Part shown: one piece after another, positions 1 to 44,140 of the stretch
Numbering within the stretch: position 1 is the first letter of the stretch
Layout of the letters: each line of letters starts with the position of its first letter
NCBI GenBank assembly: GCA_031177765.1
Contig: JAPSKH010000007.1
Span: 44,557 to 88,696 of the forward strand
Length of the DNA: 44,140 bases
Direction: 5' to 3'
Source: Microbacterium sp.
GTDB lineage: Bacteria; Actinomycetota; Actinomycetes; Actinomycetales; Microbacteriaceae
Made by a program: the position numbers and the translations under genes
The notes under the pieces: model-generated
Database searches by the model: none
Told to the model about the DNA's origin: nothing
What the model saw: only the letters and a program-made list of their open reading frames with translations

Positions 1-593
1 CCCTTGTCGTGGAGCGTCTTGAACGCCCACAGCACCGACTCCATGTACGAGACGTTGAGCGTCTTGTAGCCGCGCTCGAAGTCGACCCACCGGGCCTGAC
101 GTGTGACGTAGTCCTCCCACTCGCGCGTGTACGCCAGTACCGACTCGCGGGCCTTGGCGTTGAACGCCGCGACGCCCATCGCCTCGATCTCGCTCTTCTC
201 GGTGATGCCGAGCTGCTTCATCGCCTCCAGCTCCGCCGGAAGGCCGTGGGTGTCCCATCCGAACACCCGGTCCACCTTCTTGCCGCGCATCGTCTGGAAC
301 CGCGGGAAGAGGTCCTTGGCGTACCCGGTGAGGAGGTGGCCGTAGTGCGGGAGGCCGTTGGCGAACGGCGGGCCGTCGTAGAACACCCACTCCTGGGCGC
401 CGTCGCGCTGCGCGATCGACGCGCGGAAGGTGTCGTCGGCCGCCCAGAACGCGAGCGTCTCGCGCTCGATGTCGGGGAAGCGAGGGCTGGGGACGACGGC
501 GGCCGGCGGCGCGTCGGCGGCCGGCCCGACGCTTCCGCTCGCGGCTCCGCCGCTGCTCAGGGACCGTGATTCGGATCGCGGGTAGGTCATCAT
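1..593 (-). CDS. ileS: Isoleucyl-tRNA synthetase, N-terminal part (cut by window edge)
   Basis: Class I aminoacyl-tRNA synthetase that charges tRNA-Ile in the cytoplasm. Only about 197 N-terminal residues are inside the window; the rest lies to the left. The visible part has an Ala/Ser/Pro-rich leader of about 35 residues, then PRFPDIER, the nucleotide-binding motif [10 protein letters not shown] (the HIGH signature) and [12 protein letters not shown], which distinguishes IleS from ValS and LeuS. Two in-frame ATG codons sit back to back (593-591 and 590-588), so the start is uncertain by one codon. A weak GAGAG lies just upstream. The T-box leader on the same strand, with an Ile specifier codon, supports the assignment independently. 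Confidence 0.93.
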
Positions 594-604
594 CTCTCGC
601 AGTG

Positions 605-795
605 CTCGCTCGTGTGCTGCCTGCCGGGACGACCCTCGCGGACCGCGGTACCACCCTGCGTTGACGGGATGCCTCGGGCGAGGCATCCGTCCCCTCTCAC
701 TGCGGCTGTGACGGGCCTGCCCCGCTCGGTTCTACTGGGGACCGGAGTCCTGTTCTTCCGAGAGCTCCCCGGTGATGGCCGGATCGATGCTGGTG
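605..795 (-). promoter_or_regulatory. T-box riboswitch controlling ileS
   Basis: Leader RNA that senses uncharged tRNA-Ile. Reading the minus strand, the conserved T-box GGGTGGTACCGCGG is at 657-643. Stem I holds the AUC (Ile) specifier codon at 776-774, followed by the ACCGGGGAGCTC and GGAAGAAC parts that are typical of actinobacterial ileS leaders. A perfect 10-bp stem (GGATGCCTCG / CGAGGCATCC, 688-667) lies just before the T-box. No run of T follows the T-box, and the start codon lies about 50 nt downstream, so I infer translational control (sequestration of the ribosome site) as in other actinobacterial ileS T-boxes. The short stem I also fits that class. Confidence 0.93.
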
Positions 796-800
796 CGTCG

Positions 801-806
801 ATTGTA
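801..806 (-). promoter_or_regulatory. -10 element of the ileS T-box transcript
   Basis: The minus strand reads TACAAT at 806-801, a near-consensus -10 box, directly upstream of the T-box stem I. Transcription would start near 794. A clear -35 box is not visible. Confidence 0.5.
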
Positions 807-875
807 TCGCGGCGGCGCAATGGGAATTCCTGCACACGCCTCGGGGTTTCTGGACTCGTGCCAAGATTGACGTCC

Positions 876-2207
876 GTGAGCTCCGCATCCCCTGTCTCCG
901 CCGACACCGCCTCCCCGACCCGCCGCGTCGCGTGGGCGTCGATGGTCGGCACCTCGCTGGAGTCGTTCGACTTCTACCTGTTCGCGTACTTCTCGGCGTT
1001 CTTCGTCGGACCGCTCTTCTTCGACCCGCTCGGCCAGGTCGGCGCCACCAGTGTGGCCTTCCTGACGATCGCGGTCGCCTTCGTGGTGCGTCCGATCGGC
1101 GCCCTCCTGTTCGGCTACATGGGCGACCGGCTGGGCCGACGGGCGACGCTGCTGTGGACGGTCGGCATCATGGGGGTTGCGACCGGACTCATCGGCCTGC
1201 TGCCCACCTACGCGCAGGCCGGGTGGCTGGGCGCCGTGCTGCTCATCGTGCTGCGCATCGCGCAGGGCCTGTCGCTGGGCGGCGAGTGGGGCGGCTCGAT
1301 CCTCATCGCCACCGAGCACTCGGGGCCGGTGAAGCGGGCCTTCTACGCCGCGGTCCCTCAGCTCGGCTCCCCGGTGGGCTCGATCCTCTCGGCCGTCGTG
1401 TTCCTCGTCATGACACTGTCGCTGCCGGCCGAGGAGATGGTCGCGTGGGGCTGGCGCATCCCGTTCCTGCTGGCGCTGCCGCTGCTGGCGGTCTCGCTGT
1501 ACCTGCGGCTGACGATCTCCGAGACCCCGGTGTTCGCCGGCGTCGTCGCCGAGGGCCGCCGCGACCGCATCCCGTTCGTGACGATGTTCGCCAAGCGCCC
1601 CGTCGCCATGGTGATCGCGATCGGCGCCGCGCTGCTCGGCATCGGGTCGTACTCGCTCATGAACACCTACACCGTCAACTACGGCGTCGAGCAGCTGAAC
1701 TTCGACTACACCGAGCTGCTCGTCGCCACCACGATCGGCGGCCTCCTGCAGCTGGTCACGATCCCGCTGTTCGGCGCGTGGGCGAACCGCATCGGCTCGG
1801 CGCGCGTCGTCGCGTGGGGCGCGCTCGGAACACTCCTCATCACCTTCCCGATGTACGCCCTCCTGCAGTTCGCGACGTTCCCGATCCTCGTGGGGACGAT
1901 GATCATCGGCGGCATCCTTCCCACCATGTCGTGGGCGGCACTGGGCGGCCTGATGAACGACCTGTTCCCCGACAACGTCCGCTACTCGGCCCTGTCGTTC
2001 GCCTACGCCCTCGCCGCGACCCTCAGCGGATTCGTCCCCTACCTGACCTTCGGGCTCGGTGCGGCGACGGACTTCGCATGGTGGCATCCGGGGATCATCC
2101 TCGCCGTCATGTCGGCCGTGACGCTCGTGGCGGCCTGGGTCGCCTCGCGCCGCCGGCCAGAGCCGGAGCTGGCCACCCAGCCGGAATCCGCCTCCATCGC
2201 CGTCTGA
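876..2207 (+). CDS. MFS transporter, metabolite:H+ symporter (MHS) type
   Basis: Predicted inner-membrane proton symporter for a small carboxylate or betaine-like compound; the substrate cannot be told. The protein of about 443 residues has 12 hydrophobic segments. Two motifs mark the family: FVVRPIGALLFGYMGDRLGRR-like loop 2-3 (starting FVVRPIGA, ending GDRLGRR) and RIAQGLSLGGEWGG, typical of the MHS (ProP/shikimate/citrate) branch. The reading frame stays open upstream to 612, but that part is the T-box leader in antisense. I chose GTG at 876 because MSSASPVS followed by VGTSLESFDF gives the usual family length; TTG at 867 and GTG at 858 are alternatives. No clear Shine-Dalgarno sequence. 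It is divergent from ileS and alone in its unit. Confidence 0.85.
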   Translation: MSSASPVSADTASPTRRVAWASMVGTSLESFDFYLFAYFSAFFVGPLFFDPLGQVGATSVAFLTIAVAFVVRPIGALLFGYMGDRLGRRATLLWTVGIMGVATGLIGLLPTYAQAGWLGAVLLIVLRIAQGLSLGGEWGGSILIATEHSGPVKRAFYAAVPQLGSPVGSILSAVVFLVMTLSLPAEEMVAWGWRIPFLLALPLLAVSLYLRLTISETPVFAGVVAEGRRDRIPFVTMFAKRPVAMVIAIGAALLGIGSYSLMNTYTVNYGVEQLNFDYTELLVATTIGGLLQLVTIPLFGAWANRIGSARVVAWGALGTLLITFPMYALLQFATFPILVGTMIIGGILPTMSWAALGGLMNDLFPDNVRYSALSFAYALAATLSGFVPYLTFGLGAATDFAWWHPGIILAVMSAVTLVAAWVASRRRPEPELATQPESASIAV

Positions 2208-2359
2208 GCGAGCATCTCGCTCGCATCACGGCGTCACCGCCCCGTGAACCGGGCGACCGCTACGCCGCGCGGTGCAGGCCATGCGTGACGGCACGCCTGA
2301 TGACGCCCTGCACCGCCGGCCCGTCGTGGACGACCTGCGCGTAGCCGACGTGGATCACG

Positions 2360-3301
2360 CTAGAAGGGCAGCAGCGGGTCGACGGCGATCGCCACGAACA
2401 GCAGCGTCAGATACGTGATGGAGGCGTGGAACACGCGCATCGGACGAGGCTCCGTGCCCCGGACCGCGCGGTTGTACAGGCGGTGGGACTCGTAGATGAA
2501 CCAGCCGCCGAAGACCAGCGCCGAGACCGAGTACACCAGCCCCATGCCGGCCACCGGGATCAGCAGCAGCGAGCAGGCGATGGTGGCCCACGCGTACAGG
2601 ATCACCTGCAGGCCGACCTGGGAACCGTCCCGGGTGGCGCCCAGCATCGGCACGTGCACCTCGTCGTACTGCTCGCGGTACTTCATCGACAGCGGCCAGT
2701 AGTGCGGCGGCGTCCACAGGAAGACCAGTGCGAACAGGATGACCGGCGGCCAGGCCAGCGACCCGGTCACGGCGGTCCAGCCGATCAGCACCGGGAAGCA
2801 GCCGGCGATGCCGCCCCACACGATGTTCTGCTCGGTGCGGCGCTTGAGGATCATCGTGTAGATCACGACATAGAAGAAGATCGCCGCCGCCGACAGCGTC
2901 GCCGCGAGCCAGTTCGTGGTGAGCCAGAGCCACACCGTCGAGAACACCGCGAGCGTCCACGCGAAGGTCAGCGCGCCGCGCGGCGACACCTCGCCGGTGA
3001 CGAGGGGCCGGTTGACCGTGCGCTGCATGTGCGCGTCGATGTCGCGATCGAGGTACATGTTGAACGCCGCTGCAGATCCGGCGCTCGCGGTGCCGCCGAT
3101 CACCGTGGCGAGAACCAGCCACAGGCTCGGGAACCCGCCCTGCGCGAGCAGCATGACCGGCACGGTGGTCACCAGCAGCAGTTCGAGCACGCGCGGCTTC
3201 ATCAGCGCGATGTACGCCCTGACCGTGCGGCCGAATCCCTGGCGCGGGCGACGGGTCGGGTCGATGGTCGCGTCGGCCCCGGCCGTGCTCGTGATATCCA
3301 T
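2360..3301 (-). CDS. ctaB: Protoheme IX farnesyltransferase (heme O synthase)
   Basis: Transfers a farnesyl group to heme b to make heme O for the cytochrome aa3 oxidase. Membrane protein of the UbiA prenyltransferase family, 313 residues (usual size about 300), with about nine membrane segments. The first Asp-rich prenyl-diphosphate site reads NMYLDRDID (about residues 81-89), followed by RTVNRPL; the second conserved loop contains [10 protein letters not shown], a hallmark of CtaB/CyoE. The start ATG has a GGGGG stretch just upstream. It is divergent from tkt, as is common in actinobacteria, where ctaB lies next to the tkt-tal-zwf operon. A -10-like TAGACT is on the minus strand at 3341-3336. 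Confidence 0.96.
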
Positions 3302-3439
3302 CGCCCCCGCAATCCGCTCGCAGAACTCCGGTCAAGTCTAGGACATCGGCTTCGACGGGCGATCCGTGGCCGCACCGGCGGCGACTGCAAGACGGCGTCA
3401 TACAGGCCGGCGCATGACCCGGGCGGTATGCCGCTTCGC

Positions 3440-3445
3440 TATGCT
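3440..3445 (+). promoter_or_regulatory. Likely -10 box of the tkt operon promoter
   Basis: TATGCT at 3440-3445 fits the actinobacterial TANNNT -10 pattern and lies in the 249-nt divergent region between ctaB and tkt. A weak -35 candidate, TGACCC, is at 3415-3420 (spacer 19). Transcription would start near 3452, giving a leader of about 100 nt before the tkt GTG; no structured element is recognised in that leader. Confidence 0.4.
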
Positions 3446-3550
3446 GAAAGCACACGCGCGCCCGCCGCCGAATTCCCCCCTTCTCCATCCGGACAAGGGC
3501 CGCGGACGGCTTCTCTCACGGGGCGCGCACCCCTCGAGAAAGGCGGCCGG

Positions 3551-5668
3551 GTGTCGGAACTGCGTTGGGATGAGATCGATCGGCGCGCGGTGGATACCGC
3601 CCGCGTGCTGGCAGCGGATGCTGTGGAGAAGGTGGGCAACGGCCACCCCGGCACCGCGATGAGCCTGGCGCCGGCGGCGTACCTGCTCTACCAGCGGGTC
3701 ATGCGGCACGACCCCGCCGACACGCACTGGGTGGGACGCGACCGCTTCATCCTGTCGGCGGGCCACTCCTCGCTGACGCAGTACGTGCAGCTGTACCTCG
3801 GCGGCTTCGGGCTGGAGCTCGACGACCTCAAGGCGCTGCGCACGTGGGGCTCGAAGACCCCGGGACACCCCGAGTACGGCCACACCGACGGCGTCGAGAT
3901 CACGACCGGTCCGCTGGGACAGGGTCTGGCCTCGTCGGTCGGCTTCGCGTACGCCGCTCGCTACGAGCGCGGCCTGTTCGACCCGGATGCCGCGCCGGGG
4001 CAGTCGCCGTTCGACCACTACGTGTACGTCATCGCCAGCGACGGCGACCTGCAGGAGGGCGTGACCAGCGAGGCCTCCAGCCTCGCCGGCCACCAGCAGC
4101 TGGGCAACCTCATCGCGATCTACGACTCCAACCAGATCTCGATCGAGGACGACACCAACGTCGCCTTCACGGAGGACGTCGCCAAGCGCTACGAGGCGTA
4201 CGGCTGGCACGTTCAGACCGTCGACTGGAAGAAGACGGGCGAGTACGTCGAGGACGTCGCCGAGCTGTACAACGCCATCGAGGCGGCCAAGGGCGAGACC
4301 GACAAGCCGTCGCTCATCGTCCTGCGCACGATCATCGGCTGGCCCTCGCCCGGCAAGCAGAACACCGGCAAGATCCACGGATCGGCGCTCGGCGCCGACG
4401 AGCTCGCCGCGACCAAGAAGGTCCTCGGCTTCGACCCCGAGCAGTCCTTCGTCGTGGCCGAGGACGTCATCGCCCACACCCGCGGCCTGCGGGAGCGCGC
4501 CGCCCAGGAGCGCGCCGCCTGGCAGGAGTCGTTCGACGCCTGGGCCGCCGCGAACCCCGAGCGCAAGGCCCTGTTCGACCGGCTGCAGGCCCGGGAACTC
4601 CCCGAGGACGTGGCATCCGCTCTGCCGAGCTTCGAGTCCGGCAAGGACGTGTCGACCCGCGCCGCCTCCGGCGTGGTCATCAACGCGCTCGCCGACAAGC
4701 TCCCGGAGCTGTGGGGCGGCTCTGCCGACCTCGCCGAGTCGAACCTCACCACGATCAAGGACGCGAAGTCGTTCATCCCCGACGAGTGGTCGACGCACGA
4801 GTGGTCGGGCGACCCCTACGGGCGCGTGCTGCACTTCGGCATCCGCGAGCACGCCATGGCGGCGATCGTCAACGGCATCGTGCTGCACGGGCCGACCCGC
4901 GCCTTCGGCGGCACGTTCCTCATCTTCAGCGACTACATGCGTCCCTCTGTGCGCCTGGCTGCGCTGATGAACGTGCCCAGCATCTTCGTGTGGACCCACG
5001 ACTCGGTGGCCCTCGGCGAGGACGGGCCCACGCACCAGCCGATCGAGCAGCTCGCGGCGCTCCGCGCGATCCCGAACTTCACCGTCGTGCGCCCCGCCGA
5101 CGCGAACGAGACCGCCGTGGCGTGGCTCGAGCTGCTGCGCCGTCACGCCGGCCCCGCCGGCATCGCGCTCACGCGACAGAACATCCCGGTGTTCGAGCGC
5201 GGCGACGGCGAGGCCTCGGGCGACGTGCTCGCGTCGGCCGACAACGTCGCCAAGGGCGCGTACGTGCTCGCGGAGGCCCCGAACGGCACGCCGGACGTCA
5301 TCCTCATCGCCACGGGATCCGAGGTGCAGCTGGCTGTGGCCGCCCGCGAGACCCTGGCCGCCGAGGGCGTGAACGCCCGCGTCGTGTCGGCGCCGTCGCT
5401 GGAGTGGTTCGACGAGCAGGACGAGGCCTACCGCGAGTCGGTGCTCCCCGCCGGTGTGAAGGCGCGCGTGTCGGTCGAGGCGGGCTCGCCGCTGACCTGG
5501 CGCGGCATCGTGGGCGACTTCGGCCGCTCGGTCGCGATCGACCACTTCGGTGCGTCGGCGGACTACAAGACCCTCTTCCAGAAGTTCGGCATCACCGCCG
5601 AAGCAGTCGTGGAGGCGGCGCGCGAGACCATCGCCGCCGTGGCCGCGGCGCAGAGCAACAAGGAGTGA
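3551..5668 (+). CDS. tkt: Transketolase
   Basis: Thiamine-diphosphate enzyme that moves two-carbon units between sugar phosphates in the non-oxidative pentose phosphate pathway. It has 705 residues, the full family length. Visible motifs are [15 protein letters not shown] near the N terminus, the ThDP/Mg motif [15 protein letters not shown], and in the pyrimidine domain [15 protein letters not shown] and [19 protein letters not shown]. The frame is open far upstream, but homology begins at GTG 3551 (MSELRWDE), which has AAAGG at 3539-3543 with a 7-nt spacer. It is the first gene of a six-gene unit; tal follows after 2 nt. Confidence 0.98.
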
Positions 5669-5670
5669 GC

Positions 5671-6792
5671 ATGAGCACCCCCACCGAGAAGCTCGTCGCC
5701 GAGGGCGTGAGCATCTGGCTCGACGACCTGTCGCGCGAGCGCATCACGTCCGGCAACCTGACCGAGCTCATCAGCACCCGCAACGTCAGCGGCGTGACCA
5801 CGAACCCGACGATCTTCCAGGGCGCCATCAGCGGCGGCGGTCATGCGTATGACGCGCAGATCACCGAGCTGGCGCGCTCGGGAGCCTCCGTCGACGACGC
5901 GATCTTCGCGGCGACGACCGACGACGTGCGTGACGCGGCGGACATCTTCCGCCCCGTCTACGACGCGACCGGCGGCGTCGACGGACGCGTGTCGATCGAG
6001 GTCTCCCCCGACCTCGCCCACGACACCGAGGGGACCGTCGCACAGGCAAAGCAGCTGTGGTCGACCGTCGCGCGTCCGAACGTGCACATCAAGATCCCGG
6101 CGACCAAGGCGGGGCTTCCGGCCATCACCGCGACGCTGGCCGAGGGCATCTCGGTCAACGTGACGCTCATCTTCAGCCTGCAGCGCTACGCCGAGGTCAT
6201 CGAGGCGTTCCTGGCGGGGATCGAGCAGGCGAAGGCCAACGGCCACGACATCTCGCAGATCCACTCGGTCGCGTCGTTCTTCGTGTCCCGCGTGGACAGC
6301 GAGGTCGACAAGCGCCTCACCGCGATCGGCACCGACGAGGCGCTCGCCTTGAAGTCGCTCGCCGGCGTCGCGAACGCGCGTCTGGCGTACGAGCTGTTCG
6401 AGAAGGAGTTCGCAACCGACCGCGCGAAGGCGCTGACGGATGCCGGCGCTCACGTGCAGCGGCCGCTGTGGGCCTCCACAGGCGTCAAGGACCCGTCGCT
6501 CCCCGACACGCTGTACGTCACCGAGCTCGTCGCCAAGGGCACTGTGAACACGATGCCCGAGAAGACGCTCGAGGCGACCTTCGACCACGGGCAGATCGCC
6601 GGCGACACCATCTCGGGCACCTACGAGGCCGCCAAGAAGGTCTTCGCCGATCTCGCCGCCGTCGGCGTCGACTTCGACGACGTCACCCAGGTGCTCGAGG
6701 ACGAGGGCGTCGCCAAGTTCATCGCCTCGTGGCACGACCTCCAGGGCACCGTCAAGGCGGCGCTGGAAGGTGCCGTCGAGGCCGCCCGGTGA
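5671..6792 (+). CDS. tal: Transaldolase
   Basis: Transfers a three-carbon dihydroxyacetone unit between sugar phosphates in the non-oxidative pentose phosphate pathway. It has 373 residues, matching the long actinobacterial/cyanobacterial TalB-like type. Motifs: [14 protein letters not shown] near residue 40, [14 protein letters not shown], and the Schiff-base lysine region [16 protein letters not shown]. The ATG follows the tkt stop by 2 nt and uses AAGGAG at the end of tkt as its ribosome site. Its stop codon overlaps the GTG of pgi, so translation of the two is probably coupled. Confidence 0.98.
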
Positions 6793-8411
6793 GCTTCGAC
6801 ATCCACCTGAGCGGGCGCGTCAAGTCGGTCGTCGACGCGACGCTGCCCGCTCTGGCGGAGAGCCTCGTGGCGTCGGGCATCACGGCGGGCGACCCCTCGC
6901 TGTGGGGTCCGGCCGCCGAGGATGAGGCATCCCGCCGCTTGGGCTGGGTGCAGGCGGTCAGCGTGTCTCGTCCGCTCGTGCCGCAGATCGAGGCGCTGCG
7001 CCGGCAGCTGCAGGCGCGCGGCGTCACGCGCATCGTGCTCGCGGGCATGGGCGGGTCCTCGCTCGCGCCTGAGGTGATCACACAGACCGCCGGCGTGCCG
7101 CTGGTGATCCTCGACTCGACCGCGCCCGGTCAGGTTCTCGCCGCCATCGACGGCGATCCGCAGTCGGGCGACCTGCGCAGCACCGCGCTGGTGGTGTCGT
7201 CGAAGTCGGGATCCACCGTCGAGACCGATTCGGCCAAGCGTGCGTTCGAGGCGGCCTTCCGCGACCTGGGCATCGATCCCGCCGAGCGGATCGTCGTCGT
7301 CACCGACCCGGGGTCTCCCCTGGACGAGGCGGCGCGTGCGGATGGATACACCGTGTTCAACGCCGACCCGACGGTCGGCGGACGCTACTCCGCGCTGACG
7401 GCCTTCGGACTCGTCCCCGCCGGACTCGCCGGCGCCGACATCTCCGAGATCCTGGACGAGGCGGAGGCGACGCTGCTCGAGGTCGCCATCGACAGCCCCG
7501 ACAACCCGGCCCTCGTCCTGGCGGCAGCCATCGCCGGCGGAGAGCCCCGGCGCGACAAGCTCGGTCTCGTCACCGACGGCACGCACATCGTCGGGCTCCC
7601 CGACTGGATCGAGCAGCTGATCGCCGAGTCGACCGGCAAGGAAGGCACGGGCATCCTGCCCGTGGTCCTGCTTCCGGTGTCGCCGGAAGTGGAGAACCGG
7701 CCCGAAGACCTGCAGATCGTCCGGTTCGTCGACGAGGCCAAGCAGTTCCACCTCTTCGAGCAGCACGAGGACGAGATCCTCGTGAGCGGATCGCTGGGCG
7801 CGCAGTTCGTCGTGTGGGAGTACGCCACGGCGATCGCAGGGCGGATGCTCGGCATCAATCCCTTCGACCAGCCCGATGTCGAGTCGGCCAAGACCGCCGC
7901 GCGCGGCCTGCTGGACGAGCGTCCCGCGCCTCGTCCGGCCGACTTCCACGCGGAGGGCGTCGAGGTGCGCGTCTCCGACCCGGAGCTCGCGGCATCCGGG
8001 ACCGTCGCCGGTGTGATGGACGCCCTGTGGGCGCGGATCCCCGACGGCGGCTACGTCGCCATCCAGGCGTACGTCGACCGGCTCGAGCTTCCGCAGCTGG
8101 CGGGGCTGCGCGAACTGGTCGCCGCGGACTCGGGACGCCCCACGACGTTCGGCTGGGGACCGCGGTTCCTGCACTCCACCGGCCAGTACCACAAGGGCGG
8201 CCCCGCGAACGGCGTCTTCCTGCAGATCCTCGAGCGGACCGACGTCGACCTCGAGATCCCCGGCCGTCCCTTCACCTTCGGTGAACTGATCCAGGCGCAG
8301 GCCGCCGGCGACGCACACGTGCTCGCCGAAGGCCATGGCCGTCCGGTCGTCACCTTGACCCTCACCGATCCCCAGATCGAAGTGCTGTCGCTGTTCGAAG
8401 CGGCCCAGTAG
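6789..8411 (+). CDS. pgi: Glucose-6-phosphate isomerase
   Basis: Interconverts glucose-6-phosphate and fructose-6-phosphate, linking glycolysis with the oxidative branch encoded next to it. It has 540 residues. SIS-fold sugar-phosphate motifs are visible: [40 protein letters not shown], and toward the C terminus [16 protein letters not shown]. The start is GTG 6789, overlapping the tal stop as GTGA, so the ORF that stays open to 6057 is not the gene. Pgi genes of this divergent type are the ones found between tal and zwf in relatives; this is from memory of the family rather than a search. Confidence 0.93.
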
Positions 8412-8425
8412 GAGCACCCTCCCCC

Positions 8426-9976
8426 ATGACTGTCGACATCTCGCGCGGCCGCAATCCGCTGCGCGACCCCGAAGACCGGCGCCTGAATCGCATCGCCGGC
8501 CCGAGCGCGCTGGTGATCTTCGGCGTGACGGGAGACCTCTCCCGCAAGAAGCTCATGCCCGCCGTGTACGACCTCGCCAACCGCGGTCTGCTGCCTCCGG
8601 GCTTCGCCCTGGTCGGCTTCGCCCGACGCGACTGGGAGGACCAGGACTTCGCCCGGATCGTCTACGACGCGGTCCGGCAGAACGCGCGGACCGAGTTCCG
8701 GGAGGAGACCTGGCAGCAGCTCGCCCAGGGGATCCGGTTCGTGTCCGGCGAGTTCGACGACCCCAAGGCCTTCCGGCGCCTCCGCGAGACCGTCGAGGCG
8801 CTCGACGTCGAGCGGGGCACGATGGGCAACCACGCGTACTACCTGTCCATCCCGCCCAAGGCCTTCGCGCTGGTGGCGGAGCAGCTGCGGGCCTCGGGCC
8901 TGGTCGACGAGACCGCCGACCAGCCGGACGGATGGCGGCGCGTTGTCATCGAGAAGCCGTTCGGTCACGACCTGGCGTCCGCGCGCGAGCTCAACGACGC
9001 GCTGCGATCGACCTTCCCGACCGACTCGATCTTCCGGATCGATCACTACCTCGGCAAGGAGACCGTTCAGAACATCCTGGCGCTGCGGTTCGCGAACGAG
9101 CTGTACGAGCCCATCTGGAACCGCAACTACGTCGACCACGTGCAGATCACCATGGCCGAGGACATCGGCGTGGGCGGGCGCGCCGGCTACTACGACGGCA
9201 TCGGCGCAGCGCGCGACGTCATCCAGAACCACCTGCTGCAGCTGCTCGCGCTGACGGCGATGGAGGAGCCGATCTCGTTCGACGCCAAGGATCTGCGGGC
9301 CGAGAAGGAGAAGGTGCTCGCGGCGGTCACGCTGCCGGACGACCTCGCACGCTCGACGGCGCGCGGGCAGTACGCCGGCGGCTGGCAGGGCGGCGAGAAG
9401 GTGCCGGGCTTCCTCGAAGAGGAAGGCATGAACCCGCAGTCCACGACCGAGACGTACGCCGCCATCACGCTCGAGATCAACACGCGGCGCTGGGCGGGCG
9501 TGCCGTTCTACCTGCGGACCGGCAAGCGACTGGGACGACGCGTGACCGAGATCGCCGTGGTCTTCAAGCGCGCACCCGAGCTGCTGTTCTCCCGCAGCCA
9601 GACCTCCGGTCAGGGCCAGAACGCTCTGGTGATCCGGGTCCAGCCCGACGAGGGCGTCACCATCCGCTTCGGCTCGAAGGTGCCCGGCGCGGGCGCCCAG
9701 GTGCGTGACGTCACGATGGACTTCGGCTACGGCCACGCCTTCACCGAAGCCAGCCCCGAAGCCTACGAGCGCCTCATCCTCGATGTGCTCCTCGGCGACC
9801 CGCCTCTGTTCCCCCGGCACGAGGAGGTCGAGCTCTCCTGGAAGATCCTCGACCCGATCGAGCAGTTCTGGGAAGAGCAGGGCGGTCCCCTCGAACAGTA
9901 TTCGCCCGGGTCGTGGGGCCCGGCATCCGCGGACGAGATGCTCGCCCGCGACGGACGTAGCTGGAGGCGGCCGTGA
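8426..9976 (+). CDS. zwf: Glucose-6-phosphate 1-dehydrogenase
   Basis: Oxidises glucose-6-phosphate to 6-phosphogluconolactone and makes NADPH; entry step of the oxidative pentose phosphate pathway. It has 516 residues. The N-terminal Rossmann fingerprint is FGVTGDLSRKKLMPA, the substrate-binding active-site motif is RIDHYLGKETVQN, and VIEKPFGHDLASA and PFYLRTGKRL are further family signatures. A GGAG lies 5' of the ATG in the 14-nt gap after pgi. The end of the gene overlaps opcA in a GTGA, which suits the known need for OpcA in Zwf assembly or activation. Confidence 0.98.
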   Translation: MTVDISRGRNPLRDPEDRRLNRIAGPSALVIFGVTGDLSRKKLMPAVYDLANRGLLPPGFALVGFARRDWEDQDFARIVYDAVRQNARTEFREETWQQLAQGIRFVSGEFDDPKAFRRLRETVEALDVERGTMGNHAYYLSIPPKAFALVAEQLRASGLVDETADQPDGWRRVVIEKPFGHDLASARELNDALRSTFPTDSIFRIDHYLGKETVQNILALRFANELYEPIWNRNYVDHVQITMAEDIGVGGRAGYYDGIGAARDVIQNHLLQLLALTAMEEPISFDAKDLRAEKEKVLAAVTLPDDLARSTARGQYAGGWQGGEKVPGFLEEEGMNPQSTTETYAAITLEINTRRWAGVPFYLRTGKRLGRRVTEIAVVFKRAPELLFSRSQTSGQGQNALVIRVQPDEGVTIRFGSKVPGAGAQVRDVTMDFGYGHAFTEASPEAYERLILDVLLGDPPLFPRHEEVELSWKILDPIEQFWEEQGGPLEQYSPGSWGPASADEMLARDGRSWRRP

Positions 9977-10929
9977 TCGTCGATCTGCCCGACACCACCG
10001 TGAGCAAGATCTCCCGTGCGCTGGTGAATGTGCGCGAGGAGGGCGGCGCGGTCGCGCTCGGCCGCGTTCTCACGCTCGTCATCCTGACTCGCGAGGGTGC
10101 CGTCGAAGAGGTCATCGAGGCCGCCAACGACGCCTCGCGTGAGCATCCGATGCGCGTCATCGTGCTGATGATCGACGCGGACGAGGCCGACTCCCGCCTC
10201 GACGCGCAGATCCGCGTCGGCGGCGATGCCGGAGCCAGCGAGGTCATCACCCTGCGCGCGCTCGGCGAGACCGGCCTGTCGAACCTGGAGAGCCTCGTCA
10301 CCGGCCTGCTGCTGCCCGACGCGCCGGTCGTGGTGTGGTGGCCCAACAGCACGCCCGAGAACATCTCGAAGACCTCGATCGGCAAGATCGCACAGCGCCG
10401 CATCACGGACGCGGCCACGAAGTCGGATCCGTCGGCGTTCGTGGCCGGGCTCGGCCCGCAGTACGCGCCCGGCGACACCGACCTGGCGTGGACGCGACTG
10501 ACCCGCTGGCGCGAGCAGCTCGCCGCCATCCTGGATCAGCCTCCCTACGAGCCGGTGACGCAGGTGCGAGTGCGCGGTGCGGCGACGTCTCCGTCCACCG
10601 CTCTGCTCGCGGCCTGGCTGCGGCTGGCGCTCGACGTTCCGGTGGACTGGACCTACCTCGGCGAGGACGAGTGGCCGCACGGCATCAAGTCCGTCGCTCT
10701 GGTCCGCGAGAGCGGCGAGGTGCTCCTCGAGCGCCCGACGCCGGGCGTGGCCATCCTCACCCAGCCGGGGCAGCCCAGCCACGAGCTCGCGTTCCCGCGG
10801 CGCACCCTGCGCGAGTGCCTCGCCGAGGAGCTGCGGCGTCTGGATCCGGACGTCCTGTATGGTCGAGTGATCACGGAGGGTTGGGAGCTGCTCGACCCGC
10901 CGGCGACGAAGGAGACGCGGGGCGAATGA
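9973..10929 (+). CDS. opcA: Glucose-6-phosphate dehydrogenase assembly protein OpcA
   Basis: OpcA-family protein that supports activity of glucose-6-phosphate dehydrogenase in cyanobacteria and actinobacteria. It has 318 residues, beginning MIVDLPDTTVSKISRALV, which is the usual start of actinobacterial OpcA. PVVVWWPNSTP in the middle and DLAWTRLTRWREQLAA are conserved family segments. The GTG start overlaps the zwf stop by 4 nt, implying translational coupling and near-equal amounts of Zwf and OpcA. A 6-codon ATG reading frame (10926-10946) between opcA and pgl is too short to be called a gene. Confidence 0.95.
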   Translation: MIVDLPDTTVSKISRALVNVREEGGAVALGRVLTLVILTREGAVEEVIEAANDASREHPMRVIVLMIDADEADSRLDAQIRVGGDAGASEVITLRALGETGLSNLESLVTGLLLPDAPVVVWWPNSTPENISKTSIGKIAQRRITDAATKSDPSAFVAGLGPQYAPGDTDLAWTRLTRWREQLAAILDQPPYEPVTQVRVRGAATSPSTALLAAWLRLALDVPVDWTYLGEDEWPHGIKSVALVRESGEVLLERPTPGVAILTQPGQPSHELAFPRRTLRECLAEELRRLDPDVLYGRVITEGWELLDPPATKETRGE

Positions 10930-10950
10930 GCGAGTCGGGCAAGTGACGTG

Positions 10951-11730
10951 ATGGCTCGAGCCGGTAGCGAGAAACGCGTCGTCATCAGCCCCGATCCCGA
11001 GTCGCTCGCCGACGCTGTCGCGACCCGCTTCGTCAACCGCGTCATCAAGCGGGTGGACGAGGGCAAGATCGCACACATCTCCCTGACGGGCGGGTCCATG
11101 GGAGCGACCGTGCTGGCTGCGGCTGCGCAGGATGAGCGCATCGACCGCATCGACTGGTCACGGGTGCACTTCTGGTGGAGTGACGAGCGGTTCCTGCCCG
11201 CGGCGGACGACGAGCGCAACGAGAAGCAGGCGCGCGCTGCGCTCCTGGACCGCCTGGATCTCCCGGCCGAGAACATCCATGCCATGGCCGCCAGCGACAC
11301 GGGGCTCGACCTCGACGCCGCCGCGGCGGCGTACGCCGATGAGCTCGCCCGGTTCCCGGGCCCGGACGGGCCCTGGCCGTCGTTCGACGTGTGCTTCCTG
11401 GGCGTCGGTCCCGACGCGCACATCGCGTCGCTGTTCCCGGACCGCCCCGAGATCCAGGCGACCGACAGCGCCGTGCTGCCGGTGCGCAACTCCCCCAAGC
11501 CGCCGCCGGAGCGCATCACGATGACGCGGCCGGTCATCAACGGGTCCAAGCGGGTGTGGATGGTCATCGCCGGCACCGACAAGGCGTCCGCGCTCGGCCT
11601 GGCCCTCGCGGGGGCGAGCTACGCCAGCGTGCCGGCCGCGGGCGCCAAGGGTCGCAAGCGCACGATCTTCTTCGTCGACGAGGCCGCCGCGGCCCAGGTG
11701 CCGCCGGATCTCATCGACCAGGAGTACTGA
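10951..11730 (+). CDS. pgl: 6-phosphogluconolactonase
   Basis: Hydrolyses 6-phosphogluconolactone, the product of Zwf, to 6-phosphogluconate. It has 259 residues and belongs to the DevB/SOL type of the glucosamine-6-phosphate isomerase fold. Motifs: SLTGGSMGATV, VHFWWSDERFLPAADDERN and FLGVGPDAHIASLFP. ATG 10951 is preceded immediately by an in-frame GTG at 10948, so the start is uncertain by one codon. It is the last gene of the six-gene unit and is followed by a strong hairpin terminator at 11735. No gnd gene is in the window, so 6-phosphogluconate dehydrogenase must be encoded elsewhere. Confidence 0.96.
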   Translation: MARAGSEKRVVISPDPESLADAVATRFVNRVIKRVDEGKIAHISLTGGSMGATVLAAAAQDERIDRIDWSRVHFWWSDERFLPAADDERNEKQARAALLDRLDLPAENIHAMAASDTGLDLDAAAAAYADELARFPGPDGPWPSFDVCFLGVGPDAHIASLFPDRPEIQATDSAVLPVRNSPKPPPERITMTRPVINGSKRVWMVIAGTDKASALGLALAGASYASVPAAGAKGRKRTIFFVDEAAAAQVPPDLIDQEY

Positions 11731-11734
11731 ACGG

Positions 11735-11767
11735 AAGAGAGCGGATGCCGATGGCATCCGCTCTCTC
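11735..11767. terminator. Bidirectional Rho-independent terminator between pgl and rbpA
   Basis: A 15-bp near-perfect stem with a 3-nt loop (left arm 11735-11749, right arm 11753-11767), followed by TTTCC on the plus strand and flanked by AA on the other side. It lies between two convergent operons and can end both. The arms contain GGATGCC and GGCATCC. Confidence 0.85.
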
Positions 11768-11792
11768 TTTCCGTCTGGATCGACGTCGGCCG

Positions 11793-12149
11793 TCAGTCCT
11801 GACCGCGACGCTCGCGCAGCTGGCGGAGGGCGTCGTCGAGGAGAGCCTCGGCCTCCTCCTCGGTGCGTCGCTCCTTCACGTAGGCCAGGTGCGTCTTGTA
11901 CGGCTCGGTCTTCGCCACGGCGGGCGGGTTGTCCTTGTCGCGACCGGCGGGAAGTCCCGAGTGCGGGGAGTCGATGATGTCGGGGATCTCCTCGTCGGGG
12001 ATGCCCGCGGCGAAGTACCGCACCGTCTCGTTGCCCAGGGCGTCCCAGTACGACACGGCGATGCGCTCGGCGTGGAAGCCGTGGTCCTGCTCGCCCATGG
12101 GTCCGGCACCGACGCGGGTGCCGCGGATCGCGTTTCCTCCGGTGGCCAT
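11793..12149 (-). CDS. rbpA: RNA polymerase-binding protein RbpA
   Basis: Actinobacterial transcription factor that binds RNA polymerase and the principal sigma factor and stabilises the open complex. It has 118 residues. The N-terminal IRGTRVGAG resembles the RbpA N-terminal tail that reaches the active-site cleft; the C-terminal part KTHLAYVKERRTEEEAEALLDDAL corresponds to the sigma-interaction domain (compare HWDMLLERRSIEELEELL in Mycobacterium, recalled from memory). No Cys is present, so the zinc-free form applies. ATG at 12149 overlaps the secG stop (ATGA-type junction). It is the last gene before the shared terminator. Confidence 0.92.
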   Translation of the reverse strand: MATGGNAIRGTRVGAGPMGEQDHGFHAERIAVSYWDALGNETVRYFAAGIPDEEIPDIIDSPHSGLPAGRDKDNPPAVAKTEPYKTHLAYVKERRTEEEAEALLDDALRQLRERRGQD

Positions 12150-12397
12150 CAGAGCGCCTGGAACTTCGTGATCAGTCCGAGCGCCACGATCGAGGCGAAC
12201 CACGCCAGCGCCAGGATGACGGTGAACCGGTTGAGGTTGCGCTCCGCGAGGCCCGACGATCCCAGCGCGGATGTCATGCCGCCCCCGAACATGTCGGACA
12301 GGCCGCCGCCGCGCCCCTTGTGGAGCAGGATGAGAAGCGTCAGCAGGAGGCTCGTGATGCCCAGGAGCACCTGCAGAACGAATTCGAGGATCTGCAC
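12149..12397 (-). CDS. secG: Preprotein translocase subunit SecG
   Basis: Small membrane subunit of the SecYEG protein export channel. It has 82 residues with two hydrophobic segments (about 5-24 and 60-78) joined by the conserved Gly-rich cytosolic loop LHKGRGGGLSDMFGG. The GTG start has AAAGGCG upstream. It follows tpiA with a 53-nt gap, a common actinobacterial order (gap-pgk-tpi-secG). A -10-like TATACT lies in that gap, so it may also be transcribed separately from the glycolytic genes together with rbpA. Confidence 0.95.
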   Translation of the reverse strand: MQILEFVLQVLLGITSLLLTLLILLHKGRGGGLSDMFGGGMTSALGSSGLAERNLNRFTVILALAWFASIVALGLITKFQAL

Positions 12398-12442
12398 AGA
12401 TCAACGCCTTTCAGCGAGCCGAAGCTCGGCACGCAGTGTCTC

Positions 12443-12448
12443 AGTATA
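12443..12448 (-). promoter_or_regulatory. Candidate internal promoter (-10 TATACT) for secG-rbpA
   Basis: The minus strand reads TATACT at 12448-12443, close to the consensus TATAAT and unusual in such GC-rich DNA. It overlaps the tpiA stop region and is about 46 nt upstream of the secG GTG. A small hairpin (CGAGC, loop CGAA, GCTCG) lies in the predicted leader. No clear -35. Confidence 0.5.
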
Positions 12449-12450
12449 GG

Positions 12451-13232
12451 TCAGACTCCGACGTGCTTCTGGTACCGGATGATCGCGGCGAACTCGTCCA
12501 CGACGAGGCTCGCCCCTCCTACCAGGGCGCCGTCGACGTCGGGCTCCCGCATGAAGCTGGCGATGTTCGCCGCCTTCACCGAGCCGCCGTAGAGGATCCG
12601 GGTGCGGGCTGCCGCGTCCTCCCCGAGCTTGTCGCCGACGACCTCGCGAAGCTTCGCGCACACGTCCTGCGCCTGCTCGGGCGTCGCCGCCTGACCGGAG
12701 CCGATCGCCCACACCGGCTCATAGGCCACCACGATGTCGGCGCCGGGGTTGACGCCCTCCAGTGCCGCCGACAGCTGGCTCGCGGGGACGGCGCTGGCGC
12801 CGAACCGCTCGAGGTCCTCGCTGGTCTCGCCGACGCAGATGACCGGTACCAGACCGTGGCGCAGCGCCGCCTGAACCTTGGCGGCGACCACCTCGTCGGT
12901 CTCGGCGTGATACTGGCGACGCTCGGAGTGGCCGATGATGACGTAGCGCGCGTCCAGCTTCGACAGGAACGCGCCGGAGATCTCGCCGGTGTACGCCCCG
13001 GAGTCGTGCACCGACAGGTCCTGCGCGCCGAGCGCGAACGGGATCTTGTCGGCGTCGAGCAGCGTCTGCACGGTGCGCAGGTCGGTGAAGGGCGGGAAGA
13101 CCGCGACCTCGACCGACCCGTCCTCGTGCTTGGCGTCTTTGAGGGTCCAGTGCAGCTTCTGCACGAACGCGACCGCCTGCAGGTGGTCCAGGTTCATCTT
13201 CCAGTTGCCCGCGATCAGCGGGGTGCGTGCGG

Positions 13233-13242
<10 letters not shown>
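12451..13242 (-). CDS. tpiA: Triosephosphate isomerase
   Basis: Interconverts dihydroxyacetone phosphate and glyceraldehyde-3-phosphate in glycolysis. It has 263 residues, the usual length. All catalytic residues are visible: Lys in AGNWKMN near residue 14, His in IIGHSERRQ near residue 102, Glu in AYEPVWAIGSG near residue 175, and the phosphate-binding ILYGGSVK. Its ATG overlaps the 3' end of pgk by 10 nt, so the two are probably coupled in translation within the gap-pgk-tpiA unit. Confidence 0.98.
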
Positions 13243-14447
<1,205 letters not shown>

Positions 14448-14452
14448 GGGGA

Positions 14453-15562
<1,110 letters not shown>

Positions 15563-16189
15563 TTATGACAGTACCAGCAGGCCCGACGTCTTCTGTCGGG
15601 CGGCCTCGAAGCGCTCGGCGACGTTCTGCCAGTTGGCGATGTTCCAGACCGCCTTGACGTAGTCGGCCTTGACGTTGAGGTAGTCGAGGTAGAACGCGTG
15701 CTCCCACATGTCGAGCTGGAAGACGGGGACGGTTCCCATCGCGGTGTTCGCCTGCTGGTCGAACAGCTGCTGGATGATGAGCTGCTGACCGATCGGGTCC
15801 CAGCTGAGCACGGCCCAGCCCGATCCCTGGATGCCGGTCGCCGCGGCCGTGAAGTGGGCCTGGAACTTGTCGAAGCCGCCGAAGAACTCGTCGATCGCGG
15901 CGCGCAGCTCGCCCTCGGGCTCTCCGCCGCCGTCCGGCGAGAGGTTGGTCCAGAAGATGGAGTGGTTCACGTGACCGCCGAGGTTGAACGCCAGGTCCTT
16001 CTCGAGCTTGTTCACGTTGGCGAGGTTGCCGGTCTCGCGGGCCTCGGCCAGCTGCTCGAGGGCCGTGTTCGCACCGTTGACGTACGTCTGGTGGTGCTTG
16101 TCGTGATGAAGCTCCATGATCTTCGCGCTGATGTGAGGCTCGAGCGCGGCGTAGTCATAGGGGAGGTCGGGCAAGGTGTACTTCGCCAT
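15563..16189 (-). CDS. sodA: Superoxide dismutase, Mn/Fe type
   Basis: Converts superoxide to oxygen and hydrogen peroxide. It has 208 residues, a full-length Mn/Fe SOD. Metal ligands are visible as His in IMELHHDKHH (near residue 28), His in GGHVNHSIFW (near 76), and Asp and His in LDMWEHAFYLDY, the family signature. The residues around the metal (for example GPNGQ-type positions) suggest Mn, but Fe or cambialistic use cannot be excluded from sequence alone. The ATG has AGGAAG upstream. A -10-like TAGGAT is on the minus strand at 16255-16250. Confidence 0.97.
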   Translation of the reverse strand: MAKYTLPDLPYDYAALEPHISAKIMELHHDKHHQTYVNGANTALEQLAEARETGNLANVNKLEKDLAFNLGGHVNHSIFWTNLSPDGGGEPEGELRAAIDEFFGGFDKFQAHFTAAATGIQGSGWAVLSWDPIGQQLIIQQLFDQQANTAMGTVPVFQLDMWEHAFYLDYLNVKADYVKAVWNIANWQNVAERFEAARQKTSGLLVLS

Positions 16190-16249
16190 GTTCTCTTCTT
16201 CCTGTCGGCGCGCGCCGAGGCTCCTCGGCGCAGCGAGGGTGACGGGTTC

Positions 16250-16255
16250 ATCCTA
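16250..16255 (-). promoter_or_regulatory. Candidate -10 box for sodA
   Basis: TAGGAT on the minus strand at 16255-16250, about 60 nt upstream of the sodA ATG. No convincing -35. Confidence 0.35.
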
Positions 16256-16337
16256 CTGACGCCCAACGCGGACGGCAGGGGGTTGCTTCCCTCCATGACG
16301 TCGGTCGGGCGTCGGCGACCGGGCCCGAGCCCGGCGG

Positions 16338-16343
16338 TACGAT
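16338..16343 (+). promoter_or_regulatory. -10 box for leaderless PhzF-family gene
   Basis: TACGAT, followed by exactly 6 nt and the ATG at 16350. No Shine-Dalgarno sequence is present, so a leaderless mRNA starting at or next to the ATG is likely. Confidence 0.6.
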
Positions 16344-16349
16344 CGCCGG

Positions 16350-17189
16350 ATGACGCGACCGGCGGTGCAGCGATGGGCGGCCTTCTCCGACGATCCCGCG
16401 GGCGGCAACCCGGCGGGCGTCGTGCTGGACGCCGAGCGGCTGTCGCCGGCGGAGATGCAGCGGATCGCGGCGGAGGTCGGCTACGCCGAGACGGCGTTCG
16501 TGACCGGCTCCGGACGGTCCCGCGGCATCCGGTACTTCTCCCCCGTCGCCGAGGTGCCCTTCTGCGGTCATGCGACGGTCGCCTCCGCGGTGGCACTGGC
16601 CGGCACCGTGGGCGACGGCGCGTTCCTCTTCGCATCCCCGGTCGGCCCGATCGAGATCACCACGGAGTCGGACGGCAGGGGCCGGCACGCCTCCTTCACG
16701 AGCGTCGACCCGTGGGTGGCGCCCCTCGCTGAGCAGGAGCTCGAGGCGGTGCTGGCGCTCATCGGCTGCCGTCACGCCGATCTCGACCCCCGGCATCCGC
16801 CGCGCCTGGTGTACGCCGGCAACGCGCATCCGCTGATCGTGCTGAGCGAGGAGGATGCCTTCGACGCGTTCACGTTCGACCCGGCGCGCGCGCGAGCGCT
16901 GATGGATGCCTCGGGGTGGCCGGCGACGATCATCGTGCTCCTGCGACGCGGCGAGCTCGCATGGGAGGCGCGCAACATCTTCCCCGTGGGCACCGTCAGC
17001 GAGGACCCGGCGACCGGCGCGGCCGCGGCCGCCACCGGGGCCTACCTGCGCGAGACGGGCGCCGTGCGGGCTCCCGCGCACGTGCGCATCGCGCAGGGCC
17101 GCCACGTCGGGCGTCCAGGACTGCTGGAGGTCGACATCCCCGCGCGCGGCGGCATCACGGTCTCCGGCGCCGCCGTCCGGATCGACTGA
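16350..17189 (+). CDS. PhzF family isomerase/epimerase-like protein
   Basis: PhzF/diaminopimelate-epimerase-fold protein of 279 residues, a normal length. The two symmetric halves are visible: QRWAAFSDDPAGGNPAGVVLD at the N terminus, the conserved acid in GYAETAFV (Glu near residue 46), PFCGHATVASA, and the C-terminal EDPATGAAAAATGAYL. Substrate unknown; PhzF proper acts in phenazine synthesis, but no phenazine genes are nearby, so this is a generic family member. The gene is divergent from sodA and leaderless. It converges on whiA; the two stop codons lie in one 17-nt palindrome. Confidence 0.88.
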   Translation: MTRPAVQRWAAFSDDPAGGNPAGVVLDAERLSPAEMQRIAAEVGYAETAFVTGSGRSRGIRYFSPVAEVPFCGHATVASAVALAGTVGDGAFLFASPVGPIEITTESDGRGRHASFTSVDPWVAPLAEQELEAVLALIGCRHADLDPRHPPRLVYAGNAHPLIVLSEEDAFDAFTFDPARARALMDASGWPATIIVLLRRGELAWEARNIFPVGTVSEDPATGAAAAATGAYLRETGAVRAPAHVRIAQGRHVGRPGLLEVDIPARGGITVSGAAVRID

Positions 17190-17200
17190 CCCGGTCAGTC
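17184..17200. terminator. Palindrome spanning the phzF-like and whiA stop codons
   Basis: GACTGAC-CCG-GTCAGTC: a perfect 7-bp inverted repeat with a 3-nt loop. It contains the stop codon of each convergent gene (TGA at 17187-17189, and TGA on the minus strand at 17197-17195). No T-run follows, so termination activity is uncertain. Confidence 0.4.
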
Positions 17201-18172
17201 CTCGAGACCGGCCGGCACGGCGGCGTCGGTGCCGGGCACGCCGTCCGCCTCGGCCTTCTTGTCGGCCATCGCCAGGAGGCGGCGGATGCGGCCGGCCACG
17301 GCATCCTTCGTCAGGGGCGGGTCGGCGTGGTGGCCGAGCTCATCCAGGCTCGCGTCCCGGTGCGCCAAGCGCAGCTCCCCGGCCTGACGCAGGTGCTCGG
17401 GCACCTCGTCGCCGAGGATCTCGAGCGCTCGCTCGACGCGTGCGCACGCGGCCACGGCCGCCTGTGCGGAGCGGCGCAGGTTGGCGTCGTCGAAGTTCAC
17501 CAGTCGGTTGACGCCGGCGCGCACCTCGCGGCGCTGTCGCATCTGATCCCATTCGGCCGCGGCGCGGACCGCCCCCATGGCGGCGAGTGCGGCGCGGATG
17601 GCCTCGCCCTCGCGCACGACGACCCGGGGCACGCCCCGCACCTCACGGGCCTTCCCCGCGATGCCGAGCCGGTGCGCCGCCCCCACGAGCGCCATCGCCG
17701 CCTCCGAGGACGGGCAGGTGATCTCCAGAGCCGCCGAACGCCCGGGCTCGCTCAGCGTGCCGGCGGCGAGGAACGCCCCGCGCCACACGGCGGCGAGGTC
17801 GGCGCGCGAGCCGGTCGTCAGCTTGTTCGGCAGGCCGCGCACGGGCCGGCGGCGCTGGTCGAGGAGGCCGGTCTGGCGGGCGAGCGTCTCGCCGCCCTCG
17901 ATGACCCGCACGGCATAGTGGCTCCCGTTGCGCGCGCCCGAGCCCTGCACGTGCACCAGCTCGGGGCGCACGCCGTAGAGCTCGACCAGGTCGCGCGCGG
18001 TGCGGCGCGCGAGGGTGTCGGAGTCCAGCTCCGCTTCGACGGCGACGCGGTTGGCGATGGAGTGCAGGCCGCCCGAGAACCGCAGCAACGAGGTGAGCTC
18101 GGCCACACGGGCCGTCGGGCGCGGATCGCGCACGGTGATCAGCTCGGCCTTGACGTCAGCGGTCAGCGACAC
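17195..18172 (-). CDS. whiA: Sporulation/cell-division regulator WhiA
   Basis: DNA-binding protein conserved in Gram-positive bacteria, with an N-terminal domain related to LAGLIDADG homing endonucleases and a C-terminal helix-turn-helix; in Streptomyces it drives sporulation septation, in non-sporulating relatives its role concerns cell division. It has 325 residues, the usual length. It starts [17 protein letters not shown] 18172 has AAGGAG with a 5-6 nt spacer and fits better than the upstream frame (open to 18226). [16 protein letters not shown] text (here [14 protein letters not shown]) and [14 protein letters not shown] are family signatures. It follows rapZ by 46 nt. Confidence 0.96.
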
Positions 18173-18218
18173 GGGACTCCTTCGGGGTGGGGAACGACGG
18201 TCAAGCCTACTCGGCTCG

Positions 18219-19100
18219 TCACTCACGTCCGAGGTCGCGGTCCTTCACACGCACCGCGACGCCCGGCACCGTCCCCAGCCGCTCTGCGAGCTCACGAGCC
18301 ATCACCACCGACCGGTGCTTGCCACCGGTGCACCCCACCGCGACGACGGAGTGGCGCTTGTTCTCGCGCTGATAGCCCTCCATCACGGGCCGCAGCGCCG
18401 CGGCGTATGCGTCGAGGAACTCGCGGGCGCCGTCCTGCGCCAGCACGAACTCGCGCACCTCGCCGTCCTCCCCCGTCAGCGCGCGCAGCGCGTCGTTCCA
18501 GAACGGGTTCGGAAGGAACCGGATGTCGGCGACGAGGTCGGCGTCAGGCGGCAGCCCGTACTTGAATCCGAAGCTCAGCACCGTGACGGTGTGCCGGGCG
18601 GCTCCCTCCTCGCGGAACAGATCCGTCACCTGCGTCGCCAGCTGGTGGATGTTGTACGACGACGTGTCGATGATGACGTCGGCGCTCTCCCGCACCGCCG
18701 CCAGGCGCTCCCGCTCGAGGGTGATGCCGTCGAGGATCGTGCCGTCGCCCTGCAGCGGATGCGGGCGCCGCACCGCCTCGAACCGGCGCACCAGCACCGG
18801 ATCGGAGGCATCCAGGAAGATGAGACGGATCTGCCGGCGCTCACGCAGCGCCTGCAGCGCCTCGGGCAGGTCCGAGAACAGCTCGCCGCCGCGCACGTCG
18901 ACGACCACGGCCACCCGCGGCAGCGATCCGGCTGCCAGCTCCGTCAGATCGAGCAGAGGCTTGAGCATCTGCGGCGGGAGGTTGTCGACGACGTACCAGC
19001 CGAGGTCCTCCAGCGCGTTGGCAGCCGTCGAGCGACCGGCACCCGACATGCCGGTCACGATCAGCATCTCCCCGGCGTCGCGGCGCGTCGCGTCGGTCAT
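18219..19100 (-). CDS. rapZ: RNase adapter/nucleotide-binding protein RapZ (YvcJ) family
   Basis: P-loop nucleotide-binding protein conserved next to whiA. It has about 293 residues. Walker A is [16 protein letters not shown] near residue 15; [22 protein letters not shown] and the C-terminal [16 protein letters not shown] are family signatures. In E. coli RapZ tunes glmS sRNAs; in Gram-positives the role is unclear (YvcJ affects competence in Bacillus), so the E. coli role should not be assumed. Start chosen at ATG 19100; GTG 19106 would add two residues. The gene is 17-23 nt downstream of uvrC in the uvrA-uvrC-rapZ-whiA unit. Confidence 0.95.
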
Positions 19101-19123
19101 GACCACCCCCGTCTGGGTTCAGC

Positions 19124-21043
19124 CTACCCACCCGAGAGGTGCGCGTGGATCGATGCTGCCAGCTTCGGACCCACGCCCGGCAGCTCCTCGATCTCTTCCG
19201 GCGTCGCCCGCTTGAGCGCGGCCACCGAGCCGAAATGGCGCAGCAGCGCCTTGATGCGCGCCTCGCCGAGTCCCGGCACCTCCGCGAGCACGCTCTGGAT
19301 GTCACGACGGCGGCGCCTGCGCTGATGCGTGATCGCGAACCGGTGGGCCTCGTCGCGCAGCCGCTGCAGCAGGTACAGCGCCTCCGAGGTCCGCGGCAGG
19401 ATGACGGGGTAGTCCTCCCCCGGCAGCCACACCTCTTCCAGACGCTTCGCGATGCCGCACAGCGCGATCTCCTCGTGACCGGCGTCGCGCAGCGCCCGAG
19501 CCGCCGCCTCGACCTGCGGCTTGCCGCCGTCGACGACGAGCAGCTGCGGCCGGTACGCGAACCGGGGGCGACGCCGCTCGGCCACCACGGGGCCCTCGAC
19601 GGCCTCATCGGCGGTCGGATCGGGTGCCGGCAGATCGTTCTCCTCGGGCCGGTCCAGGTACGCCAGACGACGCGACAGCACCTGGTAGAGCGAATCGGTG
19701 TCGTCGGTGGTCTCGGCGACGGAGAACGAGCGGTACTGGTCCTTGCGCGGCAGCCCGTCCTCGAAGACGACCATCGACGCGACGACGTTCGTGCCGCTCA
19801 GGTGCGACACGTCGAAGCACTCGATGCGCAGCGGCGCCTCAGCCAGCTCGAGGGCCTCCTGGAGGTCGGTCAGCGCCTGGGTGCGAGCGACGTAGTCGCT
19901 GGTGCGGCGCGTCTTGTGCAGCATCAGCGCCTGCTGCGCGTTCAGGGTCGCCGTCTTCATCAGCTCGGCCTTGCGTCCGCGCTGCGCGACCTGGATCGTG
20001 ACGGACTTGCCACGACGCCCGCGCAGCCACTCCTCGAGGTCGGCAGCGTCATCGGGCATCGCGGGCACCAGCACCTGGCGCGGGATGTCGGCGCCCGAGG
20101 CGTTGCCGTACGTGCGCTGCAGCACCTGATCGACCAGGTCGCCCCCGGTGATGTCGAGCTCCTTCTCGATCGTGGTCGCCCGCACACCGCGCACGCGTCC
20201 GCCTCGGACGACGAAGTGCTGCACGGCGGCGGCCAGCTCGTCCTCGGCGATCCCGAACAGGTCGGCGTCGGTGTCGGGCGCGAGCACGAGCGCGCTCTTG
20301 TTGAGCACCGCGTCGATCGCCTGCAGCTTGTCGCGATACACCGCGGCGGCCTCGTAGTCCATCGCCGCGGATGCCTCGCGCATCCGTGCGGTCAGCGCCT
20401 TGGTGAACCTCTGGTCACCGCCGGCCATGAACGCCACGAAGTCCTCGACGATGGCGCGGTGCTCCTCGATCGACACCTTCATCGAGCACGGGCCGCCGCA
20501 GCGGCCGATCTGCCCGGGGAAGCAGGGCCTGCCGGTGGCCATCGCCTTCTTGTAGGAGGCATCGCTGCACGTGCGGATCGGGAAGACCCGGATCATCAGA
20601 TCGATCGTGTCGTGCACCGCCCACACCTTGGGGTACGGCCCGAAGTAGCGCGCTCCCGGGATGCGGCGATTGCGGGTCACGAGCACCCGCGGCGCCTCGT
20701 CGGCGAGCGTGATCGCCATGAACGGGTAGGACTTGTCGTCGCGGTAGCGGACGTTGAACGGCGGATCGAACTCCTTGATCCACTGGTACTCCAACTGCAG
20801 CGAGTCCACGTCGGTGGCCACGACGGTCCACTCCACGGACGCCGCCGTCATCACCATGCGCCGCGTGCGCTCGTGCAGCGTGTGCAGCGGGGCGAAGTAG
20901 TTGGACAGCCGCGCGCGGAGGTTCTTCGCCTTGCCGACGTACAGCACCCGGCCGTCCGCGTCGCGGAACCGGTAGACGCCGGGGTTGGTGGGGATCTCGC
21001 CTGGCTTGGGCTTGTACGGGACGGTCGGCGCGGAGCGGGCCAT
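19124..21043 (-). CDS. uvrC: Excinuclease ABC subunit C
   Basis: Makes the dual incisions in nucleotide excision repair. It has 639 residues. Domains in order: N-terminal GIY-YIG nuclease ([27 protein letters not shown], about 19-60), Cys cluster ([13 protein letters not shown]), UVR motif that binds UvrB (about 205-240), RNase H-like C-terminal nuclease ([25 protein letters not shown]), and tandem helix-hairpin-helix ([23 protein letters not shown]). ATG 21043 is 5 nt after the uvrA stop; the frame remains open upstream only as a shadow of uvrA. Confidence 0.98.
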
Positions 21044-21048
21044 CGCGC

Positions 21049-23964
<2,916 letters not shown>

Positions 23965-23970
23965 CCGTCA

Positions 23971-23976
23971 AGTTTA
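23971..23976 (-). promoter_or_regulatory. -10 box for leaderless uvrA
   Basis: TAAACT on the minus strand at 23976-23971, then 6 nt, then the GTG at 23964. It directly abuts the terminator hairpin of the preceding nucleotidase gene. Confidence 0.65.
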
Positions 23977-24012
23977 GGCGGGGCCTCCGACACGGGCGCC
24001 GGAGACCCCGCC
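23977..24012 (-). terminator. Terminator of the 5'-nucleotidase gene
   Basis: A 13-bp stem (arms 24012-24000 and 23989-23977 on the minus strand, one G-U pair) with a 10-nt loop, 27 nt after the nucleotidase stop. The following minus-strand sequence is TAAACTTGAC, so the U-tract is poor. The stem fills the gap to the uvrA -10 box. Confidence 0.65.
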
Positions 24013-24039
24013 TTCACGGTTCGCTGTCAGGGGCGCGTG

Positions 24040-26451
24040 CTACCAGACGAGCACCGGAACCGTCGGGCTCGCCGAGGGCGCCACCGTGTCGCTGCCCCCG
24101 TACGCGGCCGAGAGCTGGTGGACGCCTTCGTCGAGCGTCGGCAGCTTCACCTTGACCACGCCGCGGTCCTTCGCGGTGAGGGTCGCGGTCGCGAGGACGG
24201 TATCGCCGTCCGAGATCGCCACCTCGCCGGTGACCGGCGTGCCGTTCTCGGCCATCACGATCGTGGTGAACTGCACCGCCGACCCGGCCTTGGCGAGCAA
24301 CTTGTTCGGGATGCCGATCGTGACGCTCTGGGCGCGCCGGTCCTCGGCTGCGGCGACGCGCACGGGCACCGTCACGGTGGTGCCCGTCTGCGGTCCCGTG
24401 AGGACGAGCTCGACCGTCTCACCGGCCGGAACCGTCGCAGGCAGGTCGACCGCGATCGTCGCGGTGCCGTGATCGTCGTACACCGCCGCGCCGATCGTGT
24501 TGTCGACAGGGAAGGAGCCGAGGACCTCGTCGCCGAGCGAGACGACGACCTCGCTGTCGCGGACGTCGCCCGGCGCCGACATGGCCCACGACTTCACGTC
24601 GAACGCCACGGCCGATCCCGGTTCGTAGGCCTCCGGCGCGTCCGCAGGGAAGGTGACCTCCACGGCGCGCTGCGAGTAGTCGACCGCCAAGGGCGACCCT
24701 GCGGGCGCGAACGCCTCGAGGTAGTCGACCATCGCGGCGAGGTCGACCTTGCCGGTGTCGCGCTTGTCGGCGCCGTTGGCGAACTCCCGGAAGTTGTCGC
24801 CCCCGCCTGCGAGGAAGGAGTTCACCGTCACCGAGTACGTCGCGGCGGGGTCGATCGGCTCACCGTTCAGCCACATGCCGGTGACCGTCCCCTCGGGGGC
24901 CTGATACGTGAGCCCCTCCTCGTTGGCCGCCGTCGCCGGGTTGTCGCGCTGGACCTCGGTGACGACCTGCTGCGTGTAGGTGTATTCGAATCCCTGCGAG
25001 GCACCCAGGCGCAGGAACGGTCGAGAGGGCAGGGCGTTGTACGCGTCGCGCTGCCACTGCTGCTCGAGGATCGCCTCGATCTGCGCACCGGTCAGCTGCA
25101 GGTTCACGAGCGTGTTCGCGAACGGCTGGACCAGGGATGCCTGCTTGTAGGTGAGCGTGCGCGGATAGGACCCGTCGGCCGGCGGCGTGCCGACCATGTC
25201 CGCGCGCAGGCCACCCGGGTTCATGAAGGCGATCTGCGCGCCCCCCGACTCGGGGGCTTCGGTCGCCCACTGCTGCACCTCCGCGACGAGGTTGCCGAGC
25301 GTGGACTCGCCGCCCCGGTTCTCCGTCGTGCCGTCCGCGAGCTTGGCGCGGCTGAAGGCGCCGGCGATCTCGCCGAGCGGCTCGGCGCCGAGCACCTCCG
25401 CCTCCGCCACCGCCTCGGCGACGAGCGCGGCGACCTCCGCGTCGGGCTGAGCGGGGTACGGCGCGACCGGGATGATGCTCTGCGTCTTGGCCTGCACCTG
25501 GCCGGTGGCTCCGTCCACGGTGAACAGAAGCTGGTTCAGATTCGTCCCGTACTGGCCGGCGGAGACGACTGGACGAGTGGTGACCGCGCGGCCTTCGTCG
25601 ATCCAGGCCTGGACCGGGTACTCGCAGTTGTACGCGAGGTGGGTGTGACCCGACACGATGGCGTCGACGTCGGCGGACACGCCGGAGACGATGTCGCCCC
25701 AGGTCGTGCCGGCCGCCGCAGCCGCCGCGCAGTCGGTGGTCGTGGCGCCCTCGTGGACGAGCATGACCACAACGTCAGCACCCTCGGCCACCAGTTCGGA
25801 CGCTTCGGCGTTCACCGATTCCACGATCCCCTGGACGACGATGTCGGCGATCCCGTCGGGATTGACCAGCGCCTCCAGCTCCTCGGTGACGGCGCCGACG
25901 AATCCGACCTGGACGTCGCCGAACTCCTTGATCCACGTGGAGGGAACGGCGTCGTCACCGGTCGCGCGGACCTTGAGGTTGGCCGCGATGTACTGCCACT
26001 GCGCTCCGCCGTAGGGGTTGGCGACCGGGTCGTACGGCGCCATGACGCGATCGATGAGGTCGTCGTAGCCCTGATCCAGTTCGTGGTTGCCGACGGCCGA
26101 CACCTCCAGCCCGGCGGCATTGAGCGCGTCGATGGTGGGCTTGTCGCTCTGGATGAAGGACTCGAAGGTCGAGGCGCCGATGAGGTCGCCCGCCGCGGCG
26201 AACACCGTGTTCGGGTTCGCAGCCCGCAGGGCGTCGACCGTTCCGGCGAGCTTGGCCGCCCCCGCTTCGGTCCCGTTCGCGGCGATGCGACCGTGGAAGT
26301 CGTTGGTGGCGAGGATCTGCACCTCGGTGGGGGCCGCGTGCGCGGGCGTCGCCGCGAGGGCGCTGGCAGCGAGGGCCGCGGCGGTGGCGACGGCGGACGC
26401 GGCGAGCCGGCGAGCGGCGCGGGGACGGTCGGGGTGGGACCTGGGTCGCAT
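24040..26451 (-). CDS. Secreted bifunctional metallophosphatase / 5'-nucleotidase
   Basis: Predicted exported enzyme that hydrolyses extracellular nucleotides (UshA/YfkN-type). It has 803 residues: a signal peptide (Arg-rich n-region with RR, long Ala-rich core, cleavage near THAHA-like TPAHAAP at about residue 40), calcineurin-like metallophosphatase domain (ATNDFHGRI, AAGDLIGAS, VGNHELDQG, IVSGHTHLAYN), 5'-nucleotidase C-terminal domain (FMNPGGLRADM, FLAGGGDNFREF), and two Ig-like beta-rich segments in the last 200 residues. No LPXTG or membrane anchor at the end (PVPVLVW-like terminus), so it is probably released. RR in the n-region leaves Tat export possible. RBS AGAGGA precedes the ATG. 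Confidence 0.92.
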   Translation of the reverse strand: MRPRSHPDRPRAARRLAASAVATAAALAASALAATPAHAAPTEVQILATNDFHGRIAANGTEAGAAKLAGTVDALRAANPNTVFAAAGDLIGASTFESFIQSDKPTIDALNAAGLEVSAVGNHELDQGYDDLIDRVMAPYDPVANPYGGAQWQYIAANLKVRATGDDAVPSTWIKEFGDVQVGFVGAVTEELEALVNPDGIADIVVQGIVESVNAEASELVAEGADVVVMLVHEGATTTDCAAAAAAGTTWGDIVSGVSADVDAIVSGHTHLAYNCEYPVQAWIDEGRAVTTRPVVSAGQYGTNLNQLLFTVDGATGQVQAKTQSIIPVAPYPAQPDAEVAALVAEAVAEAEVLGAEPLGEIAGAFSRAKLADGTTENRGGESTLGNLVAEVQQWATEAPESGGAQIAFMNPGGLRADMVGTPPADGSYPRTLTYKQASLVQPFANTLVNLQLTGAQIEAILEQQWQRDAYNALPSRPFLRLGASQGFEYTYTQQVVTEVQRDNPATAANEEGLTYQAPEGTVTGMWLNGEPIDPAATYSVTVNSFLAGGGDNFREFANGADKRDTGKVDLAAMVDYLEAFAPAGSPLAVDYSQRAVEVTFPADAPEAYEPGSAVAFDVKSWAMSAPGDVRDSEVVVSLGDEVLGSFPVDNTIGAAVYDDHGTATIAVDLPATVPAGETVELVLTGPQTGTTVTVPVRVAAAEDRRAQSVTIGIPNKLLAKAGSAVQFTTIVMAENGTPVTGEVAISDGDTVLATATLTAKDRGVVKVKLPTLDEGVHQLSAAYGGSDTVAPSASPTVPVLVW

Positions 26452-26530
26452 GGGGGTTCCTCTGGACGGACGGATGGGATGCCGCCGCGCTGGCGAGCGG
26501 GTTCACCGCTGTGGGCACGCCGTGCTCCCG

Positions 26531-26536
26531 AGCCTA
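26531..26536 (-). promoter_or_regulatory. Candidate -10 box for the 5'-nucleotidase gene
   Basis: TAGGCT on the minus strand at 26536-26531, with TGGTCG as a weak -35 at 26559-26554 (17-nt spacer). The leader would be about 70 nt. The 164-nt gap between this gene and the MarR gene also holds a 6-bp dyad (GATGAG-N6-CTCATC, 26564-26581) and a short GC hairpin after the MarR gene (26594-26608). Confidence 0.35.
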
Positions 26537-26615
26537 GGAGTCGCGATGCGAGCCGACCAGGGGGATGAGAAAGACCTCATCGACGCACGGAGACGGCCGC
26601 TTCGGCCGCGGCGCT

Positions 26616-27059
26616 TCAGCGTCGACCGGCGAAGGGACTCAGCGCGTCCCGCAGCGCCAGCAGCGACTCGGCATCCGCGCCGACGCTCGCCATGACCTGC
26701 CGCGGAACGTCCAGCGCCTTCTCGCGGAGCTGCACACCCAGCGGAGTCAGCCCGACGTCCAGCGTCCGCTCGTCGCCGTTCCTGCGCGACCTGGTCACCA
26801 GTCCCTGCACCTGCAGGCGCTTGACCAGTGGCGACAGCGTCGCAGGCTCGAGGGCCAGTTCGTCGGCGAGCTGGCGCAGCGAGCGCGGCGCCTTCTCCCA
26901 CAGCGCGAGCATCACCAGGTACTGCGGATGCGTCAGCCCGAGCGGCTCGAGGATCGGGCGGTAGATCGCCACGACGTTGCGGGCGGCGGTGACCAGCGCG
27001 AAGCAGACCTGATTGTCGAGCTTGAGCAGGTCATCGGGAGCGAGATCGGTGCCGGCCAT
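26616..27059 (-). CDS. MarR family regulator, OhrR-like peroxide sensor
   Basis: Winged-helix repressor of 147 residues. The N-terminal text LKLDNQVCFALVTAARN carries Cys19 at the position of the reactive Cys of OhrR, and THPQYLVMLALWE is very close to the OhrR signature; the recognition region is LEPATLSPLVKRLQVQGLVTRSR. This supports sensing of organic hydroperoxides through Cys oxidation (family knowledge), although no ohr peroxidase gene is adjacent. The ATG is leaderless (TAGACT-N6-ATG). It is divergent from an 83-aa gene, with a perfect 14-bp palindrome in the 42-nt gap that is the likely operator for both. Confidence 0.9.
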   Translation of the reverse strand: MAGTDLAPDDLLKLDNQVCFALVTAARNVVAIYRPILEPLGLTHPQYLVMLALWEKAPRSLRQLADELALEPATLSPLVKRLQVQGLVTRSRRNGDERTLDVGLTPLGVQLREKALDVPRQVMASVGADAESLLALRDALSPFAGRR

Positions 27060-27065
27060 GGATCG

Positions 27066-27071
27066 AGTCTA
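27066..27071 (-). promoter_or_regulatory. -10 box for the leaderless OhrR-like gene
   Basis: TAGACT on the minus strand at 27071-27066, followed by 6 nt and the ATG at 27059. The operator palindrome lies 13 nt upstream, in the spacer/-35 zone. Confidence 0.6.
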
Positions 27072-27084
27072 TCGTGCGCTAATT

Positions 27085-27098
27085 CTTAGTACACTAAG
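27085..27098. promoter_or_regulatory. Likely operator of the OhrR-like regulator
   Basis: CTTAGT-AC-ACTAAG, a perfect 6+2+6 inverted repeat in AT-rich sequence that stands out from its surroundings. It covers the -10 box (TACACT, 27090-27095) of the rightward 83-aa gene and sits upstream of the -10 box of the regulator gene, so one dimer could control both directions. Confidence 0.75.
27090..27095 (+). promoter_or_regulatory. -10 box for the leaderless 83-aa gene
   Basis: TACACT followed by 6 nt and the ATG at 27102. It lies inside the operator palindrome. Confidence 0.6.
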
Positions 27099-27101
27099 TA
27101 C

Positions 27102-27353
27102 ATGCCCGACACCGACTCCTCCTCCGCCCGCCGACCGCTGCGCGAACGGGTCCGCGAAGCCGGCGGATGGTACGCGTGGATCAACCGCACCCTCATCAGA
27201 GCGGCCGGTCCGGCAGCCGTCGGTCCCTACGAGACGACACCCGCGCCGAGCGCGGCACAGCGCGCCGAACGCGCCTGCCCCCTGTGCGGGGCGCCGATCA
27301 CGCAGCACACCTTCGACCGCTCGGGACCGAAGCCCCTCATGCACTGCCCGTGA
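27102..27353 (+). CDS. 83-aa Cys/His protein divergent from OhrR-like regulator
   Basis: I do not recognise the family. The N-terminal half is basic and aromatic (LRERVREAGGWYAWINRTLIRAA), the C-terminal part holds a possible metal site: Cys59, Cys62 (CPLC), His69, His81 and Cys82, with the protein ending two residues after the second Cys-containing pair. No signal peptide. The gene is leaderless and its -10 box lies within the operator of the divergent regulator, so it is probably repressed by it and induced by peroxide or a similar signal. A role in redox or metal handling is only a guess from context. Confidence 0.72.
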   Translation: MPDTDSSSARRPLRERVREAGGWYAWINRTLIRAAGPAAVGPYETTPAPSAAQRAERACPLCGAPITQHTFDRSGPKPLMHCP

Positions 27354-27384
27354 GTGCCGGGCCGCCCAGGCGTGGCCGGGCCGC

Positions 27385-29463
27385 TCAGGCGTGGCCGGCC
27401 CGCTCCATGGCGCGAAGCTCCTTCTTGAGGTCCTGCACCTCGTCGCGGAGCCGCGCGGCGAGCTCGAACTTCAGCTCGCCCGCGGCGGCCAGCATCTGCT
27501 GACTGAGGTCGGCGATCGTCGCCTCGAGCTGCTCCGCCCCCTCGGCTCCGATCCCCTCGCGACGCAGCTGCGGGGTGGGCGACTTGCCCTTGCCCGACTT
27601 CACACGGGAGTCCTTGCGCGAGAGCATCCGGTCGGTGTCGGATGCCTCGCGCGCCAGCACCTCGGTGATGTCGGCGATGCGCTTGCGCAGCGGCTGCGGA
27701 TCGATCCCGTGTTCCTTGTTGTACGCGATCTGCTTGTCGCGCCGGCGGTTGGTCTCCTCGATGGCGTTGCGCATCGAGTCCGTGATCGTGTCGGCGTACA
27801 TGTGCACCTGACCCGAGACGTTTCGCGCGGCGCGCCCGATGGTCTGGATGAGCGAGGTTCCCGACCGGAGGAAGCCCTCCTTGTCGGCGTCGAGGATCGA
27901 CACCAGCGACACCTCGGGAAGGTCGAGGCCCTCGCGGAGCAGGTTGATGCCCACGAGGACGTCGTAGACGCCCGCTCGCAGCTCGGTGAGCAGCTCGACG
28001 CGTCGGAGGGTGTCGACGTCGGAGTGCAGGTAGCGCACCCGGACCCCGTGCTCGCCGAGGAAGTCGGTGAGCTCCTCGGCCATCTTCTTCGTCAGGGTGG
28101 TGACCAGGACCCGCTCGTCCCGGTCGACGCGGATCCGGATCTCCTCCAGCAGGTCGTCGATCTGCCCCTTGGACGGCTTGACGATGATCTCGGGGTCGAT
28201 CAGCCCGGTCGGCCGGATGATCTGCTCGACGACGCCGTCGGCGATGCCCATCTCGTAGCGTCCCGGCGTCGCGGACAGGTAGACCGTCTGCCCGACCCGC
28301 TGCTTGAACTCGTCCCAGCGCAGCGGCCGGTTGTCGAGGGCGCTGGGCAGACGGAAGCCGTGCTCGACCAGCGTGCGCTTGCGTGAGGCGTCCCCCTCGT
28401 ACATCGCGCCGATCTGCGGCACGGTCACGTGCGACTCGTCGATGACCATGAGGAAGTCGTCGGGGAAGAAGTCCAGCAGCGTGTGCGGGGGCTCGCCGGG
28501 CATGCGGCCGTCGAGATGCCGCGAGTAGTTCTCGATGCCGCTGCAGAAACCCAGCTGCTGCAGCATCTCGAGGTCGAACGTCGTGCGCATGCGCAGCCGC
28601 TGGGCCTCGAGGAGCTTGTTCTGCGACTCCAGCTCCTTGAGCCGCTCCTCCAGCTCGTGCTCGATCGTGCCGATGGCGCGCTGCACGGTCTCGGTGCCGG
28701 CCACGTAGTGGGATGCCGGGAAGATCGGGACCGAGTCCATCCGCTGGACCACATCGCCGGTGAGCGGGTGCAGCATGTACAGCGCCTCGATCTCGTCGCC
28801 GAACATCTCGATGCGGATCGCGTACTCCTCGTACACCGGGATGATCTCGATCGTGTCGCCGCGCACGCGGAAGTTGCCGCGCGAGAAGTCCACGTCGTTG
28901 CGGTTGTACTGCATCGCGATGAACTTGCGGATCAGCGCGTCGCGGTCGTAGACCTCGCCGACCTGCAGCGCGACCATCGCCCGGAGGTACTCCTCGGGCG
29001 CACCGAGGCCGTAGATGCACGAGACGGTGCTGACCACGACGACGTCGCGGCGGCTCAGCAGCGAGTTCGTCGTCGAGTGACGCAGCCGCTCGACCTCGGC
29101 GTTGATCGAGGAGTCCTTCTCGATGAACGTATCGGTCTGCGGCACGTACGCCTCGGGCTGGTAGTAGTCGTAGTACGAGACGAAGTACTCGACGGCGTTG
29201 TGCGGCATGAGCTCGCGGAACTCGTTGGCCAGCTGCGCCGCCAGGGTCTTGTTGTGCGCCAGCACCAGTGTGGGGCGCTGCACGGCCTCGACGAGCCACG
29301 CCGTGGTGGCCGACTTTCCGGTTCCGGTGGCGCCGAGCAGCACGACGTCGGTCTCGCCGGCGTTGATGCGGGCTGCGAGTTCGGCGATGGCCTGCGGCTG
29401 ATCCCCCGACGGCGCGTAGTCGCTGACGACCTCGAAGGGTCGCACGGATCGAGTGGTCTGCAC
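27385..29463 (-). CDS. uvrB: Excinuclease ABC subunit B
   Basis: DNA helicase-like ATPase that verifies damage in nucleotide excision repair. It has 692 residues. Walker A is [16 protein letters not shown]; the damage-probing beta-hairpin reads [27 protein letters not shown] and TIGRAARN are helicase motifs; a C-terminal UVR motif (about 645-685) binds UvrC. GTG 29463 gives the usual N terminus ([16 protein letters not shown]). TACGCT lies exactly 6 nt upstream, so the mRNA is probably leaderless; the GGAGGA that touches the start codon is too close to work as a Shine-Dalgarno. The frame open to 29589 is a shadow of the neighbouring gene. Confidence 0.97.
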
Positions 29464-29469
29464 TCCTCC

Positions 29470-29475
29470 AGCGTA
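29470..29475 (-). promoter_or_regulatory. -10 box for leaderless uvrB
   Basis: TACGCT on the minus strand at 29475-29470, then GGAGGA (6 nt) and the GTG at 29463. Confidence 0.55.
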
Positions 29476-29524
29476 TGCGGGGCGTCGGACACGCGGGCCG
29501 GGTTCGCCCTGGGCGGAGCCGGAC

Positions 29525-29600
29525 TCAGCCGCCGAAGCCGCCGCCGTCGAACCCGCCGAAGCCGCCGCCGTCGAAGCCGCCGAAGCCACCCGCGTCGAGC
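29525..29600 (-). repeat. 24-bp tandem repeat coding the GGFGGFDG tail
   Basis: About three imperfect tandem copies of a 24-bp unit that encodes GGFGGFDG at the C terminus of paralog A, ending at the stop codon. The unit is GC-rich and likely variable in copy number between strains. Confidence 0.7.
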
Positions 29601-30151
29601 CCGCCGCCGTCGAGCCCGGCGCCGGCGTCGACGCCGCCGGAGCCGACTGCGCCGGGGTCGTAGGTCTCTCCGACCCACGCCGGCTCGCTCGCGATGGCGA
29701 GAGATCCAGCGCCGGCCGAGAAGTACGTCATGACCGCGGCCGACATCAGGAAGTTCTGGGCGACGATCACCGCCGCCCCGCTGCCGAGCACGAGCTGCCG
29801 CGGGTCCACCGCGTCCCGCGGGTCGTCGGCGGCCGTCGCGACGGAGGCGCCGGCGGATCCGACCAGACCTCCACGTGCCGCCCGGCGTTCCTCGGCGCGG
29901 CGCACCAGCCTGGCGATCACCGTCGGGTCATCGGATGCGGCATCCCGCTCCCGGTCGGACAGGAACGGTCGCAGCTGCTCGAACATCTCGCGGCGCCGCT
30001 CGGCCGGCAGGTCTTTGAACGCCGACGCGTGCGCGCTCTCGATGACGGGGGCCGGCAGCGTGTTGAGCAGATAGATGTACCGCCCCATGCGCTCCTCGTC
30101 GCTGAGGGCGTCGCGCCGCCTCCGGCGCCGCAATCGCGAGAGCAGGCCCAT
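29525..30151 (-). CDS. Gly-rich membrane protein, paralog A (unknown function)
   Basis: Unknown family, 208 residues. [13 protein letters not shown] start (basic), then an acidic/helical domain with [28 protein letters not shown] (about 17-44), a single hydrophobic stretch near 120-145 ([23 protein letters not shown]), and a low-complexity tail of [10 protein letters not shown] repeats. It is clearly related to the protein at 35036-35689 (same MGLL start, RY-YLL-PxxxIExxHAxAF core, hydrophobic segment, Asp/Gly/Phe tail). ATG 30151 has AGGAGG with good spacing; the in-frame GTG at 30175 would overlap the -10 box. It lies between coaE and uvrB and may be co-transcribed with coaE. Confidence 0.85.
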
Positions 30152-30173
30152 GGTGCACCTCCTGACGATGCCC

Positions 30174-30179
30174 ACGCTA
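30174..30179 (-). promoter_or_regulatory. -10 box for paralog A
   Basis: TAGCGT on the minus strand at 30179-30174, then an 18-nt leader with AGGAGG before the ATG. The same TAGCGTG and a similar leader precede paralog B. Confidence 0.5.
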
Positions 30180-30199
30180 CTCCGCGACGCCGCACCGGG

Positions 30200-30814
30200 C
30201 TAGGCGCGGGCGGCGACCCGGGCCGGCAGCGTGCGCCACAGCTCGTCGACCTGACTCAGCGTGTCGTCGATCGTGCCGGTCGTATCGATCACGACGTCGG
30301 CCAGGGCCAGACGCGCGGCGTCGTCGACCTGCGAAGCGATGCGGGCATCCGCCTCGGATCCGGTCATCCCCCGCAGCTCGACCAGCCGTCGCCTGCGCAC
30401 GTCGGCCGGCGCGTGCGCCACCACGATGAGCTGCCACGGGTCCTCCGCCCGCGCCTCCACGAGCAGCGGCACGTCGTACACCACGACGGCATCCGGGTCC
30501 CGTGCGAACGCCTCCTCGAACCGCCGTGCCGACTCCGCCCGCACCGCGGGGTGCACGATCCGGTTCAGGCGTGAGACGGCCTCGTCGTTGCCGAACACCG
30601 CCGCCCCCAGCGCCGCCCGGTCCAGCGACCCGTCCGTGCGCAGCATCCGGTCGCCGAACTCGGTCGCGATGGCCCGGAGCACCGGCGACCCCGGCTGCTG
30701 CACCTCGCGCACCAGCTGATCGGCGTCCACCACGACGGCGCCGTGCTCCGCCAGCCGGCGGGCGATGGTCGACTTGCCCGACGCGATGCCGCCGGTGAGT
30801 GCGATGAGGGGCAT
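30200..30814 (-). CDS. coaE: Dephospho-CoA kinase
   Basis: Phosphorylates the ribose 3'-hydroxyl of dephospho-CoA, the last step of coenzyme A synthesis. It has 204 residues, the core length. Walker A is LTGGIASGKSTIARRL at the N terminus; VDADQLVREVQQPGSP, NRIVHPAVR, and VYDVPLLVEAR are CoaE signatures. The frame is open to 31210, but ATG 30814 fits the family start. CATCCT lies 6 nt upstream, a weaker form of the leaderless pattern seen elsewhere in the window. In many actinobacteria coaE directly follows rpsA; here about 5.6 kb intervenes. Confidence 0.96.
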   Translation of the reverse strand: MPLIALTGGIASGKSTIARRLAEHGAVVVDADQLVREVQQPGSPVLRAIATEFGDRMLRTDGSLDRAALGAAVFGNDEAVSRLNRIVHPAVRAESARRFEEAFARDPDAVVVYDVPLLVEARAEDPWQLIVVAHAPADVRRRRLVELRGMTGSEADARIASQVDDAARLALADVVIDTTGTIDDTLSQVDELWRTLPARVAARA

Positions 30815-31283
30815 GCATCGAGGATGCCACGCGCGGCGGTCGGCTCGGAGGACGACCCCGGCGAGGCTTGGGCGGTTCCTGAGGTCGATCTGAGGCTCGC
30901 CTGAGCACCCGCGGGTAGCGTCGTGGCACCCGAAGGAACGGAACAGCCAGCGGATCTGGGGAACGGTGGGCCATGGCCGGCGAACGAGCACTTGCGTCGC
31001 CGGTCGGCCGCCCGCCGAGCCGCACGCATCGTGCTCAGGCTCGGTGCGGGTCGTTCCGTCGTCGGCATGGCGGGGCGGCGGTCGTGGGGGCGACCGTCTC
31101 TTCGCGCCATGCATCGGGGTCGGGCGCGGGGTGGACCATGGGGAGGTCCGTCGCCCTGCGCGCGGCACCTCGTTCCGGCGGGGCGCGCGGCGCGGAAGAC
31201 CGGGGGGCACCGCGCCGCCGCCTCACCGGGGCGACGCCGGTGCGAAGCCGGCCCGCGCCGATGCACAGGGGGGACCTCCGTCG
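30815..31283. other. 469-nt region between coaE and the response regulator
   Basis: Holds a promoter-like block (three direct repeats and a -10 box at 30879-30921) reading to the right. Downstream of it no convincing gene is seen. One ORF, 30973-31287 (104 codons, Arg-rich, lower third-position GC than its neighbours), ends in an ATGA overlap with the possible regulator start at 31284; I regard it as doubtful. Otherwise this is GC-rich sequence that may serve as a long 5' leader. Confidence 0.5.
30879..30921 (+). promoter_or_regulatory. Promoter with 11-bp-phased direct repeats
   Basis: CTGAGG at 30879 and 30890, and CTGAGC at 30901, are spaced exactly 11 bp apart, one helical turn, and end 10 nt before TAGCGT (30916-30921), a TANNNT -10 box. 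Direct repeats with this phasing over the -35 zone are typical sites for OmpR-family response regulators (family knowledge), and such a regulator is encoded immediately downstream, so autoregulation is likely. Confidence 0.55.
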
Positions 31284-32111
31284 ATGACAGGCGGTCATCG
31301 GTTCCAGGCGGCGTTCTGGGATATCATGACCGACGTCGAGGAGCCGGCGGTCGACCTGTCGGCACCGGAAGGTGCAGGGGTGGAAGAATCTCGGGTCGCG
31401 GTCGTGATCGAGGACGAAGACGACATACGCTCGCTGCTGTCCGCGGTGCTCTCGCAGGCCGGGTTCGAGGTCCACGGCGCGGCCAACGGGGCGGATGGCC
31501 TGGAGCTCGTGCGGGATCACGAGCCGCTCGTGACGACCCTCGACGTCAACATGCCCGGCATGGACGGGTTCGAGACCGCCAAGCGCATCCGCTCGATCAG
31601 CTCGACGTACATCGTGATGCTGAGCGCCCGCACCGAGGAGATCGACGCGCTGCAGGGCCTGGAAGCCGGTGCGGACGACTACGTGGCCAAGCCGTTCCGG
31701 CCGCGCGAGCTCCGGGCGCGGATCGACGCGATGCTGCGTCGCCCGCGCCACCACCTGGCGTCGCCGGGTGCGTCGCAGGACACCGCCGACGGCGTGCTCG
31801 AGCACCGGGGGCTGCGGCTGGACCCGGGTACGCGCATCGTGACGGTCGACGGCGGGAACGTGGAGCTCACCCGCAGCGAGTTCGACATCCTCGCCGACCT
31901 GCTGACGGCGGGGCGTGTGGTGCGTGCCAAGACCGACCTCGCGCTGATGCTCCGCGGTGAGCAGTTCACGGGCGCGGAGTTCGTCAGCGACAGCGACGCC
32001 CGCGCGATCGAGGTGCACGTGGCCAACCTGCGGCGCAAGCTGGGCGAGTCGCCCTCGCAGCCGCGCTGGATCGAGACGGTGCGCGGCGTCGGCTACCGCC
32101 TCACCGCCTGA
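31284..32111 (+). CDS. OmpR-family two-component response regulator
   Basis: DNA-binding response regulator of 275 residues (261 if it starts at ATG 31326). Receiver domain: VAVVIEDEDDIRSLLSAVL with the acidic pocket, phospho-acceptor Asp in TTLDVNMPGMDG, conserved Thr/Ser in VMLSARTEE and Lys in VAKPFRPRELRAR. Then a winged-helix output domain: LTRSEFDILADLL, VEVHVANLRRKLGE-like EVHVANLRRKLGE, and VRGVGYRLTA at the end. I preferred 31284 because AGGGGGG lies about 10 nt upstream, whereas 31326 lacks a ribosome site; the conserved domain starts later in either case. It converges on the kinase operon at 32133-34963, its most likely partner. Confidence 0.9.
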   Translation: MTGGHRFQAAFWDIMTDVEEPAVDLSAPEGAGVEESRVAVVIEDEDDIRSLLSAVLSQAGFEVHGAANGADGLELVRDHEPLVTTLDVNMPGMDGFETAKRIRSISSTYIVMLSARTEEIDALQGLEAGADDYVAKPFRPRELRARIDAMLRRPRHHLASPGASQDTADGVLEHRGLRLDPGTRIVTVDGGNVELTRSEFDILADLLTAGRVVRAKTDLALMLRGEQFTGAEFVSDSDARAIEVHVANLRRKLGESPSQPRWIETVRGVGYRLTA

Positions 32112-32132
32112 ACACGCCCCGCGCCACCACCC

Positions 32133-33296
32133 CTACGCGTTGCCGGAGAGGACGGACGTCTCGACGGTGGCGGCGGCTCGGGTCGCCGTCTCCCGCGCGA
32201 CGCGCAGCAGCTCCGCCGGCTCGTAGCCGACGTCGGAGCTGAGCGCGAAGCCGACGCCCACGACGGGGATCACTCCCCCGGCGACGGTTCCCAGGTGATC
32301 GAAGACACCGCGATACACCTCTGCGGCTTGGCGCCGGGCGTCCTGTGCCGCGGGAACGGCGAGCGCGATCGCCAGGCCCGCCGGCCCGTCCTCGGCGACG
32401 GCCGCGTTCGTCGGCGCGTGCCGACGGACGCCCAGACGCCATGCCTCCCTGACCGAGGCGGCGACCTCGCTGCCGAACGCGCTCGACATCTGATCGAGAT
32501 CCTCGATGCGCACCGCCGTGAGAGCGACGAGCTCGCCGCGGGAGCGGGCACGCGCGCACAGGCCCGCCAACGCGTGCTCGAAGGAGCGGGCATCGAGGAT
32601 GCCCTCGCTCTCCGTCGCCGCCTCGCCGGTGCGCACCTGCCCCCGTATCGGCGTGCGGGTGGCACGCAGCACCGATGTGACGACGACCGCGACGATGGTG
32701 AGCGTGACGGTGAGGAAGCTCGTGGTGACGGTGTCGAACCAGATCCGGAAGAGGGCGCTGTCCGGGCCCGAGACCACGAAGACGATCGTGCGGGCGATGT
32801 AGAACAGCGACTGGAAGCCGAGCACCGCGGCCAGCACCCAGGCGGTGCGTGAGCGGCGCAGCTCGCCGCGCAGACACTCGGCGGCGCCGGCAGCCGCGAA
32901 GACGATGAGCGCGCCGAACATCCACAGCGCCCCGGCCCAGTCCCCGCCCGTGGGACCGGCCACCGCGACGGAGATCCCGGCGGCGGCCACCGCGAAGCCG
33001 ACCAGCAGCGACGCCCACGTCATCCGGCGGCCGTTGAAGCGGCGGCATCCGAGCCACATGCACCCCGTGCCGGCCACGAACGCCGCATTGCCGACGGCCA
33101 CCGCCCACCACGCGCCGCCGGGACCGGCCCACACGGAGTAGGCCAGCGTCGTCAGCATGCCGGCGAGGAAACCCAGCGACCACACGCGCCCGGCGCCGTC
33201 ATCGCGGCGCAGGAACGTCTCGAGGATGAACAGGATGCCACTGACGTTCACCACGAGCGCCGTGAACACCAGAACGCTGAACAGGTCCAAGCTCAT
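32133..33296 (-). CDS. Membrane protein with degenerate GGDEF-like domain
   Basis: A 387-residue protein with about six membrane helices in the N-terminal 220 residues, followed by a cytoplasmic domain of about 160 residues. The latter follows the GGDEF order: ILDARSFEHALAGLCARARSRG (compare the D-LTGL-NR-F helix), TAVRIEDLDQMSSAFGSEVAASV (compare LDIDHFKxINDxYGHxxGD), and VVGVGFALSS with a final helix of AD-AxY-AK type. The catalytic GGDEF is replaced by AEDGP, so c-di-GMP synthesis is unlikely. The ATG overlaps the kinase stop (ATGA), implying a coupled product. It may be a sensory or nucleotide-binding partner of the kinase. Confidence 0.75.
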   Translation of the reverse strand: MSLDLFSVLVFTALVVNVSGILFILETFLRRDDGAGRVWSLGFLAGMLTTLAYSVWAGPGGAWWAVAVGNAAFVAGTGCMWLGCRRFNGRRMTWASLLVGFAVAAAGISVAVAGPTGGDWAGALWMFGALIVFAAAGAAECLRGELRRSRTAWVLAAVLGFQSLFYIARTIVFVVSGPDSALFRIWFDTVTTSFLTVTLTIVAVVVTSVLRATRTPIRGQVRTGEAATESEGILDARSFEHALAGLCARARSRGELVALTAVRIEDLDQMSSAFGSEVAASVREAWRLGVRRHAPTNAAVAEDGPAGLAIALAVPAAQDARRQAAEVYRGVFDHLGTVAGGVIPVVGVGFALSSDVGYEPAELLRVARETATRAAATVETSVLSGNA

Positions 33297-34963
33297 GCTC
33301 CATCCCCCTCCGATGTGGCCGGAAGCTTCACGACGAACGTCGTGCCCACTCCCGGCGCACTGTGCAGGCCGATCTCGCCGCCGTGCGCACGCACGATGTC
33401 CCGCGAGATCGCCAGGCCCAGTCCGCTGCCGGCGCGGCGCTCGGCACCGGCCTTGTAGTACCGCTGGAACAGGCGCGACCGCTCGGCGTCGGAGATGCCG
33501 ATGCCGGTGTCGCGTACCAGGATCCAGCTGTGGACACCGTCGGTGGTGGTGCCGAGGAAGACCGTCCCGCCGTCCTTGTTGTAGCTGATCGCGTTCGACA
33601 CGAGGTTGTCGACCACCTGTCGCAGGCGCAGCGGATCGCCCCACACCGGCGCCGGCTCGAGGCCGGACGCGTCGATCGTGATGGCGCGGGCGGCGGCGCG
33701 GGCCGCCGCCGCTTCGGCCGCCGCGCGCGTGATCTCGTCCGCCTGCAGGGCCTGCGGCGCCAGCGACGCCTCCACCGAGGACGACGATGAGCTCGAGGCG
33801 GCGAGGATGTCGGCCACCAGCCGCAGCAGTCGCTCGGCGTTGCGTTCGGCGATGTCGAGGTTCGACCGCACGGATTCCGGCATGTCGGGATGCTCGATGG
33901 CCAGATCGAGGTAGCCGAGGATCGACGTCAGCGGGGTGCGCAGTTCGTGGGAGACGGAGGCCACCAGGTCGTCCCGCGCGCGCAGCGCGTTCAGTTCCGC
34001 CGTGACATCGCGTGAGATCACCACGGCGCCCGCGTCTTCGCCGTCCGGGTCGGTGAGCCGGCGCGCGGTGATGGTCAGAGCGCGGCGCGAGGCCGGTTCC
34101 GAGCCGAACCACACCACCTGACCGTCGAACGCCTCTCCCCGGCGTGCCCGCTCCAGCGGCAGCTCGTCCGCGGGCAGTCGTGTGACGCCGTCGTCACGGA
34201 ACGCCGCCACGTCCCCATGGGCGTCGAGCGCCCGCTGCAGCCGGCCGTGGGCCTCGTTCGTGACCGCCACGCGGCCGTCCGCGCCGATGCGGACGACGCC
34301 GAAGTCCACCGCCTCGAGCACCTCGGTGACGACCTGCTCCTGGCGCCGGGTGCGTGCCAGCACGCTTCGCAGCAGGTGCGACTGCTTCGCCAGGAGCGTG
34401 CGCTGCGCGTCCGACCGCCGGGCGTTGAGGTGACTGGTCACCGCCACCGCGGACAGCACGAGCGGGATCAGCAGCTCTCGGTACGTCAGCTGCTCCGCGT
34501 TCAGGACCATCAGCGCGGCGCTGATGCCGGCGATGGCCGCGACGACGCCGGCGAGGCCGAGAGGACCGAATCCTCCCGCCAGCCACATGGTCGGGAAGAT
34601 CCACAGCAGCCCGAGCACCGACTCCGGTGCGGCGAACTGCATGATCGCGATGGCGACGATGTCCAGGGCGGGCACCAGCGCCACCCACCCGTACGCCAGA
34701 CGGTTCCACGGCACGATCAGCGTCGCCCCGGTGATCGCGAAGATGCACACGACCCCGAGGAAGAACAGCGCAGGGTCGCCCTCGAAGGGGCCGACCGCGA
34801 CGAGGACGCCGAGGACGAAGATCACCGACGCCAGCAGCAGCTGGTTCAGCGTGGCGGTGCGGTCCCGCGTGCGATCGGCGATGGGAAGCGCCGCCCGCCT
34901 GGCGCGCCGGTGCGGATGCCGCACTCCGGTGGCCCCCGGCGAGTCGGTCGTCGCGGCTCCCAT
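33293..34963 (-). CDS. Sensor histidine kinase with PAS domain
   Basis: Membrane histidine kinase of 556 residues. About six hydrophobic segments in residues 38-190, then a PAS-like domain (about 220-325, VTEVLEAVDFGVVRIGADGRVAVTN-type start), HisKA with the phospho-acceptor His in VASVSHELRTPLTSILGYL, and HATPase_c with N box DNLVSNAISYN, G1 DTGIGIS and G2 GSGLGLAIS. A run of seven Ser links HisKA to the ATPase domain. The start is leaderless (TACCGT-N6-ATG) and the -10 box forms one arm of a TACCGT-N1-ACGGTA palindrome. The signal is unknown. It overlaps the degenerate GGDEF gene, and the regulator at 31284 is its likely partner. Confidence 0.93.
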   Translation of the reverse strand: MGAATTDSPGATGVRHPHRRARRAALPIADRTRDRTATLNQLLLASVIFVLGVLVAVGPFEGDPALFFLGVVCIFAITGATLIVPWNRLAYGWVALVPALDIVAIAIMQFAAPESVLGLLWIFPTMWLAGGFGPLGLAGVVAAIAGISAALMVLNAEQLTYRELLIPLVLSAVAVTSHLNARRSDAQRTLLAKQSHLLRSVLARTRRQEQVVTEVLEAVDFGVVRIGADGRVAVTNEAHGRLQRALDAHGDVAAFRDDGVTRLPADELPLERARRGEAFDGQVVWFGSEPASRRALTITARRLTDPDGEDAGAVVISRDVTAELNALRARDDLVASVSHELRTPLTSILGYLDLAIEHPDMPESVRSNLDIAERNAERLLRLVADILAASSSSSSSVEASLAPQALQADEITRAAAEAAAARAAARAITIDASGLEPAPVWGDPLRLRQVVDNLVSNAISYNKDGGTVFLGTTTDGVHSWILVRDTGIGISDAERSRLFQRYYKAGAERRAGSGLGLAISRDIVRAHGGEIGLHSAPGVGTTFVVKLPATSEGDGA

Positions 34964-34975
34964 ACCGTGACGGTA
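34963..34975. promoter_or_regulatory. Palindromic leaderless promoter of the histidine kinase gene
   Basis: TACCGT-G-ACGGTA (6+1+6). On the minus strand TACCGT at 34975-34970 serves as a -10 box 6 nt before the ATG at 34963. The dyad could also be a protein site, since it covers the transcription start. Confidence 0.5.
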
Positions 34976-35035
34976 ACGGAAGTCGTGCGTCGGGCGGCAG
35001 GTCTCCCGCCGACGCCGAGCGATGGACGACCGCGC

Positions 35036-35689
35036 TCAGAAGCCGAAGTCGCCGAACCCGCCCATGTCTCCGGCGGCGTCGGCGCCCCACCCCGCGTCGA
35101 CGCCCGGGTCCGCCCCGCCGCCGGCGTCGGCCCCGGTTCCGGCATCCGCTCCGCCCTCGCCACCGGACTCGGAGCCGTCCTGGTGACCCTGGTCGGCGGC
35201 GAACGAGGGCGCCAGGAACGAGCTGACCAGCGCGGATCCGAGGACGTACCCGACGACTGTGCCGAGGATCGACGAACCCACCATGGAGCCGAAAGACGGC
35301 CCCTGGCGCTGCGGACCGAGCGTGCGTTCCATGAATCCGGGATTCATGTACTCCGCACGGGTCGCGGCACGCGCCAGCGTGCCGGGATCGCTCGTGCGCG
35401 GCTGCTCCGCAGACGGCAGTCCGGCGGAGATCTCCGCGAGAACCTGCTGACGCTGCGGCTCGGTCAGCCTCGAGAAGGCCTCGGCGTGGACCTGCTCGAT
35501 CGTCTCAGGAGGGGCGGTGCGCAGCAGGTACCGGTACCGCTCAATCGCGATCTCGTCCGCGCTCCGAGGCGGCTGGTTCGTCGGCGCGCCGTCCGGCGTC
35601 CGCGCGTCCCGCCACGCCTGGTCGCTGCGCGGCGGCGGCGCCTGATGATCGCGGTCGTCGCCGCCGAAGAGTCGGTCCAGCAGTCCCAT
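35036..35689 (-). CDS. Gly/Asp-rich membrane protein, paralog B (unknown function)
   Basis: Unknown family, 217 residues, related to paralog A at 29525-30151. It starts MGLLDRLFGGDDRD, has a charged Pro-rich linker, the shared core DEIAIERYRYLLRTAPPETIEQVHAEAFSRL-like region (about 45-75), LAEISAGLPSAEQ, a Gly-zipper-like hydrophobic segment (SMVGSSILGTVVGYVLGSAL, about 133-152) and a tail of GADAG-type repeats ending GGFGDFGF. The ATG has GGAGG at a good distance; TAGCGT lies upstream as in paralog A. It lies between the GIY-YIG gene and the kinase gene on the same strand. Confidence 0.85.
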   Translation of the reverse strand: MGLLDRLFGGDDRDHQAPPPRSDQAWRDARTPDGAPTNQPPRSADEIAIERYRYLLRTAPPETIEQVHAEAFSRLTEPQRQQVLAEISAGLPSAEQPRTSDPGTLARAATRAEYMNPGFMERTLGPQRQGPSFGSMVGSSILGTVVGYVLGSALVSSFLAPSFAADQGHQDGSESGGEGGADAGTGADAGGGADPGVDAGWGADAAGDMGGFGDFGF

Positions 35690-35715
35690 GGTGTCCTCCC
35701 TGATCCGGGTCTGTC

Positions 35716-35721
35716 ACGCTA
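35716..35721 (-). promoter_or_regulatory. -10 box for paralog B
   Basis: TAGCGT on the minus strand at 35721-35716, then a leader of about 20 nt with GGGAGG before the ATG at 35689. Same hexamer and same TCAGG-type RBS context as paralog A. Confidence 0.5.
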
Positions 35722-35766
35722 GGCCGACTGGCTTTGAATCGGCTGGGCGCGTCGTCGCCGACGTCG

Positions 35767-36330
35767 TCAGCCTCGGAGCGCGATCGCCTCGCTCACCCAC
35801 CGCGCGTACAGCGACCAGGGATCGTCCACGCCCGCGGCGACGGAGGCGATGTGGCTGCGCAGCCGTTCGGACAGTCGGAACCACTCGGTCCGCTCGTAGC
35901 GCTCCTCGGCGAACTGCGCATGGCGGCGCCGCTCGACCGCGCGGTCGCCGCGCTCGAACGCCAGCAGATCCTCATGCCAGATCGCGGCCAGACGCTGCCG
36001 CGGGTTGGCGGTCGTGCCGATCTTCACCCGGTCGGCATAGCCGAGGTAGTAGACCACATCGACCCTCGGCCGAGGGAGCTCATCGTCGGGCACGTCGCCA
36101 TGACGCCACTCGCAGACGGCGCACAGCCACCCCGACCGGTAGCGGACACCCAGACGCGACCCGCACAGCACGCACGGCGACGGCAGCACGTCCACGACCC
36201 CGTTCTCGGCATCGAACCACTCGGATGCCGCCGCCGCGTGCCGCTCGCACAGCGGCACCGGCGCGTGCGGCGGCACCTCGCCGCGGCATCCGTCGTCGGC
36301 CACCAGGCAGCGGGGAGAGGCAGGGGTCAC
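35767..36330 (-). CDS. GIY-YIG (T5orf172/MUG113-type) protein with N-terminal Cys clusters
   Basis: A 187-residue protein. Residues 1-75 hold two probable zinc sites: Cys8, Cys15, Cys28, His31, and Cys53, Cys56, Cys70, Cys73. Residues about 92-165 form a GIY-YIG-like nuclease domain of the T5orf172/MUG113 kind: VVYYLGYADRVKIGTTANPRQRL holds the YYLG and KIGTT strands with the catalytic-type Arg, and an acidic residue is available in AVERRRHAQF (Glu133) before ERTEWFRL. Function unknown; a DNA-processing or stress role is possible. The GTG start is leaderless (TAGTGT-N6-GTG). It is downstream of the rpsA terminator on the same strand. Confidence 0.82.
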   Translation of the reverse strand: MTPASPRCLVADDGCRGEVPPHAPVPLCERHAAAASEWFDAENGVVDVLPSPCVLCGSRLGVRYRSGWLCAVCEWRHGDVPDDELPRPRVDVVYYLGYADRVKIGTTANPRQRLAAIWHEDLLAFERGDRAVERRRHAQFAEERYERTEWFRLSERLRSHIASVAAGVDDPWSLYARWVSEAIALRG

Positions 36331-36336
36331 GCGGCG

Positions 36337-36342
36337 ACACTA
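36337..36342 (-). promoter_or_regulatory. -10 box for the leaderless GIY-YIG gene
   Basis: TAGTGT on the minus strand at 36342-36337, 6 nt before the GTG at 36330, in the short gap after the rpsA terminator. Confidence 0.55.
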
Positions 36343-36366
36343 CGCCGGACCACCCCCACGCACGCG

Positions 36367-36399
36367 AAAAGGCCGCCACCTTCACGGTGACGGCCCTTT
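36367..36399 (-). terminator. Rho-independent terminator of rpsA
   Basis: A 14-bp stem with two G-U pairs and a 5-nt loop (arms 36399-36386 and 36380-36367 on the minus strand), ending in CCTTTTCG, 17 nt after the rpsA stop. Confidence 0.88.
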
Positions 36400-36416
36400 C
36401 GATGTGGATCAGCCGA

Positions 36417-37865
36417 TCAGCGACCCGAGAGCTTCTCGCGCAGGGCGGCGAGAGCCTCGTCGTCCGCGAGCGTGCCCGAGGGGCCGCTCTCGGAGGAGTA
36501 CGAGGACGCGCCGGTCTCGACCGGAGCGGCGGCCTCGGCCTCCTGGGCCTTGAGGACGGCGGCCTTGTGCGCCTCCCAGCGAGCGTGGGCGGCGGCGTAC
36601 TCCTGCTCCCACTTCTCGCGCTGCTCGTCGAAGCCTTCCTTCCACTGGTTGGTCTCGGGGTCGAAGCCCTCGGGGTACTTGTACTCCCCGTTCTCGTCGT
36701 ACTCCGTGACCATGCCGTAGAGGGCCGGGTCGAACTCGGTGCCGAAGGGGTCGACCGACTCGTTCGCCTGCTTGAGCGAGAGCGAGATGCGGCGACGCTC
36801 GAGGTCGATGTCGATGATCTTCACGAAGACCTCTTCACCGACCGACACGACCTGCTCGGCGAGCTCGACGTGCTTGCCCGAGAGCTCCGAGATGTGCACG
36901 AGGCCCTCGATGCCGTCCGCGACGCGCACGAACGCACCGAACGGGACGAGCTTGGTGACCTTGCCCGGCGCGACCTGGCCGATCGCGTGAGTGCGGGCGA
37001 AGACCTGCCACGGGTCCTCCTGCGTCGCCTTGAGCGACAGCGAGACGCGCTCGCGGTCCAGGTCGACCTCGAGGATCTCGACGGTGACCTCCTGGCCCAC
37101 CTCGACGACCTCCGAGGCGTGCTCGATGTGCTTCCACGACAGCTCGGAGACGTGCACGAGGCCGTCCACGCCGCCGAGGTCGACGAACGCACCGAAGTTG
37201 ACGATCGACGAGACCGTGCCCTTGCGGACCTGGCCCTTGTGCAGGTTGTTGAGGAACGTGGTGCGCGACTCGGACTGCGTCTGCTCGAGCAGGGCGCGGC
37301 GCGAGAGCACGACGTTGTTGCGGTTCTTGTCGAGCTCGAGGATCTTCGCCTCGATCTCCTGGCCGAGGTACGGCGTCAGGTCGCGCACGCGGCGCAGCTC
37401 GATCAGCGAGGCGGGGAGGAAGCCGCGGAGGCCGATGTCGACGATGAGGCCACCCTTGACGACCTCGATCACCTGGCCGGTGACCACGCCGTCGTTCTCC
37501 TTGATCTTCTCGACGTCGCCCCACGCGCGCTCGTACTGCGCGCGCTTCTTCGACAGGATGAGGCGGCCTTCCTTGTCCTCCTTCTGGAGAACGAGTGCCT
37601 CGACCTCGTCGCCGACCTTGACGACCTCGTTGGGGTCGACGTCGTGCTTGATGGAAAGCTCACGCGAGGGGATGACGCCCTCGGTCTTGTAACCGACGTC
37701 GAGGAGGACCTCGTCGCGGTCGATCTTCACCACGGTGCCCTCGATCAGGTCGCCGTCGTTGAAGAACTTCAGAGTCTTCTCGACCGCGGCCAGGAAGTCC
37801 TCGGCAGATCCGATGTCGTTGATCGCGACCTGCTTGGTGGCCGGGGCGGTCGTTGCGCTAGTCAT
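36417..37865 (-). CDS. rpsA: 30S ribosomal protein S1
   Basis: Ribosomal protein S1, which helps mRNA binding to the 30S subunit. It has 482 residues with four S1 RNA-binding domains, the actinobacterial number: GDLIEGTVVKIDRDEVLLDVG (about 36), GVVTGQVIEVVKGGLIVDIG, GQVRKGTVSSIVNFGAFVDLG and GQVAPGKVTKLVPFGAFVRV, each followed by ..GLVH-SELS or equivalent. The C-terminal 110 residues are acidic, Ala/Glu-rich and contain a Trp/Tyr-rich part (TNQWKEGFDEQREKWEQEY). ATG 37865 (MTSATTAPATKQVAIND) has AAGGAC upstream; the open frame to 37973 is probably leader. Divergent from the FUSC-like gene. Confidence 0.98.
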   Translation of the reverse strand: MTSATTAPATKQVAINDIGSAEDFLAAVEKTLKFFNDGDLIEGTVVKIDRDEVLLDVGYKTEGVIPSRELSIKHDVDPNEVVKVGDEVEALVLQKEDKEGRLILSKKRAQYERAWGDVEKIKENDGVVTGQVIEVVKGGLIVDIGLRGFLPASLIELRRVRDLTPYLGQEIEAKILELDKNRNNVVLSRRALLEQTQSESRTTFLNNLHKGQVRKGTVSSIVNFGAFVDLGGVDGLVHVSELSWKHIEHASEVVEVGQEVTVEILEVDLDRERVSLSLKATQEDPWQVFARTHAIGQVAPGKVTKLVPFGAFVRVADGIEGLVHISELSGKHVELAEQVVSVGEEVFVKIIDIDLERRRISLSLKQANESVDPFGTEFDPALYGMVTEYDENGEYKYPEGFDPETNQWKEGFDEQREKWEQEYAAAHARWEAHKAAVLKAQEAEAAAPVETGASSYSSESGPSGTLADDEALAALREKLSGR

Positions 37866-38122
37866 GTAGTGGGTTGTCCTTGTTGGGTTTGGTGTCGGGC
37901 CCCGGCTGTCATCAGCCCGTCGCGCGTGCGCGAGCGGATGCCTCGAGCCGAAGGCGAAGCGGATTGTTTTCATGCGATGTCACCCGGCGTCGAAGCGATT
38001 CGACGCCCAGGCGTGGCGAGATGGCCACACGAGTGACACCCAAGGCTATCAGAACGCCCGGGCGCGCCGCGATGTTCCCGTGCGGGGCGACGCGGCCGGT
38101 TCCGGTGCGCGAGGATCGGCGC

Positions 38123-39196
38123 ATGAGCATGTCCGCCGCGATCCGCTCGGTCAAGCGGCCGTCGATCCTGCAGGCCGCGAAGTCGGCGATCGCCACCATC
38201 GGGGCGTGGCTGCTGGCCGGCTGGCTCATACCGGGCCCCCCACCGGTGTTCGCCGCGATCGCGGCGCTGCTGGTGGTGCAGCCGAGCATCAACCAGTCCC
38301 TGACGAAGGGCGTCGAGCGGACCGTCGGTGTCGTGGTCGGGGTCGTGATCGCGTCGCTGCTGGGTGTGGCGCTGGGCAACGGCACCGGGGTCGTCCTCGT
38401 CGCCATCGCCGCGGCGTTCGTCCTCGTCTGGCTGCTGCGGATGACGCCGGGCACCGGCAACCAGGTGGTCATCAGCGCCATGCTGGTCCTGGCCCTCGGC
38501 ACGGCGAGCGCCGGGTACGCGCTGGATCGGGTCATCGAGACGCTTCTGGGAGCCGCCGTCGGCGTCGTGGTGAATGTCGCCGTCGTCCCTCCGGTCGCGA
38601 TCGAGCCGGCGCAGCGCGCGCTCCAGGCGGTGGGCAGCGAGCTGGCGACGTCGATGGAGCGCCTGGTCGAGGCATCCGGAACACCGCGCTCCGCGTCCGA
38701 GCTCGCCGACATGCTCGCCCGGGCGCGGGCTCTTCGGCCGCTCATCGGCGACGCCGAGGAGGCGATCCGCGCGGGCGAGGAATCGCTCACACTCAATCCG
38801 CGGGCGCGACGGCATCGCGATCGGCTGACGGAGTACCGTGCCACCCTGGACCGGTTCGGCCCGATCGCCACGCAGGTGATCGGCATGACACGGGCGTTCA
38901 CGGACCGTTACGACGTCTCGCTCACGAAGGAGCCGACGATGGGCGCGATCGCGGAGCAGCTGGCCCGCGCTGCGCACGACGTCCGGCTGGTCACGGCGCG
39001 CGCGGGCACCGGCGACGCCGAGCCCTCGGCGAGCGAACCGCCGGCGCTCACGCGACCCCTCGCGGTCGCCATGCCGTCCTCCGATCACTGGGTGCTGATC
39101 GGCTCGCTGCTGGTCGACCTCGAACGCATCCACGCGGCGCTCGTCGAGCTCTCCGCCGACGAGGACCGCCCCCGTCCGAGCGCCACGGAGCGATGA
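38123..39196 (+). CDS. FUSC/aromatic acid exporter-like membrane protein
   Basis: Predicted membrane protein of 357 residues related to the FUSC/aromatic acid exporter (AaeB/YhfK-like) superfamily. Five to six hydrophobic segments lie in residues 15-160, with the family-like PPPVFAAIAALLVVQPSINQSL and the start of a conserved GVERTVGVVVGVVIASLLGV; the C-terminal half is a soluble helical domain. Substrate unknown. ATG 38123 has GAGGATCGGC upstream and follows the usual N terminus (MSMSAAIRSVKRPSILQAAKS); the open frame upstream to 37874 is antisense to the rpsA leader. Confidence 0.82.
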   Translation: MSMSAAIRSVKRPSILQAAKSAIATIGAWLLAGWLIPGPPPVFAAIAALLVVQPSINQSLTKGVERTVGVVVGVVIASLLGVALGNGTGVVLVAIAAAFVLVWLLRMTPGTGNQVVISAMLVLALGTASAGYALDRVIETLLGAAVGVVVNVAVVPPVAIEPAQRALQAVGSELATSMERLVEASGTPRSASELADMLARARALRPLIGDAEEAIRAGEESLTLNPRARRHRDRLTEYRATLDRFGPIATQVIGMTRAFTDRYDVSLTKEPTMGAIAEQLARAAHDVRLVTARAGTGDAEPSASEPPALTRPLAVAMPSSDHWVLIGSLLVDLERIHAALVELSADEDRPRPSATER

Positions 39197-39245
39197 CGCC
39201 TCGACGGCTCGCGCCGACGGCGATCGACCCTGACACGATGGAGGC

Positions 39246-39539
39246 ATGTGGATCGGATGGATCGAGTTCGACCTGCTTCTGGGCGACGTGCACTCGCTGA
39301 AGGAGAAGCGCAGCATCCTCCGGCCCCTCATCGCGGACCTGCGGCGGCGCACCGAGTCGGCGGCCGCCGAAGTGGGCGAGCACGACCTGCATCGCCGGGC
39401 CGAGGTCGGGGTGGCGGTCGTCGCGTCGGGCTCATCACATGTCCGCGACGTCCTCGACCGCGCCGAGAGGGTCGTGGCCGATCATCCCGAGGTCACTCTG
39501 CTGTCGACCCGGCGGGGACTCCACTCGAGCGAGGACTGA
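39246..39539 (+). CDS. DUF503 (YlxP-like) protein
   Basis: Small protein of 97 residues of the DUF503/YlxP family, whose role is not established. Motifs: MWIGWIEFDLLLGDVHSLKEKRSILRPLI at the N terminus with the strongly conserved SLKEKR, then AEVGEHDLHRRAEVGVAVVAS and HPEVTLLSTRRGLHS. In many Gram-positives the gene is beside infB-rbfA; here it stands apart, 49 nt after the FUSC-like gene. GGAGG is only 2 nt before the ATG, while CACGAT lies 6 nt upstream, a weaker version of the leaderless pattern. It converges on the next gene with 2 nt between stops. Confidence 0.93.
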   Translation: MWIGWIEFDLLLGDVHSLKEKRSILRPLIADLRRRTESAAAEVGEHDLHRRAEVGVAVVASGSSHVRDVLDRAERVVADHPEVTLLSTRRGLHSSED

Positions 39540-39541
39540 GC

Positions 39542-40186
39542 TCAGCCGGCGAGGGCGTGGCCGATCACGTCGTCGCCGCTGCCGAAGCGGATGGTGCGGC
39601 CCACCGTGGCGTCGTTGTCGACGACGGCCGCGATGACGGCGGCGACGTCCGCGCGAGGCACCGTACCGCTGCCGCTGGGCTCGAGCTCGATGCGACCCGT
39701 GGGCGGATCGAGGGTGAGGGTCCCTGGTGCGACGATCGTCCATGCGAGGTCCGACGCCATCAGATGCTCGTCCGCGGCCCACTTGGCGTCGGCGTAGGGG
39801 AAGAACGAGGAGTCGGGCGAAACCCCGTGATCGGCCCGCGACCCGAGCCACGACACCATGACGTAGCGTGCGACTCCGACACCGGCGGCCGCATCCATCG
39901 AACGGATGGCGGCATCCCGGTCCACGGCGTAGGTGCGGCGTGGATCGCCGCCGCCCGCCCCCGCCGACCACACGACGACGTCGTTGCCGCTGATGAGATT
40001 GCGCAGCTGGTCCAGGTCGTACGTCTCGATGTCGGCGACGACGGGAGTGGCCCCGGTTGCGACGACGTCGGCCTCGTGGTCCTGGTTGCGGATGACGGCG
40101 GTGACGGTGTCGCCACGGGCAGCCAGGAGCTGCTCGAGCAGCAGCGCCACCTTGCCGTGTCCGCCGAAGACGATGATGCGTGCCAC
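39542..40186 (-). CDS. NAD(P)-binding Rossmann-fold protein (NmrA/atypical SDR-like)
   Basis: Oxidoreductase-like protein of 214 residues. The N-terminal nucleotide-binding motif is IIVFGGHGKVALLLEQLLAARG; GNDVVVWSAGAG and YAVDRDAAIRSMDAA follow, then VARYVMVSWLGS and YADAKWAADEHLMAS, the equivalents of the YxxxK region in atypical SDRs that share the YwrO/YesF-like fold. Reaction unknown; many relatives are NAD(P)H-dependent sugar epimerase-like or quinone-related proteins. GTG 40186 has AAGGAG with a 6-nt spacer, so it is better than the longer frame. -10-like TACCGT lies at 40216-40211. Confidence 0.88.
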   Translation of the reverse strand: MARIIVFGGHGKVALLLEQLLAARGDTVTAVIRNQDHEADVVATGATPVVADIETYDLDQLRNLISGNDVVVWSAGAGGGDPRRTYAVDRDAAIRSMDAAAGVGVARYVMVSWLGSRADHGVSPDSSFFPYADAKWAADEHLMASDLAWTIVAPGTLTLDPPTGRIELEPSGSGTVPRADVAAVIAAVVDNDATVGRTIRFGSGDDVIGHALAG

Positions 40187-40262
40187 GTCGGCTCCTTTCG
40201 CGGGTTCTCCACGGTACGCGGAATCGAAGAGTGCCGGGTGGGTCGAGGAAAGGTCAACCTGC

Positions 40263-40292
40263 TTGGCCGCGCCGGTGCGATCCTGGTACGGT
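40263..40292 (+). promoter_or_regulatory. Promoter of the NSS symporter operon
   Basis: TTGGCC (40263-40268), 18-nt spacer, TACGGT (40287-40292). Transcription would begin near 40299, about 30 nt before the GTG; GAAGGG lies in that leader as ribosome site. Confidence 0.45.
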
Positions 40293-40328
40293 CCGGTGGC
40301 GAAGACGCTCTGGTGAAGGGACGATGAC

Positions 40329-41933
40329 GTGACGGCACCGCAGAACCCCGCCCGGCGCGCGACGGGCGACCGGCCACGCGAGCAGTGGACGGGCCAGATC
40401 GGTTTCATCCTCTCCGCGATCGGCTCCGCGGTGGGCCTCGGCAACATCTGGCGCTTCCCCGGCGTCGCCTACGAGAACGGCGGAGGGGCCTTCCTCATCC
40501 CGTATCTCGTGGCGCTGCTGACGGCAGGCATCCCCATCCTGTTCCTCGACTACGCGCTGGGCCACCGCTTCCGCGGCGCCGCGCCGACCGCGTTCCGCCG
40601 CGTCGGCCGGGCGCTCGGGCGATGGACGGAGTCGCTCGGGTGGTTCCAGGTCGCGATCGCGTTCGTGATCGGCCTCTACTACACGGCCGTCATCGCATGG
40701 GCGCTGAGCTACTTCGTGTTCTCGTTCGACCTGCGCTGGGGTGACGACCCGGCGGCGTTCCTCATCGGCGAGTACCTGCAGACCGGCGATCCCGGCATCA
40801 GCTTCGAGTTCGTCCCCGGCGTGCTGATCCCGCTCGCGCTCGTGTGGATCGCGACCATCGCGGTGCTCGCGGCGGGCGTCGCCAAGGGACTGCAGCGCGT
40901 GAACGTCATCTTCCTGCCGCTCCTGGTGATCGCGTTCGCGATCCTGGTGGTGCGGGCCCTGTTCCTCGACGGCGCGGCGGCCGGCCTCGACGCGCTGTTC
41001 ACGCCCAACTGGGCGGCGCTGGCGGATCCGAACGTGTGGATCGCCGCGTACAGTCAGATCTTCTTCTCGCTGTCGATCGCCTTCGGCATCATGATCACGT
41101 ACGCCTCGTACCGCAGGCGCCGCGCCAACCTCACGGCGCCCGGGCTCGTCGTCGCCTTCGCGAACTCGTCGTTCGAGATCCTCGCAGGCATCGGCGTGTT
41201 CGCCACGCTGGGGTTCTTCGCCTTCCAGCAGGGCATCGAGGTGTCGGAGCTCGAGGGTCTCACCGGCGTCGGGCTGTCGTTCATCACCTTCCCGGCGATC
41301 GTCTCGCAGATGCCCGGCGGACCGCTGTTCGGATGCCTCTTCTTCGGATCGCTGGCACTCGCGGGCTTCACGTCGCTGATCTCGGTGTTGCAGGTCGTGT
41401 CCGCGGCGGTGCAGGAGAAGCTCGCGGTGTCGCGGCGGACCGCGGCGCTGAGCGTGGGGATCATCTCCGCAGTCCTGTCCATCCTGCTGTTCTCCACCAC
41501 GACGGGCCTGCTCGCCCTCGACGTCACCGATCAGTGGGCCAACAACATCGGCATCGTGGCATCCGCCGTGGTCACGACGATCCTCGTGATCTGGGTGCTG
41601 CGTCGCGGTCCCGAGCTGCGGGCCCACCTCAACGCGGTGTCCACCTTCAAGGTGGGAGGCATCTGGATCGCGCTGGTGGGGGTGCTGTCGCCCATCGTGC
41701 TGGGTTACATGCTGATCCAGCGCATCGTGACGCTCATCGTCGACGGCTACGCCGACATGCCGGGCTGGTACCTGCTCCTGTTCGGATGGGGCACGATCGC
41801 GGTCATCCTGGTGATCACGGTCGTCATGACGGTCCTGCCCTGGCGCGAGTCGCCGGATCGCTTCACACCATGGCCGGAGTACCGGGCGCCCGACCGAACG
41901 CCCACCCAAGGTGAGAGAGGAGCGTCGTCATGA
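40329..41933 (+). CDS. Sodium-dependent NSS-family symporter (methionine/alanine type)
   Basis: Na+-coupled amino-acid importer of the neurotransmitter:sodium symporter family, LeuT fold, 534 residues, about 12 membrane helices. The sodium/substrate site in helix 1 reads GSAVGLGNIWRFPGVAYENGGG, followed by AFLIPYL; helix 6-8 motifs include FFSLSIAFGIMITYASY and SFITFPAIV. The assignment to the methionine/alanine (MetP) branch is supported by the overlapping 55-aa gene downstream, which matches the MetS small subunit. GTG 40329 has GAAGGG upstream. The closest characterised relative is MetPS of Corynebacterium (family knowledge). Confidence 0.93.
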   Translation: MTAPQNPARRATGDRPREQWTGQIGFILSAIGSAVGLGNIWRFPGVAYENGGGAFLIPYLVALLTAGIPILFLDYALGHRFRGAAPTAFRRVGRALGRWTESLGWFQVAIAFVIGLYYTAVIAWALSYFVFSFDLRWGDDPAAFLIGEYLQTGDPGISFEFVPGVLIPLALVWIATIAVLAAGVAKGLQRVNVIFLPLLVIAFAILVVRALFLDGAAAGLDALFTPNWAALADPNVWIAAYSQIFFSLSIAFGIMITYASYRRRRANLTAPGLVVAFANSSFEILAGIGVFATLGFFAFQQGIEVSELEGLTGVGLSFITFPAIVSQMPGGPLFGCLFFGSLALAGFTSLISVLQVVSAAVQEKLAVSRRTAALSVGIISAVLSILLFSTTTGLLALDVTDQWANNIGIVASAVVTTILVIWVLRRGPELRAHLNAVSTFKVGGIWIALVGVLSPIVLGYMLIQRIVTLIVDGYADMPGWYLLLFGWGTIAVILVITVVMTVLPWRESPDRFTPWPEYRAPDRTPTQGERGASS

Positions 41934-42097
41934 CACCGCTCGCCATCACGTTCCTCATCCTGGCGATCGTCATCGTGTGGGGCGGCCTCGTGGCCAGCGC
42001 CGTCTTCCTGCGGCGGCACCCCGAGGTCGCCGACTACCCGGGCGGCGGCGTCGACGACCACCGTGAGGACGTCGCTCCGCTCGAGCGCGACACCTGA
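41930..42097 (+). CDS. MetS-like small subunit of NSS methionine/alanine importer
   Basis: A 55-residue protein with one membrane helix (ITFLILAIVIVWGGLVASAVFL) and a short polar C-terminal tail with HPEVADYPGGG. This is the pattern of the methionine/alanine import family NSS small subunit. Its ATG overlaps the symporter stop (ATGA), so the two are translated together. It is too short to be found by an ORF length cutoff of 60. Confidence 0.88.
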   Translation: MTPLAITFLILAIVIVWGGLVASAVFLRRHPEVADYPGGGVDDHREDVAPLERDT

Positions 42098-42119
42098 AGC
42101 CGGTAAGGCGGGCGTTCCG

Positions 42120-42899
42120 TCAGTTGAGGTTCCGGGTGCTGCCGGGGATCGCGCCGTCGCGATAGAGCTCGGCTGCCACATCCTGCAGCGCGGTGAGCGC
42201 CACCCGCTGCGTGGCCGGTCCATACGAGATGCGGGCGACGCCGAGCGACTCGTACTCGGACGCGGTGAGCGCGCCCGGCAGCCCGATGACGCTGATCCTG
42301 CGCTCGCCGATGCCTTCGACCAGCCGTCGTGTGGTGTCGGCGTCCAGGATGCCGGGAACGAAGACGAGGTCGGCGCCCGCGTCGAGATAGGCGCGACCCC
42401 GCTCGATGGCGTCGGCGACGGATGCCTCGACCGGGCGGTCGCCGGCTCGCAGGAAGGCATCCGTGCGGGCGTTGAGGACGAACGGCACGCCCTCCGCTTC
42501 TCCGGCGGCCACAACGGCCTCGACGACGGCGACCGCTTCATCGAGGGGCCGAAGCCGGTCCTCGATGTTCCCGCCGATCGCGCCCTTCGCGATCGCGCGG
42601 CGGACGGTGTCGCCGGCGTCGCCGAATCCGGCGTCCAGATCCGCCGTGACCGGCAGGTCGCCCACCGCCTCGACGATGCGCCCCACCATGTCGAGCATGA
42701 GATCCCGCGGAATCTTCTCGCCATCGGCGTATCCGAACGTCGCCGCGATCGAATGACCGGCAGTGGCGATGGCGCGGGTTTCGGGCAGCGCAGCCACTGT
42801 CGTCGCCGAGACGACGTCCCACACGTTCACCACCCGCAGGATCTCGGGCGCGGCGTGCAGCTGCGCGAGCGTCTGAGCCTTGGCCACCTGGTTCGTCAT
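42120..42899 (-). CDS. Isocitrate lyase/PEP mutase superfamily protein
   Basis: TIM-barrel C-C bond lyase-like protein of 259 residues. It begins LAQLHAAPEILRVVNVWDVVSA, has the metal-binding VTADLDAGFGD, the loop AIGGNIEDRL (equivalent to GxNLED) and FVLNARTDAFLRAGDR. The KKCGH-type catalytic motif of true isocitrate lyase is absent, so it is one of the many lyases or hydrolases of this superfamily with unknown substrate; oxaloacetate, methylisocitrate or phosphonopyruvate-like compounds are possible. Leaderless: TAGCGT at 42911-42906, 6 nt, ATG 42899. Convergent with the MetPS genes. Confidence 0.9.
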   Translation of the reverse strand: MTNQVAKAQTLAQLHAAPEILRVVNVWDVVSATTVAALPETRAIATAGHSIAATFGYADGEKIPRDLMLDMVGRIVEAVGDLPVTADLDAGFGDAGDTVRRAIAKGAIGGNIEDRLRPLDEAVAVVEAVVAAGEAEGVPFVLNARTDAFLRAGDRPVEASVADAIERGRAYLDAGADLVFVPGILDADTTRRLVEGIGERRISVIGLPGALTASEYESLGVARISYGPATQRVALTALQDVAAELYRDGAIPGSTRNLN

Positions 42900-42905
42900 G
42901 GATCC

Positions 42906-42911
42906 ACGCTA
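42906..42911 (-). promoter_or_regulatory. -10 box for the leaderless ICL/PEP-mutase-like gene
   Basis: TAGCGT on the minus strand at 42911-42906, 6 nt before the ATG at 42899; no ribosome site. Confidence 0.55.
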
Positions 42912-42944
42912 GCGGGACCGACGGCGACGCCTGCCCCGCGACGC

Positions 42945-43376
42945 TCAGCCGATGCGGCCGTCGAGATACCACCAGCGCCCGCTCTGGCGGACGAACCGGC
43001 TCCGTTCGTGCAGCACGCCGTCACGCTTGCCCTCGCGCCAATGCGCCTGGAACTCCACGACGCCGCGGGTGTCGTCCTCGCCGCCGGCATCCGTCGCCAC
43101 GATGTGCAGTCCCGTCCACCGCTGCGCGGGGTCGAGCTCGATCGCCGCGGGGCGGGTGCCGGGATGCCACGTCTCGCGCAGATGCCGTTCGTCCCCCACC
43201 ACGAACGCGGTGTAGCGCGACCGCATCAGCCGCTCGGCCGTGGGGGCGCTCGCTCCGCGCAGCAGGGGCTCACAGCAGGCCCCGAAGCGATCGCCGCTGC
43301 CGCAGGCGCAGGGGTCGCCTGCGCGCAGCACAGGGAACCGCCCTCGCGGGCGAGATGCGGCCGCTCCGAAGGACAC
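42945..43376 (-). CDS. SEC-C motif protein, UPF0225/YchJ family
   Basis: A 143-residue protein of the YchJ type. The N-terminal SEC-C zinc motif reads DPCACGSGDRFGACCEPLL; then TAERLMRSRYTAFVVGDERHLRETWHPGTRP, a conserved NTF2-like segment, and HERSRFVRQSGRWWYLDG at the end. Function is unknown in this family; the metal motif resembles that at the end of SecA. GTG 43376 has GGGAGG with a 5-nt spacer and lies one nt after the TraR-like gene stop, so the two form an operon. The frame extending to 43589 is a shadow of that gene. Confidence 0.92.
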   Translation of the reverse strand: MSFGAAASRPRGRFPVLRAGDPCACGSGDRFGACCEPLLRGASAPTAERLMRSRYTAFVVGDERHLRETWHPGTRPAAIELDPAQRWTGLHIVATDAGGEDDTRGVVEFQAHWREGKRDGVLHERSRFVRQSGRWWYLDGRIG

Positions 43377-43377
43377 G

Positions 43378-43743
43378 TCAGCCTCCCGCTCTCTCGGCGC
43401 ATGCGACGCACCTCGTCGCGAACGGCCGGACACGGAGTCGCTCGACGGGGATGCTGCGACCGCAGTCGGCGCAGATCCCGTAGGTTCCGGCCTCCCAACG
43501 GCGCAGCGCGTCGTCGATCTCGCCCAGCTCGCGACGAGCGGCGTCGGCCACACCGGCGGCGTGCGCCCACTCGCCCGAAAGGGTCGCACCCTCGGGATCG
43601 TGCTCGTCGTCGGCGACGTCGACCGCCCGGTCCTGTCGAAGCCGTGCCATGGCCGCGTCGATGCCTTCCAGTCGTGCGCGGGCCGCGTCGGCCAGATCGT
43701 CCAGCAGCGCGCGCAGCTCGGGACGAGGAACGGAGGACGTCAT
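43378..43743 (-). CDS. TraR/DksA-type zinc finger protein
   Basis: A 121-residue protein with an N-terminal helical hairpin (LRALLDDLADAARARLEGIDAAMARL, then DAARRELGEIDDALRRWEAGTYG) and a C4 zinc finger: CADCG and CVAC (IPVERLRVRPFATRC between them), matching the DksA/TraR C-terminal signature. It lacks the DksA DxxDxA acidic tip in recognisable form, so it should not be called DksA. It probably affects transcription or binds RNA polymerase. Leaderless start: TAGCCT, 6 nt, ATG 43743. Followed by the SEC-C gene. Confidence 0.92.
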   Translation of the reverse strand: MTSSVPRPELRALLDDLADAARARLEGIDAAMARLRQDRAVDVADDEHDPEGATLSGEWAHAAGVADAARRELGEIDDALRRWEAGTYGICADCGRSIPVERLRVRPFATRCVACAERAGG

Positions 43744-43749
43744 CCTCCG

Positions 43750-43755
43750 AGGCTA
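43750..43755 (-). promoter_or_regulatory. -10 box for the leaderless TraR/DksA-like gene
   Basis: TAGCCT on the minus strand at 43755-43750, then 6 nt, then the ATG at 43743. Confidence 0.55.
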
Positions 43756-43809
43756 CGTCCGGTTGGCCGACGGGCGCCGCCCGGCTGACGTGGACAGCAT
43801 TCGCAGTGT

Positions 43810-44010
43810 GGGCACCGCAATCTCACAGGTGGCGGTGGGATCCTGAAGGCATCGCGGCAAGCGGCCCCCACCGAACCCCGCGATCCCCCCGCCACGGCAT
43901 CGAGTCGGACGGGACTGCTCTCGTGCCGTTTCCCCCGGCGACACGAGGGGCGGTCTCATCGAACCGCCCAGAGCCGGCGATCACGGCCCCCGCGCGATCG
44001 CCGGCTTCTT
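43810..44010 (+). ncRNA. Candidate structured RNA, C-rich loops (unidentified, 6C-like in style)
   Basis: Five successive perfect or near-perfect hairpins read on the plus strand: CACCGC/GCGGTG (43813-43837), ATCGCGG/CCGCGAT with CCCCC in its loop (43851-43884), ACGGCA-CGAG/CTCG-TGCCGT with inner AGTC/GACT (43894-43929), GGGCGGT/ACCGCCC (43948-43969), and a terminator hairpin (43972-44006). A run of six C lies between the second and third hairpin and CCCCC after the third. No ORF explains it. The actinobacterial 6C RNA is defined by hairpins with C-rich loops, so it is one possible identity, but I cannot confirm it from sequence alone. Confidence 0.55.
43972..44006 (+). terminator. Rho-independent terminator of the structured RNA candidate
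   Basis: A perfect 11-bp stem (43972-43982 with 43996-44006) and a 13-nt loop, followed by TCTTCTGTCTC. Only the plus-strand direction has a T-rich tail, and no plus-strand protein gene precedes it, so it must end an RNA transcript. Confidence 0.7.
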
Positions 44011-44060
44011 CTGTCTCATCCGGGTTGTGGATAACTCTCCGCGGTCACCCAGCCCGCCGG

Positions 44061-44066
44061 TAGCGT
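44061..44066 (+). promoter_or_regulatory. -10 box for the right-edge lipoprotein gene
   Basis: TAGCGT, then 6 nt and the GTG at 44073, so the gene is probably leaderless. Confidence 0.55.
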
Positions 44067-44072
44067 GGGGCC

Positions 44073-44140
44073 GTGGGACTGCGGAGGGTGTCGGCGCTCG
44101 TGGCGGCCGGGCTCGTCCTCGGAGCGCTGACCGGATGCAC
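44073..44140 (+). CDS. Lipoprotein gene, N-terminal fragment (cut by window edge)
   Basis: The first 22 codons are visible: MGLRRVSALVAAGLVLGALTGC, a short basic n-region, hydrophobic core and a lipobox LTGC at residues 19-22, typical of a lipoprotein signal peptide. The rest is outside the window, so function is unknown. The GTG start is leaderless with TAGCGT 6 nt upstream. Confidence 0.7.
   Translation, partial: MGLRRVSALVAAGLVLGALTGC

Follow-up and report, generated by a model that had tools for sequence, protein, structure and literature searches.

Does the gap between a dksA/TraR-type gene and a lipoprotein gene at the end of a Microbacterium contig hold a small RNA, and if so, is it the actinobacterial 6C RNA or an undescribed one? 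The window (the whole stretch of 44,140 nucleotides that was analysed) closes contig C14 in draft genome G000, which is 72.6% complete, and the original prediction had left both answers standing for this interval. We found that positions 43823-44012 of the plus strand form a conserved unit in Microbacterium and that its hairpins are real. By analogy, it is best read as a new family of small RNAs whose mode of action is likely that of 6C. The interval lies where it had been placed, with a divergent zinc-finger gene of the dksA/TraR type (43378-43743, minus strand; Pfam zf-dskA_traR) on one side and on the other the start of a plus-strand lipoprotein gene (44073-44140), read by eye from a GTG at 44073 and the lipobox LTGC and truncated by the contig end.

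All parts of the unit are on the plus strand. It opens with a promoter-like block, TCACAG-N10-GATCCT (43823-43844), from whose position transcription would be predicted to start at about 43850. Hairpin P1 follows (43851-43884; 7-bp stem ATCGCGG/CCGCGAT at 43851-43857/43878-43884), then a run of six C on its 3' side (43885-43890; unpaired probability of 0.46 in the window copy) and a small hairpin, P2 (43893-43908). The conserved core (43910-44012) begins with P3 (43911-43957), in which perfect 6-bp arms, CTCGTG/CACGAG (43920-43925/43942-43947), enclose a CCCCC loop (43932-43936) and are prolonged by an outer extension, GGGAC/GTCTC. P4 (43948-43969), a perfect 7-bp pairing of GGGCGGT with ACCGCCC (43948-43954/43963-43969), is the alternative to that outer extension, and the fold of the window copy favours the extension. 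The terminator-like hairpin P5 (43972-44006) has perfect 11-bp arms (43972-43982/43996-44006) and CCCCC in its loop (43987-43991). Sequence and fold together confirmed the three stems with perfect arms of 6-11 bp that had been claimed (6, 7 and 11 bp), as well as the C-rich loops and the six-C run. Five hairpins had been counted; four stems were confirmed, and the fifth, P2, is weak and poor in the window copy while being clear in some relatives. The T-tailed terminator was not borne out, as P5 is followed by TCTTCT, a tail poor in T, and a terminator scan, which admits loops of 3-8 bases where that of P5 has 13, found none.

We then asked how widely the unit occurs. A DNA search in 58 relatives gave matches in seven, the window included; two of these seven genomes (G011 and G036; short matches, E = 3e-4) were left out of the relatives. 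Further relatives were reached through the neighbouring dksA gene, and a covariance model of the core, R1, was built from 17 sequences including that of the window, which it scores at 87.7 bits as one of its own seeds; an eighteenth sequence, from G198, was excluded from the seed and retained in later counts. The R1 searches of the genus and of the order used stricter filters, which lose weak matches. In the genus, R1 matched 34 of 366 genomes at E ≤ 0.01 (the 17 seeds and 17 others). From these we removed the weakest match (43.6 bits; locus L102 of G267), which has no block and no nhmmer match and overlaps a long mechanical ORF, and 33 were kept. The remaining 332 of the 366 genomes gave no R1 match under these stricter filters, indicating that the genus can do without the RNA. 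Of 396 genomes sampled across the order, four had R1 matches, all of them Microbacterium (1 of 109 genera). A search with the core pattern returned 22 named records; R1 scored the 16 from Microbacterium at 82.9-113.7 bits and the six from other genera at no more than 38.6 bits. Among 52 dksA loci from genomes lacking an R1 match, the block was present in one (L066 of G010; reverse strand, 0/52), where a hairpin of 11 bp follows, with CCCCC in its loop and TCTCTCTTT as its tail; this locus is probably a diverged relative that R1 missed. Two more of the dksA loci (L064 and L182) carry C-loop hairpins and no block. A scan of the window against Rfam 15 gave no family match at gathering, and among the matches listed in a search of the open-access literature on Microbacterium small RNAs, none dealt with such an RNA or with this locus.

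A conserved, stable structure is present in this RNA (mean z of -5.33 over 33 relatives; 95.7% of alignment cells paired). The original prediction had put the folding signal far above that of random sequence, which does not hold for the window sequence alone (43810-44016, z = -1.84, matched or bettered by 10 of 200 dinucleotide shuffles; 43850-44012, z = -2.93) and does hold across the relatives. The core has a mean z of -6.03 (n = 33), and the P1-P2 region a mean z of just -1.15 (n = 33). The antisense strand also folds beyond chance, at a mean z of -3.07, and the difference between this value and the sense mean favours transcription of the plus strand. For one relative, L085, in which two TCNCAG motifs overlap, the z values were computed from the second (an RNA seven bases shorter), and the P1 alignment, the C-runs and the block placement from the first.

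For pairing and covariation, identical rows were collapsed, leaving 32 of 33. In the MAFFT alignment of the core, extended P3 and P5 were paired in 95.7% of cells (shuffles, 94.2%; structures slid along the alignment, 41-49%), with a covariation score of 0.116 (shuffles, 0.088; slid, at most 0.072) and two-sided changes in five pairs (1.6 in shuffles, 5 of 500 of which reached this number). Moving the structure by -3 to +3 columns gave 1 to 6 pairs with such changes, so that this count alone is no proof of structure, and the covariation across relatives is modest. The version containing P4, which is mutually exclusive with the P3 extension because both use columns 40-45, was paired in 97.4% of cells and had three two-sided pairs, none within P4 (56 of 500 shuffles as high). 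P1 is variable in sequence among the relatives; a hairpin was predicted in 22 of the 23 P1 regions inspected (of 33), not strongly above shuffles, and RNAalifold found no common structure in a MAFFT alignment of 19 P1 hairpins. The stems of the core were thus conserved in the relatives, and the lack of conservation that would have spoken against an RNA was not what we found. A coding region was also considered and rejected: mechanical ORFs do overlap the interval, which had been described as free of them, and none of the frames stays open throughout the 33 relatives (each is open in 14-22 of them), whose core lengths modulo 3 divide 11/10/12.

We then examined the block, which was first noticed in the relatives. 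In the form TCNCAG-N11-A-N3-T it lies 79-106 bases upstream of the core (33/33 relatives); its TC, CAG and second-box A and T are identical in all 33, and its placement made no use of that A and T. Each of the 33 relatives has a single copy of it in the stretch from -130 to -50 relative to the core, and 11 of 10,200 mononucleotide-shuffled stretches (0.1%) contain it. A strict pattern, TCNCAGGT-N8-GANNNTG, had seven matches in eight genomes, four of which were this RNA, and a control pattern had one. Conservation, the strand asymmetry of folding and this single occurrence of the block all support the undescribed small RNA that the original prediction had named as one of its options. The second box has the form of the actinobacterial -10 element, TANNNT, its first base being more often G than T. 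A -35 box usually stands at a spacing of 16-18, and the distance from TCNCAG to the second box falls short of this. The block is a candidate for the RNA's own promoter.

Its layout (six bases, ten bases, xANNNT) is the same as that of PafBC promoters, which we compared using what we take to be the RecA-NDp consensus. Upstream of Microbacterium recA we found TGTCGG-N10-TAACGT in five of five readable loci, with TAGCGT in one; this count leaves out L116, the recA of G012. The recA box has TG at its first two bases whereas the RNA block has TC in 33/33 relatives, and membership of the PafBC regulon was rejected since the layouts are equal but TCNCAG stands against TGTCGG; PafBC itself is unsupported. 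PafBC is reported to recognise a -26 element, with sigma-A kept off the -35 position (PMC11804915). Our guess would be that an activator related to PafBC reads the block.

What might such an RNA do? The C-runs of its loops are predicted to be unpaired. A run of at least four C is present in the P5 loop in 33/33 relatives (mean predicted unpaired probability, 0.83) and in the P3 loop in 22/33 (0.92), being absent in the other 11; the mean over all C of the RNA is 0.37. The reading that we favour, with reasonable though far from full confidence, is an independent small RNA, about 160 nt long by prediction, that would likely act in trans: its loop C-runs would pair with G-rich ribosome-binding sites and in this way block translation. 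Transcription would begin at the promoter-like block, near 43850, the transcript would end after P5, and the C-loops, by analogy with 6C/B11, would pair with messages and switch their translation off. In mycobacteria, the C-rich loops of 6C/B11 are reported to pair with ribosome-binding sites, and in M. abscessus repression acting through the eccB4 5' UTR, which has six G, persisted after a change in either loop by itself (PMC10470900). Alternatively, the RNA could titrate a protein that binds C-rich RNA or RNA polymerase, leaving mRNAs aside. Several C-loops in one molecule and a high conservation of sequence would suit such a role, but our analysis indicated no protein partner, and the loops of the analogous 6C/B11 are reported to pair with mRNAs (PMC10470900). 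We regard titration as unlikely.

The other option of the original prediction was 6C itself (RF01066), of which the locus would then be a divergent copy. 6C is described as having a pair of stem-loops, each typically containing six C (PMC4046766). The 6C copies that we displayed have two hairpins with C-runs, the present RNA likewise has two hairpins with C-run loops, and its stretch 43947-44009 scores 20 bits with the 6C model. This score compares with a gathering cut-off of 47 (20.0 bits; E = 2.4), but the genus' own 6C candidates also fall below 47 bits, so the shortfall in bit score alone is not decisive. At the loci of six relatives, 6C gave no match at E ≤ 5. Elsewhere in the genomes, a 6C match of some kind was found at E ≤ 1 in 26 of 33 carriers, none above the cut-off and the best at 28-44 bits. 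This search was loose, as a control at the same threshold also matched Caulobacter vibrioides and Corynebacterium glutamicum matched only below the cut-off, and our comparison therefore rests on 21 candidates with shared flanks.

These 21 candidates, each in one of the 33 carriers, occupy one conserved locus separate from that of the present RNA and are all below the cut-off. The window's own genome is among them, with a candidate at G000:C26:4140-4218 (33.2 bits, below the cut-off) whose flanks are as in the relatives. The promoter-like block was absent upstream of 8/8 6C loci, and R1 matched none of the eight at their 6C, giving one weak match elsewhere in L143. The two RNAs are alike in being small actinobacterial RNAs with hairpin loops of C-runs. 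They differ in that the two stem-loops of 6C are adjacent in the Rfam model, whereas here the P4 region separates the two hairpins with C-run loops, P3 and P5, and P1 is additional; this RNA also has a predicted length of about 160 nt, a conserved GGGGCGG middle, the alternative P4, another promoter block and another locus. Given the score of 20 bits against 47, the other layout, promoter and locus and the separate 6C candidate, we rejected 6C as the identity of this RNA, and even a divergent copy is improbable. With a separate 6C locus that has neither the block nor an R1 match at the 6C, it is very likely that two different C-loop RNAs coexist. The 6C model also matched outside the conserved 6C locus, below the cut-off, at L163 (G129:C1:1452266-1452343; 36.4 bits) and L164 (G359:C1:2199944-2200021; 31.7 bits). 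Inspected by eye, L163 resembles one long hairpin whose loop is CCCCC, and it may be a third C-loop RNA.

We then considered whether the hairpins could belong to a neighbouring gene. In 30 of 34 loci the R1-matched stretch has a divergent dksA/TraR gene beside it, at a distance of 34-541 bases. Downstream, a lipoprotein gene is close by in 22 of 33 loci (that of the window read by eye) and lies at 515 and 920 bases in two; a convergent gene takes its place in eight, and neither was found in one. A structured 5' leader or attenuator acting in cis on the lipoprotein gene would agree with the shared strand and short distance in the 22 close loci. In the eight with a convergent next gene, however, no lipoprotein gene was found within 1500 bases downstream and the block and hairpins are kept, and the two distant lipoprotein matches and the locus with neither gene also count against a leader. 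In 11 of the 22 close loci this convergent gene is present as well, on the far side of the lipoprotein gene, which indicates that the lipoprotein gene was gained or lost beside a standing RNA. In addition, the lipoprotein gene has a TANNNT box of its own (44061-44066 in the window), six bases before the GTG as in leaderless mRNAs (window and L004; by eye). A unit kept while its downstream gene changes makes a lipoprotein leader quite unlikely. A mere stack of transcription terminators is less probable still, in spite of the intergenic place, the terminator-like P5 and the convergent next gene in 8/33 loci, since dksA, where found beside the RNA (30/34), is divergent and does not read into the hairpins, and terminators need neither conserved primary sequence and C-loops nor a block 79-106 bases upstream.

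Several further features of the neighbourhood were observed. By eye, TAGCGT stands six bases before the GTG of the lipoprotein gene (44061-44075) and TAGCCT six bases before the ATG of dksA (43741-43755); with boxes at this distance from their start codons, the two mRNAs probably lack leaders. In 21 of the 22 close-lipoprotein loci, the interval separating the RNA from that gene contains TGTGGATAA (44026-44034 in the window), the reverse complement of the DnaA-box TTATCCACA; in the other 11 loci it is absent from the 200 bases downstream. Beyond dksA the window holds a PEP-mutase-family gene and a YchJ-type gene (42120-42899 and 42945-43388), with a SEC-C motif just below its cut-off, and in L094 and L099 similar proteins were noticed by eye close to the RNA.

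To our knowledge, small RNAs of the Microbacteriaceae have hardly been described, and we know of no Hfq in actinobacteria. Ms1/6S RNA, a single long bulged hairpin, resembles the present RNA in being a small structured regulatory RNA of actinobacteria; it differs from this one, which has several C-loop hairpins and no Rfam match at gathering in the window. A term search of the main text of a survey of Ms1 synteny (PMC9130861) returned no Microbacterium. A bolder and distinctly doubtful proposal is that the RNA belongs to a second C-loop system beside 6C, with a -26-type promoter read by a WYL-family activator and a core that switches from extended P3 to P4 and back, presenting the C-loops to messages only in one state. 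The invariant block would offer a handle on the signal. If the reading that we prefer is true, Microbacterium would carry the C-loop device of 6C on a separate scaffold, with 21 of 33 carriers also having a 6C candidate at its conserved locus, and this would suggest that C-loops directed against ribosome-binding sites arose more than once in actinobacteria.
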